Source: Thiomicrospira sp. WB1 (GTDB taxonomy: Bacteria; Pseudomonadota; Gammaproteobacteria; Thiomicrospirales; Thiomicrospiraceae). From it: a stretch of DNA of 64,000 nt. Positions 1 to 64,000 of this stretch are shown piece by piece. The stretch is from the NCBI RefSeq assembly GCF_001507535.1, contig NZ_LQBN01000002.1, positions 186,001-250,000 on the forward strand, given 5' to 3'. Numbering within the stretch: the first letter of the stretch is position 1; every line of letters starts with the position of its first letter. The notes beneath the pieces are model-generated. The model did no database searches and was not told where the DNA came from. It worked only from the letters and a program-made list of their open reading frames with translations. Made by a program: the position numbers and the translations under genes.

Positions 1-1
1 G

Positions 2-1102
2 GAAGCGCGCTTATTGCCATCGCCTCTGATAACGAGGGTTCAATCGGGCGCAGAAGCGAGTGAGACACCGAGCGATGCGCCGGGGTCGGACTTGCTGGCG
101 TCACAGGCATTGGACGATGCGTGGGTCTGGGTGCAGGATGATCAGGCACCGCCGGTGCCGGCCGGTGAAGACCTGCCGGGCGGCGTGGGCATTCTGACCG
201 CTCAGAGCCAGTGCCCGCTGATGGCCTTTCTGGATTACCGTCTGGGCGCTCGTTATGGGCTGGAAACAGTGGAAGAGGGCGTGCCGCGTCATCATCTGGG
301 CACGCTGGTACACGAGGTGTTGGAGCAGTTCTGGCGTCAGCATCAAACTCAGCAGAGGCTGCTGAGCTTGTCACAAGATCAGTTGCGAGAAGATGTGGCC
401 GAGCGCGTGCGTCGGGGGCTGGCGGACTTGGGAGACCATTATCCAGCCAGTTTGCTGACACTGGAACAGCAGCGCCTGACGGAGCTGATTCTGAGCTGGC
501 TGGCGCTGGAAGCCCAGCGTTCGCCGTTTGAAGTGGTGGCGTTCGAACAGGCTTACCCGGTGACGCTGGCGCAGATGCGGTTGCACATCAAAATCGATCG
601 CGTGGATGCTTTGGCCGGCACCGATGCAGAGCGACGTCATTTGTTGTTGGATTACAAAACCGGGCGGGCCCGTGCCAAAGACCTCTGGCCGGGGCCGCTG
701 AAAGCGCCGCAGTTGGCCACTTATTTGTATGCGCTGGATCAGGTCGGGGCCTTGGGTTATGGCATTTTGCACAGTGATGACGGTGTGCGCTTTTCGGCGT
801 TGGTGGCCGACGGCGATGAAATCAATCTGCCGGGGCGTCAGACCGATGTGACAGCCTGGGCCAAAAAAGCGGGGGAAGACGCCCCGGCTCAGGCCTGGTC
901 AGCAGTATTGCAGGATCTGAAGCAGCAGGTCTGGGCGCTCGCGCAGTCGATTCAGCAGGGCGAGGCGCCGATGTGCCTGATGCCGGAGCGCAGCGAAAAC
1001 GATCTCGCCTACGCCGCTTCCTGGCTGGCGTTGCGCTTGCCGGAAGCACGAAATCAGTGGGAGCAGGTGCCCCACACGAATGAGCAGGACGATGCCCCAT
1101 GA
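2..1102 (+). CDS. AddB-like PD-(D/E)XK nuclease (probable DNA repair protein), 5'-truncated by window edge
   Basis: This is the C-terminal part of a large protein whose reading frame is open to the left edge, so its start is outside the window. The visible part has a RecB-type PD-(D/E)XK nuclease fold: a GTLVHEVLEQFW helix, then IKIDRVDAL and LLLDYKTG, the last two carrying the catalytic Asp and the Asp-x-Lys pair. This matches the family of roughly 900-residue probable DNA repair proteins related to AddB. Only one Cys precedes the domain (AQSQCPL) and one lies near the end, so I do not see a full AddB iron-sulfur Cys set. It overlaps the next gene by four bases (ATGA), so the two are translationally coupled and probably act as one helicase-nuclease complex in double-strand-break processing. 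Confidence 0.85.
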   Translation, partial: EARLLPSPLITRVQSGAEASETPSDAPGSDLLASQALDDAWVWVQDDQAPPVPAGEDLPGGVGILTAQSQCPLMAFLDYRLGARYGLETVEEGVPRHHLGTLVHEVLEQFWRQHQTQQRLLSLSQDQLREDVAERVRRGLADLGDHYPASLLTLEQQRLTELILSWLALEAQRSPFEVVAFEQAYPVTLAQMRLHIKIDRVDALAGTDAERRHLLLDYKTGRARAKDLWPGPLKAPQLATYLYALDQVGALGYGILHSDDGVRFSALVADGDEINLPGRQTDVTAWAKKAGEDAPAQAWSAVLQDLKQQVWALAQSIQQGEAPMCLMPERSENDLAYAASWLALRLPEARNQWEQVPHTNEQDDAP

Positions 1103-4100
1103 CCCAATCTTCGTTGCCCTTTGACGCGCCCATTTCCATGCCTTCGCAGCCAGTCTGGCAAACGCTGGTTGTGGACGATGCGATCGAAGACGGTCAGGCC
1201 CGTTTTGAAGCGGTGGACCCCACGCGGTCACTGATTGTTCAGGCCCCGGCCGGGTCGGGTAAGACCGCGTTGCTGACCCAGCGGTTTTTGAGTTTGCTGT
1301 CGGTGGTGGACAAGCCGGAGAACATCGTGGCGATGACCTTTACCAAAAAGGCCGCGGCGGAAATGCGTGAGCGTATTTTGCAGGCATTGCATTCGGCCGA
1401 AGCGCCCTTGCCGTACGAAGCTGGCGTGTTCGAGCGCAACACCCAGCAGCTGGCACAGGCCGCACGACAGCGCGATCGGGAACAAGGCTGGCAGCTGGCG
1501 CAGAACCCCGGACGCTTGCGGATTCGCACCATTGATTCCCTGAATAGCTATTTGGTACAGCAGATGCCTTATCTGTCGCGTCATGGCCTGGCCAGTCAGA
1601 TTACGACCCAGCCCATGCCTTTGTACCGACAGGCGGCCAATGCGGCTTTGAGTGATGGCAATGATGAACAGGCGCAATCGGCAGTGATCACTCTGTTGAA
1701 GCTGGTCAACGGTTCCTATGCCCGGGCCCAGGACCTGTTGGCACAAATGCTGGCCAAACGTGATCAGTGGATGGATGCCTTGCTGCCGTTTCTGGCCGGT
1801 GGGCCCGAAGCCGATCAGGCCGCCCGTCAAACACTGGAGACGGCGATTCAGGACCTGGTGGATCAGGACATTCGGCAGGCCTTGCGGCAATTAACGCCCT
1901 GGTTGCGCCACCTGAATGACTTGCTGGCCATGGCTGAGGTCGCTCAGGCCAATGGTGCGAAGGTTTTGCAAGGCCTTGACCTTCCAGCCCGGTTGGATGA
2001 GAAGACGCCGTTGCCGGTGTGGACGGGACTGTCGCAATGGCTGTTGAAAGCCGATGGCGACTGGTTAAAAACCATGAACGAAGCCAAAGGCGTGTTGTCG
2101 CCGTCCAAGGCCAAAGGCGACGACAAAGCGCAGCGCAAACAGTTTAAGGATCAGTTGACCGAAAGTCTGGAAGAACTCAGAGAGGCCGACTCGGATCGCA
2201 CCGCAGCCCAGGCCCTGCAGAGTTTGGGTCGTCTGCCAGCGCCGTATTATCAGGATGATGACTGGCAGGCGCTGCAGCATCTATTGCATTTGTTGCGACT
2301 GGCGGCGGCGCATCTCAAACTGGTGTTGCAGCAGGAAGGCCAGAGCGACTACATCGAAATCTCTCAGGCGGCGTCCCGCGCTCTGGGCGAGCCGGATGCA
2401 CCCACCGAGTTTGCCGAGCAGTTGGATTATCGTCTGCAGCACCTGCTGATCGATGAGTTTCAGGACACGTCTGTGTCGCAGTTTGCGCTGCTGGAAAAAC
2501 TGATTGCCGGCTGGGCGCCCGGCGATGGGCACAGTTTGTTTCTGGTGGGGGACCCAATGCAATCGATCTACCGTTTTCGGGAAGCCGAAGTGGCCAATTT
2601 CCTGCAGGCCTGGCATCACGGTGTGGGATCGCTGGCGTTAACGCCATTGTCTTTGACCGTGAATTTCCGTTCGAGCCAAAGGGTGGTGGATTGGGTCAAT
2701 GGGGTGTTTGCGCAAATCATGCCGGACGACGATGACATGACCACCGGGGCGGTGGCGTATGCCTCGGCCAATGCTCGCAAAACCCTGGCTGGGGAGGGGG
2801 TCTATTATCGAGGGGATTTCACTCCAGAAACCGATATTGAGACGCTGGTGGCCGAGGTAGCGCGTTGGAAGGCAACGCGTCCGGCGGGAGCCGAGCTGGG
2901 CATTCTGGGGCGCAGTCGCAGTCACCTCAAGCCCATCGCGCAGGCGTTGAAGGAGGCGGGCATTGCGTTTCGGGCCATTGAGCTGGAGGCCTTGTCGGAA
3001 CGACAGGAAATTCAGGACCTGCAAGCGTTGACGCTGGCGCTGGTGCACCGGGAAGATCGCGCGGCCTGGCTGGCCTTGTTGCGCTCGCCTTTGGTTGGCC
3101 TGTCGCTGTTTGATCTGCATGCGCTGCTGGGGGACCCGGCCAGATTCCACGAACCGGTCTGGGCGTCCTTGAATGATCCGGCGCGGCGCGAGTCGCTGTC
3201 GGAAACCGGGCAAAAGGTGCTGGCACAGGCCGTGCCCATTCTGGCCAAAGCCATGCGCTTGAGTGGGGCGGTGGCGTTGAGTGAACGCGTCAAACAGGCC
3301 TGGTTGGAGTTAGGCGGGGCGCGCACGCTGTTGTCGGAGGCGGCGCGTGACAATGTGCGGGTCTGGCAGCGCATGCTGGTGGACCTGGAAACCGAGGGCA
3401 CGGACATCACCGGCGAGACCTTGGCCCAGTCGCTGGAAACTTTGTATGCCCGCCCGGATACGTCCAATGAGGCGGAGCAGGTGCAGTTGATGACGATTCA
3501 CAAATCCAAGGGGCTGGAGTTTGACACGGTGATTCTGCCGTCACTGGGAAAAATCGGTCGCGCTGATGACGAACCGCTGATTCAGTGGCTGCCTTTTAAG
3601 CAGGAAGATGCCCAGGGCAAAACGTTTTCGCGCTGGGTGCTGGCACCGTTGCTGCAAAAAGGCCAATCGGCACGTGCCAAAGCCGATACCCGACTGGGCG
3701 AACTGATCAAAACCTATGAAAAGCGCAAACAACGGCATGAACTGGCTCGATTGCTCTATGTGGCCATCACGCGGGCCAAGCGCTGTCTGCATTTGTTTGT
3801 GTCGTTAAAACCCAGTGACAAAGCGCTGGAAGCACCCGAGTCCTTGGCTCCGGCCCAGGGCAGTTTTCTTGCTCTGCTTTGGCCGCTGATACAGGGTGAG
3901 CGGCTGGATGCGTTTCAACATTGGCTCACCCAGTCGCCCGACCTGGAAACGGCGCCGCCAGAGCAGAGCTGTGTGCCGGCCAAGGTACTGCGTCGCCGGG
4001 CTGATGTCGCACCGTTTGAGTCCGCGCCCGCGCCAAACCAATCTTTTTACCAGGCCTGGTTAACACAGCAGTCGGGCTGGCAGCGTTATCAGCAGCAACA

Positions 4101-4767
4101 CCAGCCCAGTGCCACTGCATCGGCCACGCCGGACACTTCGTTACCCGTATCGAGGGCTGAACAAGCCGCCGGGCCGGGGGTTGGTGTTGGTAAGGCAGTG
4201 GGCAATCTGGTGCACGAAGTGTTGCAATACTGGACGCTGTCTGAGACGCCGGATCAGGATGCGGTGCGTCTGAGGTCGCTCGAACCCTGGTTGCAGCAGC
4301 GTTTGCAGTCGGTGTTGCCCTCTGCGTTTGTTTCTGAGGCTTTGCAACGCGTGACGCATTGTCTGCAACAGGCGCTGACTCATGACCGGGTCAGATGGGC
4401 TTTGCAGACGGACCACTCGGAAGCAAAATCGGAATGGGCCTTGTCCGAGGTGGTGCCCTGGTCGGACCAGATACAGGTGCTGCAGACGGTGGTGGATCGC
4501 ACCCTAGTGGATGACAGCGGGCGGCGCTGGATCATTGATTACAAAACCAATCAGCCACCTGCCTCGCTGACTGACACAGAACGGGCCGCGTGGATTGAGA
4601 GCCTGACACAAACCTATGCTCCGCAACTGGCACGTTATGGAGAGTTGATTGCGCGGTTGGAGTCGCGCCCACAGACACAAGTGCTTTATTTGTGTGCGCT
4701 CAATCAGTGGGTGGAGGTCAACGCTGAGTCAGATCTGGATGTGTCCGGACGCGGTGAAATGGATTGA
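1099..4767 (+). CDS. UvrD/AddA-like helicase-exonuclease
   Basis: A 1222-residue superfamily 1 helicase fused to a C-terminal RecB-type nuclease, the AddA/RecB architecture. Visible motifs in order: Walker A APAGSGKT near residues 49-56; motif Ia MTFTKKAAAEMRER; Walker B/motif II LLIDEFQDTS near 452; GDPMQSIYRFREAE; motif V TIHKSKGLEFD; motif VI LLYVAITRAKR near 888; then GNLVHEVLQYW near 1034 and WIIDYKTN near 1144 as nuclease motifs. Its start overlaps the stop of the AddB-like gene (ATGA). With that partner it probably unwinds and resects broken DNA ends for RecA loading; no recB/recC/recD gene is visible nearby. A perfect copy of the 12-bp palindrome lies inside the gene at 4049-4060, where it encodes YQAWL. 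Confidence 0.9.
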   Translation: MTQSSLPFDAPISMPSQPVWQTLVVDDAIEDGQARFEAVDPTRSLIVQAPAGSGKTALLTQRFLSLLSVVDKPENIVAMTFTKKAAAEMRERILQALHSAEAPLPYEAGVFERNTQQLAQAARQRDREQGWQLAQNPGRLRIRTIDSLNSYLVQQMPYLSRHGLASQITTQPMPLYRQAANAALSDGNDEQAQSAVITLLKLVNGSYARAQDLLAQMLAKRDQWMDALLPFLAGGPEADQAARQTLETAIQDLVDQDIRQALRQLTPWLRHLNDLLAMAEVAQANGAKVLQGLDLPARLDEKTPLPVWTGLSQWLLKADGDWLKTMNEAKGVLSPSKAKGDDKAQRKQFKDQLTESLEELREADSDRTAAQALQSLGRLPAPYYQDDDWQALQHLLHLLRLAAAHLKLVLQQEGQSDYIEISQAASRALGEPDAPTEFAEQLDYRLQHLLIDEFQDTSVSQFALLEKLIAGWAPGDGHSLFLVGDPMQSIYRFREAEVANFLQAWHHGVGSLALTPLSLTVNFRSSQRVVDWVNGVFAQIMPDDDDMTTGAVAYASANARKTLAGEGVYYRGDFTPETDIETLVAEVARWKATRPAGAELGILGRSRSHLKPIAQALKEAGIAFRAIELEALSERQEIQDLQALTLALVHREDRAAWLALLRSPLVGLSLFDLHALLGDPARFHEPVWASLNDPARRESLSETGQKVLAQAVPILAKAMRLSGAVALSERVKQAWLELGGARTLLSEAARDNVRVWQRMLVDLETEGTDITGETLAQSLETLYARPDTSNEAEQVQLMTIHKSKGLEFDTVILPSLGKIGRADDEPLIQWLPFKQEDAQGKTFSRWVLAPLLQKGQSARAKADTRLGELIKTYEKRKQRHELARLLYVAITRAKRCLHLFVSLKPSDKALEAPESLAPAQGSFLALLWPLIQGERLDAFQHWLTQSPDLETAPPEQSCVPAKVLRRRADVAPFESAPAPNQSFYQAWLTQQSGWQRYQQQHQPSATASATPDTSLPVSRAEQAAGPGVGVGKAVGNLVHEVLQYWTLSETPDQDAVRLRSLEPWLQQRLQSVLPSAFVSEALQRVTHCLQQALTHDRVRWALQTDHSEAKSEWALSEVVPWSDQIQVLQTVVDRTLVDDSGRRWIIDYKTNQPPASLTDTERAAWIESLTQTYAPQLARYGELIARLESRPQTQVLYLCALNQWVEVNAESDLDVSGRGEMD
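4049..4060. repeat. Iterated palindrome ACCAGGCCTGGT, copy 1 (intragenic)
   Basis: Perfect 12-mer preceded by TTTTT and followed by TAA, inside the AddA-like gene. The 20 bases around it (TTTTT, the core, TAA) are identical to the copy between lepA and lepB. One of two perfect copies lying wholly inside a gene. Confidence 0.8.
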
Positions 4768-4770
4768 TAA

Positions 4771-4799
4771 TTGCTAGGGGCCACTGGAGACGCTACACT
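4771..4799 (+). promoter_or_regulatory. Putative sigma-70 promoter for cheW
   Basis: TTGCTA at 4771-4776 and TACACT at 4794-4799 are separated by 17 bases, just after the helicase stop codon and 45 bases upstream of the cheW start. Matches to consensus are moderate. Confidence 0.4.
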
Positions 4800-4843
4800 A
4801 GAGTTCGTATTCACTCAATGAGATCCAGATGGAGGAAAAACGG

Positions 4844-5407
4844 GTGACGCAAGAATCGGAAATGAAAGAATTTTTGACGTTTAAGCTGGGTAAGGAAGAG
4901 TTTGCGGTGGCGATTGATCGGGTTCAGGAAATCCGCGGTTGGGAAAAACCGAGCCCGTTGCCCAATGTTCCCAGTTATGTCAAAGGCGTGGTGGACCTGC
5001 GTGGCACCGTGGTGCCGGTGCTCGATTTGCGCGAACGCTTCAAGTTGCCGGCGGAGGTTGACCCGACCACCGTGGTGATCGTGGTGCAGATTCTGACGGC
5101 ACAGGGCGAGCGGGTTGTGGGCCTGGTGGTGGATGCCGTGTCCGATGTGCATGCTTTTGATATGAAGTCACTGCAGCCGCCACCGGATATTTCCAGTTCC
5201 GTGGACAATCATTTCATGCAGGGCCTGGCAACCATTACCGAGTCTGGCAAAGCCGTGACCAAAGCTCAGGACATCAGTCAGAAAGACCCGGATGCCAAAG
5301 TCGAAAAAGGGCATATGGTGATTCTGATTGACATCGACCGTCTGGCCACTGATGGTTTGTTGGAGCAGGTGGCCAATGTGGACGATGTGCCGCTTCGAAA
5401 CGGCTAA
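4844..5407 (+). CDS. cheW: CheW-like chemotaxis adaptor
   Basis: A single CheW domain protein (187 residues from the chosen start). CheW couples methyl-accepting receptors to the CheA kinase at the inner membrane. The family pattern is clear: FLTFKLGKEEFAVAID..VQEIRGW, SYVKGVVDLRGTVVPVLDLRERF and VGLVVDAVSDV. The GTG at 4844 is preferred because GGAGG at 4831-4835 sits 8 bases before it; the in-frame ATG at 4829 would overlap that ribosome binding site. There is no cheA, receptor or other che gene beside it, so it is an orphan copy. Its stop codon overlaps the stop of nadB on the other strand by four bases (5404-5407). Confidence 0.9.
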   Translation: MTQESEMKEFLTFKLGKEEFAVAIDRVQEIRGWEKPSPLPNVPSYVKGVVDLRGTVVPVLDLRERFKLPAEVDPTTVVIVVQILTAQGERVVGLVVDAVSDVHAFDMKSLQPPPDISSSVDNHFMQGLATITESGKAVTKAQDISQKDPDAKVEKGHMVILIDIDRLATDGLLEQVANVDDVPLRNG

Positions 5408-7002
5408 GATCGTTTTTCCGGCTGCAGCCGAGTCGGCGAGGCCGGATCAATCCGCTCGGGGTGGTCCAGATTATAGTGCAGGCCCCGGCTTTCTTTGCGT
5501 TGAATCGCGCTCTGGATCATCAGCTCGGCCACCTGCGTCAGGTTGCGCAATTCCAGCAGATCGCTGCTGAGCGTATGGTGGCGATAAAATTCATGAATTT
5601 CATCTTTTAGTATCTGAACCCGTTTCAGCGCCCGCTGAAGTCGCTTGTCGGTGCGCACGATGCCGACGTAATCCCACATGACCCGTCTGAGTTCATCCCA
5701 GTCGTGACTGACCAGTACTTTTTCCTTGGGCTGGGTGACCAGGTGGTCGTCCCAGGCTGGAATGCGACTGGCACAGAGCGACGGTTCCGGTTCAAAACTT
5801 TCCAGAATGGCTTCATAGGCGGCCTGGGCAAAAACCAGCCCCTCGACCAATGAGTTGCTGGCCAGGCGGTTGGCGCCATGCAGACCGGTGTAGGCCGTTT
5901 CGCCGATGGCATAGAGGTTGGCGATTTCGGTTTCGGCTTTGAGGTTGGTGGTGATGCCGCCGCAGGTGTAGTGGGCAGCGGGGACCACCGGGATCGGGTC
6001 GCGCGTGATGTCGATGCCCACTTTGAGGCAGCGGGCATAAATGGTTGGAAAGTGGTTGAGAATGAAGCCTTCAGATCGATGGCGGATGTCCAGATAGACG
6101 CAGTCCAATCCGTGGGCTTTCATTTCCTGGTCGATGGCACGGGCCACCACGTCTCGCGGGGCCAGTTCGGCGCGTTCGTCATAATGCGCCATAAAGGGCG
6201 TGCCGTCCGGGCGTTTCAAAATGCCACCTTCCCCGCGCACCGCCTCGGATATCAGAAAGGAACGGTCTTTGGGGTGAAACAGGCAGGTGGGATGAAACTG
6301 ATTGAATTCCATGTTGGTGACCGAACAGCCAGCGCGCCAGGCCATGGCGATGCCATCCCCGGTGGAGGTGTCGGGGTTACTGGTGTAAAGATACGCTTTG
6401 GATGCCCCGCCAGTGGCGAGAATGGTTTTCTGTGCGACCAGCGTGGCGACGATCTGGGTGCTTTGGTTGAGCACATAGCTGCCCAGACAGCGCTTGCGGT
6501 CGTCCGACAGAATCAAGTCCACGGTCATGTGGTTGGGCATCAGCGTGATGTTGGGCGTTTGTTTGACCTGATCCAGCAGGGTTTCCGTCACCGATTTGCC
6601 GGTATGGTCGGCGGCATGAATGACCCGCCGGTGACTGTGCCCACCTTCCTGAGTGAGGTGATAGCTTTTGGCGTCATGCTTGCTGAAAGGCACGCCCAGG
6701 TCAATCAATTCATAGATGGCATCGGCGCCTTTTTCGGCGACCAGTCGAACGGCGTCGGGGTCACACAGGCCCGCACCGGCTTCGAGTGTGTCCTGAATGT
6801 GGGATTCGACCGAATCAAACGGGTCAAGTACGGCGGCGATGCCACCCTGGGCGTAAACGGAACTGCCTTCATTGAGCGAGGCTTTGGCCACCACCATGAC
6901 CTTGGCGTGTCGGGCCAGTTTCAGGGCCACGGACAGACCGGCGATGCCGCTGCCGATCACCAGTATGTCAGTACAGTATTTGGGGTAGGTCTGTTTGCTC
7001 AT
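5404..7002 (-). CDS. nadB: L-aspartate oxidase
   Basis: Flavoprotein that oxidises L-aspartate to iminoaspartate, the first step of de novo NAD synthesis; NadA then condenses the product with dihydroxyacetone phosphate. The predicted protein is 532 residues, close to E. coli NadB (540). The FAD dinucleotide motif VIGSGIAGLSVALKLA is near the N terminus, and the family signatures EGGHSHRR, TGGASKAYLYTSNPDTSTGDGIAMAWRAG and GLHGANRLASNSLVEGLVFA follow. I chose the ATG at 7002 (MSKQTYPKY); the open frame extends 45 codons further upstream but that part has no family character. It runs divergently from rseC, in the position where rpoE normally begins. The 1.2-kb frame opposite it is a shadow. Confidence 0.95.
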   Translation of the reverse strand: MSKQTYPKYCTDILVIGSGIAGLSVALKLARHAKVMVVAKASLNEGSSVYAQGGIAAVLDPFDSVESHIQDTLEAGAGLCDPDAVRLVAEKGADAIYELIDLGVPFSKHDAKSYHLTQEGGHSHRRVIHAADHTGKSVTETLLDQVKQTPNITLMPNHMTVDLILSDDRKRCLGSYVLNQSTQIVATLVAQKTILATGGASKAYLYTSNPDTSTGDGIAMAWRAGCSVTNMEFNQFHPTCLFHPKDRSFLISEAVRGEGGILKRPDGTPFMAHYDERAELAPRDVVARAIDQEMKAHGLDCVYLDIRHRSEGFILNHFPTIYARCLKVGIDITRDPIPVVPAAHYTCGGITTNLKAETEIANLYAIGETAYTGLHGANRLASNSLVEGLVFAQAAYEAILESFEPEPSLCASRIPAWDDHLVTQPKEKVLVSHDWDELRRVMWDYVGIVRTDKRLQRALKRVQILKDEIHEFYRHHTLSSDLLELRNLTQVAELMIQSAIQRKESRGLHYNLDHPERIDPASPTRLQPEKRS

Positions 7003-7138
7003 GAATGCGTTCGCTGCGTTGGCTTGCCCGGTCACAAGGGTTGGAACAAATCGGCGGTCCGCCCACCTTGAAAATCTGCATAATGGTAGCATAAAGCACA
7101 AGGAAGGCGACGCCAATGGCACAGGAGAAAAGAACACT

Positions 7139-7621
7139 GTGAACGCAACCGATCCTCATAACCCAACGGATTCGTCCGAGACTGTTCTGGCAGAAGGCGA
7201 TGTCATTGAGCTAAAAGGCGATCAGGCTCTGGTTCGGACGATGAGTCAGAGTGGGTGTGACAGTTGTCAGAGTCAAGGCACCTGTGGCACGGGTGTGCTG
7301 ACGCAGTGGCTGGTGCCCAAAGCGCAAAATGAAATCTGGGTGGACAACACGCTGGACGTGGGACTGCATGATCGGGTGCGTTTGTCCATGAAAAAGTCAG
7401 AATTAATCAAACATTCGCTGATGGGGTATGGGTTACCCTTAATGGGATTGTTTTTGGGCGCAGCATTGGCTCAGGTGATCTGGCCGACGTCGGACGCAAC
7501 CACAGAGGCATTAACCGCCGGGCTGGCGTTTGCCGGCCTGATCGTGGGCTGGTGGTGGCCGCGCAACTTCTGGACGCCGCAGAAACCGGTGTTGCATCAA
7601 CGTATATCGAAGGAGACGTAA
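7139..7621 (+). CDS. rseC: RseC/MucC family SoxR-reducing/sigma-E accessory protein
   Basis: Small inner-membrane protein (160 residues) with the RseC layout: a cytoplasmic N domain with the Cys cluster GCDSCQSQGTCG, then two hydrophobic segments (GYGLPLMGLFLGAALAQVIW and LTAGLAFAGLIVGWWW). In E. coli RseC is part of the SoxR-reducing system and has a minor role in sigma-E control. The GTG at 7139 is chosen because GGAG lies at 7124-7127 and the longer frame would run into the nadB start. rseC normally follows rpoE-rseA-rseB; here those three genes are absent and rseC directly faces nadB. It ends two bases before the degP start, so the pair is an operon. Confidence 0.85.
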   Translation: MNATDPHNPTDSSETVLAEGDVIELKGDQALVRTMSQSGCDSCQSQGTCGTGVLTQWLVPKAQNEIWVDNTLDVGLHDRVRLSMKKSELIKHSLMGYGLPLMGLFLGAALAQVIWPTSDATTEALTAGLAFAGLIVGWWWPRNFWTPQKPVLHQRISKET

Positions 7622-7623
7622 AC

Positions 7624-9105
7624 ATGACCAAACTCTCAGCCGCAATCTGGCACCCTTTTAAGGTGGCCGTCAGTGGTCTGGCTCTGTTGACGGTGCTGAT
7701 GGCCCTCAATCTGGCCCAAGCTCAGGCCAAGACGCCCACCGAGCAAACGGCTGGGCAGGGAGCACCGGGCGTGATGCTGCCCGATTTTTCTCAACTGGCA
7801 CGTGACCACAGCCCAACCGTGGTGAACATCAGCACCACGCGAGAGGTTGAACAGCGTGTACCGCCGCAGTTCAGAGGGTTGCCGGATGAAATGCTACGTC
7901 ATTTCTTTGGCATGCCCGGCGGGGAAGGGCGTGGTGATCGACCCAGTCGTAAAGAGTCGTCACTGGGCTCCGGATTCATTATCTCCGAAGATGGATTCAT
8001 TGTGACCAACCATCATGTGATCGACGGCGCCGACGACATCGTGGTCAAGTTAAACGATCGCCGGGAAATGACCGCGGAAGTGGTCGGCTCCGATAAACGC
8101 TCTGACATCGCGCTGCTTAAAGTCGATGCCGATGGTTTGCCGGTGGCTGATATTGGAACGGCCAAAGACCTTCAGGTCGGTCAGTGGGTGCTGGCAATCG
8201 GTGAACCCTTCGGTCTGGATTACACGGTAACGCACGGCATTGTCAGTGCGCTGGGCCGTACCTTGCCCAATGACACCTATGTGCCGTTCATTCAGACCGA
8301 TGTGCCGATCAATCCGGGTAATTCCGGTGGGCCTTTGCTCAACACCGCCGGTGAAGTGGTTGGTGTGAACGCGCAGATTTTCAGTAACAGCGGCGGCTCC
8401 ATGGGCTTGTCTTTCTCCATTCCGATTGACATCGCCATGAATGTGGTCAAGCAACTTAAAGAATCGGGCAAAGTGGTGCGCGGCTTTTTGGGCGTCGGCA
8501 TTCAGGAAGTCTCCGGCGATCTGGCCGAAAGTTTCGGCATGGAGCGACCCATGGGGGCGCTGGTGAATTCGATTTCGCCCAACTCCGCTGCGGAAGCCGC
8601 TGGCGTGGAACCGGGCGATGTGATCATTTCGTTTGCAGGCAAAACCATTGATGAATCCGGCGATCTGCCGCCGGTGGTAGGCGCTTCGCCAGTGGGCGAA
8701 CCCTTGCAGATGACAGTGTTGCGAAATGGTGAGCGTAAGACCATGACGGTCGAGCTCAAGGCACTGGGTGAAGCCGATCTGGCTCAGAATGAGGCCATTC
8801 AGCCAGACAATGGCGGACCGGACCGCAACGATGCGCTGGGCGTCGCTGTGGAAACCGTGCCCGAGCAAGTGCTGGCCGAGCGCAATCTGCCATTCGGTGT
8901 GGGCGTCAGCGACATCAAACATGGTGGTCCGGCGCACAAAGCAGGCATTCAGCCCGGCGACATTCTGGTCACGATTAATTTCCAACCGGTTAAGTCGGTC
9001 GCGGCGTTCAATGACCTGATGGAAGAGTTGCCCAAGGGGCGCTCCATCCCGGTTCGGATTGTGCGTGGCAAGCGCTCGATGTTCCTGCCGGTGGTGTTGG
9101 AATAA
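7624..9105 (+). CDS. degP: Periplasmic serine protease DegP/MucD
   Basis: HtrA-family protease/chaperone of the periplasm that degrades misfolded envelope proteins. The 493-residue product has an N-terminal hydrophobic signal (LALLTVLMALNLAQAQA), a trypsin-like domain with the catalytic triad His (TNHHVIDGADD, near 129), Asp (SDIALLKVD, near 161) and Ser (NPGNSGGPL, near 234), and two PDZ domains (FLGVGIQEV..GVEPGDVIISF and GVGVSDIKHGGPAHKAGIQPGDILV). The ATG at 7624 follows AAGGAG at 7611-7616. In the Pseudomonas algU-mucABCD operon mucD holds the same place after mucC. Here only the mucC/mucD part remains, so its usual sigma-E-type promoter is not evident. Confidence 0.95.
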   Translation: MTKLSAAIWHPFKVAVSGLALLTVLMALNLAQAQAKTPTEQTAGQGAPGVMLPDFSQLARDHSPTVVNISTTREVEQRVPPQFRGLPDEMLRHFFGMPGGEGRGDRPSRKESSLGSGFIISEDGFIVTNHHVIDGADDIVVKLNDRREMTAEVVGSDKRSDIALLKVDADGLPVADIGTAKDLQVGQWVLAIGEPFGLDYTVTHGIVSALGRTLPNDTYVPFIQTDVPINPGNSGGPLLNTAGEVVGVNAQIFSNSGGSMGLSFSIPIDIAMNVVKQLKESGKVVRGFLGVGIQEVSGDLAESFGMERPMGALVNSISPNSAAEAAGVEPGDVIISFAGKTIDESGDLPPVVGASPVGEPLQMTVLRNGERKTMTVELKALGEADLAQNEAIQPDNGGPDRNDALGVAVETVPEQVLAERNLPFGVGVSDIKHGGPAHKAGIQPGDILVTINFQPVKSVAAFNDLMEELPKGRSIPVRIVRGKRSMFLPVVLE

Positions 9106-9109
9106 GCCC

Positions 9110-9274
9110 AGGAGTCTGTCGGGTTTGAGCGATCGTAGCGAGCCGAGAGGGAAAGCGAGGACAATTTTTCGTTCGTTTGAGGAGAATAGCAGCCGCTATT
9201 TGACGACAAGGATCGGAAAAATGGGCCGTTTTCCATCCGGCGCAGTAGATCTGTCTTAAATCTGACAGACTCCT
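9110..9274. mobile_element. MITE-like element with terminal inverted repeats
   Basis: A 165-bp non-coding segment bounded by a perfect 11-bp inverted repeat: AGGAGTCTGTC at 9110-9120 and GACAGACTCCT at 9264-9274. The similarity extends imperfectly inward (left GGGTTTGAGC against the complement of the right end, AGATTTAAGA). It lies four bases after the degP stop. There is no open frame of its own and no clear target-site duplication, so it may be a deletion derivative of a transposon moved in trans. The rest of the 340-bp degP-lepA gap holds the terminator below and no gene that I can see. Confidence 0.5.
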
Positions 9275-9388
9275 AGGTGCGCTGTGTGACGGACAAAGAT
9301 GCGTTTTTTGTTCAGATCACGTAAAATAAGCGCCAATTCATTGACCCGCTGAGCCAGCCGCTCAGCGATGCCCCTGAAAACGGGGCCC

Positions 9389-9414
9389 AAAGGGTGACTT
9401 GTCACCCTTTTTTT
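9389..9414 (+). terminator. Rho-independent terminator upstream of lepA
   Basis: Stem AAAGGGTGAC / GTCACCCTTT with a TT loop, running into seven Ts. It closes the rseC-degP transcript about 30 bases before the lepA start, which leaves little room for a lepA promoter after it; partial read-through into lepA is possible. Confidence 0.8.
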
Positions 9415-9445
9415 ATTTTGAACCGTTATTTTGTTTGAGGCACGC

Positions 9446-11251
<1,806 letters not shown>

Positions 11252-11256
11252 TTTTT

Positions 11257-11268
11257 ACCAGGCCTGGT
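11257..11268. repeat. Iterated palindrome ACCAGGCCTGGT, copy 2 (lepA-lepB gap)
   Basis: Perfect 12-mer starting 5 bases after the lepA stop, with TTTTT on the left and TTAAATTT on the right. It fills the middle of the 81-base lepA-lepB gap. Confidence 0.85.
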
Positions 11269-11332
11269 TAAATTTGTCGGGCCGGCCCAAGTTTTAACCG
11301 GCGCGGGCGAACCCAAGAAAGTGAGCCAATAG

Positions 11333-12100
11333 ATGAGTTTTGAACTGATACTGGTGATTGTCACCGCCATCACCGGCGTGATTGTATATGTGGACAAGAC
11401 GGTTTGGGCCCCCAAACGCGCCCGGTCGGTGACCGGTGAAAAACAACCGGTTTTGGTGGAGTACGCACGTTCTCTGTTTCCGGTCTTCCTGATTGTGCTG
11501 GTGCTGCGTTCGTTTGTGATCGAACCCTTTCGGATTCCCTCCGGCTCCATGTACCCGACCTTGCAGATTGGGGATTTCATTGTGGTGAATAAGTTTGCTT
11601 ACGGCATTAAATTGCCGGTCACTCAGACCAAACTGATTGACACCGGTGAGCCGGAACGCGGGGATGTGGCCGTGTTCAAATACCCCAAGGATCCCAACGT
11701 GGATTACATCAAGCGCATTGTCGGCCTCCCGGGGGACGAAATTTCCTACATTGAGCGTACGCTCTTTATCAATGGTCAACCGGCCATGCAACAGGCGCTG
11801 GGTGAATACGACGGCGAAGGCGCCGGCAATATCATGGACGGCACTGCTTTGATTCAGGAGTCGCTGGATGAGCGTACGCATCGGATTTTGCTCGACCACC
11901 AGAAATCCAGTCAGGATTTGGTGTCGGTGACGGTGCCCGAAGGGCATTATTTTGTGATGGGTGATAATCGGGATCACAGTAATGACAGCCGCTTCTGGGG
12001 CTTTGTGCCGGAAAAAAACCTCAAAGGCGAAGCGTTTGGCATCTGGATGCACTGGGATGATGGCATTGATTTTGGACGAATTGGCAAAGGCATTGATTGA
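11333..12100 (+). CDS. lepB: Signal peptidase I
   Basis: Membrane-bound type I signal peptidase that removes Sec and Tat signal peptides, 255 residues. An N-terminal membrane segment (LILVIVTAITGVIVYV) and a second one (FPVFLIVLVLRSF) precede the catalytic domain. The Ser of PSGSMYPTL (near 72) and the Lys of YIKRIVGLPGD (near 126) form the Ser-Lys dyad, and the box GDNRDHSNDSRFWGFVP closes the domain. It is shorter than E. coli LepB (324) because the periplasmic insertion is reduced. The start is ATG 11333 and the stop TGA overlaps the rnc start by one base. Confidence 0.96.
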   Translation: MSFELILVIVTAITGVIVYVDKTVWAPKRARSVTGEKQPVLVEYARSLFPVFLIVLVLRSFVIEPFRIPSGSMYPTLQIGDFIVVNKFAYGIKLPVTQTKLIDTGEPERGDVAVFKYPKDPNVDYIKRIVGLPGDEISYIERTLFINGQPAMQQALGEYDGEGAGNIMDGTALIQESLDERTHRILLDHQKSSQDLVSVTVPEGHYFVMGDNRDHSNDSRFWGFVPEKNLKGEAFGIWMHWDDGIDFGRIGKGID

Positions 12101-12807
12101 TGGCCGCTGAAACCGAACAGGCTAAACGTTTGCGCCAGTTGTCGGCAAAGCTTGGCTACACCTTTGAGAACCCGGACATTCTGGCGCGGGCACTGACGCA
12201 TCGCAGTATGGGCGCCAAAAACAACGAACGTCTGGAGTTTCTGGGCGACAGTCTGGTCAATTTTATGATCGCCGACGCCTTGTTTCACCAGTTTCATGGC
12301 ATTTCCGAAGGCGATCTCAGCCGGGTGCGTGCGTTTCTGGTCAAGGGCGAAACGCTGGCCAAAATCGGGCGCGAGTATGATCTGTCGGATTATCTGATGC
12401 TGGGCCCGGGGGAGCTTAAAAGCGGTGGCTACCGTCGCTCCTCAATCATTGCCGATGCGGTGGAGGCGATCATTGCGGCCGTGTACGAAGACGGTGGGTT
12501 GGATGCCTGCCGTGCGTTTGTGACGCGTCTTTATGCTGACCGCATGGCCAACTTGGACCCGGCCAAAGTGGGCAAAGATCCCAAAACCCGTCTGCAGGAA
12601 ACCTTGCAGGCCCGACAGGCTGACCTGCCCGAGTATTCGGTGATCAGCGTCAACGGACCGGCCCATGCCCAGGAATTTACCATCAGCTGTTTTGTGTCAG
12701 CACTGGACCGGAAATTTGAAGCGGTTGCCACCAGTCGACGCAAAGCGGAACAACTCGCAGCCGAAGAAGCGCTGCGCGTGCTGGAAAAAGGGGAAGCGGA
12801 TGACTGA
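12100..12807 (+). CDS. rnc: Ribonuclease III
   Basis: Double-strand-specific endoribonuclease for rRNA and mRNA maturation, 235 residues (E. coli 226). The signature NERLEFLGDSLVNFMIADALF near residues 43-63 carries the metal-binding Glu and Asp; a second acidic patch is in SIIADAVEAIIAAVYEDGG; the C-terminal double-stranded RNA-binding domain ends with SRRKAEQLAAEEAL. The ATG overlaps the lepB stop by one base and the gene overlaps era by eight bases, so translation of the three is coupled. Confidence 0.97.
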   Translation: MAAETEQAKRLRQLSAKLGYTFENPDILARALTHRSMGAKNNERLEFLGDSLVNFMIADALFHQFHGISEGDLSRVRAFLVKGETLAKIGREYDLSDYLMLGPGELKSGGYRRSSIIADAVEAIIAAVYEDGGLDACRAFVTRLYADRMANLDPAKVGKDPKTRLQETLQARQADLPEYSVISVNGPAHAQEFTISCFVSALDRKFEAVATSRRKAEQLAAEEALRVLEKGEADD

Positions 12808-13708
12808 TAACGCCTATCGCGCCGGGTTTGTGGCGGTGGTCGGCCGCCCCAATGTGGGCAAATCCACCCTGATGAACCGTCTGATCGGCCAGAAACTCAG
12901 CATTACCTCGCCCAAGCCGCAGACCACCCGTCACCGTATTCACGGCGTGGTGACCAACGAACAGACGCAAATTGTGTACGTGGACACCCCGGGCATGCAT
13001 CTGGGCGCGGAAAAATCACTTAACCGGATGATGAATCGAACTGCCAGCGGCGCCCTGTCGGGCGTGGATGTGATTGTCATGGTGGTCGAAGCGGATCGCT
13101 GGACGCGTGAAGACGAAGCCGTGGCAGAAAAATGCGAGCATCAGGCTATCCCATTGATCATTGCGGTGAATAAAATTGATCTGTTCCCGGACAAGTATGC
13201 GCTGTTGCCGTTTTTGGAAAAAATCGGCAAAAAGGTGCGTTACGATGAAATCATTCCGCTTTCGGCGTACAACCAGTCCGGGATCAAAACCCTGCAAGAG
13301 GCCTTAACCGCCCGTTTGCCAGAGCAGCCAATGATTTTCCCGGAAGAAACCCTGACCGATCGTTCCACTCGGTTTTTGGCCTCGGAGATCATCCGCGAAA
13401 AGCTCATGCGATTGCTGGGGGCGGAAGTTCCTTATGGCGTGACCGTGGAAATCGAGCGCTTTCAGTGGGATGACGAAGCGGATCGTTGGGAAATCCACGG
13501 GTTGATTTTGGTGGAACGTCCGGGGCAGAAAATGATTGTCATCGGCAAAAAAGGCCAACTGATCAAGCAGGTCGGCATTCAGGCGCGCAAGGACATGATG
13601 CATCTGATGGATGCCCGGGTGCACTTGGAGCTGTGGGTCAAGGTCAAAGAAAACTGGGCAGACGACGACCGGGCATTGGCCAGTCTGGGGTATGACCCCG
13701 ACGTATAA
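12800..13708 (+). CDS. era: GTPase Era
   Basis: Essential GTPase that binds the 3' end of 16S rRNA and supports 30S assembly, 302 residues (E. coli 301). G1 GRPNVGKSTLMN is near residues 15-26, with DTPGMH (G3) and NKIDLF (G4); the C-terminal KH domain has VIGKKGQLIKQVGIQARKDM. The ATG at 12800 lies inside the end of rnc and gives the standard N terminus MTDNAYRAGFVAVVG. The 45 codons upstream in the same frame belong to rnc read out of frame. Confidence 0.97.
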   Translation: MTDNAYRAGFVAVVGRPNVGKSTLMNRLIGQKLSITSPKPQTTRHRIHGVVTNEQTQIVYVDTPGMHLGAEKSLNRMMNRTASGALSGVDVIVMVVEADRWTREDEAVAEKCEHQAIPLIIAVNKIDLFPDKYALLPFLEKIGKKVRYDEIIPLSAYNQSGIKTLQEALTARLPEQPMIFPEETLTDRSTRFLASEIIREKLMRLLGAEVPYGVTVEIERFQWDDEADRWEIHGLILVERPGQKMIVIGKKGQLIKQVGIQARKDMMHLMDARVHLELWVKVKENWADDDRALASLGYDPDV

Positions 13709-13740
13709 CGGCTCGAACCAGGGCGCAGAATGAGGCATGC

Positions 13741-14460
13741 ATGGCGCAAGCGATCACTCAATCGGGGTACGTATTGCATCAGAAGGCATACCGGGAAACC
13801 AGTGCCCTGGTGACCTTCTTTACGCCGGAGCAGGGGAAGCTGACCGCCGTGGTCCGGGGGCTGCGCTCCGGCCAGAAAGGCGCGGCGGCTAAGCGTGCCT
13901 TGTGTCAGCCGTTTCAGCCGCTGCATTTAAGTTGGCGCGAAGGCCGCGGAGAACTGGTGACGCTGCACAGCATGGAGGCGGCGGGCATTCGCTTCCCGCT
14001 GATGGGCGAGGCCAGCTACTGTGGTCTTTATGTCAATGAGCTGATGTATCGTTTGCTTTATCCAGGGGTGGCCATGACCCCGTTTTACCGAGCTTACGAG
14101 CAGACGCTGTATCAACTGGCCGATGCCAAAGATCGGGCTCAGCAGGCCTGGCAATTACGCCAGTTTGAGTGGGTATTGCTGGACCAGCTGGGCGTTCGGA
14201 TTGAGTTTCGTCAGTCGCTGGATGGCCAGCCGATTGATCCGCACGCGCACTATGCGTTCGCGCCGGATGCCGGGTTTTGGCCGGTGGGTCCCAATTCAAT
14301 TGAGCTTACGGTGCCGGGGCATTGTCTGCTGGCGTTTGCTCAGGGAGACTATGATGCCGCCTGTCAAAAACCCTGGCGATTTATTTTTCGAACCGCGTTG
14401 ACGCAAGCCTTGAACGGTCAGCCGATACAAGCACGGGCGTTATTTTCCCAGGACACGTAA
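13741..14460 (+). CDS. recO: DNA repair protein RecO
   Basis: Recombination mediator of the RecFOR pathway that helps RecA load on SSB-coated single-stranded DNA, 239 residues (E. coli 242). The N-terminal OB fold is recognisable (GYVLHQKAYRETSALVTFFTPEQGKLTAVVRGLRS), followed by the helical domain with YVNELMYRLLYPG. It lies 32 bases after era, in the standard order era-recO-pdxJ. A short GGGG/CCCC hairpin follows its stop in the 47-base gap before pdxJ but has no T tract. Confidence 0.93.
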   Translation: MAQAITQSGYVLHQKAYRETSALVTFFTPEQGKLTAVVRGLRSGQKGAAAKRALCQPFQPLHLSWREGRGELVTLHSMEAAGIRFPLMGEASYCGLYVNELMYRLLYPGVAMTPFYRAYEQTLYQLADAKDRAQQAWQLRQFEWVLLDQLGVRIEFRQSLDGQPIDPHAHYAFAPDAGFWPVGPNSIELTVPGHCLLAFAQGDYDAACQKPWRFIFRTALTQALNGQPIQARALFSQDT

Positions 14461-14507
14461 ACCTGGGGATGTACCCCCAAACATTTCAATCAGATTGAGG
14501 ATTAGAC

Positions 14508-15245
14508 ATGAAACCGATTTTTCTGGGCGTGAACATCGATCATGTGGCCACGCTAAGACAGGCCCGAGGCACGCGTTATCCCGATCCGGTCAAGGCCGCA
14601 CTGGATGCGGAAATGGCCGGTGCCGACAGCATCACGCTGCATTTGCGTGAAGATCGACGTCACATTCAGGATGCCGACTTGCATCATTTGGTGGACATGC
14701 GCCAGACTAAGGTGAACCTGGAAATGGCCGCCACCGATGAGATGCTTGCCATTGCACTGGAAACCCAGCCTGAAGACGTGTGTCTGGTGCCGGAGCGACG
14801 CGAAGAACTGACCACTGAAGGCGGATTGGATGTGGCCGGACAGGTAGCGATGCTGACGCCGTTTTGCCAGAAACTGGCTGACAACGGCACGCGCGTGAGT
14901 CTGTTTATTGATGCCGAGGAAGCTCAGATCCGCGCGGCGGCCGAAGTGGGCGCACCGGTGATTGAATTGCACACGGGTGTTTATGCTGAACTGACCGAAC
15001 CCAAAGCGATTGAGCAGGAGTTGGTTCGGCTGCAGGCCGCCACCGATCTGGCGGTGTCTTTGGGGTTGTCGGTCAACGCCGGGCATGGGCTTCATTATCA
15101 CAATGTGGCTGCGATTGCGGCGATCAAAGACATTGAAGAGCTCAATATCGGTCATGCCATCATTGCTCAGTCGGTGTTTTGCGGCCTGCCCACCGCCGTG
15201 TCCGACATGAAGCGCATGATGGTCGAAGCCCGAAAAATCGCCTGA
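14508..15245 (+). CDS. pdxJ: Pyridoxine 5'-phosphate synthase
   Basis: Last enzyme of the DXP-dependent vitamin B6 pathway: joins 1-deoxy-D-xylulose 5-phosphate and 3-amino-2-oxopropyl phosphate to give pyridoxine 5'-phosphate. 245 residues, a TIM barrel with the family start [31 protein letters not shown], and the C-terminal [10 protein letters not shown] and [16 protein letters not shown] phosphate-binding loops. It is followed after three bases by acpS. Confidence 0.97.
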
Positions 15246-15248
15246 TTG

Positions 15249-15644
15249 ATGATTACCGGCATTGGCACCGACCTGGTTGAAATCGCTCGGATCGAGCAGT
15301 TGCTGACCCGTCGCGGTGAGAGTTTTATCCGGCGCATTCTGACCGACTCCGAACGGGACGAGTGCGCGCGTTGTGACTTTCCCGAGCGATTTCTGGCTAA
15401 GCGTTGGGCCGCCAAGGAAGCGGTGGTCAAAGCCATGGGTACCGGCTTTACACAGGGCGTGTCCTTCCAGGGCATTGACATCGTTCACACCGACGCCGGA
15501 CAGCCGCAGGTGGCGTTGTCTGGAGCGACCCGGGCACACGCTGAACGGTTGGGCATTGAACGCTGGTCGCTTAGCCTCAGCGATGAGCGCCACTATGCGT
15601 TGGCGTTCGCCGTGGCAGAAGGCGGTGGCATGGCAAAACTTTAA
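15249..15644 (+). CDS. acpS: Holo-[acyl-carrier-protein] synthase
   Basis: Transfers 4'-phosphopantetheine from CoA to apo-ACP for fatty acid synthesis; 131 residues (E. coli 126). It has GIGTDLVEIARIEQLL with the metal-binding Asp and FLAKRWAAKEAVVKAMGTG with the metal-binding Glu. The ATG at 15249 is used rather than the TTG three bases earlier. It is the last gene of the lepA-to-acpS run, and an iterated palindrome lies 20 bases downstream. Confidence 0.95.
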   Translation: MITGIGTDLVEIARIEQLLTRRGESFIRRILTDSERDECARCDFPERFLAKRWAAKEAVVKAMGTGFTQGVSFQGIDIVHTDAGQPQVALSGATRAHAERLGIERWSLSLSDERHYALAFAVAEGGGMAKL

Positions 15645-15663
15645 GCGGTTCGATCCTTTTTTT

Positions 15664-15675
15664 ACCAGGCCTGGT
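15664..15675. repeat. Iterated palindrome ACCAGGCCTGGT, copy 3 (acpS-htpG gap)
   Basis: Perfect 12-mer with seven Ts on the left and AAATTTT on the right. It could act as the acpS terminator. It lies 18 bases before the sigma-32 promoter of htpG. Confidence 0.85.
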
Positions 15676-15692
15676 AAATTTTCCTGTTTCCT

Positions 15693-15718
15693 CTTGAAAA
15701 AAATTCCCCCGCCCCTAT
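15693..15718 (+). promoter_or_regulatory. Heat-shock (sigma-32) promoter of htpG
   Basis: CTTGAA at 15693-15698 and CCCCTAT at 15712-15718 separated by 13 bases match the RpoH consensus (CTTGAA, then CCCCAT-T). Its place about 80 bases before a heat-shock chaperone gene supports the assignment. Confidence 0.85.
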
Positions 15719-15795
15719 ACCTCTGACATCGATTTTAATTTCCATCTATGACGGGCGACGCTCGCCCTGCTTAACCTACGTTCAGGAGACAGAGT

Positions 15796-17688
15796 ATGAG
15801 TCAGACCGAAACCCATGCGTTTCAGACCGAAGTCAATCAGCTGCTCAAGCTGATGATCCATGCCCTTTACAGCAATAAAGAAATCTTTTTGCGCGAACTG
15901 GTGTCCAACGCCTCCGACGCTCTGGACAAGCTACGTTTTGAAGCCGTGTCCAATGACAAACTGTCCGAAGGCGAATCCGAGCTGCAGATCATTGTCGGCT
16001 TTGACAAGGACGCGCGCACCGTGTCGATCACGGATAACGGTATTGGCATGACGCGTGATGAAGTGGTCGAAAACATTGGGACCATTGCCAACTCCGGCAC
16101 CAAAAAATTCCTGGAAAACCTGACCGGAGATCAGGCCAAAGACAGCCATCTGATCGGTCAGTTCGGGGTCGGCTTTTATTCGTCGTTCATCGTGGCTGAC
16201 AAAGTGACGCTGACCACACGCAAGGCGGGTGAAGAAGCCGCCACGGCGACCCGTTGGGAATCCACCGGCGAAGGGGAGTACACCCTGGAAACCGTGGAAA
16301 AAGCGGAAAAAGGTACCGAGATCGTCTTGCACCTGAAAGAGGACATGGATGAGTTCCTGGAGCCGTTCCGTCTGAAGAATGTGATCACCACCTATTCCGA
16401 CCACATTAATTTCCCGATCAAAATGTGGGAAGAACAGACCGACGACGAAGGCAAAGAAACGGGTGAAAAGACGCTGGAGCAGGTCAACAAGGCCACCGCG
16501 ATCTGGACCCAGCGGAAGTCCGAATTGTCAGAAGACGATTACAACAACTTTTATCAGACGCTGTCGCATGATTTTGAAGCACCGTTGGCGCACATGCACA
16601 ACAAAGTAGAGGGTACGCTGGAATACACCTCTTTGCTTTACCTGCCCAAACGTGCGCCCTTTGATCTCTATGACCGCGACCGTCGTTATGGCCTCAAGCT
16701 GTATGTGAAGCGCGTCTTTATTATGGATGATGCCGAACACCTGATGCCAACGTATCTGCGCTTTGTACGCGGGGTGATCGATTCCAATGACCTGCCGCTG
16801 AATGTGTCGCGTGAAATCCTGCAGAGCAACAAAGTGGTGGATAAAATTCGTGCCGCCTCCGTCAAGCGTGTGTTGGACCAGTTAAACAAAATGGCCAAAG
16901 CCGATGACCAGAGTGATTACAACACCTTCTGGGATCAGTTCGGCAATGTGATGAAAGAAGGCATCATCGAAGATTTTGCCAACAAAGACAAAATCGCCGC
17001 TCTGTTGCGCTTTACTTCCACGCAGGAACCGTCCGTGACCGAACAGCGGGTGTCACTGGCCGACTACATTGACCGCATGAGTGAGGATCAGGAAGCGATC
17101 TACTACCTGACCGCCGAAACCCACGCGGCGGCACTGGGCAGCCCGCACCTGGAAATGTTCCGCAAAAAAGGCATTGAGGTGCTGCTGCTGACCGATCGCA
17201 TTGATGAGTGGGTGGTGTCGCATCTGACCGAATTTGAAGGCAAACAGCTCAAATCCGTGACCGCGGCCGATTTGAAAGAACTGGACGAAGAAGCGGACAA
17301 GGATCTGAGCGAAGAGGACAAAAAAGCGCGCGAAGCCCTGACCGATAAGGTGAAAAAAGCCATCGAAGATCAGGTGGCAGACGTTAAGGTCACTCACCGT
17401 CTGACCGATTCACCGGCGTGCGTGGTCCCGGCTGAAGGTGACATGACGCCGCAGATGATCCGTATGATGGAACAGATGGGACAGCCGGTGCCTAAGCAGA
17501 AGCCCGTGTTGGAGCTCAACCCGGATCACGCCCTGGTGAAAAAGCTGGAGGCGCTGGATGATGAGGCCAAGCTGAAAGAGTGGTCGCTGTTTATGCTGGA
17601 ACAGGCGCAACTGGCCGAAGGCGATACGCTGGAAAGCCCGGGTGAATTCATCAAACGCATGAACGCGTTGCTGAGTGAAGTGATCTGA
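15796..17688 (+). CDS. htpG: Chaperone protein HtpG (Hsp90)
   Basis: Bacterial Hsp90, a dimeric ATP-dependent cytoplasmic chaperone, 630 residues (E. coli 624). The GHKL ATPase motifs are visible: the family start [64 protein letters not shown] and [19 protein letters not shown]. The middle domain holds [11 protein letters not shown]. It stands alone between a sigma-32 promoter and a strong terminator, so it is a monocistronic heat-shock gene. Confidence 0.98.
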
Positions 17689-17705
17689 TCCAGGCCCTGT
17701 CCCCA

Positions 17706-17734
17706 TAAAAAAACCGGCATCTGCCGGTTTTTTT
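17706..17734 (+). terminator. Terminator of htpG
   Basis: AAACCGGCA / TGCCGGTTT stem with a two-base TC gap, followed by a run of Ts; the left side is A-rich, so it may also serve the convergent small gene. Confidence 0.85.
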
Positions 17735-17775
17735 ATGCCCGAAAGTCGGGCCGCAGTGAATTGGAATCAGGGCAG

Positions 17776-18057
17776 CTAGACCATGCGCCCCATGTGACTG
17801 TTCCAGAGGCTGCCGAAAATCAGGCTGAAAACAATCCCGGTGATGAACACAATGTACCAATAGCGGCGCATTTTTTTGTTGTGCGCCTGTTGTTCCGGGC
17901 TTAGGGTTTCTTCGTCGGGACGGTCTTTGAAAAACACCAGCATCAGGCCGATGGCGCCAATGAAACCGGCAATGTTGGCAAGATAGTGGATCTGGGTAAC
18001 CATGGCGCCAATGCCCAGCGCCAGTATAATGGTGTAGGTAATGAGTAAGTTTCGCAT
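17776..18057 (-). CDS. Small hypothetical membrane protein
   Basis: I do not recognise the family. The 93-residue product has three hydrophobic segments (LLITYTIILALGIGAMV, ANIAGFIGAIGLMLVFF and YWYIVFITGIVFSLIF) and a charged loop in between (KDRPDEETLSPEQQAHNKKMRR). The ATG at 18057 has AGAGG five bases upstream; another ATG six codons earlier (18075) is possible. It converges on htpG and diverges from the NIF3-like gene. Confidence 0.65.
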   Translation of the reverse strand: MRNLLITYTIILALGIGAMVTQIHYLANIAGFIGAIGLMLVFFKDRPDEETLSPEQQAHNKKMRRYWYIVFITGIVFSLIFGSLWNSHMGRMV

Positions 18058-18143
18058 AAGACCTCTTTGTTTCATGCTCGAAGCGTTATCGCTCAGGGCG
18101 AATGATAAGCGTGGTCACCATTTTAAAAAAATGAAGGGTGAAT

Positions 18144-18455
18144 ATGTATAAATTATGCTTTTATGTTCCGAAAACGCACGTGGAGACGGTCAAGGATGCG
18201 GTGTTCGAAGCCGGTGCCGGTCAGATCGGGCATTATGATCGCTGCAGTTGGGAAGTGGCCGGTCGGGGCCAGTTTCGACCGCTGCCCGGCAGTCAGCCGT
18301 TTCTGGGGGAGGCAAACCAAACCGAAGTGGTTGAGGAGATGCGAGTGGAAATGGTGGTGGCAAAGGAACGCATTCAGGCGGTTATCCAGGCATTGAAAGC
18401 AGCGCACCCATTTGAGACCCCGGCGTATGATGTGATGGAAGTGATTGATTTATAA
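18144..18455 (+). CDS. NIF3-like (YqfO-type) small protein
   Basis: 103-residue single-domain protein resembling the CutA-like insert domain of NIF3/YqfO proteins: MYKLCFYVPKTHVETVKDAVFEAGAGQIGHYDRCSWEVAGRGQF, then VRVEMVV and the end AAHPFETPAYDVMEV are characteristic. Function of the stand-alone form is unknown. The ATG at 18144 follows GAAGGG at 18132-18137; a GTG at 18138 is less likely. Confidence 0.8.
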   Translation: MYKLCFYVPKTHVETVKDAVFEAGAGQIGHYDRCSWEVAGRGQFRPLPGSQPFLGEANQTEVVEEMRVEMVVAKERIQAVIQALKAAHPFETPAYDVMEVIDL

Positions 18456-18544
18456 GTGTTCGTTTTTTTACGAAAAGACTGAGAAGTTTATAAGGGATTA
18501 TAAAATTTATCTATCGTGATAGGTGATTTTTATATTAGGAAAGC

Positions 18545-18690
18545 GTGATATTGTTTGTTAGAATTTAAATCGTTGAAGCAATTTTTCAACATCCTCCTCG
18601 ATTATTGCTCCGCTTTTGGGTCAGATTTTGACGATCGATAGCTTGGAAGCAGACCCCGGAACGCATTGCGTCGTGACCGGGGTTTTTTTT
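18545..18690 (+). ncRNA. Candidate small RNA
   Basis: The 280-bp gap between the NIF3-like gene and the fkpA-like gene has no credible ORF but ends in a strong rightward terminator at 18653-18690, which no annotated gene directly precedes (the nearest upstream stop is 200 bases away). Upstream of it are a hairpin GTTGAA/TTCAAC at 18572-18590, an apparently unpaired C-rich stretch CATCCTCCTCG at 18590-18600, and a second hairpin GTCA/TGAC near 18620-18632. A CCTCCT stretch could pair with Shine-Dalgarno sequences, as seeds of some sRNAs do. The 5' end is a guess from an AT-rich promoter-like region (TATATT near 18532). Confidence 0.35.
18653..18690 (+). terminator. Rho-independent terminator of an intergenic transcript
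   Basis: Stem ACCCCGG / CCGGGGT with an inner ACGC/GCGT hairpin and a run of nine Ts on the + strand. There is no matching T run for leftward transcription, so it does not look like the terminator of the leftward fkpA-like gene. Confidence 0.8.
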
Positions 18691-18735
18691 TGTCTAACGA
18701 TTTGCCAACGAGCAAGGCCGGAGCCTTAACGCAGC

Positions 18736-19443
18736 CTATCGCTTAGGTCGCTCGTCGTCGACTTTGATCAGTTCAATGGTAAAGATCAGGGTTTGGTTGG
18801 GGCCAATCACATCGCCCGCGCCTTTGGAGCCATAACCCAACGCCGGTGGCACAAAAATTTCCCATTGCGCGCCCGGCTTCATCTTTTTCAGCGCTTCGCC
18901 CCAGCCTTTGATCACATCACTCATCTGAAACTCGATAGGGGTGCCGCGCTCATAAGAACTGTCAAATACAGTGCCGTCTATCAGGCGCCCTTCGTAATGA
19001 GCGGTCAGGTACTGATCTTCGGTGGGCGGGGTGCCTTGGCCGGATTGGATCACGCGGTACTGTAAGCCGCTGTTGGTGACGTTGACCTCATCACGGTTTT
19101 TGTTTTTTGCCAGAAACGCACTGCCAGCCTTGGCATTTTCCTGCCCCTGTTTTTTACGCGCTTCTTTCTGGCGTTCCAGCACCTGTTGCTTGACCTCGTC
19201 AATCGCACTTTGCATCTGACTTTCGTCCAGACGCAGTTCGTGATCGTTGAACACGTCTTCCATGCCCTGCACCAGTGCCGGGATGTCAATTTCAATGCCT
19301 TGTTGTTCAAAGTTTTTGGCAATGTCCGATCCGAGCGTGTAGCTGGCTTTTTGCTTGGTGGTCTCCAGCGGTGCACTGGCCAGTGCGGATTGCGTGCCCA
19401 AAGCAAGTACAACGGAAGCAGTAAGGTGTTTGATCGTCGTCAT
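18736..19443 (-). CDS. FKBP-type peptidyl-prolyl isomerase (FkpA/Mip-like)
   Basis: Periplasmic proline isomerase and chaperone, 235 residues. A signal peptide (KHLTASVVLALGTQSALASA) is followed by the FKBP N-terminal dimerisation helix region (ASYTLGSDIAKNFEQQGIEID..) and a long charged helix, then the FKBP catalytic domain with YEGRLIDGTVFDSSYERGTPIEF, VIKGWGEALKKMKPGAQWEIFVPPALGYG and LIFTIELIKV. It runs in the same direction as trxB, with a 26-bp palindrome in between, so it is probably transcribed separately. Confidence 0.92.
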   Translation of the reverse strand: MTTIKHLTASVVLALGTQSALASAPLETTKQKASYTLGSDIAKNFEQQGIEIDIPALVQGMEDVFNDHELRLDESQMQSAIDEVKQQVLERQKEARKKQGQENAKAGSAFLAKNKNRDEVNVTNSGLQYRVIQSGQGTPPTEDQYLTAHYEGRLIDGTVFDSSYERGTPIEFQMSDVIKGWGEALKKMKPGAQWEIFVPPALGYGSKGAGDVIGPNQTLIFTIELIKVDDERPKR

Positions 19444-19460
19444 ATCATTTCCTGAATCTA

Positions 19461-19486
19461 AAAAACCACCAGGCCTGGTGGTTTTT
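19461..19486. repeat. Iterated palindrome, copy 4, extended to a perfect 26-bp palindrome
   Basis: Core ACCAGGCCTGGT at 19468-19479 inside the perfect palindrome AAAAACCACCAGG plus its reverse complement. Transcribed either way it folds as CCACCA-(GGCC)-TGGTGG followed by five Us, so it can act as a bidirectional terminator; for the leftward trxB transcript it lies 26 bases past the stop. Confidence 0.9.
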
Positions 19487-19511
19487 GGGTGAAAAGTAGG
19501 CGGTCACTGGA

Positions 19512-20531
<1,020 letters not shown>

Positions 20532-20618
20532 CTATGCTAAAATTCTAACGTTTTTCATCTTCCCCTGCATTGAAAATAATGGGCAGCAACGTGACGAGAA
20601 AAAGGGTTCGAGTCGGGC

Positions 20619-23162
20619 ATGGCGTTTAAACCAGCGGTTTTTAAAAAAGACAAGGCGCATTCCGAAGACACGGAAGATCTGACCGAAGCGCCCATGAACG
20701 TTCACTGGCTGGTCAAAGACACCATTTTTCTGGTGTGTTCCGCATTGGCGCTGTTCATGTTTGCGGTGCTGTTTACCTACCATCCGGATGACCCCGCCTT
20801 TGATACCGTGGCCACCATCACGCTGATTCATAACGTAGGCGGCTACACCGGTGCCTGGCTGTCGTCGTTCATGCTCTATTTTCTGGGGCTGTTTGCCTTT
20901 CTGATTCCGGTGGGGCTGCTTATTTCAGCGGTGGTAACGCTCAAAATCCGGGTCGGCCGGGACGTTAACCTCAATCGTTTTTTCGGCAGTCTATTCGGGC
21001 TGGTGCTGATGGTGATTGCCGGTTCGGGACTGGCCACCCTGTATCTGGAGCCGGATCTGGGCTGGGTGGTGTTGCCATTTTCCGGCGGCGGAGTGCTGGG
21101 GTATGAGTTGTCCAGTTGGTTGAAAACCCAGATTGATTTGCTGGGCACCACGCTGGTGTTGCTGACGGTGTTTGTGCTCGCGTTCAGCCTGTTCACCAGT
21201 TATTCTTGGATGACCATTATGGATCGAACCGGTCAGCTTGCCAGATGGATTTTTGACCAGGCCTGGCAACAAGGTTCTCAGGCGTATGACTGGGCCAAAG
21301 CACAGCAGTCTGCCGCCTCAGGCACGACAGCCAAACCCGCCGAAGCGAGCGGGTCCAACGACAAGGCAACGTCTGAACGAAATGGTCCGGCAATTATTCT
21401 ACCCTCTGAGCCGGATGAGCAGGGCAAACCCGGCAAACCGCGCGTGATCGCGGCGCTGGCCAAAAAAGTAAAATCCAAAACGCCCAAGCTGGACCTGGAT
21501 GAAGACGCCGATGCATCCACAGCGGCGTCCGGCAAAGACCCGAAGTTGTCCGCGAAAGCCACCTCGAAATCATCGGCCTCGGACACCTCTGCTAAATCGG
21601 AGAAAACCGGCGCGTCCGGCGTGACTGTAAAAAAACGGGCGGCGGCCAGTGAGACGGTGCCTGACCAAAGCGCCGGGGAACTGCCCGGGGTGGAACTCTT
21701 GTCGCCAGTGCCGAACTATGACGAAGGCTTCAGCGACGACGAGCTCAAATCGCTCTCCGCTCAACTGGAAGAGCGGCTGAAAGAATTCGGGGTCAGTGTG
21801 CAAGTGGAAGCGGTGCAACCCGGGCCGGTGGTCACCCGGTTTGAGGTGTTGCCCGCGCCGGGCGTGAAGGTCAACCAAATCAATAACCTGTCCAAGGATC
21901 TCGCTCGCGTGCTCTCGGTGAAATCGGTCCGGGTGGTGGATGTGATCCCCGGTAAGTCGGTGGTGGGCATTGAAATCCCGAACGATGAGCGCGAAGTGGT
22001 GAGTTTTCGCGAGATGATCGCTTCGGAGACCTTTCAAAAAGCCAAGTCACCACTGACGGTGGCCTTGGGCAAAGACATTTCCGGCAAGCCGGTGGTGGCG
22101 GACATCGCCAAAATGCCGCATTTGCTGGTTGCTGGGACCACTGGCTCGGGCAAATCGGTCGGGGTCAACAGCATGATTCTGAGCATGCTTTACAAAAGCA
22201 CGCCGGAAGAAGTGCGCATGATCATGGTGGACCCGAAGATGCTGGAATTATCGGTGTATGAAGACATTCCGCATCTGCTGACGCCGGTGGTGACCGATAT
22301 GTCGGAGGCGGCCAATGCGCTGCGTTGGAGCGTGTTTGAAATGGATCGGCGTTATCAGTTGATGGCCAAACTCGGGGTGCGCAACATCGCCGGCTTTAAC
22401 GCCAAAGTCCAGGGCGCGATCGATGACGGCGACCCCATTGTGGACCCGCTCTACAAACAGAGCGCCAATTTCGGTATGGACAGTTCGGAACCGCCGCCGA
22501 CGTTGGAGCCCTTGCCTTACATTGTGGTAGTGGTGGATGAGTTCGCTGACATGATCATGGTGGTGGGCAAAGAAGTTGAGCAGTTGATCGCGCGGATCGC
22601 GCAGAAAGCGCGGGCGGCGGGAATTCATCTGATTCTGGCGACCCAGCGCCCGTCGGTGAATGTGATCACCGGGCTGATCAAGGCCAATATTCCGACGCGG
22701 ATTTCGTTTATGGTGAACACCAAAATCGATTCGCGCACCATCCTGGACCAGGGTGGGGCGGAAGAATTGCTGGGCATGGGGGACAGCCTGTATATGCCGC
22801 CAGGCACCGGCTCGCCTAAGCGGGTACATGGGGCGTTTGTTTCCGATGAAGAGGTGCATGCCGTGGCCGACTTTGTTAAGTCGCAGGGTGAGCCACAGTA
22901 TCTGGAATCGGTGACCCAGGGGCCGCAGAGCGACGCTGGCGATACCCTGGAAAAAGATGCCGAGCAGGATGCTTTGTACGATCAGGTGGTCGCGTTTGTG
23001 ATTGATAACCAGAAGGTATCGGTGTCCTCCGTCCAGCGCCATTTTAAAATTGGCTATAATCGCTCCTCCCGCATTGTCGAAGCCATGGAAAAAGCAGGCA
23101 TTGTCTCGCCCATGAAGGGCAATGGCGGGCGCGACGTGCTGGTCCCTAAATCACAGGAATGA
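20619..23162 (+). CDS. ftsK: DNA translocase FtsK
   Basis: Septum-anchored hexameric DNA pump that clears chromosome termini and activates XerCD at dif, 847 residues. Four hydrophobic segments at roughly 30-190 form the membrane domain. A linker of low complexity follows (about 225-350, rich in Ala, Ser, Lys, Thr, including a KATSKSSASDTSAKSEKT stretch). The motor has Walker A AGTTGSGKSVGVNSM near 506-520 and Walker B YIVVVVDEFADMIM. The C-terminal gamma winged helix (SVSSVQRHFKIGYNRSSRIVEAMEKAGIV) reads KOPS. A near-perfect copy (11 of 12) of the iterated palindrome lies at 21256-21267. Confidence 0.97.
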   Translation: MAFKPAVFKKDKAHSEDTEDLTEAPMNVHWLVKDTIFLVCSALALFMFAVLFTYHPDDPAFDTVATITLIHNVGGYTGAWLSSFMLYFLGLFAFLIPVGLLISAVVTLKIRVGRDVNLNRFFGSLFGLVLMVIAGSGLATLYLEPDLGWVVLPFSGGGVLGYELSSWLKTQIDLLGTTLVLLTVFVLAFSLFTSYSWMTIMDRTGQLARWIFDQAWQQGSQAYDWAKAQQSAASGTTAKPAEASGSNDKATSERNGPAIILPSEPDEQGKPGKPRVIAALAKKVKSKTPKLDLDEDADASTAASGKDPKLSAKATSKSSASDTSAKSEKTGASGVTVKKRAAASETVPDQSAGELPGVELLSPVPNYDEGFSDDELKSLSAQLEERLKEFGVSVQVEAVQPGPVVTRFEVLPAPGVKVNQINNLSKDLARVLSVKSVRVVDVIPGKSVVGIEIPNDEREVVSFREMIASETFQKAKSPLTVALGKDISGKPVVADIAKMPHLLVAGTTGSGKSVGVNSMILSMLYKSTPEEVRMIMVDPKMLELSVYEDIPHLLTPVVTDMSEAANALRWSVFEMDRRYQLMAKLGVRNIAGFNAKVQGAIDDGDPIVDPLYKQSANFGMDSSEPPPTLEPLPYIVVVVDEFADMIMVVGKEVEQLIARIAQKARAAGIHLILATQRPSVNVITGLIKANIPTRISFMVNTKIDSRTILDQGGAEELLGMGDSLYMPPGTGSPKRVHGAFVSDEEVHAVADFVKSQGEPQYLESVTQGPQSDAGDTLEKDAEQDALYDQVVAFVIDNQKVSVSSVQRHFKIGYNRSSRIVEAMEKAGIVSPMKGNGGRDVLVPKSQE

Positions 23163-23204
23163 CTCGTGAGCACTGAGACAAGCCCCAAACACAAGGAAAT
23201 GTGC

Positions 23205-23867
23205 ATGCAACTGGCTTTCTTTTTTCGTTCGGTTTTCGGACGCAGAGTGGCGCAGGCGTTCTTGGCTGCGCTGGTATGGAGCAACGCAACCAGCGCAATG
23301 GCGCGTCAGGCCGACATCGGTTATCTGGATGACTTTCTGGCCTCGTTAAATACCTATCAGGCCGAATTTGTGCAAACCCAGCCGGATGAGTCCACGTTTT
23401 CACAGCACCGTTCAGAAGGCCATTTTGTACTGGAGCGGCCCGGCCTGTTGAAATGGGTGTACGAATCGCCGACGCCTCAGACCATTGTGGTGGATGGTCA
23501 GAATGTCTGGATCTGGGACAAGGATCTGGACCAGGTCACGGTTCAGGCACTCAATGAGCTGGAACGGGATTTTCCATTGAGCTGGTTGCTCTATGACGCG
23601 CCTTTGACCGAGCGTTTTACCATCATCGCCGGTTCGGTCAAAGACGGCGTGCACTGGTTTAATCTGGCGCCACGTGAAGGCACTTTCTTCCAGAGTCTGG
23701 AAATCGCGCTGGATGAAAAAGGTCGGCTGGTGCAGCTCTGGATGTATCAATCCAGTGACAATGTGACCAAAGTGCGATTTGAAAACATTGAGCAGAACCA
23801 ACCGGTGTCGATGGACCAGTTTCAGTTTGAGCCTCCCAAAGGCGTGGACGTGCTTGGGTTGGAATGA
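23205..23867 (+). CDS. lolA: Outer-membrane lipoprotein carrier LolA
   Basis: Periplasmic chaperone that carries lipoproteins from LolCDE to LolB, about 220 residues with its signal peptide. The ATG at 23205 is chosen because AAGGA at 23193-23197 precedes it and it yields a standard signal (MQLAFFFRSVF...FLAALVWSNATSAMA). Family features: FLASLNTYQAEFVQTQ, SEGHFVLERPGLLKWVYESPTPQTIVVDGQNVWIWDKDLDQVTVQ and the C-terminal FQFEPPKGVDVLG. It lies between ftsK and rarA as in E. coli and overlaps rarA by four bases. Confidence 0.93.
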   Translation: MQLAFFFRSVFGRRVAQAFLAALVWSNATSAMARQADIGYLDDFLASLNTYQAEFVQTQPDESTFSQHRSEGHFVLERPGLLKWVYESPTPQTIVVDGQNVWIWDKDLDQVTVQALNELERDFPLSWLLYDAPLTERFTIIAGSVKDGVHWFNLAPREGTFFQSLEIALDEKGRLVQLWMYQSSDNVTKVRFENIEQNQPVSMDQFQFEPPKGVDVLGLE

Positions 23868-25243
23868 TGATGGAGTTTCAGGCCTATCAACCCCTCTCGG
23901 ACCGACTGCGTCCCAGTCAATTGAGCGAGTACGTCGGCCAGGGTCATCTGCTGGGGCCGGGTAGAGCGCTTTCGCGCATGTTTGATAGCGGGCGGCTGCA
24001 TTCGATGATTTTCTGGGGGCCGCCGGGTACCGGCAAGACGACGTTGGCGCGCCTGATCGCGCACCAGTCCCAGCTGCAGTTTTTGAGTCTTTCTGCCGTG
24101 CTGGATGGGGTCAAAGAGGTGCGTCAGGCGGTGGCGCAGGCGCAAAAACAACGCGAACAGTTCGGGCAGGGCACGTTGCTGTTTGTGGATGAGGTGCACC
24201 GGTTCAACAAGGCGCAGCAGGACGCTTTTTTGCCCTATGTCGAAGACGGGACGTTTGTTTTTATCGGTGCGACCACGGAAAACCCGTCGTTTGAACTTAA
24301 CAATGCGCTCTTGTCCCGTGCCAGAGTCTATGTGCTGCGCTCACTGGAAGCCGCCGATCTCAAACATGTGCTGGAACGGGCGCTGACGCTGCTGGCACAG
24401 GATTTGGGCCAGTCTCTGGTGTTGACGCAGGAGGCAGAGACGGCGTTGATTGACTACGCCGATGGGGATGCACGCCGTCTGTTGAATGTGCTGGAGCAAT
24501 CCGTCGATTTTGCCGAACCGATGACGGAGCTTAACACCGAAGAGACTTTGCCGCCGACCCAAAATCAACCAGGCCTGGTGGTTTTGACCCTTGCGCATTG
24601 CAAAGAGGTCTTGCAGGGCGGGGTGCGGCGTTTTGATAAAGGCGGTGAAGCCTTTTATGACCAGATTTCAGCCCTGCACAAAAGTGTGCGCGGGTCAGCG
24701 CCGGATGCGGCACTGTACTGGCTGACACGCATGCTCGATGGCGGGGTGGATGCGCGTTATCTAGCCCGGCGCTTGATTCGCATGGCGAGCGAAGAGATCG
24801 GCAATGCCGATTTGAAAGCCTTGGGGGTTGCGGTGGATGCCGCCGAAGCCTATGAGCGATTGGGATCCCCCGAAGGCGATCTGGCTCTGGCTCAAGCCGC
24901 CGTCTATCTGGCGGTCGCGCCCAAATCCAACGCGGTGTACAGTGCCTACAAATCGGCCTTGCAGGATGTGAAAACCCACGGTTCGGACGAGGTGCCGTTG
25001 CATTTGCGCAATGCTCCGACCAAGCTGATGAAACAACTGGATTATGGCGAAGGCTATCGTTACGCGCATGACGAACCCGAGGCTTATGCAGCGGGTGAAA
25101 GCTACTTTCCGGAAACCATGCCCGAGCGGCGCTATTATCAGCCGGTTGCCCGTGGCCTGGAAATCAAAATCATTGACAAGCTGCAGCGACTGGCGCAAAT
25201 GGATCAGGCCTCCACACGGCAGCGGCGCGATCGGGAGCACTGA
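23864..25243 (+). CDS. rarA: Replication-associated recombination protein RarA (MgsA)
   Basis: AAA+ clamp-loader-like ATPase acting at stalled forks, 459 residues (E. coli 447). Walker A GPPGTGKTT at 52-60, Walker B LLFVDEVHRFNKAQQDAF, sensor GATTENPSFELNNALLSRARVY, then the tetramerisation domain with ALYWLTRMLDGG and LRNAPTKLMK. It starts with three successive ATG codons overlapping the lolA stop; 23870 may be the real one. A perfect iterated palindrome at 24568-24579 lies in the gene in a variable loop (residues NQPGLVV between two conserved domains). Confidence 0.95.
   Translation: MMMEFQAYQPLSDRLRPSQLSEYVGQGHLLGPGRALSRMFDSGRLHSMIFWGPPGTGKTTLARLIAHQSQLQFLSLSAVLDGVKEVRQAVAQAQKQREQFGQGTLLFVDEVHRFNKAQQDAFLPYVEDGTFVFIGATTENPSFELNNALLSRARVYVLRSLEAADLKHVLERALTLLAQDLGQSLVLTQEAETALIDYADGDARRLLNVLEQSVDFAEPMTELNTEETLPPTQNQPGLVVLTLAHCKEVLQGGVRRFDKGGEAFYDQISALHKSVRGSAPDAALYWLTRMLDGGVDARYLARRLIRMASEEIGNADLKALGVAVDAAEAYERLGSPEGDLALAQAAVYLAVAPKSNAVYSAYKSALQDVKTHGSDEVPLHLRNAPTKLMKQLDYGEGYRYAHDEPEAYAAGESYFPETMPERRYYQPVARGLEIKIIDKLQRLAQMDQASTRQRRDREH
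24568..24579. repeat. Iterated palindrome ACCAGGCCTGGT, copy 5 (inside rarA)
   Basis: Perfect 12-mer with AAAATCA on the left and GGTTTT on the right, the same right flank as the copies at 19468, 47590 and 60370. The encoded peptide falls in a stretch between conserved RarA blocks, as if an insertion was tolerated there. Confidence 0.8.
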
Positions 25244-25651
25244 ATGGGATTGCATGGCACTCAACTGATTATGGTGGCGCTGGGTGGCGCCCTTGGGGCG
25301 TCGGCCCGTTTTGCGCTGTCTCACTGGGTGTATGCCTGGCTTGGGCGCGGGTTTCCCTGGGGTACCCTGGCGGTGAATGTGTTGGGCGCGTTTGTGCTGG
25401 GCTTTCTGGTGATGGCGTTTCTGCACAAGTGGCCGACCTCGGTGGAGGTCAAAACCTTCTGGGTCGTCGGTTTTCTGGGCGCGTTTACCACCTTTTCAAC
25501 GTTTTCGCTGGAAACCTATCAACTGATTCAGACGGCACACTGGTGGAAAGCCGGCGCTAACATCGCTTTGAATGTCGGGGTCACGCTGTTGGCCGTTGCC
25601 GCCGGGTTGGCGTTAGGGCGCTGGCTTTTTCACCCGTCTGCGGGCGCCTGA
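25244..25651 (+). CDS. crcB: Fluoride efflux channel CrcB/Fluc
   Basis: Small inner-membrane fluoride exporter, 135 residues, forming a dual-topology dimer. The family motifs are GGALGASARFALSHWVY, WGTLAVNVLGAFVLGFLV, FLGAFTTFSTFSLETYQLI; four hydrophobic segments can be seen. It begins immediately after the rarA stop (TGAATG), so it is in the lolA-rarA-crcB-serS operon rather than under a fluoride riboswitch of its own; there is no room for one. Confidence 0.95.
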   Translation: MGLHGTQLIMVALGGALGASARFALSHWVYAWLGRGFPWGTLAVNVLGAFVLGFLVMAFLHKWPTSVEVKTFWVVGFLGAFTTFSTFSLETYQLIQTAHWWKAGANIALNVGVTLLAVAAGLALGRWLFHPSAGA

Positions 25652-25673
25652 AAGAATTTTAAATTGCATATAA

Positions 25674-26984
<1,311 letters not shown>

Positions 26985-27046
26985 ATCATTGGACAGAGTC
27001 CAGTGTCATAAAACCGAAAAAAATCGGAAAATCCGGGCGCAGACGG

Positions 27047-27074
27047 TTGCAATTTCAAGTCAGCGCCCTATAAT
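27047..27074 (+). promoter_or_regulatory. Promoter of tRNA-Ser
   Basis: TTGCAA at 27047-27052 and a perfect TATAAT at 27069-27074, 16 bases apart, 12 bases before the mature tRNA 5' end. Confidence 0.8.
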
Positions 27075-27086
27075 ACCCACCCATCA

Positions 27087-27177
27087 GGAGGACTGGCTGA
27101 GCGGTCGAAGGCGGCGGTCTTGAAAACCGTTGTAGGTTAGTAGCCTACCTGGGGTTCGAATCCCTAGTCCTCCGCCA
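27087..27177 (+). tRNA. tRNA-Ser (UGA)
   Basis: 91-nt class II tRNA with a long variable arm. The acceptor stem GGAGGAC pairs with GTCCTCC, the discriminator is G and CCA is encoded. The anticodon loop CTTGAAA gives UGA, decoding UCN serine codons. The TTCGAAT T loop is standard. Confidence 0.97.
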
Positions 27178-27218
27178 TTTTTGTTGTGTGAGAGCTTAAA
27201 AATTCTGGCACATTTCGA

Positions 27219-27247
27219 TTGACAAAAACAGCGTCAATCACTACAAT
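27219..27247 (+). promoter_or_regulatory. Promoter of tRNA-Arg
   Basis: A consensus TTGACA at 27219-27224 and TACAAT at 27242-27247, 17 bases apart, upstream of the tRNA-Arg gene. A separate promoter means the two tRNAs need not be co-transcribed. Confidence 0.85.
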
Positions 27248-27262
27248 ACGCTTTCTTTTCAA

Positions 27263-27339
27263 GCGCCCGTAGCTCAATTGGATAGAGTACTCGGCTACGA
27301 ACCGAGCGGTTGGGGGTTCGACTCCTCCCGGGCGCGCCA
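27263..27339 (+). tRNA. tRNA-Arg (ACG)
   Basis: 77-nt tRNA including encoded CCA. The acceptor stem GCGCCCG pairs with CGGGCGC. The anticodon loop CTACGAA gives ACG (inosine at the wobble position after TadA), reading CGU, CGC and CGA. Confidence 0.97.
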
Positions 27340-27347
27340 TTATTCCG

Positions 27348-27386
27348 AAGGCCTGCAATGTGTTTTACATTGCAGGCCTTTTTTAT
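27348..27386 (+). terminator. Terminator after tRNA-Arg
   Basis: A 14-bp stem AAGGCCTGCAATGT / ACATTGCAGGCCTT with a short loop and six Ts. The A-rich left shoulder suits the convergent hvf operon less well. Confidence 0.9.
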
Positions 27387-27422
27387 TGCCTGTCTGATGC
27401 TCGATGCATTTTTCTTTTTTGT

Positions 27423-28274
27423 TTAAGGCCGCAAGTCGGTTTGGCCCGCCCGTTGCAGTTGTTCACTGTGAACGATGGGGTGGGGGGCCTCGGGCGCGGT
27501 GCAGATCAGCCATTGCTGCTCGATCCACTGTGGAATCAGCTGGGCGGCTGAAGTCATGATGTCTTCGCTTGTGAAGTCGGATTGCTCAGAAAGGGGCTGA
27601 CTCAGGGTTCCCACCATTTCTGAAACCGGTGTTGTGGCATTGGCAAACGCTCTGAGCAGTTGATACATGGGTGCCGTCAGTTCGGCGAAGTGGACTTTGT
27701 CTTCGCTATCCCGGTGGACCAGTAACCAGGTGGCTTCGGATTGAAGCGAATCATTGTGATCGCGCTGGCTGGAAATCCGATGCACCGGCGTTTGATAGTG
27801 CAAGGGCCAGACCAGCGGTGAGAGTGTCAGCACCGGGTCCTGGTCAATGCGTGGGGCTGGGAAGGGTGAGGGTTCAAATGGTTCAATGGACACGGCCAGT
27901 TCCACCCATTCATAGTGCGCGAGTTCTCCTAACATGGGTGTTTGCTTGAGTATCGGATGGTCGGTTTGGGCCAGAAACCGTAACCATTCCTGACCCAGTT
28001 TGTGAAAATAAGGTGTTTGGCTGCCATGGGTTTGCATGAAGCTGCGTACAAGCTCTTCCCATTGCGCGTCGCCCAGCCATTTTTTCATGACGGGGAACAT
28101 GCTCCCGAGCAACCCGTTAAAGTTGTTGAAAAAAAGCGATTCGTAGACGTTGAGGCGGCGTGTTTCAATGGTCGCGGCACCCGGTTGACTGGGATCGTAG
28201 GGTTGATCGGGATCGCGCAGGTGCCGGGCAAAGTGTTGCTGCAATCTCTGAAAAGCGGGTTGGTCTTTTGTCAT
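27423..28274 (-). CDS. HvfC/BufC-type RiPP maturation partner (DUF2063)
   Basis: 283-residue protein of the HvfC/BufC family (DUF2063 N-terminal domain), the recognition partner that brings the precursor peptide to the MNIO enzyme. The N-terminal signature is visible: FQRLQQHFARHLRD, TRRLNVYESLFFNNFNGLLGSMFPVMKKWLG and YFHKLGQEWLRFL. The C-terminal part (from about 160) looks like a winged-helix substrate-binding region with weaker conservation (TAPMYQLLRAFANATTPVSEMV). The ATG at 28274 begins two bases after the stop of the upstream hvfB-like gene, so the two are translationally coupled. It is the last gene of the hvfA-hvfB-hvfC operon and converges on the tRNA-Arg terminator. Confidence 0.85.
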   Translation of the reverse strand: MTKDQPAFQRLQQHFARHLRDPDQPYDPSQPGAATIETRRLNVYESLFFNNFNGLLGSMFPVMKKWLGDAQWEELVRSFMQTHGSQTPYFHKLGQEWLRFLAQTDHPILKQTPMLGELAHYEWVELAVSIEPFEPSPFPAPRIDQDPVLTLSPLVWPLHYQTPVHRISSQRDHNDSLQSEATWLLVHRDSEDKVHFAELTAPMYQLLRAFANATTPVSEMVGTLSQPLSEQSDFTSEDIMTSAAQLIPQWIEQQWLICTAPEAPHPIVHSEQLQRAGQTDLRP

Positions 28275-28276
28275 GA

Positions 28277-29128
28277 TCAACTGGCCTTTCTGTGTTGGCG
28301 GTTGGTCCAGCGTTCTTGTCGACGACGAATTTCTTCGACTTCTTCCATCAGTTCCGGAAACGGCGGGATGTTAAAGTCGCGCTCCAGTAAGGTCGGTTTC
28401 AGGCCATGGGTGTCGTAGGTGAAGTCGAGCAGTTCCCAGACTTCGGCCTGAATGTCCTGGCCATGCGTGTCCACTTTCAAGTCTTCGGCTTCGTCAAAAT
28501 GCCCGGCCATGTGCAGGTACATGATGCGCTCGCCGGGCATGCTTTCAATGAATTGCCGTGGGTCGTAGCGATGGTTGATGGCATTGACATAAGTGTTGTT
28601 GACATCCAGAAGCAGTCCACAGTCCGCCTCATCAATGACCGCATTGACGAACTCGGCCTCGCTCATGTCAGACTGCGTTTGAGCGTAGAAAGAGATGTTT
28701 TCAATGCCGATCTTCTGTTCAAGCGTGTCCTGAACCTGACGAATGCGATCGGCCACGTAATACACTGCTTCTTCGGTAAAGGGCATGGGCATCAGATCAT
28801 AGAGCAGGCCCTGTTCGTCGCCGCAGTAGCTCAAATGTTCGGTGTAGCAGTGAATGTCATGGCTGCGAAAAAACTGTTTCAGTTGTTGAAGATAATCGGT
28901 ATTCAGCGGGCGCGGCCCGCCCAGATCCAGCGACAGACCATGACAGGTAAAGGGAAAGCGTTCGGTCAGTCGGCGTAGGCCCTTGCCATAAGCCCCGCCC
29001 AGATCAATCCAGTTTTCGGGGGCGATTTCAAAAAAATCAATGACCGCGTCATCGGGCACTTGATGGATGAAATCGCGTCTCAAGCCAAGCCCAACGCCGT
29101 CGATCGGTTTGCGTCCAGTGTAGGCCAT
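28277..29128 (-). CDS. HvfB/BufB-type multinuclear iron oxidative enzyme (DUF692)
   Basis: 283-residue TIM-barrel enzyme of the MNIO/DUF692 family (MbnB relatives). In characterised hvf systems it oxidises Cys residues of the precursor to oxazolone-thioamide groups, using several iron ions. Metal-ligand motifs are all present: FFEIAPENW, TCHGLSLDLG, CYTEHLSYCG, GIENISFY, LLLDVNNTYVNAINH and YLHMAGHFDEA. The ATG follows AGGAG by six bases. The substrate is almost certainly the EGKCG-repeat protein encoded just upstream; a long hairpin separates the two genes. Confidence 0.9.
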   Translation of the reverse strand: MAYTGRKPIDGVGLGLRRDFIHQVPDDAVIDFFEIAPENWIDLGGAYGKGLRRLTERFPFTCHGLSLDLGGPRPLNTDYLQQLKQFFRSHDIHCYTEHLSYCGDEQGLLYDLMPMPFTEEAVYYVADRIRQVQDTLEQKIGIENISFYAQTQSDMSEAEFVNAVIDEADCGLLLDVNNTYVNAINHRYDPRQFIESMPGERIMYLHMAGHFDEAEDLKVDTHGQDIQAEVWELLDFTYDTHGLKPTLLERDFNIPPFPELMEEVEEIRRRQERWTNRQHRKAS

Positions 29129-29151
29129 GGTTGCTCCTAGCGGTTAATCAC

Positions 29152-29186
29152 CATCAGAAAACGCCTGTCGTCGGCGTTTTCTGATG
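29152..29186 (-). terminator. Intercistronic hairpin between precursor and maturase genes
   Basis: A perfect 14-bp stem CATCAGAAAACGCC / GGCGTTTTCTGATG with a seven-base loop, in the 92-base gap between the hvfA-like and hvfB-like genes. There is no T tract after it in the leftward direction, so it may act as a leaky terminator or an RNA-stabilising 3' end that keeps the precursor transcript in excess, a common layout for peptide-product operons. Confidence 0.6.
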
Positions 29187-29220
29187 ACAGGCGCGAAAGA
29201 CAAAGCGTTAAGGTTGTGGT

Positions 29221-29640
29221 TTAACGCCCGCCACACTTGCCTTCACCGCATTTACCTTCCATGTTTTTGCGTTCATAGCGTTCAGACATGCCGCCGCCGC
29301 ATTTGCCTTCACCACATTTGCCCTCGCCGCACTTGCCTTCCATCCCTTTGGCTTTGCCTTTTGCATGGTCGGGCATGCCGCCGCCGCATTTGCCTTCACC
29401 ACATTTGCCTTCGCCGCACTTGCCTTCTATGCCTTTGGCTTTGCCTTTTGCATGGTCGGGCATGCCGCCGCCACACTTGCCTTCACCGCATTTGCCTTCG
29501 GCCAGCACGTTTTCATAGCCTTGTTCCATTTTTTTGATGCCGAATGGGCTGTCTGAGGCCAACGCCTGGCCTGCAAAGGATGAAGCCGCGGCAGCACCGG
29601 CCAGTTTTAGAAAATCACGACGCGTTTTTGAATCACTCAT
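29221..29640 (-). CDS. HvfA-type RiPP precursor, ten EGKCG motifs
   Basis: 139-residue precursor of an oxazolone/thioamide-modified, probably copper-binding peptide. The N terminus has a twin-arginine motif (TRRDFLKLAG) and a hydrophobic signal ending in AGQALASD, so export appears to use Tat. The core (from residue 49) is made of EGKCG motifs in groups of 2, 3, 3 and 2, separated by GGMPDHAKGKAKG(I/M) or a variant spacer (GGMSERYERKN). All ten Cys (51, 56, 75, 80, 85, 104, 109, 114, 131, 136) lie in EGKCG motifs; there are none elsewhere. GAGGAGCC precedes the ATG. Frames on the opposite strand over this gene (LPSPHLPSP-like repeats) are shadows of the DNA repeat. Confidence 0.88.
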   Translation of the reverse strand: MSDSKTRRDFLKLAGAAAASSFAGQALASDSPFGIKKMEQGYENVLAEGKCGEGKCGGGMPDHAKGKAKGIEGKCGEGKCGEGKCGGGMPDHAKGKAKGMEGKCGEGKCGEGKCGGGMSERYERKNMEGKCGEGKCGGR

Positions 29641-29685
29641 GATGGGCTCCTCTGGTTGAGCATAAGAACGTTTAATGTTTAGTTA

Positions 29686-29725
29686 TATCAAATCTCATGA
29701 TACGCCGCTTCTGAAAGTAATCCAA
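29686..29725 (-). promoter_or_regulatory. Putative promoter and operator of the hvf-like operon
   Basis: Reading leftward, TTGGAT (29725-29720) and TATCAT (29702-29697) are 17 bases apart, about 60 bases before the precursor gene. The -10 overlaps an inverted repeat TATCA-N7-TGATA at 29686-29702 that could be an operator. This is inference from pattern only; the regulator is unknown. Confidence 0.35.
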
Positions 29726-29797
29726 GCCTAATAAAAGTATGGGTTTCAGCTACTTATCACATCAGCGTCTCAAGCGACATTGCCCGGCCGGTTTTTC

Positions 29798-29809
29798 ACC
29801 AGGCCTGGT
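29798..29809. repeat. Iterated palindrome ACCAGGCCTGGT, copy 6 (hvfA-tas divergent gap)
   Basis: Perfect 12-mer with TTTTTC on the left and AAGAAA on the right. It lies between two divergent genes, 62 bases before tas, where no terminator is needed, which argues that termination is not its only role. Confidence 0.85.
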
Positions 29810-29870
29810 AAGAAAGTGGTCTGTCGGCGTGGGCTTTGATAGGATTAAAGAAATAAAAGGAGCCACACTC

Positions 29871-30923
29871 ATGCGATACAATTTTCTGGGACACACCAAT
29901 ATTGAGGTCAGCGAAATCTGTCTGGGGACCATGACCTGGGGCGAACAGAATACTCAGGCAGAGGCGTTTGAGCAGATGGATTATGCGCTGGCTCAGGGCG
30001 TCAACTTCTGGGACACGGCGGAACTTTATCCGGTGCCACCCAAGGCAGAAACTTACACCCGCACTGAAACCATCATCGGCAACTGGTTTGCTCAAAACGG
30101 ACGGCGGGAAGAGGTCATACTCGCGACCAAAATGGCGGGGCCGGGTGAGTTCGTGTCGCACATCCGAGAGGGGCGCAGCCGGTACACTACGGCGCAGATT
30201 GAGCAGGCATTGAATGCCTCGCTGCAACGCCTGCAGACCGATTACGTGGATTTGTATCAGTTGCATTGGCCTGAGCGCCCCACCAATTTTTTCGGTCAGC
30301 TGGGGTATGAACCCCCGACGCTGAATGAAAAACCCGACGATCTGACCCTGTTCAGTGAGACACTGGAAGCGTTGAGCTGTCAGGTCAAAGCAGGCAAAAT
30401 TCGCACCATCGGGCTGTCAAATGAGACCGCCTGGGGCACGATGAAGATGTTGCAGATTGCTCGGGAAATGGGGCTGGAGAAAATCGTGTCGGTTCAGAAC
30501 CCCTACAATCTCCTCAACCGCAGTTATGAAGTCGGTTTGGCGGAGATCACTCAGGAAGAGCAGGTGGGCTTGCTGGCGTATTCACCGCTGGCCTTTGGGG
30601 TGTTGACTGGAAAATACCTGAATGATGCCCGACCTGAAAATGCCCGCATCACGCTTTTTCCACGATTTGACCGTTATCTGAATGAGCAGGCCACGCTGGC
30701 GACGCAGGCTTACGCCCAATTGGCCAGGGAAAATGATTTGTCGCTGGCACAAATGGCATTGAGTTACATTAATTCTCGTCCGTTTGTGACCGCCAATATC
30801 ATTGGTGCCACCACCATGACCCAGCTGAAAGAAAACATTGCCAGCGTTGATGTGGCGCTGAGTGATGAGGTTCTGGCTGGGATCGAAGCGATTCATCAGC
30901 GCTACACTTATCCCAGTCCTTAA
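29871..30923 (+). CDS. tas: Aldo/keto reductase, Tas-like
   Basis: NADPH-dependent oxidoreductase of the aldo/keto reductase superfamily, 350 residues, very like E. coli Tas (346): SEICLGTMTWGEQNTQAEAFEQMDYALAQGVNFWDTAELYPVPP, LQTDYVDLYQLHWPERPTNFFGQLGYE, IRTIGLSNETAWGTMKMLQ and the end IEAIHQRYTYPSP. The catalytic Asp and Tyr (WDTAELYPVP), Lys (ATKMAGPG) and His (QLHWPERP) are in place. The true substrate is unknown. The ATG at 29871 follows AAAGGAG at 29856-29862; the frame is open upstream but that part has no family character. Confidence 0.92.
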   Translation: MRYNFLGHTNIEVSEICLGTMTWGEQNTQAEAFEQMDYALAQGVNFWDTAELYPVPPKAETYTRTETIIGNWFAQNGRREEVILATKMAGPGEFVSHIREGRSRYTTAQIEQALNASLQRLQTDYVDLYQLHWPERPTNFFGQLGYEPPTLNEKPDDLTLFSETLEALSCQVKAGKIRTIGLSNETAWGTMKMLQIAREMGLEKIVSVQNPYNLLNRSYEVGLAEITQEEQVGLLAYSPLAFGVLTGKYLNDARPENARITLFPRFDRYLNEQATLATQAYAQLARENDLSLAQMALSYINSRPFVTANIIGATTMTQLKENIASVDVALSDEVLAGIEAIHQRYTYPSP

Positions 30924-30976
30924 ATGATATACAACGCGGTACAACGGAAAACCGGCTAAAAGCCAGTGCGATTTGT

Positions 30977-32506
30977 TTAGGGCTCAAGGATTTTGTGTCC
31001 CTGTAAAAAGGGCACAAAGCGTTGCACAAAGGCATCAGCGGCTTCCAGTGCGGCCACCTGGTCGGTGGCTTCGCGAAGGCTTTGCCCTTCGAGCGATTCA
31101 CTCAGTGCTTGCGCCAGCTCACTGGCATCGCGCACGCCTGCCTGCCAGGCTCTGATCAATGCTTTTTCCTGTATGGATACTTGAATCCCACCCCCGGTGA
31201 CGGGGCTGACTAGATGCAACAATCCAGTTTTGTCTCCATGTGTGCTCAGTAGGTGACGGTTCAGGGCATCGCAGGCGGCTTGTGCCTGGGTCTGGCTGGC
31301 ATCAGGCTGGGCACTGTGCCATTCGCCGCGATGCGCAAAAATAAACGCGGCTTGGACCAGCGTCATCAAATCCATGCCTTCAATGTGTTGCAGGTTATCC
31401 AGCATTTCCCCGAGTGAATGGGGCTGATAGTCGCTCATGAAATCCAGAATGGGGTCGTAAATGCCCGGGCTGAGATCCATCACGCCCAATGCGCCTTCGA
31501 CCACCAGCGAGATGCGGCCTCGAGGCTTGGTCAGGATCACTGGCTCCTGTTTGAACGCTTCGGCCATTTGCCGGTTGCTCAGAGGCTGAGCGCCTTTGTG
31601 CCAGTAGTCTTTGCGAAAGGCTTTGTCCACGCAGAAGTCCCGTGCGGTCTCACGCAGCGCCGTATCGGGAATGGATTCCAGAAATGCATTCTGTGCGTCG
31701 CTCAAATTCAGTGGATCAATCAGGTCCAGATAATGCGCACTGCTGGCAAAACGCAGTTTGGCCGGTGCAAGTGCTTCTGCCAGATCCGCAAAGTCCATGG
31801 GGGCCCAGTCGCGATTGAAGTATTCGTGGGCCAGGTAATGCGGGTCCTGGTTCAACAGTTCCTGAAGCTTGTTGGCTGCAGCGGGGTGGGAGCGCGCGTG
31901 AGCCGGGGCAGTGTCAAACAGTCCCTGAGCGAAGCTCAAAGCGTTGCGAATGTTCTGGGCGCTGCCAGCGCCGGGCGATCCCATACGGTCCACATGCTGG
32001 GTCAGCAGTTTGCGAAAAGGCATCATCTGCGCCCAGCCGACCTGGGTGTTATAGCTTAGATACACCACACCACCGACTTTGAGGTGACGTCGTATGAATT
32101 CCACCAGAATGGCGCGGTTTTGGTCGGACACCCAGGTCCAGACCCCATGCAAGGCAATGAAGTCAAACTGGGGCAGGTCGTCACGTTCCAGAAACGTGGC
32201 AAAATCATCGTCAAAAAAATGGGCCTCGGTTTGCGAAGCCGCCACCAGGCTTTGGGCAAACCCGGCCTGCTCGGGCAGAAAGTCGGTGCCCCACCAGTTG
32301 ACCGGCGTGGCGGTGGCATGCATGGCGCAACTCAACCCTTGTCCGAATCCCAATTCACAGGCATGCGTCTCGGCATTGAGGTCAGGCGGGGTCAGCCCCG
32401 CATTGTAAAACGCCAGACGCATGGATAAGGGGTTGAGTTCTTTAAAATAACCGTAGGTGTAGCCAATGTCGGAGGTGTAGCCTTCGGTCCAGTCGGTGTG
32501 TTTCAT
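30977..32506 (-). CDS. Class I SAM-dependent methyltransferase with regulatory domain
   Basis: 509-residue protein. The N-terminal half is a Rossmann-type methyltransferase: motif I ACELGFGQGLSCAMHA near residues 48-63, WGTDFLPEQAGFAQ, FDFIALHGVWTWVSDQNR, and VGGVVYLSYNTQVGW. A methyltransferase regulatory domain follows (FDTAPAHARSHPAAANKL..YLAHEYFNRDWAPMDFADLAEAL) and a C-terminal winged-helix-like region. Members often sit in cell-surface or carbohydrate clusters; the substrate here is unknown. The ATG at 32506 (MKHTDWTEGYTSDIGYTYGYF) is the family start; no strong ribosome binding site precedes it. The upstream 225-base gap holds no other gene that I see. Confidence 0.85.
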   Translation of the reverse strand: MKHTDWTEGYTSDIGYTYGYFKELNPLSMRLAFYNAGLTPPDLNAETHACELGFGQGLSCAMHATATPVNWWGTDFLPEQAGFAQSLVAASQTEAHFFDDDFATFLERDDLPQFDFIALHGVWTWVSDQNRAILVEFIRRHLKVGGVVYLSYNTQVGWAQMMPFRKLLTQHVDRMGSPGAGSAQNIRNALSFAQGLFDTAPAHARSHPAAANKLQELLNQDPHYLAHEYFNRDWAPMDFADLAEALAPAKLRFASSAHYLDLIDPLNLSDAQNAFLESIPDTALRETARDFCVDKAFRKDYWHKGAQPLSNRQMAEAFKQEPVILTKPRGRISLVVEGALGVMDLSPGIYDPILDFMSDYQPHSLGEMLDNLQHIEGMDLMTLVQAAFIFAHRGEWHSAQPDASQTQAQAACDALNRHLLSTHGDKTGLLHLVSPVTGGGIQVSIQEKALIRAWQAGVRDASELAQALSESLEGQSLREATDQVAALEAADAFVQRFVPFLQGHKILEP

Positions 32507-32731
32507 AGCTGACTCATCGGTTTGAAAATATTGATGGTTGAGGCGGATGACCGTGCGTGAAAACGCTGGATAGTTTAACCAAAATTTGACTGATCTGCTG
32601 AGACCACCGTGAAATTTTAAATTTGATGTCAAAGCTTGTGAATAATTTGATCTGGCTCACCTTGTTTTGAACGCATGAGTGGTAAAATGAAACCCTTAAA
32701 CCAGCCTTCTGTGCCTGATAACGATTGAGAC

Positions 32732-35700
32732 GTGTTTGTGCCCACTCATTTAAAGCATTACAAACAGACCGAAACATCGGAGTTGTTTTTGGGACCCTGC
32801 TCCCAGACAGATTCGGAGCAAACCTGTCTATATAAAAAAACACGAATCGCTTGGTCTCGAAGTGGGACGCATGATCCGATACAAGCGGAGTACCAGCTTC
32901 TCAAACAACTTAATCACCCGTTATTCATCCAGCCGGAGGGTGTGACCGCCATTCAGGGAGAAGCCTACCTGGTGTATCCTTTTTTTGACGGGAAACCCTT
33001 ATCGGATTGGATCGGTCCGCCCATGGATCTGGCGGATTTTTGGCCCCTGGCCTGCGCTCTGGTCGAAGGGTTGATGGCACTCGAAACACTGGATTGGGTG
33101 CATGGTCAGTTAACACCAGATCATCTGTTGTATGATTCGAGAAAAAAGCAGCTTAAACTATTGGGATTGGGGCACAGCGTTCGCCAAACCACTCAACCTT
33201 CTCCCGTTTCCACCCTGGCAGAAAATGTGGCGTTTCTCGCGCCCGAAGCCAGTGGTCAGTTAACCACAGCAGTGTCCAGTGCCAGTGATCGATACAGCCT
33301 GGGGGTCTGGCTGTATGCGCTGTTAACTGGCCAGCCGCCTTTTCTCGATCAATCCGCTGAATCACTGTGGCATCAGCATGTCACACGACCTGTGCCCGAG
33401 GCGCACACCGTGCGATCTGCGATTCCTGTGGGCCTCAGTCGGTTGCTTAGCAAGCTCCTACAAAAAGACCCGGTGGATCGATATGCCTCGGCTCGGTTGG
33501 TTTTAAGAGATTTGCGGCAATTGTCACACTGGCATCAAACCGGTGAAGTGAATCGCCTCGCCATGTTTTACCCGGATGAAGGGCTGTCTGATCCTTTGCG
33601 TCCTTCGTCGTCAGGGCGTGCCATGACTGACACAGTCGACCGTTCGGCGCAAGAAGCGCAAATCATACGGTTTTTAAAAGAAACAGACCGATCTGAAAGC
33701 GAGGTGCCTCCTTGCCAGCTATTGCGCCTACACGGGGCTTCAGGTGTGGGAAAAAGTTCCATGTTGGCACAGACGCTGACCCAATCGGGCGTTGGCCACA
33801 GCGATGCGTTTGTCCTGACGTTGAAGTGCGACCAGTACGATGAGCAATCCGTGTTTGAAGGGCTTTATCAGGGACTGAATCACTGGGTCCGTCGTCTGGA
33901 AGGGCTGCCGGATGCGTTGTTTGATACCTGGAAAGCCCGCTTGGCCGATCATTTTCAGGCACATGCTTCGCTGATGGTCAGTTTGTTGCCGGATTTAACC
34001 CTGGTCTGGCCGGATTTGTCCGCAGTGCCGATGCCAGGCGAGAGCGGTCTGGGGCAGGCACCCAGTCAGGCCATGCGTGAAAGCGAGACGGTCATGCATT
34101 TGATGTCGCGTTTTGTCGACCAATTTGCCGACCCTGACAAACCTGTGATATTGGTTCTGGATGATGTGCAGTGGGCGCATGCCCGATTCTTCGACTGGCT
34201 TTCCCGATTAATAATTGAGGTCAAGGGACTCAAACTGATCATGGCCTATCGCGACAATGAAGTTGGGCCCGATCACCCCGCGACTCATTTTTGGGACAAG
34301 GCACAGCGCAGTGGTTGCTCACTGGAAAACGTAGCTCTGGGTAATTTGAGTGAGCAGGCATTACAGCATTGGGTGGCTCAGCGTTTGCCGGAATGGGGGG
34401 CGTCTAGTCGGGAGGAGCTGGCGCAGATACTGCATGCGAAAACCCTGTCCAACCCGTTCTTTCTGGGGCAGTTATTTCAGGTTTGGCAAACGACGTGTGC
34501 GCTCACGGGAACGGAAGATGATGCCGCTCAACAAAACGCGATGGGTCAGCTGAAAAAATTGTCTGTGGCTGACAACGTCGTCGAATTCCTGGTAGAGCGT
34601 TTCCAGCATTTTTCCGTGGCGGCACAGCGCTTTCTGGCGATTGCTGCCTGCGCAAGCCGCCAAAATTGTTTTTCATTCGCATTGGTGGCGTCGGTGTACG
34701 ATGAGGCCATGCCCGTTGAAAGCGTTTTGGAGCCTTTGATTGATGAGGGATGGGTTTGGCCGCTTGAGTCTTCTGCCCAGGATGATTGCGGGATGCATTA
34801 TCAATTTGCACACGACCGAATTGTTCAGGCCGTGCTGTCGGTTTGGGCGTCCGATGTGCTGGCGCAATGGCATTGGCGGTTGGGAATGAACTTTGCCAAG
34901 ACGGTCGGGCTCGACGCACCGCAAGAGGCTCAGGCTGATGCTGCCTCCCTTTTGCAGGTGTCCAGCGCCACGGGCGAACAGCTTTTTACGCTTTTGCATC
35001 ATTTAAATGCCTGTGTGCCGTTCTTGGGACAATGGGCAACGGGGTCGCAACAGAAGTGGTTGTTTCAATTACAACTCGATGCCAGTCAGAGCGCGCGCGA
35101 ACGCGGTGAATTTGAGCGCGCTTATGAATACGCTGTCTATGCGAGTGCGGTGATTCAATTGGATTGGGCTTTGTCGGATCATATTCGCCTTGCCCGAACC
35201 CGCGCTGAATGCGCGCATTTTACGCAACGCTATGAAGAAGCCGAAGGGTTTTACCGAGAAGCCCTGGCTCAAATGGAGGATGCGTTCAGTAAAGCGGAGG
35301 TGTGTGAATGGCTGGTCAAACTCTATACCGATCAATCTCGTTTTCAGGACGCCTATGAAACCGGTCTGATCGGTGCGCAATGGTTGGGTGTGACCTTGCC
35401 AGGTGCGTTTTCTCCGGCGGCTTTTGTGTCTCAGTGGTCGGCTTTGCGCCGTGCTTTGCGACCGCACACAATGGAGGCTTTGTTGCATTACCGCCCAGCC
35501 ACGGAAAACCGGGATCGTTTGCGCATCCGTTTGCTTTCGGCCATGTTGAAAGTGGCGTATCAATTAAATCCCAAGCTTTGTGTGCTCCTGTCCATGCGCC
35601 TGCTTCGCCTGGCCTTGCACCAAGGGTTTACGCGGGAGGTGGTCATCGGCTTCATTGTCTATGGCGTGATTTTTCAGGGGGCGATTCGTCAGCGTACCGA

Positions 35701-37819
35701 GCAGGGCTATGAGTACGGTCAGCTGGCGTTGGCTTTGTTGAAGCGCTTCGACGATCAGACGCTTGAAGCGGAAGTGCGTTTTGTGTTCGGCTATTTTGTG
35801 CAATCCTGGCGTGAGCCGGCGTTTCAAACGGAACAGAACTGGTGGCAGGCCTATCAGGTTGGGTTGAGCACCGGGGATGTGTTTCATACTGCCTGTGCGG
35901 CCGCCGCAATGGTGCAAAGTCAGTGGATGCGAGGGGTGGCCTTTTCCCAGTTGCATCAGTCTCTGGACCAGTTTGAACCGGTTTTGCAACGGTTGGGAAC
36001 CATCGAGCCTTTGCGTGCCTTGCAGAGCATACGCCAGGCGATGAAAAATTTAACCGGCCAGACCTTTTCGGCGGATACCTTTGCCAGCGATGGGTTCGAA
36101 CCGACGGCGTTTGAATCGGCACTGCCTCAGTTCGGCTCACCCCATTTTGCGCTCTATTATTATGTGAATCAAATGGCTGCCTATGTTCATCAGGGGGCCT
36201 GGGACGCTGCGAAACAGGCGTCTATACGGGCGCTTGATTATCTGGACGCTTCACAAGGCATGTTGCACTGGGCTGAATGGCATTTTTACCAAGCAATCAT
36301 AGAAGGACAGCAGGGAGCGTCAACCGGTGTGAAGCGCTGGCAAGCTCGCCTAAGAGTCCGGCGACTTCAACGTCGTTTTCATCATTGGGCGGACGCCGTG
36401 CCGGAGAATTTTTTAGCCAGAGCCCGCCTGATAGATGGGGTGGCGGCGCAAATGGTCGGCCAGACCATGCAGGCCTTCCAGGCCTATGAGGCCAGTTTTG
36501 AATTAGCGGCGTCCTACGGCCAGTTATCCATCCAAACTCTGGCGGCTCAAATGCTGGAGAATTTGAGCCGCCAACACCACCTCGTGAGCATGCATGAATA
36601 TTACCAGACCTGTCTTCACCGCAGTCGATCGTTATGGTTAGGACAGTCGGAGGCAAAGTCTGATAAAACCCCGCAGCTTTCCGATGCCGACTTTTTATTG
36701 GCTTTCTCTCGGGACTTGACTCAGACCAAGCAGGTCACGCGGTTGCTTGACATCATGCTGGGCAACTTGATTCAAGCCAGTGGTGCGCGACAGGGCGCGC
36801 TTTTACTGCCCGACAGACAAGGTTGGCGTGTGGCGGCACACGCCCAGCCGAATGAAGATCGTCCGAACGCGCGTGAGATGACAACGTTTCCCGACATCCC
36901 ATTGCAGGAGGCGGTGTTTGTGAATGAAGCGCTGGTCCAGACCGTGATTCGTCGTCAGGAGCCGGTGATTGTTGCGGATGCCCAGACAAACCCCGTGTTT
37001 GGCGGTGACGCCAACATTCGAGCACGCCATGCGCGGGCGATGCTGGGTTGGCCTTTGCATTTACATGATCGTCTGATTGCCGTGATTTATTTGGAAAACG
37101 ATCTGTTGCCCGCTGTGTTTGGACAACCCCAGAGGGCGTTGATTGAGCAACTCAGTGGGCATATGGCGATTGCGCTGGACAATGCCATGCTTTATGCGCG
37201 AATGGAAAAACAGATCGATGAGCGAACGCGGGAAGCGGAACAAAAGAGCACGCAACTGGCCAAAGCGATTTCGGAGTTGGACCGGCTGACGGTCACCGAC
37301 CCATTGACGGGGTTGTACAACCGGCGACCTCTTGCGGGAACCTGGCAGGCCTGGTTAAAAAGTCGATCAAGTCGTGCCTGCGGTGTCGTGATGGTGGACA
37401 TCGATTGGTTTAAGGCTTACAACGACACCTATGGGCATCAGCAGGGCGATGCCTGTTTGCGCCAGGTGGCAGACATTCTTGCGTGTTCGGTCGGGCAGTC
37501 AGAGACTGAAACCGGTCTGCCCGATGGGGTTGGATTGGTTGCGAGAATGGGGGGAGAAGAATTTGTGGTGCTTTTTAAAGAGACCGAGGTGGACGCGCTG
37601 GAACAATGGGCGCAACGCCTTCAGCAAACGCTCGCACATACAAAATTAACTCATTCGGCGTCGCGGTTTGGTCAGGTGACGATCAGTTTGGGGGGCGTGA
37701 TCACGGCGCAATCAGATGTCTGGGAAGCCTTGTCGGAGGCGGATAAGCGGCTTTATCAAGCCAAAAGTCAGGGCCGTAATCGCTTTATTATGGGCCTGTC
37801 GCCTGATAGGGCTGAATGA
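32732..37819 (+). CDS. Pseudokinase-AAA ATPase-GAF-diguanylate cyclase
   Basis: A 1695-residue signalling protein. Residues about 20-275 form a Ser/Thr kinase fold in which the catalytic loop reads HGQLTPDHLL in place of HRDxKxxN (near 123) and DFG reads GLG (near 144), so it should be inactive. An AAA/STAND ATPase follows with Walker A GASGVGKSS (near 336-344) and Walker B VILVLDDVQWAH (near 471). A long helical, TPR-like region spans 700-1320. A GAF domain is at about 1330-1480, a short coiled coil, then a GGDEF domain: DPLTGLYNRRPLA, VDIDWFKAYNDTYGHQQGD, and the active site MGGEEFVVLF near 1605. The cyclase looks active and lacks an RxxD inhibitory site directly before GGEEF. No signal peptide or membrane segment is evident. 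Start is GTG 32732, or the GTG two codons later. Confidence 0.88.
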   Translation: MFVPTHLKHYKQTETSELFLGPCSQTDSEQTCLYKKTRIAWSRSGTHDPIQAEYQLLKQLNHPLFIQPEGVTAIQGEAYLVYPFFDGKPLSDWIGPPMDLADFWPLACALVEGLMALETLDWVHGQLTPDHLLYDSRKKQLKLLGLGHSVRQTTQPSPVSTLAENVAFLAPEASGQLTTAVSSASDRYSLGVWLYALLTGQPPFLDQSAESLWHQHVTRPVPEAHTVRSAIPVGLSRLLSKLLQKDPVDRYASARLVLRDLRQLSHWHQTGEVNRLAMFYPDEGLSDPLRPSSSGRAMTDTVDRSAQEAQIIRFLKETDRSESEVPPCQLLRLHGASGVGKSSMLAQTLTQSGVGHSDAFVLTLKCDQYDEQSVFEGLYQGLNHWVRRLEGLPDALFDTWKARLADHFQAHASLMVSLLPDLTLVWPDLSAVPMPGESGLGQAPSQAMRESETVMHLMSRFVDQFADPDKPVILVLDDVQWAHARFFDWLSRLIIEVKGLKLIMAYRDNEVGPDHPATHFWDKAQRSGCSLENVALGNLSEQALQHWVAQRLPEWGASSREELAQILHAKTLSNPFFLGQLFQVWQTTCALTGTEDDAAQQNAMGQLKKLSVADNVVEFLVERFQHFSVAAQRFLAIAACASRQNCFSFALVASVYDEAMPVESVLEPLIDEGWVWPLESSAQDDCGMHYQFAHDRIVQAVLSVWASDVLAQWHWRLGMNFAKTVGLDAPQEAQADAASLLQVSSATGEQLFTLLHHLNACVPFLGQWATGSQQKWLFQLQLDASQSARERGEFERAYEYAVYASAVIQLDWALSDHIRLARTRAECAHFTQRYEEAEGFYREALAQMEDAFSKAEVCEWLVKLYTDQSRFQDAYETGLIGAQWLGVTLPGAFSPAAFVSQWSALRRALRPHTMEALLHYRPATENRDRLRIRLLSAMLKVAYQLNPKLCVLLSMRLLRLALHQGFTREVVIGFIVYGVIFQGAIRQRTEQGYEYGQLALALLKRFDDQTLEAEVRFVFGYFVQSWREPAFQTEQNWWQAYQVGLSTGDVFHTACAAAAMVQSQWMRGVAFSQLHQSLDQFEPVLQRLGTIEPLRALQSIRQAMKNLTGQTFSADTFASDGFEPTAFESALPQFGSPHFALYYYVNQMAAYVHQGAWDAAKQASIRALDYLDASQGMLHWAEWHFYQAIIEGQQGASTGVKRWQARLRVRRLQRRFHHWADAVPENFLARARLIDGVAAQMVGQTMQAFQAYEASFELAASYGQLSIQTLAAQMLENLSRQHHLVSMHEYYQTCLHRSRSLWLGQSEAKSDKTPQLSDADFLLAFSRDLTQTKQVTRLLDIMLGNLIQASGARQGALLLPDRQGWRVAAHAQPNEDRPNAREMTTFPDIPLQEAVFVNEALVQTVIRRQEPVIVADAQTNPVFGGDANIRARHARAMLGWPLHLHDRLIAVIYLENDLLPAVFGQPQRALIEQLSGHMAIALDNAMLYARMEKQIDERTREAEQKSTQLAKAISELDRLTVTDPLTGLYNRRPLAGTWQAWLKSRSSRACGVVMVDIDWFKAYNDTYGHQQGDACLRQVADILACSVGQSETETGLPDGVGLVARMGGEEFVVLFKETEVDALEQWAQRLQQTLAHTKLTHSASRFGQVTISLGGVITAQSDVWEALSEADKRLYQAKSQGRNRFIMGLSPDRAE

Positions 37820-38240
37820 ATTCATTCGGAATGGGTTTGGGGCGGTGGGTTAGCCGATCAATGCACACATAGACGGTGGTGGCGGTAAACACGGTTTGGT
37901 CGTCGCGGGTGCGCACAAAAGCAAAATGGCGTTGACGTCGGCAGGCTCCGAGTTGTTGCCCCAGCCAGGTTTTCAGAATCAATGAATTGTTTGGCAGGCA
38001 TTCTTTGTGAAAACGCATGGTGTGCTCGTGCACAATCAGGATGCGATTGCAGGCGTTTTGTGTGGCTTCGTTGATGCCGACCGCATTGGCATGGGCCCAA
38101 GCCAGGGTTTCCATCCAGGTTAGGTATTGTTTGTTGTTGACATGCCCCAGAAAATCCAGCTCATCACGCTTCACCTGATGGGGCTGGGAAAAGAAGGCGT
38201 TGCGCGGCAGAGAGTTTGGCGGTTGGGTTGGGTGTGGCAT
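37788..38240 (-). CDS. Acyl-CoA thioesterase (4HBT hot-dog fold)
   Basis: 150-residue hot-dog thioesterase: VKRDELDFLGHVNNKQYLTWMETLAWAHANAVG has the family Asp/His-Val-Asn-Asn active-site region, and VHEHTMRFHKECLPNNSLILKTWLG and TATTVYVCIDRLTHRPKPIPNEF complete the fold. Its acyl-CoA substrate is unknown. GGGAG precedes the ATG. Its 3' end overlaps the 3' end of the convergent GGDEF gene by 32 bases. Confidence 0.88.
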   Translation of the reverse strand: MPHPTQPPNSLPRNAFFSQPHQVKRDELDFLGHVNNKQYLTWMETLAWAHANAVGINEATQNACNRILIVHEHTMRFHKECLPNNSLILKTWLGQQLGACRRQRHFAFVRTRDDQTVFTATTVYVCIDRLTHRPKPIPNEFIQPYQATGP

Positions 38241-38306
38241 TTTGTGATCTCCCTGCGCGGTTTTTGCTAAAATGACGCCATTTTACAGAATTGATTGGAT
38301 GGACGT

Positions 38307-39431
38307 ATGGCAGGAAACAGCCTGGGTCAGAATTTTCGAGTGACCACGTTTGGGGAAAGTCACGGTCCCGCTTTGGGATGCATTGTGGATGGGTGCCCGC
38401 CGGGCCTGGCGTTGGACGCTGGCGATATTCAGGTTGAACTGGACCGGCGCAAGCCCGGTCAGATCAAGCACGCCACTGCCCGTCGCGAAGCGGATGAGGT
38501 GGAGATTCTGTCCGGGGTGTTTGAAGGCAAAACCACCGGTACGCCCATCGGGTTGTTGATTCGTAATACCGATCAGCGCTCCAAGGATTATTCCAAGGTG
38601 GCCGAAACCTTCCGTCCGGCCCATGCCGACTATACCTACACTCAGAAATATGGCCTGCGTGATTATCGCGGCGGCGGGCGTTCATCCGCCCGCGAGACCG
38701 CCATGCGTGTGGCCGCTGGCGCGATTGCCAAAAAATACCTCAATCAACGCCTGGGCATCGAAATCAAGGGGCATCTTTCTCAACTGGGGCCGATTGAAAT
38801 CGAAGACGCCGTCTGGCCGTTTGACAATGACAACGCGTATTTTTGTCCGAACGGTGCAAAAATGGATGAGATTGCGTCTTACATGGACGATCTGATGAAA
38901 CAGAAAGACTCTGTGGGTGCGAAAGTCACGGTGATTGCCCATCGCGTGCCGGTGGGGCTGGGAGAACCGGTGTTTGATCGTCTCGATGCCGATCTGGCCC
39001 ATGCCCTGATGAGCATCAATGCGGTCAAGGGTGTGGAAATCGGTGACGGGTTTGAGGTGGCGGCCCAAAAAGGCACGCAACATCGGGACGAATTAACACC
39101 GCAAGGGTTTGTGTCCAATCATGCCGGCGGCATTGTCGGCGGTCTGGCCACCGGGCAGGACATCGTTGCCCGCATCGCCCTCAAACCGACCTCCAGTATC
39201 ATGACGCCCGGACGCAGTGTGAACACAAACAATGAAGCGATTGAAATGGTCACCAAAGGCCGTCATGATCCCTGTGTGGGATTGCGGGCCACACCGATCG
39301 CCGAAGCTCAGATGGCGATTGTGATTCTGGATCATTATCTGCGCCACCGTGCTCAGAATGCCGACGTGGTCCCACCGATGCCCGATCTGGCGCTCATGGA
39401 TGATGATGCAAGCGATCCCTCACAGCCATAA
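38307..39431 (+). CDS. aroC: Chorismate synthase
   Basis: Last enzyme of the shikimate pathway: converts 5-enolpyruvylshikimate 3-phosphate to chorismate using reduced FMN. 374 residues (E. coli 361). Signatures: [78 protein letters not shown] and [22 protein letters not shown]. The ATG at 38307 gives the standard start [16 protein letters not shown] near 38269 may be its -10 element. Confidence 0.97.
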
Positions 39432-39447
39432 GCTCGAATGAGGTAGC

Positions 39448-40626
39448 ATGAGCCAATCGGCGCCGTTTTACCGACAAGCTTACCCCAAACTCTCGGCCTT
39501 TTATCTGGTCTACTTCATGCTGTTTGGGGCCCTGATTCCCTACATTTCGCTTTACTACCAGTCGCTGTCTTTCAGTGCGATTGAAATCGGTCAGCTGATG
39601 GCGGTGTTCATCGGCACCAAAATCGTGGCCCCGAATCTTTTGGGGTGGCTGGCAGACAGAATGTATGGCCCAATCGTCTGGTTGCGCGTTTGCGGCCTGC
39701 TCACGGCCTTGTTCAGTCTGGGTTGGCTGGTCACACAGAGTTACTGGGGCCTGTTGCTGACGGTGTTTGGGTTCAGTTTCTTTTTTCACGCCGCCTTGCC
39801 TTTGTTTGAGGCCTATACCTTCAGTGTCTTGCATGGTCAGAAAGCGCTTTATGGTCGGGTGCGCCTCTGGGGGTCGATTGGGTTTATTCTGGCGGTGCTC
39901 TGGGGCGGCTGGCAGCTGGATTGGCTGAGTGAGGCCTCTTTGCCCTGGCTGCTGGTGAGCCTGGCCTGGGGCATCTGGCTGGCAACTTTCTGGGTCAGAG
40001 CCGATCACGCCGTGTCGCAGTCGCACCACGTCACCGAGGGGTTTGTGCGAGTACTGAAACGCCCCTGGGTCTGGAGTCTGCTGCTGGTCAGTGGCCTGAT
40101 TCAGTTTTCGCATGGGACCTACTACAGTTTTTACAGTATTTTTCTGACCGATTTCGGTTACAGCAAAACGCTGGTGGCCTGGCTGTGGGCGATTGGGGTG
40201 ATTGCTGAAATTGCGGTGTTTTTCTGGATGCGCCCCTTGTTTGCCCGTCATTCGGTGCGGGCATTGTTACTGTTGAGCCTGGTTCTGACGGCGATACGCT
40301 GGGCCATGATCCCGCTGGTCCCGGACTCACTGGGATTGCTGGTGGTGGCGCAAACCCTGCACGCGGCAAGTTATGGTTTGTTTCATGCGGCCGCGATTTA
40401 TCTGATTGATCATTATTTCATCGGGCCCAATCAAAGTCGCGGTCAGGCGCTGTACGCTTCTTTCAGCCATGGTCTGGGCGGCGCACTGGGCATGCTGGTG
40501 GCCGGTTACAGCTGGGAATGGAGCGGTGCCATGCTCAGTTTTATGATCAGTCTGGTTGCCGTGCTGCTTGCCCTGGTGATCGCATTGCGTTGGGTCCGAG
40601 AACCGGTTTTGACCAGGCCTGGTTAA
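39448..40626 (+). CDS. MFS transporter, HcaT-like
   Basis: Twelve-segment major facilitator of 392 residues resembling E. coli HcaT (3-phenylpropionate family): FYLVYFMLFGALIPYISLYYQSLSFSAIEIGQLM, LYGRVRLWGSIGFILAVLWGG, LVAWLWAIGVIAEIAVFFW and LVVAQTLHAASYGLFHAAAIYLIDHYF line up with it. The substrate is unknown. It lies 16 bases after aroC. The gene ends inside a copy of the iterated palindrome, which supplies its last residues (LTRPG) and the TAA stop. Confidence 0.85.
   Translation: MSQSAPFYRQAYPKLSAFYLVYFMLFGALIPYISLYYQSLSFSAIEIGQLMAVFIGTKIVAPNLLGWLADRMYGPIVWLRVCGLLTALFSLGWLVTQSYWGLLLTVFGFSFFFHAALPLFEAYTFSVLHGQKALYGRVRLWGSIGFILAVLWGGWQLDWLSEASLPWLLVSLAWGIWLATFWVRADHAVSQSHHVTEGFVRVLKRPWVWSLLLVSGLIQFSHGTYYSFYSIFLTDFGYSKTLVAWLWAIGVIAEIAVFFWMRPLFARHSVRALLLLSLVLTAIRWAMIPLVPDSLGLLVVAQTLHAASYGLFHAAAIYLIDHYFIGPNQSRGQALYASFSHGLGGALGMLVAGYSWEWSGAMLSFMISLVAVLLALVIALRWVREPVLTRPG
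40612..40623. repeat. Iterated palindrome ACCAGGCCTGGT, copy 7 (MFS gene 3' end)
   Basis: Perfect 12-mer with GGTTTTG on the left and TAAAACC on the right, a near-perfect 26-bp palindrome at 40605-40630. The TAA right after the core is the stop codon of the transporter gene. Confidence 0.85.
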
Positions 40627-40678
40627 AACCGCCGTAAGGTGTATGAATTTCCTGCATGTGTGGATTAAAAAGATCAAA

Positions 40679-40707
40679 TTGACAGCTTGAGTGCAAACGG
40701 TCAGAAT
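40679..40707 (+). promoter_or_regulatory. Putative promoter of metY
   Basis: A consensus TTGACA at 40679-40684 and CAGAAT at 40702-40707, 17 bases apart, 50 bases before the metY start. I see no SAM riboswitch in the short leader. Confidence 0.5.
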
Positions 40708-40759
40708 CCTTCGAATATTTTTTGATTTACCCCATTCAAACGCTCATTGAGGAGACATC

Positions 40760-42031
40760 ATGAAGTTAGAATCCATTGCCTTGCATCACGGCTATGAATC
40801 CGAAGCCACCACCAAATCCGCGGCGGTGCCGATTTATCAGACCACCTCTTACACTTTTGATGATACGCAGCACGGCGCGGACCTGTTTGACCTGAAGGTG
40901 CCGGGCAATATCTACAGCCGAATCATGAACCCCACCTGCGATGTGCTGGAAAAACGCGTGGCGGAAATGGAAGGGGGCATTGCCGGTTTGGCCGTGGCGT
41001 CGGGCATGACCGCGATCACCTATGCGATTCAGACCATTGCCCAGGCGGGCGACAACATCGTCTCCACCAGTCAGCTCTATGGCGGCACCTACAACCTGTT
41101 TGCCCACACCTTGCCGCGTCAGGGCATTGAGGTGCGCATGGTCAAGTCAGACGATTACGAGGGCTTTGCCAACGCCATTGATGACAACACCAAAGCGATT
41201 TTCTGTGAATCCATCGGCAACCCGGCCGGCAATGTGGTGGATGTGGCCAAGCTGGCTGAAATCGCCCATGCGCATGGCATTCCCCTGATGGTCGACAACA
41301 CTGTGGCCACGCCGTATCTGTGTCGTCCGATTGAGCTGGGCGCTGACATTGTGATCCACGCGTTGACCAAATTCATCGGCGGGCATGGCACCACGATTGG
41401 TGGTCTGATTGTCGATTCCGGTCGGTTTGACTGGTCGGCTTACCCGGAAAAATTTGCGCTGCTGAACGAACCCGATCCGTCCTATCATGGCGTCAGCTAC
41501 ACCCGTGATGTGGGCGAGGCCGCGTTCATTACCCGCGCGCGCGTGGTGCCGCTGCGCAATACCGGCGGGGCACTTTCGGCGCACAGCGCGTTTTTGCTGC
41601 TGCAGGGGCTGGAGACTTTGGGGCTTCGTATGGAACGCCATTGTGAAAACACCCTGGCCGTGGCCAAGCATCTGCAGCAGCACCCGAAAGTGTCCTGGGT
41701 GAACTATGCGGCGCTCGACGGTGATCGATACTACGACGTTTGCCAGAAAACCACGGGCGGTCAGGGTTCCGGCATTCTGAGTTTTGGTGTCAAAGGCGGT
41801 CGTGCCGCCGGTGCACGCTTCATTGATGCACTGCAGATGATTCTGCGTCTGGTCAACATCGGGGATGCCAAATCGCTGGCCTGTCACCCGGCGACCACCA
41901 CCCACCGCCAGTTGAGTCCGGAAGAACTGGAAAAAGCGGGGGTCTCAGAAGACCTGGTCCGTCTGGCGATTGGCATTGAGCACATTGATGACATCCTGGC
42001 AGACATTGACCAGGCGCTGGAACACGTTTAA
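40760..42031 (+). CDS. metY: O-acetylhomoserine sulfhydrylase
   Basis: PLP enzyme that makes homocysteine from O-acetylhomoserine and sulfide (direct sulfhydrylation in methionine synthesis), 423 residues. Family features: ETIALHHGY-like start (LESIALHHGYE), PIYQTTSYTFDD, NIYSRIMNPTCDVLEKRVAEMEGG, the PLP region LMVDNTVATPYLCRPIELGADIVIHALTKFIGGHGTTIGG with the Schiff-base Lys, and SLACHPATTTHRQLSPEEL. The standard ribosome binding site GAGGAGA precedes the ATG. Confidence 0.95.
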   Translation: MKLESIALHHGYESEATTKSAAVPIYQTTSYTFDDTQHGADLFDLKVPGNIYSRIMNPTCDVLEKRVAEMEGGIAGLAVASGMTAITYAIQTIAQAGDNIVSTSQLYGGTYNLFAHTLPRQGIEVRMVKSDDYEGFANAIDDNTKAIFCESIGNPAGNVVDVAKLAEIAHAHGIPLMVDNTVATPYLCRPIELGADIVIHALTKFIGGHGTTIGGLIVDSGRFDWSAYPEKFALLNEPDPSYHGVSYTRDVGEAAFITRARVVPLRNTGGALSAHSAFLLLQGLETLGLRMERHCENTLAVAKHLQQHPKVSWVNYAALDGDRYYDVCQKTTGGQGSGILSFGVKGGRAAGARFIDALQMILRLVNIGDAKSLACHPATTTHRQLSPEELEKAGVSEDLVRLAIGIEHIDDILADIDQALEHV

Positions 42032-42052
42032 TCTTTACGGGCTCTTATTTCC

Positions 42053-42064
42053 ACCAGGCCTGGT
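42053..42064. repeat. Iterated palindrome ACCAGGCCTGGT, copy 8 (metY-gloA gap)
   Basis: Perfect 12-mer with TTTCC on the left and CAAAACC on the right, in the 70-base gap between metY and gloA. Confidence 0.85.
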
Positions 42065-42101
42065 CAAAACCGGGTCTGGCTAACATTTTAAGGAGATGTG
42101 A

Positions 42102-42497
42102 ATGCGAATTTTGCATACCATGCTGCGTGTCGGTGATCTGCAGAAATCCATCGACTTTTACCAGAACGTACTGGGCATGAAACTGCTTCGCCAGAAAGAG
42201 TACCCCAAAGGGGAATTTACCCTGGCGTTTCTGGGTTACGGTTCGGAAGAGGAAGAAGCGGTGCTGGAGCTGACCTATAACTGGGATCAGTCCGAATACG
42301 ATCTGGGCGATGGTTATGGGCACATCGCGATTGAAGTGCCTGATGTCTATGAAGCCGCAGACAATGTGAAAAAAGCCGGCGGCAAAGTCGTCCGCGAAGC
42401 GGGGCCGATGAATGCGGGCAGCACCATCATTGCGTTTGTGGAAGACCCGGATGGCTATCAGATCGAGTTCATCGGCGAAGACCACGTTCGAAGCTAA
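42102..42497 (+). CDS. gloA: Lactoylglutathione lyase (glyoxalase I)
   Basis: Detoxifies methylglyoxal by isomerising its glutathione hemithioacetal to S-lactoylglutathione; 131 residues (E. coli 135). The metal ligands of the nickel-type short form are all there: His in [18 protein letters not shown], Glu in [27 protein letters not shown], His in the same stretch, and Glu in [17 protein letters not shown] lies before the ATG. Confidence 0.96.
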
Positions 42498-42548
42498 ATC
42501 GGACAGAGGTTCGAATTTGCTACAATGTGAATAATGGGAGCGTAAAAA

Positions 42549-42749
42549 GTGGCCCAAATTGATAAAGTCAAAGAGACAATTGGTTATCTGAAGGTCGTTT
42601 TTGGCTTATTGGTGGCCATTGATGTTTCATTATTAGCTTGGTTATTTCAAAAAGACTTGGCCAGTGTGGATGTGAAAGTCGGGTTAGCTTTTTTGTCAGC
42701 AGTGCTGGTCACGTTGAGTCTGGTCCTGATTAACCGGATCTGGTCCTGA
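42549..42749 (+). CDS. Small hypothetical membrane protein, C terminus changed by a 20-bp duplication
   Basis: 66-residue protein with two hydrophobic segments (YLKVVFGLLVAIDVSLLAWLF and KVGLAFLSAVLVTLSLVLI), starting at a GTG preceded by GGGAG. The family is not one I can name. The last codons lie in a 20-bp tandem duplication (42719-42758) that is not a multiple of three. Removing one copy would restore a frame ending INRKILRKIDQLEGM with a TAA at 42794-42796, a more natural charged cytoplasmic tail. The present form ends early in INRIWS. Confidence 0.7.
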   Translation: MAQIDKVKETIGYLKVVFGLLVAIDVSLLAWLFQKDLASVDVKVGLAFLSAVLVTLSLVLINRIWS

Positions 42750-42758
42750 TTAACCGGA
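42719..42758. repeat. 20-bp tandem direct duplication
   Basis: Two perfect adjacent copies of TCTGGTCCTGATTAACCGGA (42719-42738 and 42739-42758). The second copy brings an in-frame TGA for the small membrane gene. Confidence 0.95.
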
Positions 42759-42798
42759 AAATACTTCGGAAAATAGATCAGTTAGAGGGTATGTAATC

Positions 42799-42888
42799 AT
42801 GGATATTCTGCTTGTTCTGGCCGCTCTCATTGTGATAGGCGGTATTTTATTTGCCGTATACGAAGCCATTACCCATAAATCTTCCTGA
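42799..42888 (+). CDS. Tiny single-pass membrane ORF (29 residues)
   Basis: Encodes a 29-residue peptide, DILLVLAALIVIGGILFAVYEA being one membrane segment, with a short polar tail ITHKSS. GAGGG at 42785-42789 is 9 bases before the ATG. It begins three bases after the inferred ancestral stop of the preceding small gene, so the two look like a coupled pair. Function unknown. Confidence 0.5.
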   Translation: MDILLVLAALIVIGGILFAVYEAITHKSS

Positions 42889-42931
42889 TAAAGGGTTTAA
42901 TCAATCAAACATGCCTGGTTGATAACAGCCA

Positions 42932-43069
42932 TCAAGCATCCTCTGCTTTTTTCGATACGGCGCGTTTTTTGCGCTTCTGATGTTTGAAATAGACGTGCAG
43001 GCCCAGGTGGGCCACCACCAGTAACACCACCACGCCGATCATGATTTCTCCGATGTAATGAATCCACAT
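42932..43069 (-). CDS. Small single-pass membrane protein next to acrB (45 residues)
   Basis: A 45-residue ORF 42 bases downstream of acrB on the same strand. It has one hydrophobic segment (IGEIMIGVVVLLVVAHLGLHVYF) followed by a strongly basic tail (KHQKRKKRAVSKKAEDA), hence an N-out/C-in topology is likely. AGGAAGG lies about 11 bases before the ATG. Its position suggests a link to the efflux pump, as E. coli AcrZ (49 residues, one membrane helix) binds AcrB, but I see no sequence resemblance to AcrZ that I can claim. Confidence 0.55.
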   Translation of the reverse strand: MWIHYIGEIMIGVVVLLVVAHLGLHVYFKHQKRKKRAVSKKAEDA

Positions 43070-43111
43070 AAGCCCAAACCTTCCTGATTAAGTCCGTTGA
43101 ATGCCGGTATT

Positions 43112-46100
43112 TTACTTTGAATCCTCAATCGGTTTCACTGATTTGAACCATTGTTGCATCAACACAAAGAATACCGGCACCAGGAATATGCCCAGCGAGG
43201 TGGCGCTGATGACCCCGCCCAGAATCACGTTGCCGATGGCGTTGTGTGCGCCGGAACCGGCTCCGCTGCTCAGTGCCAATGGCACCACGCCGAAGCCGAA
43301 CGCCAGTGAGGTCATCAGGATCGGGCGCAGACGCATTTTGGCCGCTTCAATCGTGGCTTTGATTTCATCCAGCCCATCTTCGACCAGCTCTTTGGAAAAC
43401 TCGACAATCAAAATCGCGTTTTTGGTCGCCAGCCCCACAATGGTCAGCAACCCGACCTGAAAATAGATGTCGCTGGGTTTGCCGGTGAGGTGGGCGGCGG
43501 CCAGTGCCCCGAGGATGCCCAGCGGCACAATCAACATGACTGAGACCGGCAGGGCCCAGCTTTCATACAATGCGGCCAATGCCAGAAAGACCACCAGTAC
43601 CGACAGCACGTACAGCAACAGGACTTTGTCACCGGCCTGCTGTTCTTCGTACGACATACCCGTCCATTCCATGCTGATGCCGGGCGGCAGTTGCGCCACC
43701 AGATTTTCCACCGTCTGCATGGCCTGGCCCGAGCTGACGCCCGGTGCGGCCATGCCCATCACCTGCAGCGCGGCCGAACCATTGTAGCGCTCGTATTTGG
43801 GGGATTCCTTGCTCCAGTCAAAATCGATCAGACTGGCGGCGGAAATCATTTCGCCTTGCTGGTTGCGCAGATACCAATCGTTGAAATTTTCCGGGGTGGA
43901 GCGGAATTCGCCTTCGCCCTGCACGTAAATCTTTTTGACTTTTTCCTGCTTGATAAAGTCATCCACATAGGCGCTGCCCCAGGCAATGGAAAGGGCCTGG
44001 TTGATGTCGGCGATGGTTAAACCCATGGCCTGAGCTTTTTCTTTGTCGATCTGAGCGTTCAACACCGGGGCCGGGTCCTGGCCGTTGGGACGCACTCGCA
44101 TCAAATCCGGGTGCTGATTGGCCATGCCCAGGAATTGATTGCGCGCTTCATACAGGGCCTGACGCCCCACACCGGCACTGTCTTTGAGATAAAAATCAAA
44201 GCCGGTGGCATTGCCCAGTTCCATCACCGGAGGCGGGGCAAAGGCAAACACTTGAGCTTCAGTGATCTGGCTGAATCGACCCATGGCGCGTCCGATGATG
44301 GCGTCCACGCTTTGCCCCGGCTCGGTGCGTTCGGACCAATCTTTCAGGTTCACGAATGCGATGGCGGTGTTCTGCCCGGTGCCGGAAAAGTTAAAGCCGA
44401 GTACAGTAATGAACTCTTCAATGTTGTCGGCCTCATTGTTCAGATAATGTTGCTCAATCTGCTTGACCACATTCAGCGTGTCTTCCCGGGTGGAGCCTGC
44501 GGGCAGGTTGATCTGGGTAAAGAACAGGCCCTGATCCTCCTGCGGCAGAAAGCCGGAAGGCGTTTTCATGTACAGAGCGGCCACACCGGCGACAATGAGC
44601 AAGTACACCACCAAAAAGCTGTGTTTGAAGCGCAGGACACTGGCCAGCCCGCGCTTGTAGCCGCCGGTCATGGATTCAAAACGGCGATTGAACCAGCCAA
44701 AGAAGCCGCGTGATTCGGCCTCTCTGTCAACGGGTTTGAGAAAGGTGGCGCACAAAGCCGGTGTCAGGATGAAGGCCGCCAAGACGGACAAAATCATGGC
44801 CGAGGCAATGGTGACCGCAAACTGCTCGTAAATGACCCCGGCGGAGCCCGGGAAAAAGGCCATGGGCAGGAAAACCGCCGAGAGCACCAGACCGATGCCG
44901 ATCAGGGCACCGGAAATCTGGTTCATCGAACGGAAAGTGGCTTCTTTGGCCGGCAGGTTTTCTTCGTGCATGACCCGCTCGACGTTTTCCACCACAATGA
45001 TGGCGTCATCCACCAGCAGCCCGATGGCCAGCACCATGGCAAACATGGTCAGGGTGTTGATGGAGTAACCAAAATAAGCCAAGACCCCAAAGGTGCCCAG
45101 CAATACCACCGGCACCGTGATCGACGGAATGATGGTAGCGCGCAGATTGCCCAGAAACAGATACATAATCAGGACCACCAGCACAATCGCCTCCACCAGT
45201 GTCTTGACCACGTTTTCGATCGACAGACTGATGAAGGGGGTCATGTCATAGGGAATGCGATAATCCATGTCGTCCGGGAAGAAATCCCGCAGTTCTTCCA
45301 AACGGTTGATCACACGTTCATGCGTTTCCAGCGCATTGGCGCCGGGGGCGACCTTGACCGCAAACCCGGCTACAGGCACGCCTTTGTAACGGGCGATTTT
45401 GCTGTAATTGTCGGCGCCGATTTCAACTCGGCCCAGGTCGCCAACGGTGATGTTGGAGCCGTCCTGCGCGGTCTTGACCACGACGCGTTCGAACTCTGCC
45501 ACGTTTTTCAGTCGTCCCTGCAGATTGACGGTGACATTGATCGGTTGCTCGGCTTTGGTGGGCAGGCCGCCTAATTGACCGGCGGTGATCACCTGATTAT
45601 TGGCACGGATGGCCGCCACGACATCGGTGGCCACCAGATTGTATTGCGTCAGTTTGTAGGGATCCAGCCAGACCCGCATGGCGTGTTCGGCGCTGAATTG
45701 CACCGTCTCGCCCACGCCCTGCACCCGGTTGATCTGGTCAATGATATGGGTGGCCAGATAATCGCCGAGGTCGTATTGGTTGTGGGTGCCGTCGGGTGAA
45801 ATGAAGGTGATCACCATCAAAAAGTTGCGCGCCGATTTTTTGACCTCGATCCCCTGTCGCTGTACGGCTTCGGGCAGCGAGCTCATGGCCGTCTGCAGTT
45901 TGTTCTGGATCTGCATTTGTGCGATGTCGGGATCGGTACCGGTGGCAAAGGTCAATTCAATCGCCGCCTGCCCGGTGGACTCGCTGGAACTGGACATGTA
46001 CATCAACCCATCCAGTCCTTTCATTTCGCCCTCGATCACCTGTGTGACCGTCTGTTCCAGAATTTTGGCCGAGGCGCCGGGATAAGCGGCTGAGACGGAA

Positions 46101-46264
46101 ATGGTCGGCGGGGCAATCGATGGGAATTGCGACACCGGCAGGGAAACGACGGATAAAGCGCCGCCCAGCATGACCAGAAATGCCAGAACCCAGGCGAAAA
46201 CCGGCTTGTTGATAAAGAAGGTCGCAAAACTTCTGCGGTCATTGGATGCATGCTGTGGCTGCAT
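43112..46264 (-). CDS. acrB: RND multidrug efflux permease, AcrB/MexB family
   Basis: 1050-residue proton-driven inner-membrane pump of the HAE1 type, working as a trimer with a periplasmic adaptor and a TolC-like channel. The start FINKPVFAWVLAFLVMLGGALSVVSLPVSQFPSIAPPTISVSA is typical. Proton-relay residues are the paired Asp in TM4 (GLLVDDAIIVVENVERVM) and the Lys of TM10 (IVGLATKNAILIVEFSKEL). Drug range cannot be told from sequence. It follows the adaptor gene by 35 bases on the minus strand. No TetR-type regulator and no outer-membrane channel gene are adjacent. Confidence 0.95.
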   Translation of the reverse strand: MQPQHASNDRRSFATFFINKPVFAWVLAFLVMLGGALSVVSLPVSQFPSIAPPTISVSAAYPGASAKILEQTVTQVIEGEMKGLDGLMYMSSSSESTGQAAIELTFATGTDPDIAQMQIQNKLQTAMSSLPEAVQRQGIEVKKSARNFLMVITFISPDGTHNQYDLGDYLATHIIDQINRVQGVGETVQFSAEHAMRVWLDPYKLTQYNLVATDVVAAIRANNQVITAGQLGGLPTKAEQPINVTVNLQGRLKNVAEFERVVVKTAQDGSNITVGDLGRVEIGADNYSKIARYKGVPVAGFAVKVAPGANALETHERVINRLEELRDFFPDDMDYRIPYDMTPFISLSIENVVKTLVEAIVLVVLIMYLFLGNLRATIIPSITVPVVLLGTFGVLAYFGYSINTLTMFAMVLAIGLLVDDAIIVVENVERVMHEENLPAKEATFRSMNQISGALIGIGLVLSAVFLPMAFFPGSAGVIYEQFAVTIASAMILSVLAAFILTPALCATFLKPVDREAESRGFFGWFNRRFESMTGGYKRGLASVLRFKHSFLVVYLLIVAGVAALYMKTPSGFLPQEDQGLFFTQINLPAGSTREDTLNVVKQIEQHYLNNEADNIEEFITVLGFNFSGTGQNTAIAFVNLKDWSERTEPGQSVDAIIGRAMGRFSQITEAQVFAFAPPPVMELGNATGFDFYLKDSAGVGRQALYEARNQFLGMANQHPDLMRVRPNGQDPAPVLNAQIDKEKAQAMGLTIADINQALSIAWGSAYVDDFIKQEKVKKIYVQGEGEFRSTPENFNDWYLRNQQGEMISAASLIDFDWSKESPKYERYNGSAALQVMGMAAPGVSSGQAMQTVENLVAQLPPGISMEWTGMSYEEQQAGDKVLLLYVLSVLVVFLALAALYESWALPVSVMLIVPLGILGALAAAHLTGKPSDIYFQVGLLTIVGLATKNAILIVEFSKELVEDGLDEIKATIEAAKMRLRPILMTSLAFGFGVVPLALSSGAGSGAHNAIGNVILGGVISATSLGIFLVPVFFVLMQQWFKSVKPIEDSK

Positions 46265-46299
46265 AAATCGTTCCTTGGGTTAAAGGCCTGGAAGAAAAA

Positions 46300-47448
46300 T
46301 TATTCGCTGGTCTGCTTGAGTGTGACGGGCATGCCGGGGCGCAACATCTGCAGCCCTTCGGTGATGACCCGGTCTCCGTCGCTTAGGCCGTCACCAATCA
46401 CCCAGCTTTCGTGGTGCAGTCGCTCCGGTGTCACCGGGCGGGCTTTGACGGTGTTGTCATCACTGAGCACATAGACAAACGGCTTGCCCACCGGGTCACG
46501 CTGCAGGGCCACAGCCGGAATTAAGAACCGGTTGTCAGACGACCCGTTTTGAATGCGACCGTGAACAAACATGCCCGGCAACAAATGATGATTCGGGTTG
46601 GCAAACTGAGCGCGAATCACGACCGAATCGGTGGTGGGGTCAACTTCAAATTCAGAGAGAATGATGTCGCCCTGATGCGGGTAGGGCTCAGCGTTGCCTA
46701 GCAGCAGCGTGACCGGCATCGGTGATTCCGCCGCCTGTAAATTGGCTTTTAAATCCATGGCCTTTTGGCTGGGCACGCTGAAATCCACATAAATCGGGTC
46801 CAGTTGCTGCAGGGTGGCCAAAGCCTGTGCCTGGTTGGCAGCCACCAGCGCCCCTTCGGTGATGTTGGAACGACCGATGACGCCATCAATGGGCGCTTTG
46901 ATCTGGGTGCGGGCCAGGTCGATGCGTGCCGATTTCAATGCGGCTTGATTGGCGGCCAGATTGGCAATGGCCTCACGTTCGGCGGCCAATGCATCGTCGA
47001 GCACCTGTTCGCTGACGGCATCAATCTTGACCAGTCGGCGGTTTCGTTTGACCTTGAGTTGTGCATTGGTCAATACCGCTTCGGCACGCGCCACGGCAGC
47101 TTTGGCGTTTTCCAGAATCGCCTCGTAGCTGGCGTCGTCGATCTGATAAAGCACATCGCCGCGACTCACCGTCGCCCCTTCGGTGAACAGCCGCTCTTCA
47201 ATAATGCCTTCCACTTGCGGGCGAATTTCGGCCACACGGTGGGCACGCGTCCGTCCGGTCATGTCCAGCTGGCGCGGTACCGATGTGGGGGTCACCGTGG
47301 TCACCGAAACGGTGGGCGGCTGTTGACCGGCGCCGGCGGAAGGCGCGCCTTCCTGGGTGCAGCCACTGATCATGGCCGATAGGGTCACGGCGGTCAGAGC
47401 GGTTATCAATGTGGGGGTGAAGGTCGCAATCGATGCAAGGTAGCGCAT
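46300..47448 (-). CDS. acrA: RND efflux periplasmic adaptor, AcrA/MexA family
   Basis: 382-residue membrane-fusion protein bridging AcrB and the outer-membrane channel. A lipoprotein signal ends in SAMISGC, so the mature protein should be lipid-anchored at that Cys. The barrel-sandwich motif LFTEGATVSRGDVLYQIDDASYEA, a coiled-coil hairpin (about 100-165) and IKAPIDGVIGRSNITEGALV are visible. First gene of the leftward acrAB operon, with the small 45-residue ORF as a possible third member. Confidence 0.94.
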   Translation of the reverse strand: MRYLASIATFTPTLITALTAVTLSAMISGCTQEGAPSAGAGQQPPTVSVTTVTPTSVPRQLDMTGRTRAHRVAEIRPQVEGIIEERLFTEGATVSRGDVLYQIDDASYEAILENAKAAVARAEAVLTNAQLKVKRNRRLVKIDAVSEQVLDDALAAEREAIANLAANQAALKSARIDLARTQIKAPIDGVIGRSNITEGALVAANQAQALATLQQLDPIYVDFSVPSQKAMDLKANLQAAESPMPVTLLLGNAEPYPHQGDIILSEFEVDPTTDSVVIRAQFANPNHHLLPGMFVHGRIQNGSSDNRFLIPAVALQRDPVGKPFVYVLSDDNTVKARPVTPERLHHESWVIGDGLSDGDRVITEGLQMLRPGMPVTLKQTSE

Positions 47449-47582
47449 GAAGGATCTGCCTTTTTTAAATGAAGTTACACCATTGTAACAATTTTAACTG
47501 TGATTGCGATAGGGGAGATGGAGTGAGACATATTATTTGCATCTTTCCGAATTGATGGCCCGTTTGCGGCATCCAGAAAGCA

Positions 47583-47608
47583 AAAAACCACCAGGCCTGG
47601 TGGTTTTT
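47583..47608. repeat. Iterated palindrome, copy 9, extended to a perfect 26-bp palindrome
   Basis: Core at 47590-47601 inside AAAAACCACCAGG plus its reverse complement, identical over 26 bases to the copy at 19461-19486. It lies 27 bases past the stop of leftward trpS and can fold as its terminator. Confidence 0.9.
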
Positions 47609-47634
47609 GCAGGGGGGTGAAAGCGAAAACGCTT

Positions 47635-48642
47635 TTATTTCGGAAGAACGAACCCGAAGGCTTTCTGCACGGCTTCCAGTGTGGGTTGCGCCTGTTCACT
47701 GGCGCGGTCGGCGCCTTGTTTGAGAATGGCTTTGAGTTCGGCTTCGTCTTGGCGCAGTTGATGATAGCGCTCTTGAATGGGGCGCAGGTATTCCACCACC
47801 AGTTCACCCAGCTCGACTTTGAGGTGGCCGTACATTTTGCCTTCGAAATGCTTTTCAATCTCGCTGATGGGCTGGCCGCTGATCACGGAATAAATGGTGA
47901 GCAGGTTGGCCACGCCGGGCTTGTTTTCCAGGTCGTAAACGATGTCGGTGCCGGAATCGGTCTGGGCCTTTTTGAATTTTTTGAGGATGGTTTTGGGGTC
48001 ATCCAGCAGGCCGATGAGGTTGTTTTTGTTGTCATCGGATTTGGACATCTTCTTGGTCGGCTCCTGCAGGCTCATGATGCGGCCACCGGATTGCGCTTCG
48101 GGGATAAACGGCTCGGGCACTTTGAACAGCTCGAAATCAAAGCGGTGATTCAGACGCGTGGCGATGTCTCGCGTCAACTCAAGGTGCTGTTTCTGGTCGG
48201 CGCCCACGGGAACCAGTTCCGTCTGGTAAAGCAGAATGTCGGCGGCCATCAGCACCGGGTAGTCAAACAGGCCGACGTTGATGTTTTGCGCATGGCGCTG
48301 TGATTTGTCTTTGAACTGGGTCATGCGATTGAGCTCGCCCATGTAGGCGGCGCAGTTGAGAATCCAGGCCAGTTCGGCGTGCGCGGGCACGTGTGATTGG
48401 ATGAAAACGGTGCTTTTGTCCGGGTCAATGCCACAGGCCAGATAGAGGGCGACAAAATCCAGACTACGACGCGCCAGATCCGCCGGGTCCTGTTCCACGG
48501 TGATGGCGTGCATATTGACCAGTGAATAGAGGCACTGATAGTCGTCCTGCAGTTGCACCCAGTTTTTGAGTGAGCCGATGTAGTTGCCCAGCATCAGATC
48601 GCCGGACGGTTGTATGCCACTGAAAAGGGTTGGCTTGGTCAT
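47635..48642 (-). CDS. trpS: Tryptophanyl-tRNA synthetase
   Basis: Class I synthetase, 335 residues (E. coli 334). The HIGH-like motif lies in [22 protein letters not shown] and the KMSKS signature in [28 protein letters not shown] and [20 protein letters not shown] are typical. The ATG at 48642 gives the standard start [14 protein letters not shown]; the 76 codons of open frame upstream overlap the promoter region of pcnB and are not used. Confidence 0.97.
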
Positions 48643-48736
48643 GGATTTGTCTTCTCCCGAAACATCGAAATGGGCGCTATTTTCGCACTTTTGATCGCCA
48701 AAAGCGAGGCAATGCCGGTTTGTGCAGGGACATTGG

Positions 48737-48765
48737 TTGGCACTCATGCGAAAAGCCGCTAAAAT
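48737..48765 (+). promoter_or_regulatory. Putative promoter of pcnB-folK-panBC
   Basis: TTGGCA at 48737-48742 and TAAAAT at 48760-48765 with a 17-base spacer, about 85 bases before the pcnB start, in the divergent trpS-pcnB gap. Confidence 0.6.
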
Positions 48766-48850
48766 GTGTCTTTTTTCAGCCCTTTCTGCTTTTGCGTATG
48801 CAATGCAATAGTCGGAGGGCGGCGAATCAGGAACCATTCCACAGATTATT

Positions 48851-50311
48851 ATGCCTATGCAGCGATTCATTCAGCGCCTTATTCAAAAACTCTCTCCCAA
48901 ACGATTGGCCACGCCTTCTGCGGATACGACAAACAAACAGATTCTTTCCCGGGATCAGCACGGGGTGTCACGCGGCCAGATCGATAAACACGCGTTGGAT
49001 GTGCTCTATGGGTTGAAGCGGGCCGGTTACGAAGCGTATCTGGTGGGCGGCGGTGTGCGAGATCTGCTGCTGGGCTTGGAGCCCAAGGATTTTGATGTGG
49101 TGACCAACGCCGAACCGGAAGCAGTGAAAGCCGTCTTTAAAAACAAATGCCGCCTGATCGGGCGTCGTTTTCGCCTGGCCCATGTGCGTTTCGGACGCCA
49201 GATCATTGAAGTGGCCACGTTTCGCGGTGACAGCGAAGCGTCTCAGGTGTCGAGCAAACCCAAAGGCCGGGGGCGTCTGAACCACACTCGCGCTGTGGAC
49301 GATCAGGGTCGCCTTTTGCGTGACAACGTGTATGGCAACATGGACGAAGACGTCTGGCGCCGCGACTTTACCGTCAACAGTCTTTATTACAACATTCGTG
49401 ATTTCAGTGTGATTGACTATGCCGGCGGGCTGGATGACATCAAGGCAGGTGTGATTCGTCTGATCGGTGACCCGGAAACCCGTTACCGCGAAGATCCGGT
49501 GCGCATGATTCGTGCGGTGCGTTTCGCAGCGAAGCTGGGATTTGAAATTGAACCGAAAACACGCAAACCGATCACGGATTTGGCGCCATTGCTCAAGGAC
49601 GTGTCGCACGCGCGCATGTTTGAAGAGGTGCTCAAGCTGTTTCACAGTGGCGTGGCGGTTCAGGTATTTGAAAAATTACGCCAGTTCGGTCTGTTTGCCT
49701 ATCTGTTTCCCCAGACCGAACAGCTTTTGGCTCAGCAGGCCGAAGGGTTTCCGCGCATGCTGGTGATCGAAGCCCTCAAGAGCACGGATGCGCGTATTCG
49801 CAACCGCAAAGGGGTCAACCCGGCGTTTCTGTTTGCCGCCATGCTCTGGGAGCCGATGGTCGCGCGTCGTGAGCAACATCTGGCTGACGGGCTCAAACCG
49901 CAGGATGCGACCTTTGCCGCCGCCTCGGATGTGCTGGAGTGGCAGCGCCCGGCCACGGCCGTGCCGCGGCGTTTTATCGGGCAGATTAAAGACATCTGGA
50001 ACCTGCAATACCGCTTGCCTCGTTATCAGGGCGATCGCGCTCAGAAAATTGTCTCTCACCCGCGTTTTCGGGCAGCGTATGACTTTTTGGGCGTGCGAGT
50101 CGCCGCCGGTGCCACGGATTTGAAAGAGGTGTTTGACTGGTGGACGCACTACCAGACGTTAGATGGTGTGGAACAGGTGGCGTTTGCCAACCAGGTGAAA
50201 AAGCCCGGCCGCCGTCGACGTCGTCCCCGACGTAACCGCAACCCCTACCGAAAACGAGCCAATGCGGCGCCCAACCAGGACGCCCCACCGTCTGTCAATG
50301 AACGGGATTGA
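48851..50311 (+). CDS. pcnB: Poly(A) polymerase I
   Basis: Adds poly(A) tails to RNA 3' ends and so promotes decay, 486 residues (E. coli 465). The nucleotidyltransferase motif is [32 protein letters not shown], with [36 protein letters not shown] and the PcnB-type [11 protein letters not shown] region. The C-terminal tail is strongly basic ([20 protein letters not shown]), as in E. coli. It overlaps folK by 14 bases. Confidence 0.95.
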
Positions 50312-50834
50312 GGCGCACACCGTTTACATCGGGTTGGGCAGCAATCTTGACCAGCCGCTGGTTCAAGTGCAGCATGCGCTGCACGCGCTTTCCGGCCTGA
50401 AAGACTCAGAGCTGGTTGCGCATTCACGATTGTACGCCTCGCGCCCGCAGGGGCCGCAGGATCAGCCCGATTATGTGAATGCGGTGGCCTGTCTGCGCAC
50501 TCAGCTGACATCGCAGGCTTTATTGAACGCATTGCAGTCATTGGAACAGGCGCAGGGCAAGGTCAAACAGCGTCATTGGGGAGAGCGCGTCATTGATCTG
50601 GACGTGTTGCTGTTCGACGATCAAGTGATGGATTCCGACAGCCTGACGCTTCCGCATCCCTGCATTGCGCAACGGGATTTTGTTCTGGTCCCTTTGCTGG
50701 AACTGGCCCCCGAGTTACGCTGCCCACGTACGGGTCAGGCCTATCACGAGGCGTTGGCGCGTTTGCCGGAGCATTTTCTGGACCCCTGTTCACCGCCACG
50801 CTCAGTCGACCCTTCATCAGGAGCTGTCTCATGA
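50298..50834 (+). CDS. folK: HPPK, 6-hydroxymethyl-dihydropterin diphosphokinase
   Basis: Transfers pyrophosphate from ATP to the pterin in folate synthesis, 178 residues. Motifs: [61 protein letters not shown] with the metal-binding Asp pair, and [21 protein letters not shown]. The ATG at 50298 lies inside the end of pcnB; it overlaps panB by four bases. The pcnB-folK-panB-panC order is as in E. coli. Confidence 0.95.
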
Positions 50835-51604
50835 TCCGTTTGAAAGACCTGCACGAACGTAAAGCCTCGGGCGAAAAACTTGTCTGTCTGACTGCGTACG
50901 ATGCCACTCAGGCGCACTGGGCGGCCGAAAGTGGTGTGGACATTCTTCTGGTCGGTGACTCATTGGGCATGGTGGTTCAGGGGCATGACAGCACCCTGCC
51001 GGTGACCATGGATGAGATGGTGTACCACACAAAACTGGTTCAGCGCGGCAACGGACGAGCCTGGTGCATGGCCGATATGCCCTTTCTCAGCGACGCAAGC
51101 CTGGAAGACGGCGTGCGCAACGCAGGGCGTTTGCTCAAAGAAGGCGGGGCCAACATGGTCAAGCTGGAAGGGCGAAGCGATTTTCATCGACAACTGGTGC
51201 AAACCCTGAGTGAACGGGGCATGCCGGTGTGTGCCCACCTGGGGCTGTTGCCCCAGTCGGTGCAAAAACAGGGGTATCGCATGGTCGGCAAAGCGGCCTC
51301 CGAAGCCGATCAGCTGCTGATCGATGCCCGTCATTTTGAAGCGGCGGGGGCCGATATGCTGTTGCTGGAATGCGTGGCGCGTCCGGTCGCTCAGCGTATT
51401 GCCGGGACCTTGAGCATTCCCGTGATTGGGATTGGCTGTGGCCCCGACACGGACGCACAGGTGCTGGTCTGGCATGATGTCATGGGCACCACTGTGGGCG
51501 GGGCACCGTCGTTCAGTCACGATTTTCTGGCCGAAACCGGGACCGTTCAGGGAGCCTTGAAAGCCTATGTCGAGGCCGTTAAAACTGGACAGTTTCCCAA
51601 ATAG
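50831..51604 (+). CDS. panB: Ketopantoate hydroxymethyltransferase
   Basis: First committed enzyme of pantothenate synthesis (2-oxoisovalerate plus methylene-THF to ketopantoate), 257 residues (E. coli 264). Metal-site motif [27 protein letters not shown], then [22 protein letters not shown] and [21 protein letters not shown]. Coupled with folK (ATGA overlap). Confidence 0.97.
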
Positions 51605-51616
51605 AGGAGAAGCGGT

Positions 51617-52516
51617 GTGCATACCATCTCTGAGGTGAGACCATTGCGCCAGTGCCTTGAGGCCTGGCAAAAACAGGGCCAGCGCATTGCGCTGGTGCCG
51701 ACCATGGGCAACCTGCACGCCGGTCATTTGAGTCTGATTGAGCAGGCACGTCAACACGCAGACAAAGTCGTGGCCACGGTTTTTGTTAACCCACTGCAAT
51801 TCGGCCCTAACGAAGATTTTGATCAATACCCACGTACCTTGAGCGAGGATCAGGCCCAGTGCCAAGCTCAGGGGGCGGATGTATTGTTTGCCCCGGCCGT
51901 CTCGGTCATGTACCCCGGATATCAGCCCGGTCAGCCCTATGACGCCACACGCGTACAGGCCGATGCGGCCCTGTCCTCACAGTTTGAGGGGGCGGATCGA
52001 CCAGGGCATTTTGATGGCGTGGTCACCGTGGTCAGCAAGTTGTTTCATCTGGTACAGCCGAATGTGGCGGTGTTTGGCCAGAAAGACCTTCAACAGTTTG
52101 TGATTCTGCAAAAAATGGTGCACGACCTGGCGTTTCCGATTGACTTGATTCGCGCGCCGATTGTACGTCAAAGCGATGGGCTGGCGCTGAGTTCCCGCAA
52201 CCAGTATCTGAGTGAGGCCGAACGCGCTCAGGCCCCTCTGATACGCCAAACCCTAACGTCGGTTGTCACGTCCTTGCAACAGACGCCACACAACCATGCA
52301 TCGATCTTGCAAACCGCCCAGGCACGGTTGCAGGTCCAGGGGTTTGTGGTGCATTATCTGGCCTGGGTTCGTTTGCCCGATTTGCAGACCGTGACCCAGT
52401 GGCATGCGAGCGATACCGCAGATGGCTCGGAATTTGCTGTGATGGTGGCGGCCACACTGGGACGCACTCGGTTGCTGGACAATGCCATTTTCCGTCTCGA
52501 CGGGCAGGTGTTTTAA
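51617..52516 (+). CDS. panC: Pantothenate synthetase
   Basis: ATP-dependent condensation of pantoate and beta-alanine, 299 residues (E. coli 283). The HIGH-type motif is VPTMGNLHAGHLSLIEQA; FVNPLQFGPNEDFDQYPR, VFGQKDLQQFVILQKMV and RQSDGLALSSRNQYLS are family blocks. The GTG at 51617 follows GAGGAG by seven bases. Its TAA stop overlaps the start of an iterated palindrome. panD, which supplies beta-alanine, is 1.7 kb away on the other strand. Confidence 0.96.
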   Translation: MHTISEVRPLRQCLEAWQKQGQRIALVPTMGNLHAGHLSLIEQARQHADKVVATVFVNPLQFGPNEDFDQYPRTLSEDQAQCQAQGADVLFAPAVSVMYPGYQPGQPYDATRVQADAALSSQFEGADRPGHFDGVVTVVSKLFHLVQPNVAVFGQKDLQQFVILQKMVHDLAFPIDLIRAPIVRQSDGLALSSRNQYLSEAERAQAPLIRQTLTSVVTSLQQTPHNHASILQTAQARLQVQGFVVHYLAWVRLPDLQTVTQWHASDTADGSEFAVMVAATLGRTRLLDNAIFRLDGQVF

Positions 52517-52527
52517 CCAGGCCTGGT
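52516..52527. repeat. Iterated palindrome ACCAGGCCTGGT, copy 10 (panC 3' end)
   Basis: Perfect 12-mer with GTTTTA on the left and CAAAAC on the right. The last A of the panC stop codon is the first base of the core. Confidence 0.85.
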
Positions 52528-52561
52528 CAAAACATAAACGGTTCAGACCCAAAAGGATGTC

Positions 52562-53329
52562 ATGAGTTTTTCCACATTTATCGGATTGTTCGCCGGTGTG
52601 GCCATCATTATTGCCGCCATGGCCATTGGCTCATCCATCTGGATTTTCGTTAATATTCCCGGCCTGATGATTGTCATCGGTGGCACGCTGGCCGCCACCA
52701 TGATCCGTTATTCATTTCATGAGGCGATGTTTGCGGTCAAAATGTCGTTTCAAGTGGTGCTGCCGAGCCCGGACATTAAAGATAAAAACGAATTACTGGA
52801 CTTGACCGAGGACCTGCTTCGCACCTCGCGCATGAAGGGAATGCTGGCTTTGGAAGACATGGAGGTCCCGCATGAATTCTATCAGCGCGGCGTGCGCATG
52901 ATGGTGGACGGGTATTCCAAGGAGTTGGTACTGCAGAATCTGCGAGAGGAAAATCAACTCTTCAGTGAGCGCGCGGAAACCAGTGCCGGGGTGTTTGGCT
53001 CCATCGGGGCCGCTGCGCCGGCCTTTGGGATGATCGGGACCTTGGTGGGCCTGATTCAGATGCTGTCGGACCTGTCTGACCCCTCCACCATCGGTCCGGC
53101 GATGGCGGTGGCCATGCTGACCACACTGTACGGCGCCATGATTGCCAACCTGTTTGCCTTGCCCATGGCAGATAAAATCACCGTTTGGGGCGAAGAGGAG
53201 TCATTGCGCCAACAGATGATCATGGAAGGGTTGACGGCGATTATGGACGGGCAGAACCCCAATATCATGCGCGATCTGCTGGCGCCTTTCCTGGAGCCAG
53301 GACAGAAGGCGAAACCGGACGATGTCTAA
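52562..53329 (+). CDS. pomA: Flagellar motor stator protein, PomA/MotA family
   Basis: 255-residue inner-membrane channel subunit of the flagellar stator. Segments: FIGLFAGVAIIIAAMAIG, IWIFVNIPGLMIVIGGTLAATMI, then after a cytoplasmic loop the pair AGVFGSIGAAAPAFGMIGTLVGLIQML and IGPAMAVAMLTTLYGAMIANLFALPMA. The short form without a long N-terminal loop and the sequence resemble sodium-type PomA more than E. coli MotA; the coupling ion is an inference. It overlaps pomB by eight bases. No other flagellar gene is in the window. Confidence 0.9.
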   Translation: MSFSTFIGLFAGVAIIIAAMAIGSSIWIFVNIPGLMIVIGGTLAATMIRYSFHEAMFAVKMSFQVVLPSPDIKDKNELLDLTEDLLRTSRMKGMLALEDMEVPHEFYQRGVRMMVDGYSKELVLQNLREENQLFSERAETSAGVFGSIGAAAPAFGMIGTLVGLIQMLSDLSDPSTIGPAMAVAMLTTLYGAMIANLFALPMADKITVWGEEESLRQQMIMEGLTAIMDGQNPNIMRDLLAPFLEPGQKAKPDDV

Positions 53330-54173
53330 GAAGTGCGACAAATCACAAAGCTGGTTGGCGACGTTTGCGGACCTGATGTCGCTGCTGATGGCCATTTTTG
53401 TTCTGTTGTTTTCCATGTCGACGCTCGACGCCGACAAGTACGAAGCCATCGTCAAGTCCCTGACCAAGACATTGGGCCACGGACGGGATCTGACGCAAAC
53501 CCAGGTGGAGTATTTCAAAAAGATCAAAGAAGAGCAGGAATCCAATCTTGAGAAGATGGGTGAAACCACGCTGGATCAGCTCAAACCCCTGTATGAAAGC
53601 CTGATTGAAACCTATTCGGTCAATAACGAAACCGCGCAGGAAAACAACATTGATGTGACCATTGAGCCGGAGGAGAAACAGATCAAAATTTCGTTTCCGG
53701 AACGTATTTCGTTTCCGTCCGGTCGGGCGACTTTAAAGCCCGCATTTGTGGTGGAGCTGCGCAAGCTGCGCGCGCACATCGGTGAGAAGGATCAGGTCAA
53801 GGCGGTGGGGCATTCAGACAAACGCCCGGTGACGGGCGGACGCTTCCGCTCCAACTGGGAGTTGTCCAGCGCTCGGGCCGCGGCGGTGATTGAGCAATTG
53901 ATCGACGACCAGGTGGCTCGAGCAGAACAATGCGAGGTCGTGGGTGTGGGGCCTACGGAACCATTGGTGGATGAAGACACCCCTCAGGCCTACACCAAAA
54001 ACCGGCGGGTGGAAATTATCATCAGACCGGCCCGTAAGATTTCACTGGAAGAGCAGGTGTTGGGGGTGCGTCCCGGCGAAATGGACGAGCCCCCATCTGC
54101 ATTCGAGCAGGCTGCGGAAGCGTTCGCGCCGGGCGAATCCGACGATGCGCAAACGGCAACGCCTGCAGAATAA
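53322..54173 (+). CDS. pomB: Flagellar motor stator protein, PomB/MotB family
   Basis: 283-residue stator subunit with one membrane helix and a periplasmic OmpA-like peptidoglycan anchor. The ion-binding Asp is in WLATFADLMSLLMAIFVLLFSMS, near residue 16. The OmpA domain shows SFPSGRATLKPAFVVELRKL, VKAVGHSDKRPVTGGRFRSNWELSSARAAAVIEQL and KNRRVEIIIRP. An acidic Ala-rich tail ends the protein. Confidence 0.92.
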   Translation: MSKKCDKSQSWLATFADLMSLLMAIFVLLFSMSTLDADKYEAIVKSLTKTLGHGRDLTQTQVEYFKKIKEEQESNLEKMGETTLDQLKPLYESLIETYSVNNETAQENNIDVTIEPEEKQIKISFPERISFPSGRATLKPAFVVELRKLRAHIGEKDQVKAVGHSDKRPVTGGRFRSNWELSSARAAAVIEQLIDDQVARAEQCEVVGVGPTEPLVDEDTPQAYTKNRRVEIIIRPARKISLEEQVLGVRPGEMDEPPSAFEQAAEAFAPGESDDAQTATPAE

Positions 54174-54236
54174 CGAACGGATGGGTAAGGCGGTGAGTCA
54201 GACGGCCTGAATGGGGGGATGAATTGGCAAAACCGA

Positions 54237-54270
54237 CCTGATGTTTAACCAGGCCTGGTTAAACATCAGG
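54237..54270. repeat. Iterated palindrome, copy 11, extended to a perfect 34-bp palindrome
   Basis: Half-site CCTGATGTTTAACCAGG followed by its exact reverse complement, with the 12-bp core at 54248-54259. It lies between convergent pomB and panD and includes the panD stop codon (TGA at 54268-54266). The longest palindrome of the set. Confidence 0.95.
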
Positions 54271-54658
54271 CGGAGGCCGCCGACATTTGCTTGGGAATGG
54301 TATTGCGGGTGTGGGTGATCTGGTTGTGTTCGTCGAAATACACCATCACCGGCTTGAACTGCTCCGCTTGCGCCTCGTCCATGCTCGCGTAGGTGGCGAT
54401 AATCAGCAGATCGCCCGGATTGGCTTTGTGTGCCGCGGCACCATTGACCGAAATCATGCCCGAGGCTTCGTCCGCACGGATGGCGTAGGTGGTGAAACGC
54501 TCACCGTTGGCAATGTTATAAATTTGAATCTGCTCGTATTCACGAATACCGGCCACATCCATCAGGTTGCCATCAATGGCGCAGGAGCCTTCGTAGTCCA
54601 GCTCCGCGTGGGTGGTGGTGACACGATGCAGTTTAGATTTCAGCATTGTAATGTGCAT
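54266..54658 (-). CDS. panD: Aspartate 1-decarboxylase
   Basis: Makes beta-alanine for pantothenate by a pyruvoyl-dependent decarboxylation, 130 residues. The self-cleavage site is the Gly-Ser of [10 protein letters not shown] (Ser 25), and the start [16 protein letters not shown] and [20 protein letters not shown] are typical. GAGGTC precedes the ATG at 54658. It is downstream of ppc on the same strand and faces the panBC-pomAB group. Confidence 0.95.
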
Positions 54659-54749
54659 GCTTGACCTCATCCCTTTTGGGGGTTGCAAAGCTTCGGTTGC
54701 CACGCGGGTAGTCGTGACAATCCGTGGTTCGATGATGGTTCGAAAATGC

Positions 54750-57539
54750 CTAGCCGGTGTTGCGCATCCCCGCCGCAATGGCGTTGATGCTATTAAGCAA
54801 TGGCGTTAACCATTTTTCCCGCTCTTCTTCCGGCAGCGACTCATTTTTGTAACGCTTGAGCACGGCGACCTGGATGTTGTTCAACGGTTCCAGATAGGGC
54901 GTGCGTCGTTTCAATGACAGGGACACGGTCGGCGTGTCTGCCATCAGGTAGTCGTTGCCGCTGATGTCGAGACAGGTGTCCACCGCCCGAACATGTTCGC
55001 TCGCAATCATCTCATAGATTTTATCAGCCGTCTCCGGGTCTTGTCCCAGTTTTGAATAGTCCTTGCCGATGACCAGATCGGTTTTGAACAGTGACATCTG
55101 GATGTTGCTCAGCAGGCCTCGGAAGAACGGCCATTTTTCATACATTTCCAAGAGCTTCTCATCGCCATCGGACTGAATCCAGGTCTGTAGAGCCGCTCCG
55201 GTGCCATACCAGGCCGGGAAGGTCAGGCGCGCCTGCGCCCAGCCAAAGATCCATGGAATGGCACGGATGGAGGCTTTGGACAGGTTGTTTTTCTTGCGGT
55301 GCGACGGACGCGAACCGATGTTGAGCAAGCCGATTTCGTTGACCGGGGTGGCTTCGTAGAAAAACTTGAAGAAGCCTTCGGTGTGATCGGTCAGTTCGCG
55401 GAAAGCGTTTTCCCCTTCTTTGGCCAGGGTCTGCATGACTTCCAGGTGCGCCGGGTCGTCCTTCTGATTCGGACGGACCAGACACTGACTGGCTTTCATC
55501 AGACCGGTGACCCCCATGGATAATTCATAGGTCGCGGTTTCGGCATTGGAGTATTTGAACGACAACACCTCACCCTGTTCGGTGAATTTGATCTGACCCC
55601 GCACGGTGCCGGTCGGTTGAGACAGGATCGCGCTGTGGGTTGGCCCGCCCCCACGACCGATGGTGCCGCCACGTCCGTGGAAGAGGCGACAGTCGACGCC
55701 GTAATCGTCGGCCAGGGCCATGATTTGCTGCTGGGCCTGATAGAGTGTCCAGGCGGAAGACAGGTTGCCGCCGTCCTTGGCCGAATCGGAGTAACCCAGC
55801 ATGATTTCCTGCTGGTTGCCGGAGGCTTTGAGCAAAGCATGATAAGTCGGGTTGTCGAACAGCGCTGAGGTAACCGGGACAATGTGCTCCAGGTCCTGAA
55901 TGGTTTCAAACAGCGGCGCCACATGGATTTTGCAGTAGGGTTCGCCGGCGTTGTAGCCAGCCAGTCCCGCCTGATGGGCCAGGAATAGCACTTCCATCAC
56001 ATGACTGGCTTCATGAGTCATGGAGATGACGTAGTTATTGAAGGCCTTTTCACTGATTTCATCGCGCATGCGGCGCATAACATGGAAGACTTCCAGCACT
56101 TCACGGGTCATGTCTTCCAGATCCAAGTGCTGGGTGTCGATGACCGTGGGCGAGGAAATCTGCTGGGCCAGAACGTCCAGACGCTCGGCCTCGGACAAGG
56201 CGGCGTAATCGATGCCCAAATGATTGAGCAGATCTATGACGGCACTGGTGTGCACCGTTGACTCCTGACGGATATCGAGGCGCATCAGATAGAAGCCGAA
56301 GGTTTGAACCAGTCGGATCAGATCTTTGAGCTCGGCGTCCGCGACTTCCTGATCGCCATGGCTGCAAAGCGATTCGTGGATCAGTTCCAGATCCGCCAGA
56401 AATTCGTTTTCGTTTTTGTAGGCAAAACGTGGCGGGTCAATGATTTCTTCATTGAGCTGGGCTTCGACGTAATTCAGGTTCTCCTGGAGACGGCCGTGAA
56501 TCAGGTAAAGAAAACGACGGTAGGGTTCGTCTTTGAAGCGGTCGGCACGTTTGTGAAACACCTGTTCCTGCAGGTCGGCATCAATGATGGTGGCGCGGTT
56601 GATCACTTCCTGCTTAATGTCCGTGATGTAGCGTGATTGCGTCAGTTGGGCACTCAGTTGATGTACCCGACGCTGGTATTCGTACAGAGCCGCCCGGCTT
56701 TGCATGTAAAGTGCGTTAACGGTGGTCTGATGCGTCACATAAGGGTTGCCGTCACGATCCCCGCCGATCCAGGAGCCGAACGTGAGAAAGTTTGGGGTTT
56801 CCAGATTGGCTTCGGGATAGTGGCGGGCCAGGGCACGTTCCATAAAGCGGTAAACGGTAGGAACGGCTTTAAACAGCGATTGACGGAAATAATAAATCCC
56901 GTTTCGGATTTCGTCTTCCACGGTGGGCTTCATGCGGCGCACTTCGTCGGTTTTCCACAGTACCTGAATCTGGTAGCGTAGGCGACGAATCACTTCTTCC
57001 TGAGTGTAAGGGTTTTTATAGGCTTCGGCTTCATTCAGCTCGCCCAACGTCAGGAAGATGCGACGCAGGTTTTCCATGACCGCCCGACGCTTGGATTCGG
57101 TCGGGTGAGCGGTAAACACCGGTACATAATTCAGTTGGCCGATCAGGGTTTTGACTTCTTCGGCGCTCAGTCCCTGTTCCTTGAATTCACTGATGGTATT
57201 GAGCACGGAACCGGTCCACAGAGGCCCATCGGATTTTAGCTGGCTCTGGCGCTGGTGAAACTGGTGCTCTTCTTCCGCCAGGTTGACCAGACTGAAGTAA
57301 AGGTTGAACGCACGGATGATCAGGATCAGTTCCTGCGGCGTCTGCGCTTCGATGAAATCCTTGAGTTCCTGACGAAGCGCCGGGTCGTCCTGTTCATGCA
57401 GTTTGATGTAGCCCTTGCGCAGTTTTTCAATGGCGTCGAGGGTGTCTTTTCCGACCTGGGTTTCAATGACTTCTCCCAGCAACGAGCCAAGCAATTTGAC
57501 GCGTGACCGGAGTTGTTTGTCACTCAGTTCTTTAGCCAT
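54750..57539 (-). CDS. ppc: Phosphoenolpyruvate carboxylase
   Basis: Anaplerotic enzyme that makes oxaloacetate from PEP and bicarbonate, 929 residues (E. coli 883). The catalytic His is in [33 protein letters not shown] and the [19 protein letters not shown] glycine loop bind PEP and bicarbonate; the C terminus ends [10 protein letters not shown]-like ([11 protein letters not shown]). The ATG at 57539 is taken over the upstream frame start at 57551. Confidence 0.97.
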
Positions 57540-57624
57540 AAAGTGTCTCAATCATCCGTTCGTTGAAAATTTTGGCGGCATTATATCATGAGTCCGCTGT
57601 ACGGGATCAAAAACCGTTTTTGGC

Positions 57625-58563
57625 TTAATAATCCCGCGGGCGTTTTAGGTTCCAGCGGTTGTGTGTCCAGAGATATTGGGCTGGATTGCGTTTGACTTCG
57701 GCTTCATAAAGCCGGTGCAGTCGGATCAGATCAGCCTGCGGATCGTCGCTTGGAAAGTCGGTTAAAGCAGGCTGGATAAAGCAATGATAGTCATGGCCCC
57801 GGCGCTCGGTAAACACTGGAAGGACCCGGGCGTTGCCAAGTTTGGCCAGTTTTGACAGCCCTGGGTGGCTCATGGCATCGTGACCGAAAAAGGGGGCAAT
57901 GATGCGACCGCGACTTCGGTAGCGCTGGTCCGGCAGTATCATAACGGTTCCGCCTTGACGTAACACTTTGATAATGGCGCGTGTATTGGTGTTGGGTAAC
58001 GGCGTGACAGGGTGAGAAAAGCCGGGCTGATCCGAAACATAAGTGGTTCGGCTTTTTGTGATCAAGTATTCCATGAGCGCGTTATCATGCGGCCGATAAA
58101 TGAAATGCAAAGGGCGAAGTTGGCTGAGCATCAGGCCTGTGACTTCGATGGTGGTGAAATGAGGCACCACGAGTAAGGTGCCTTGCGTGCGATTGGTATC
58201 AAGGTGTTCTTGACCGTGAAACTGGAAGTGATGCATTTCATGTTGTGGGTGCGATTGAGGGTGGTGACGGTGGATCCCCCATAAATTGGTGGCTGTTTCC
58301 GCCAGGCCGGTGCCGAGCGAACGAAAGTGCTGGCGGCTGAGTTGAGTGCGTTGCGCGGGCGTCCAGTCGGGAAAGGCCAAAGCGATATTGGCCTGGGCGA
58401 GTTTGCGCCGTCCGGGTGCCAGCCAGTACAGAATCCCTCCGAGAAAGTGTCCGGTAGCCAAGCGGGCGTGGTAGGGCAGCCAGCTGAGCAGTTTGAGAAA
58501 ACCAACCCCCAGCCAGATGCCCCAGTACTTAGGGTGAACAAATTGGCTGGGCAGGTCACGCAT
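57625..58563 (-). CDS. LpxL/HtrB-family lysophospholipid acyltransferase
   Basis: 312-residue inner-membrane acyltransferase of the lipid A late-acylation family, which adds a secondary acyl chain to Kdo2-lipid IVA. The HX4E catalytic motif is [10 protein letters not shown]; an N-terminal hydrophobic helix ([29 protein letters not shown]), the YRPHDN block and a MILPDQ substrate box are present. Its ATG overlaps the msbA stop by eight bases, so it is co-translated with the flippase. Whether it is LpxL, LpxM or LpxP cannot be told. Confidence 0.87.
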
Positions 58564-60295
58564 TGGCAAGCCCTTGCTGTTGAAGTGTAAAGTAGCGGCC
58601 TTCTTTGGTCATCAGTTCGTGGTGAGATCCCTGTTCGACAATGCTTCCCCGGTCGAGCACGACGATCTGATCGGCCTGTTCAATGGTGCTTAGTCGATGG
58701 GCAATGACGATCACGGTCCGGTTTTGGGTGAGTGATTGCATGGCTTCCTGAATGCTGCGTTCGCTCTGGTTGTCCAGTGCGGAGGTGGCTTCATCCAGAA
58801 TGAGGATTGGGGCGTCTTTCAAAAAAGCGCGGGCAATGGCAAGACGCTGACGCTGACCGCCGGAGAGGCGCGCGCCATTGTCCCCAATCGGCGTGTCGAG
58901 CCCCTGCGGCAGTTGTTGAATGAAGTCCCAGGCTTGCGCTTGCTGTGCGGCATGAATGATGGCGTCTTCATCAATGCTGTTTTGACCATAGGCGATGTTG
59001 GCCCGCACGGTATCGTTGAAAAGTACGACCTGCTGGCTGACAAAAGCAAGCTGTTCCCTCAGCGCGTGCAGGGACAGGGCATCAATGGGGTGTTGGTCAA
59101 GTAAAATGCGGCCGTTTTGCGGTTGGTAAAAGCGGGCGATCAGACTTACCAGCGTGCTTTTGCCACTGCCGGATTCACCTACTAGAGCGGTGGTTTTACG
59201 CGCCGGAATGGTCAGGTTAAAGTGCTCGAACGTCGGGGTGTCGGCTTGCGGGTAATAAAAGGTGACGTCATCAAAGCGCAGTGTTCCCTGAACCGTTTCG
59301 AGCATACCCTGGCCTCGATCCGGTTCCTCCTCACGGTCGAGTAACTCAAAGATGCTTTGTGCCGCTGCCATCCCTTTTTGGATGGTGATGTTGATGTTGG
59401 TCAAACGGCGAATGGGTTCAAACGTCAGTGCCATGGCGGTGATGTAAGACAGAAGTTCACCCGGTGTGAAGGCGCCATCAGCAGACATTTTCATAGCGAT
59501 GTAGACCACAATGGACAGCGCCACGGCGGCCAGTACCTGAACCAGCGGCACATTCAGCGCGGAGACCTTGGTCACGTTCATGGTGTGGTGCATTAAGTCC
59601 TGTGCGGTTTGGTGAAAACGCGACTGCTCATAGAATTCGGCATGATACAGCTTGATGTCGCGGTGGCCGACCAGGCCTTCCTCCAGTTGGTGAGTCATTC
59701 GCCCCATGTTGTGCTGCATTTCCGTGCTGGAGTGACGCATCAGTTTGCTGGCTCGGTCGATGATGTAGGCCACCACCGGCCCGATCAGCATCATCAGCAG
59801 GGTTAACTCCCAGGAAATATAAAGCATGTACCCGAACAGGGCGATCACTATCAGGGTGTCGCGAATCAGCACAATCCAGGCTTCCGATAGAGCGCGTCCG
59901 GTCTGAGCCACATCATAGGTGATTTTTGACATCCATTCGCCGGTGGAAAACTGCTGAAACGTGGCCATGGGAAGAAATTGCAGTTTGCGAAACATTTCAT
60001 CCCGAATGCTCAGAATGGCTTTTTGCGCGATCCACTGGCTGGCCACCTTACTGAAATATTCCGCCACCCCTTTGACGATGAAGACCCCGGCCAGAAGAAT
60101 GGGGAGGATGACAAAACTGTCCGGGTCTTTTTTGATCAGGCTGTCGTCCACCAGGTCTTTGAGGATGGCGGCGGTGGCCGGTTCCATGGCGGCAATCACC
60201 ACCAATGTGAACAGCGTGAGAGCAATCATCCACTTGTACGGGGCAATGTAGCCCAGTAGGCGACGATAAAGATGGCGTGTGTTGGCGTCAAACAT
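58556..60295 (-). CDS. msbA: Lipid A export ABC transporter MsbA
   Basis: 579-residue half-transporter (six membrane segments plus ATPase) that flips core-lipid A across the inner membrane; E. coli MsbA is 582. Walker [22 protein letters not shown] loop [20 protein letters not shown], signature [16 protein letters not shown], Walker [13 protein letters not shown] and the H loop [14 protein letters not shown] are intact. It is followed by an acyltransferase gene rather than by lpxK. Confidence 0.95.
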
Positions 60296-60369
60296 AGCGC
60301 GAAATTATACTCGGTTATTGGGGTAAACCCAACGAAAAGGCTGGACAGCGCGCCCGTTATCAGGTTTTG

Positions 60370-60381
60370 ACCAGGCCTGGT
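60370..60381. repeat. Iterated palindrome ACCAGGCCTGGT, copy 12 (phosphatase-msbA gap)
   Basis: Perfect 12-mer with GTTTTG on the left and GGTTTTT on the right, between two leftward genes, 40 bases after the phosphatase stop. Confidence 0.85.
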
Positions 60382-60420
60382 GGTTTTTGGGGTGAGCCTT
60401 TCTGCATGGGCCTTCCGTCG

Positions 60421-61098
60421 TTATTCGCGGTGCAGAATCTTGTTGACCACGATGTTGGCCCAGCCAGCCGCCTGGAAGGTTTGGTTGAGCTGTTCCCGGT
60501 CATAATGATGTTGAATCCATTGATGAAACGACACTTCGGGGTGAGTCGTTTCAAATCGTTCGAATTCATCAAACAGGTAATCGAGCTTTCCGGTATCAGC
60601 CCAGCGGAAGTGGCCGTATTTCATGCCCAGTTGCTTGCGGGCTTGCGCAATGGGTTCGCCCAGGACGAAATGTTTAAAGAGCACACTGACCAGTCCAGCT
60701 CGGTCGGCACCCGACTTGCAGTGAATCAGTAGGGGGTAATCCAGCGATTGAAGCTGGTCGATCAGTTGTTCCAGTTTTTCCTTTTTTGGAAAATTGCGAG
60801 AAGAGATTGGTAGATTGATCAGTCGGATGCCCAGTCGGTCGCAGGCTTCCTTCTCAAGCAAAAACTGACCGGTCTGGTTGGCAGCGCGTAAACTGAGCAC
60901 GGTTTTTAGGCCGTGGCGTTGTTTCAGTTTTTTCAGAAACCCAGGCGAGGGATGGTTGCTACGAAAGGCCTGGACCTCACTGTCGCGGGGCGAGAGGCGA
61001 TAAAAGTTTCGAAACAGGACTCGAAGGATTTCGTGGTCAACCAGCCAGGCTTCCAGGTGAGCCAGCAGGCGCCCGTGTTTGGATTGCAGTTTGCTCAT
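60421..61098 (-). CDS. Dual-specificity/tyrosine phosphatase-like protein (CX5R)
   Basis: 225-residue protein with the protein-tyrosine-phosphatase loop HCKSGADRAG (Cys and Arg intact) preceded by KTVLSLRAAN and NLPISSRNFP. Such phosphatases occur near LPS genes and may act on phospho-protein or on a lipid A/core phosphate. Here it lies between msbA and hldD, both LPS genes, which is suggestive only. The N terminus (about 40 residues) is basic and hydrophobic enough to bind the membrane surface. No clear ribosome binding site. Confidence 0.8.
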   Translation of the reverse strand: MSKLQSKHGRLLAHLEAWLVDHEILRVLFRNFYRLSPRDSEVQAFRSNHPSPGFLKKLKQRHGLKTVLSLRAANQTGQFLLEKEACDRLGIRLINLPISSRNFPKKEKLEQLIDQLQSLDYPLLIHCKSGADRAGLVSVLFKHFVLGEPIAQARKQLGMKYGHFRWADTGKLDYLFDEFERFETTHPEVSFHQWIQHHYDREQLNQTFQAAGWANIVVNKILHRE

Positions 61099-61212
61099 GA
61101 GAGGGGTGAAACAGCCAAAATCTAAAAATGGGCATTTTACCTTTTTTGTGATGGGCTAAGGCATGAAATGCTAGAATTATTGGCTTAAACGAGATTAGAG
61201 AAAGGCAGTTGA

Positions 61213-62184
61213 ATGATTGTAGTCACTGGCGGTGCCGGCTTCATCGGTTCGAATTTGGTCAAGGCCCTCAATGAGCAGGGGCGTGATGATATTCTGGTGG
61301 TGGATAACCTGAAAAAAGGCAAAAAATTCATTAACCTGGTGGATTGTGATTTTGCCGATTATCTGGACAAGGAAGATTTTCAGTCGCGGATTTTTGCTGA
61401 GGAAGGGCTGCCGGAGATTGACTGCATTTTTCATCAGGGGGCTTGCTCTGCGACGACCGAATGGGACGGTCGTTATTTGATGGAAAACAATTATGAGTAT
61501 TCAAAAGACTTGCTTCATTATTGCATGAATCACGAAATTCCCTTCCTGTATGCCTCATCGGCGGCTGTATACGGCGACGGTCCGGTGTTTGTGGAAGACA
61601 GGCAATACGAACAGCCACTTAACGCTTATGGTTTTTCCAAATTTCAGTTTGATCAATATGTGCGCCGGTTGATGCCGCAGGCGCAGAGTCAGATTGTCGG
61701 GTTTCGTTATTTTAATGTTTATGGACCGCGTGAACAGCACAAAGGGGACATGGCCAGCGTGGCGTATAAGTTGCACCGTCAGTTACTGGCGGGCGAGAAC
61801 CCCAAGTTGTTTGGTCCGTATGATGGGTATGAAGCGGGCATGCAAAGCCGTGACTTTGTCTCGGTGGAGGATGTCACGGCAGTGAATCTTTGGTTTATGG
61901 CGAACCCTCAAGCGTCAGGCATTTTTAATTTGGGGCCGGGCAAAGCGGAGCCGTTCAAGCATATTGCCGAGGCGGTGATTGAACATCATGGCAAGGGCGA
62001 AATTGAATACATTGATTTCCCTCAACATCTGAAAGGGGCCTATCAGAGTTATACGCAAGCGGATAACACCGCCCTGCGTTCGGCGGGTTATGATCGCCCT
62101 TTTTATTCGGTCAAAGAAGGGGTGGCGCGTTACCTCGACTGGTTATCGGCCCATCCCGAGCGACTGGAATTTGGCTATGAGTGA
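61213..62184 (+). CDS. hldD: ADP-L-glycero-D-manno-heptose 6-epimerase
   Basis: NADP-dependent epimerase making the heptose donor for the LPS inner core, 323 residues (E. coli RfaD 310). Rossmann motif [16 protein letters not shown] at the start; YASSAAVYG; the active-site Tyr/Lys in [26 protein letters not shown]-type [15 protein letters not shown]. Also called rfaD/waaD. Its 3' end overlaps the convergent HIT gene by ten bases. Confidence 0.97.
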
Positions 62185-62585
62185 GTGCTCAGAAACTGCC
62201 GGATGAGATCGATGCGTTGCGCTTTGTCTGGCGTAAGGCAGGGCGTTAATGTCTGCCCCCAAATCGGGTTGGGCCAGCACTCATCCTGTGGGGTTCGCAT
62301 CACCAGATGAATGTGACAGTAGGGCAGCACATTGCCCAGTTTGGCAATGTTGTTATGAATGCCAAGTCCTTGCTCACTCAGCCAGTCAGAGAGTTCATAG
62401 AGCAGGGGGTAGATGTGTGCTGCGTTATCAGGGGTGAGGGGATGTTTGGGCACAAAGACGACCCAGGGTATGTGACTGGGTTTGAGCAGAAATGATCCCA
62501 GCGTATGCTCGCCGATCCATTCGGCTTCAAACCGCTCTGAAAGGTTGGAGGGCGTGTGTTGAGGGATAATTTGATCCAGAACCAT
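62175..62585 (-). CDS. HIT domain protein
   Basis: 136-residue histidine-triad superfamily protein; the motif reads YCHIHLVMR, with FVPKHPLT and [33 protein letters not shown] matching the proteobacterial HIT branch of unknown substrate. The first His of a canonical H-x-H-x-H-x-x is replaced (Cys-His-Ile-His-Leu-Val-Met), so nucleotidyl hydrolysis is uncertain. Start ATG 62585 is chosen because the next ATG (62606) would overlap the divergent maf start. Confidence 0.75.
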
Positions 62586-62604
62586 AAAAGTAAGATTAAC
62601 TGTC

Positions 62605-63228
62605 ATGAATGAAGAGTCTGCCATTATAGACGACAAAGCCTCGCCAGTGGATGTGTATCTGGCCTCTGCTTCGCCTCGCCGAGGGGAATTGCTCGAACAA
62701 CTTGGTTTGACCTATGAAACGGTTCAGGCGCCGATTGAAGAGGTGGCTTTGCCCGGCGAGTCCGCTGAATCTTACGTTCGGCGCATGGCGATTGAAAAAG
62801 CGCTCAATGGATTTCAGAAATTACCCGGTGCCAGGATATGGGTGATTGGCGGTGATACCTTGATCCGTGTGGAGGGCGCCGTGCTGGAAAAGCCCAAACA
62901 CGAAAGGGAGGCGCGGAACATGCTGCGCAGGCTGGGCGGACGTTCGCATGAGGTATTGAGTGCTGTGGCGCTGGTCCATGACGGTGCGGTGTTCTCGGCG
63001 GTGAACCAAAGCAGGGTTCAGCTGCGTGAGATCAGCGATCAGGAATGTCGAGATTACTGGCTGACGGGGGAGCCGCAGGACAAGGCGGGCGGTTATGCGA
63101 TTCAGGGGCAGGGCGCCCGATTTGTCGAGCGCCTGGATGGCAGTTATTCCGGCGTGATGGGATTGCCTTTGTTTGAATTGGATCAGCTTTTAAGAGAATC
63201 AGGTTTCTGGAGTCAGGATGTCGAATGA
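62605..63228 (+). CDS. maf: Maf-family nucleoside triphosphate pyrophosphatase
   Basis: 207-residue house-cleaning pyrophosphatase of the YhdE/YceF family, removing non-canonical or excess dTTP/UTP-type nucleotides. The start block LASASPRRGELLEQLGLTYETV and VIGGDTLIRVEG carry the catalytic residues; DKAGGYAIQGQGARFVERLDGSYSGVMGLP closes the fold. As in E. coli it precedes rng, overlapping it by 11 bases; mreBCD are not upstream here. Confidence 0.93.
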   Translation: MNEESAIIDDKASPVDVYLASASPRRGELLEQLGLTYETVQAPIEEVALPGESAESYVRRMAIEKALNGFQKLPGARIWVIGGDTLIRVEGAVLEKPKHEREARNMLRRLGGRSHEVLSAVALVHDGAVFSAVNQSRVQLREISDQECRDYWLTGEPQDKAGGYAIQGQGARFVERLDGSYSGVMGLPLFELDQLLRESGFWSQDVE

Positions 63229-64000
63229 AGAAAAAGTGCTGGTGAATGTCACGCCCACCGAAACCCGTGTGGCATGGGTGGAAAACGGTGTGTTGCAGGA
63301 GGTCTGGGTGGAGCGGGCCAAGCGCCGGGGGCTGGTCGGGAATATTTACATTGGCAAAGTCGATCGGGTGTTGCCCGGGATGCAGGCGGCCTTTGTTGAC
63401 ATTGGTCTGGAGCGGACCGGTTTTTTGCATGTATCGGACGTCAATGCTCAGGCGTTGAATCTGGCGGATGCCATGGACAGCGATGACATCAGTGCTTATT
63501 TGCGCCCGGGTCAGAAAGTCATGGTTCAGGTGGTCAAAGACCCGATCAGTTCCAAAGGCGCACGCCTGACCATGCAGGTCACCATTCCCTCACGTCTGCT
63601 GGTGTTTATGCCACACGAACAGACACTGGGGGTGTCGCAAAAAATTGAAACCCAGCAGGAACGGGATCGCTTGCGCGAATTGATCAAGTCGATTCCCGAA
63701 GCGGATGCTCAGACGGGCGGTTTGATCGTTCGGACGGTGGCCGAAGGCGCAGAGTTTCATGAATTACGGGCCGATCTGATGTATCTTCAGCGGCTTTGGC
63801 AGGACATACAGCACAAAGCCAAACAGGCGCGAAAGGCCAGCCTTGTCTATGAGGATCTGCCGCTTTATCTGCATGTGTTGCGAGACATTCCGATTGAGCG
63901 CATCGAAACCATTCGCGTGGATTCGACCGAAACCTATAAAAAGATGCTCGATTTTGCCGCCAATTATGTCATGGATCTTTCGGATAAGTTGCACCTCTAC
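63218..64000 (+). CDS. rng: Ribonuclease G, 3'-truncated by window edge
   Basis: First 261 residues of RNase G (CafA), an RNase E-like endonuclease that matures the 5' end of 16S rRNA. The S1 domain is at the N terminus (NIYIGKVDRVLPGMQAAFVDIGLERTGFLHVSDV), then LTMQVTIPSRLLVFMP and GLIVRTVAEGAEFHELRADL. The frame stays open to the window end. The ATG at 63218 overlaps the maf stop. Confidence 0.95.
   Translation, partial: MSNEEKVLVNVTPTETRVAWVENGVLQEVWVERAKRRGLVGNIYIGKVDRVLPGMQAAFVDIGLERTGFLHVSDVNAQALNLADAMDSDDISAYLRPGQKVMVQVVKDPISSKGARLTMQVTIPSRLLVFMPHEQTLGVSQKIETQQERDRLRELIKSIPEADAQTGGLIVRTVAEGAEFHELRADLMYLQRLWQDIQHKAKQARKASLVYEDLPLYLHVLRDIPIERIETIRVDSTETYKKMLDFAANYVMDLSDKLHLY

Follow-up and report, generated by a model that had tools for sequence, protein, structure and literature searches.

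The stretch of DNA analysed here (64,000 nucleotides of Thiomicrospira sp. WB1, hereafter the window) carries a three-gene locus which, judged from its sequence, probably encodes a Tat-exported variant of the oxazolin/captophorin RiPPs whose product sequesters copper in the periplasm, a reading to which we assign a probability of roughly 0.78. The Tat signal is the truly unusual point of this locus, and one that characterises the Thiomicrospiraceae as a whole, not the window locus alone. We regard it as a clade-wide Tat variant of the known HvfABC-type system. Within the searchable literature, which leaves subscription papers mostly beyond reach, there is no report of a Tat signal for MNIO-modified EGKCG precursors, and novelty is claimed within that limit.

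The genes hvfA, hvfB and hvfC run in one direction on the minus strand, from 29640 to 27423 (Table 1). All three family models (NF050137, NF003818 and NF050145) are matched above their cut-offs, which supports the HvfABC-type assignment made in an earlier sequence-only reading. hvfB and hvfC adjoin each other, with the hvfB stop ending at 28277 and hvfC most likely starting at the ATG at 28274, not at the TTG at 28280. The neighbouring genes in the window (ftsK, lolA, rarA, crcB, serS and an aldo-keto reductase gene), whose translations we inspected, are presumably housekeeping genes, and two tRNA genes lie in the neighbourhood of the locus.

Table 1. Features of the hvf locus, in window coordinates.
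Feature	Position	Strand	Evidence
hvfA-type precursor, 139 aa, ten EGKCG motifs	29221..29640	-	NF050137, 54.6 bits (cut-off 19.5)
Predicted Tat signal peptide MSDSKTRRDFLKLAGAAAASSFAGQALA	29557..29640	-	TIGR01409 above cut-off; TatC in genome; low h-region hydropathy
Conserved element SPFGIKKMEQGY right after the signal	29515..29550	-	Alignments; common to Sec-type precursors
EGKCG array, groups 2-3-3-2, 29-aa (87-bp) repeat unit	29230..29499	-	Repeat and motif count
hvfA-hvfB intergenic hairpin, 14-bp stem, 7-nt loop	29152..29186	-	Folding z -3.3
hvfB-type MNIO (DUF692/PF05114), 283 aa	28277..29128	-	NF003818, 419 bits (cut-off 360)
hvfC-type partner, DUF2063 and NGO1945_C/RRE-type domain	27423..28274	-	NF050145, 221 bits (cut-off 142); PF09836, PF22106

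The precursor holds ten exact EGKCG motifs in runs of 2-3-3-2, and all ten of its cysteines (10/10) lie inside them, just as the sequence-only reading had counted. The middle of the array is built from an 87-bp unit present in 2.5 copies with 95% matches. When the mature chain was shuffled 20,000 times, EGKCG never occurred more than twice per shuffle. Furthermore, the pairwise codon differences among the ten copies comprise 90 synonymous and 0 nonsynonymous changes, which shows that selection at the protein level maintains the motif. Shuffling and the purely synonymous variation between copies together rule out a chance origin of the array. The precursor scores below the narrower HvfA equivalog NF050188 (40.8 bits, cut-off 95), and we therefore file it under the wider EGKCG/oxazolin type and not as HvfA sensu stricto.

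The motif number and the 2-3-3-2 grouping with near-identical spacers had also been put forward as unusual, a view that we rejected. Of the 136 distinct precursors sampled that have two or more exact EGKCG motifs, 18 contain at least ten of them and 27 contain a triple run, and the largest published precursor of the family has 58 Cys (PMC12452194). At four loci of the survey (L009, L135, L136 and L139), Tat-type precursors carry mainly QGNCG/TGNCG instead of EGKCG, with Asn replacing Lys before the Cys; the HvfB of these loci belongs to the same Tat clade that is described below.

The metal ligands of HvfB are intact. Window HvfB residues N178, D220 and H222 correspond to HvfB N175, D242 and H244, residues whose substitution kills the enzyme (PMC13419390), while H63, H98, E143, N144, H206 and H210 are near-invariant in the alignment. 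The proposal of an MNIO with full metal ligands and a DUF2063 partner thus holds. The closest solved structure to window HvfB is 3BWW, the structural reference used by the HvfB authors (PMC13419390), and window HvfC aligns with the solved structure 3DEE. Among named organisms, Hydrogenovibrio halophilus DSM 15072 has the most similar HvfB (91%), followed by other Piscirickettsiaceae/Thiomicrospiraceae. We assign the locus to a Hydrogenovibrio close to H. halophilus. At HvfB residue 68 (window 28925-28927), five residues past a conserved His, all 62 HvfB proteins from Sec-type loci (62/62) read HGLSLS and all 18 of the Tat clade (18/18) read HGLSLD/N.

Reading the locus as an HvfABC-type copper RiPP is sound by homology, and copper binding is predicted from characterised relatives. 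The oxazolone-thioamide chemistry originally suggested for the product has, however, been superseded: in 2025-26 the HvfBC product was reassigned from oxazolone/thioamide to 5-thiooxazole, and FonBC, an EGKCG relative, likewise forms 5-thiooxazole with the loss of four hydrogens per Cys (PMC13097082, PMC13419390). The products of both enzyme pairs bind Cu (PMC13097082, PMC13419390). HvfBC is far more effective on HvfA still carrying its signal peptide (PMC13097082, PMC13419390), and the signal region therefore acts as a leader.

Among characterised systems, the oxazolin locus hvfABCX of nontypeable Haemophilus influenzae shares with the window an EGKCG precursor with a signal peptide, an MNIO HvfB and a DUF2063/RRE HvfC. 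The window differs from it in having ten motifs instead of six, a Tat instead of a Sec signal, no DoxX, a hairpin between hvfA and hvfB, and a precursor that misses the HvfA equivalog. Fontiphorin (fonABC, Fontimonas thermophila; proposed class captophorins) is of like kind, as a seven-site Lys-Cys repeat precursor and an MNIO-PME1 pair yield 5-thiooxazoles. Its motif number differs, and a Tat signal is not reported for it. Bulbicupramide (mmrABC, Microbulbifer) is a described locus without DoxX whose EGKCG cysteines (5-8) give a copper-binding product, but it has a conserved leader without a reported Tat signal, and its flanking genes are unrelated to those of the window. The bufferins Buf1 and Buf2 also combine an MNIO, a PME1 and a signal peptide, and chelate periplasmic copper by thiooxazole; unlike the window, they have DUF2282 or 6/12-Cys precursors with Sec signals. 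The window MNIO scores below the BufB model NF050167 (265 vs 310 bits), no bufferin precursor model matches in the window locus, and the locus falls outside BufABC.

EGKCG/oxazolin precursors are described as Sec-dependent in the published survey of MNIO substrates (PMC12452194). A Sec signal is a usual, though not defining, trait of such loci, and the window precursor carries a Tat-type signal instead. It scores 21.9 bits against the Tat model TIGR01409 (cut-off 16.7), and its N-terminus alone scores 24.3. The model was matched by all 16 Thiomicrospiraceae precursors tested and by none of 18 Sec-type controls (16/16 vs 0/18), and RRxFL is invariant across the 16 aligned Thiomicrospiraceae sequences. 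The mean hydropathy of the h-region is 1.66 in Thiomicrospiraceae vs 2.07 in Sec-type relatives (p = 9e-7), with 1.25 for the window; a weaker hydrophobic core is an expected property of Tat signals. At the sequence level the precursor thus presents the features of a Tat substrate, namely an S/T-RR-x-F-L-K n-region, moderate hydrophobicity and an AxA site, with cleavage expected after ALA (residue 28), and the genome encodes TatC of the Tat translocase. The twin-arginine signal pointed out in the sequence-only reading therefore passes the Tat model and is unusual beside Sec-type relatives, but it is shared across the Thiomicrospiraceae.

The two types of precursor differ in the n-region and share what follows. 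With a profile built from Tat precursors, most Sec-type ones align only from about position 14 onward, and the later part, ending NPFxxxxMxxGYxxVA, is common to both. This suggests that HvfC reads something within the retained part, and makes SPFGIKKMEQGY a likely recognition element for HvfC.

To assess how far the Tat type extends, we searched 63 Thiomicrospiraceae genomes with a profile of the signal plus the element; the order-level search covers the same 63 genomes. A full Tat precursor is present in 30 of the 63, and genome G192 additionally has a divergent one. An MNIO is encoded in 30/30 genomes with a full Tat precursor vs 2/33 of the others, the two being G386 and G401 (Fisher 6e-16). 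In an even sample of the class, 98 of 369 genomes have the EGKCG domain. A script sorted 135 unique precursors, the exceptions in G386 and G401 being read by eye outside it: 28 are of the Tat type and all from Thiomicrospiraceae (29 including that of the window), and 106 are non-Tat and all from outside the family. Apparent RR matches outside the Thiomicrospiraceae lay upstream of the true start codon, and none is left in the classified set. When the Tat/Sec label is mapped onto an HvfB tree of 81 rows, a single change is enough, and the Thiomicrospiraceae clade is fully supported.

A second HvfB tree adds the metagenome-assembled genome G386, whose HvfB (70% identity to the nearest Thiomicrospiraceae member) sits on a long branch within the Tat clade, close to that of the window, yet whose precursor is of the Sec type. 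This genome has 5% contamination, and the contig of the locus has 64% GC; the cause is a renewed loss of the Tat signal, an exchange of genes or a mixed bin. Since its Tat-clade HvfB stands beside a precursor of the Sec type, a Tat precursor may not be a strict requirement for the HvfB enzymes of this clade. This gene pair (L253; contig 56, about 1300-4200) is followed by apparent ECF sigma and anti-sigma genes, and the site is a possible natural Tat-to-Sec reversal or exchange. The other exception, G401, combines a Sec-type precursor with an MNIO that is only about 38% identical to the group of the window; at its two loci (L252 on G401:C157 and L254 on G401:C62), masked runs of N interrupt the precursor and a nearby stretch.

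The three genes had been proposed to form one leftward operon. Their shared direction and the junction of hvfB and hvfC agree with this, but the hairpin stands between hvfA and hvfB. Terminator-like hairpins occupy this position in 9 of 15 Thiomicrospiraceae loci vs 2 of 37 others, most of which have a gap of no more than 40 bases. The T-run of the window hairpin lies inside its stem, so it is no textbook terminator; it is possibly an attenuator or an mRNA-stabilising stem.

Near the hvf genes, at window 29798-29809, we observed a perfect palindrome, ACCAGGCCTGGT, with 400 exact copies in the 2.28 Mb of the genome and 0 for a reversed-pattern control; RNCAGGCCTGNY occurs 16 times in the window vs 0.37 expected. 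Most copies of ACCAGGCCTGGT lie between genes and have T/A-rich flanks (at least 8 of 12); the core CAGGCCTG is also enriched in other Thiomicrospiraceae, where its flanks differ by species. With 400 copies genome-wide, a role of CAGGCCTG as a copper operator was rejected. ACCAGGCCTGGT may be a HIP1-like, an uptake-like or a nucleoid-protein site.

The DoxX-like gene hvfD/hvfX is frequent but not universal in EGKCG/oxazolin loci. Its reported absence beside the window locus holds: no DoxX was found around the hvf genes or elsewhere in the genome, which is 100% complete. What does not hold is that this is unusual. DoxX lies near the precursor only in a few Thiomicrospiraceae loci (H. halophilus, G379, G380, G382 and a fragment near G192), which makes its absence the norm, and we rejected that absence as the mark of a new system even though the sister species H. 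halophilus has hvfD, placed exactly between the aldo-keto reductase gene and hvfA. At that place in the window there is no trace of an hvfD remnant. In G379 and G380 (L219 and L255), the precursor and doxX share a locus without hvfBC, and an MNIO gene lies elsewhere in the genome; at L219 a TetR-like gene adjoins the pair.

Based on these features and on the homologues, we propose the following sequence of events. hvfA would be made in excess over the enzymes, as the hairpin would attenuate read-through or protect the upstream message. HvfC would bind HvfA in its N-terminal part, probably at the lower signal region and PFGxxxMxxGY; still in the cytoplasm, the iron enzyme HvfB would convert as many as ten Lys-Cys-Gly cysteines to 5-thiooxazoles by oxidation. 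The Tat translocase would then recognise the modified chain via TRRDFLK, the signal would be removed after ALA, and mature HvfA would bind copper in the periplasm. In evolutionary terms, the Thiomicrospiraceae would have replaced the n-region of the Sec type with one of the Tat type and retained the recognition element. Routed through Tat, the precursor would stay out of the Sec channel, giving the enzymes time to finish.

A bolder extension of this proposal is that the leader was rebuilt as a Tat signal such that only the finished, compact and possibly copper-loaded peptide is exported, which would make it a quality-controlled, Tat-dependent metallophore or even a route of copper export, in contrast to the characterised relatives, all of which use Sec. 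We consider this speculative and rather unlikely. Two points count against the preferred reading itself. Tat prefers folded cargo, whereas EGKCG chains may not fold. Twin-arginine signals are also sometimes usable by Sec, so that the same RiPP might in practice be routed via Sec with the twin arginine as a neutral lineage feature. The use of Sec by all characterised relatives (PMC12452194, PMC13419390) and the Sec-type precursor beside the nested HvfB of G386 speak for such routing. The invariance of RRxFL, the clean separation of family members from controls by the Tat model and the reduced hydropathy speak against it and make it unlikely.

It is slightly less likely still that the product serves another metal or a stress role (for example Zn, Au or redox buffering) instead of copper. 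No copper gene lies beside the locus, and loci of the related bufferins have links to other metals, with metal specificity left open by the authors, but the characterised EGKCG products bind Cu. That the locus is decaying or inactive through loss of hvfD, as the arrangement in H. halophilus and the lack of any DoxX in the genome could indicate, is highly improbable: most Thiomicrospiraceae loci have no DoxX near the precursor, variation in the array is only synonymous, all HvfB ligands are intact, and hvfABC is enough for modification in E. coli. The Tat-exported copper RiPP remains the preferred reading.

How premature export before modification is avoided has been stated as unsolved (PMC12452194). 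A natural clade that couples this enzyme pair to a Tat-tagged precursor, with one nested Sec-type exception, makes this question testable. The Tat clade furthermore breaks the published correlation of DUF2063/RRE-type partners with Sec-type signals, and annotators should check RiPP precursors for Tat signals.
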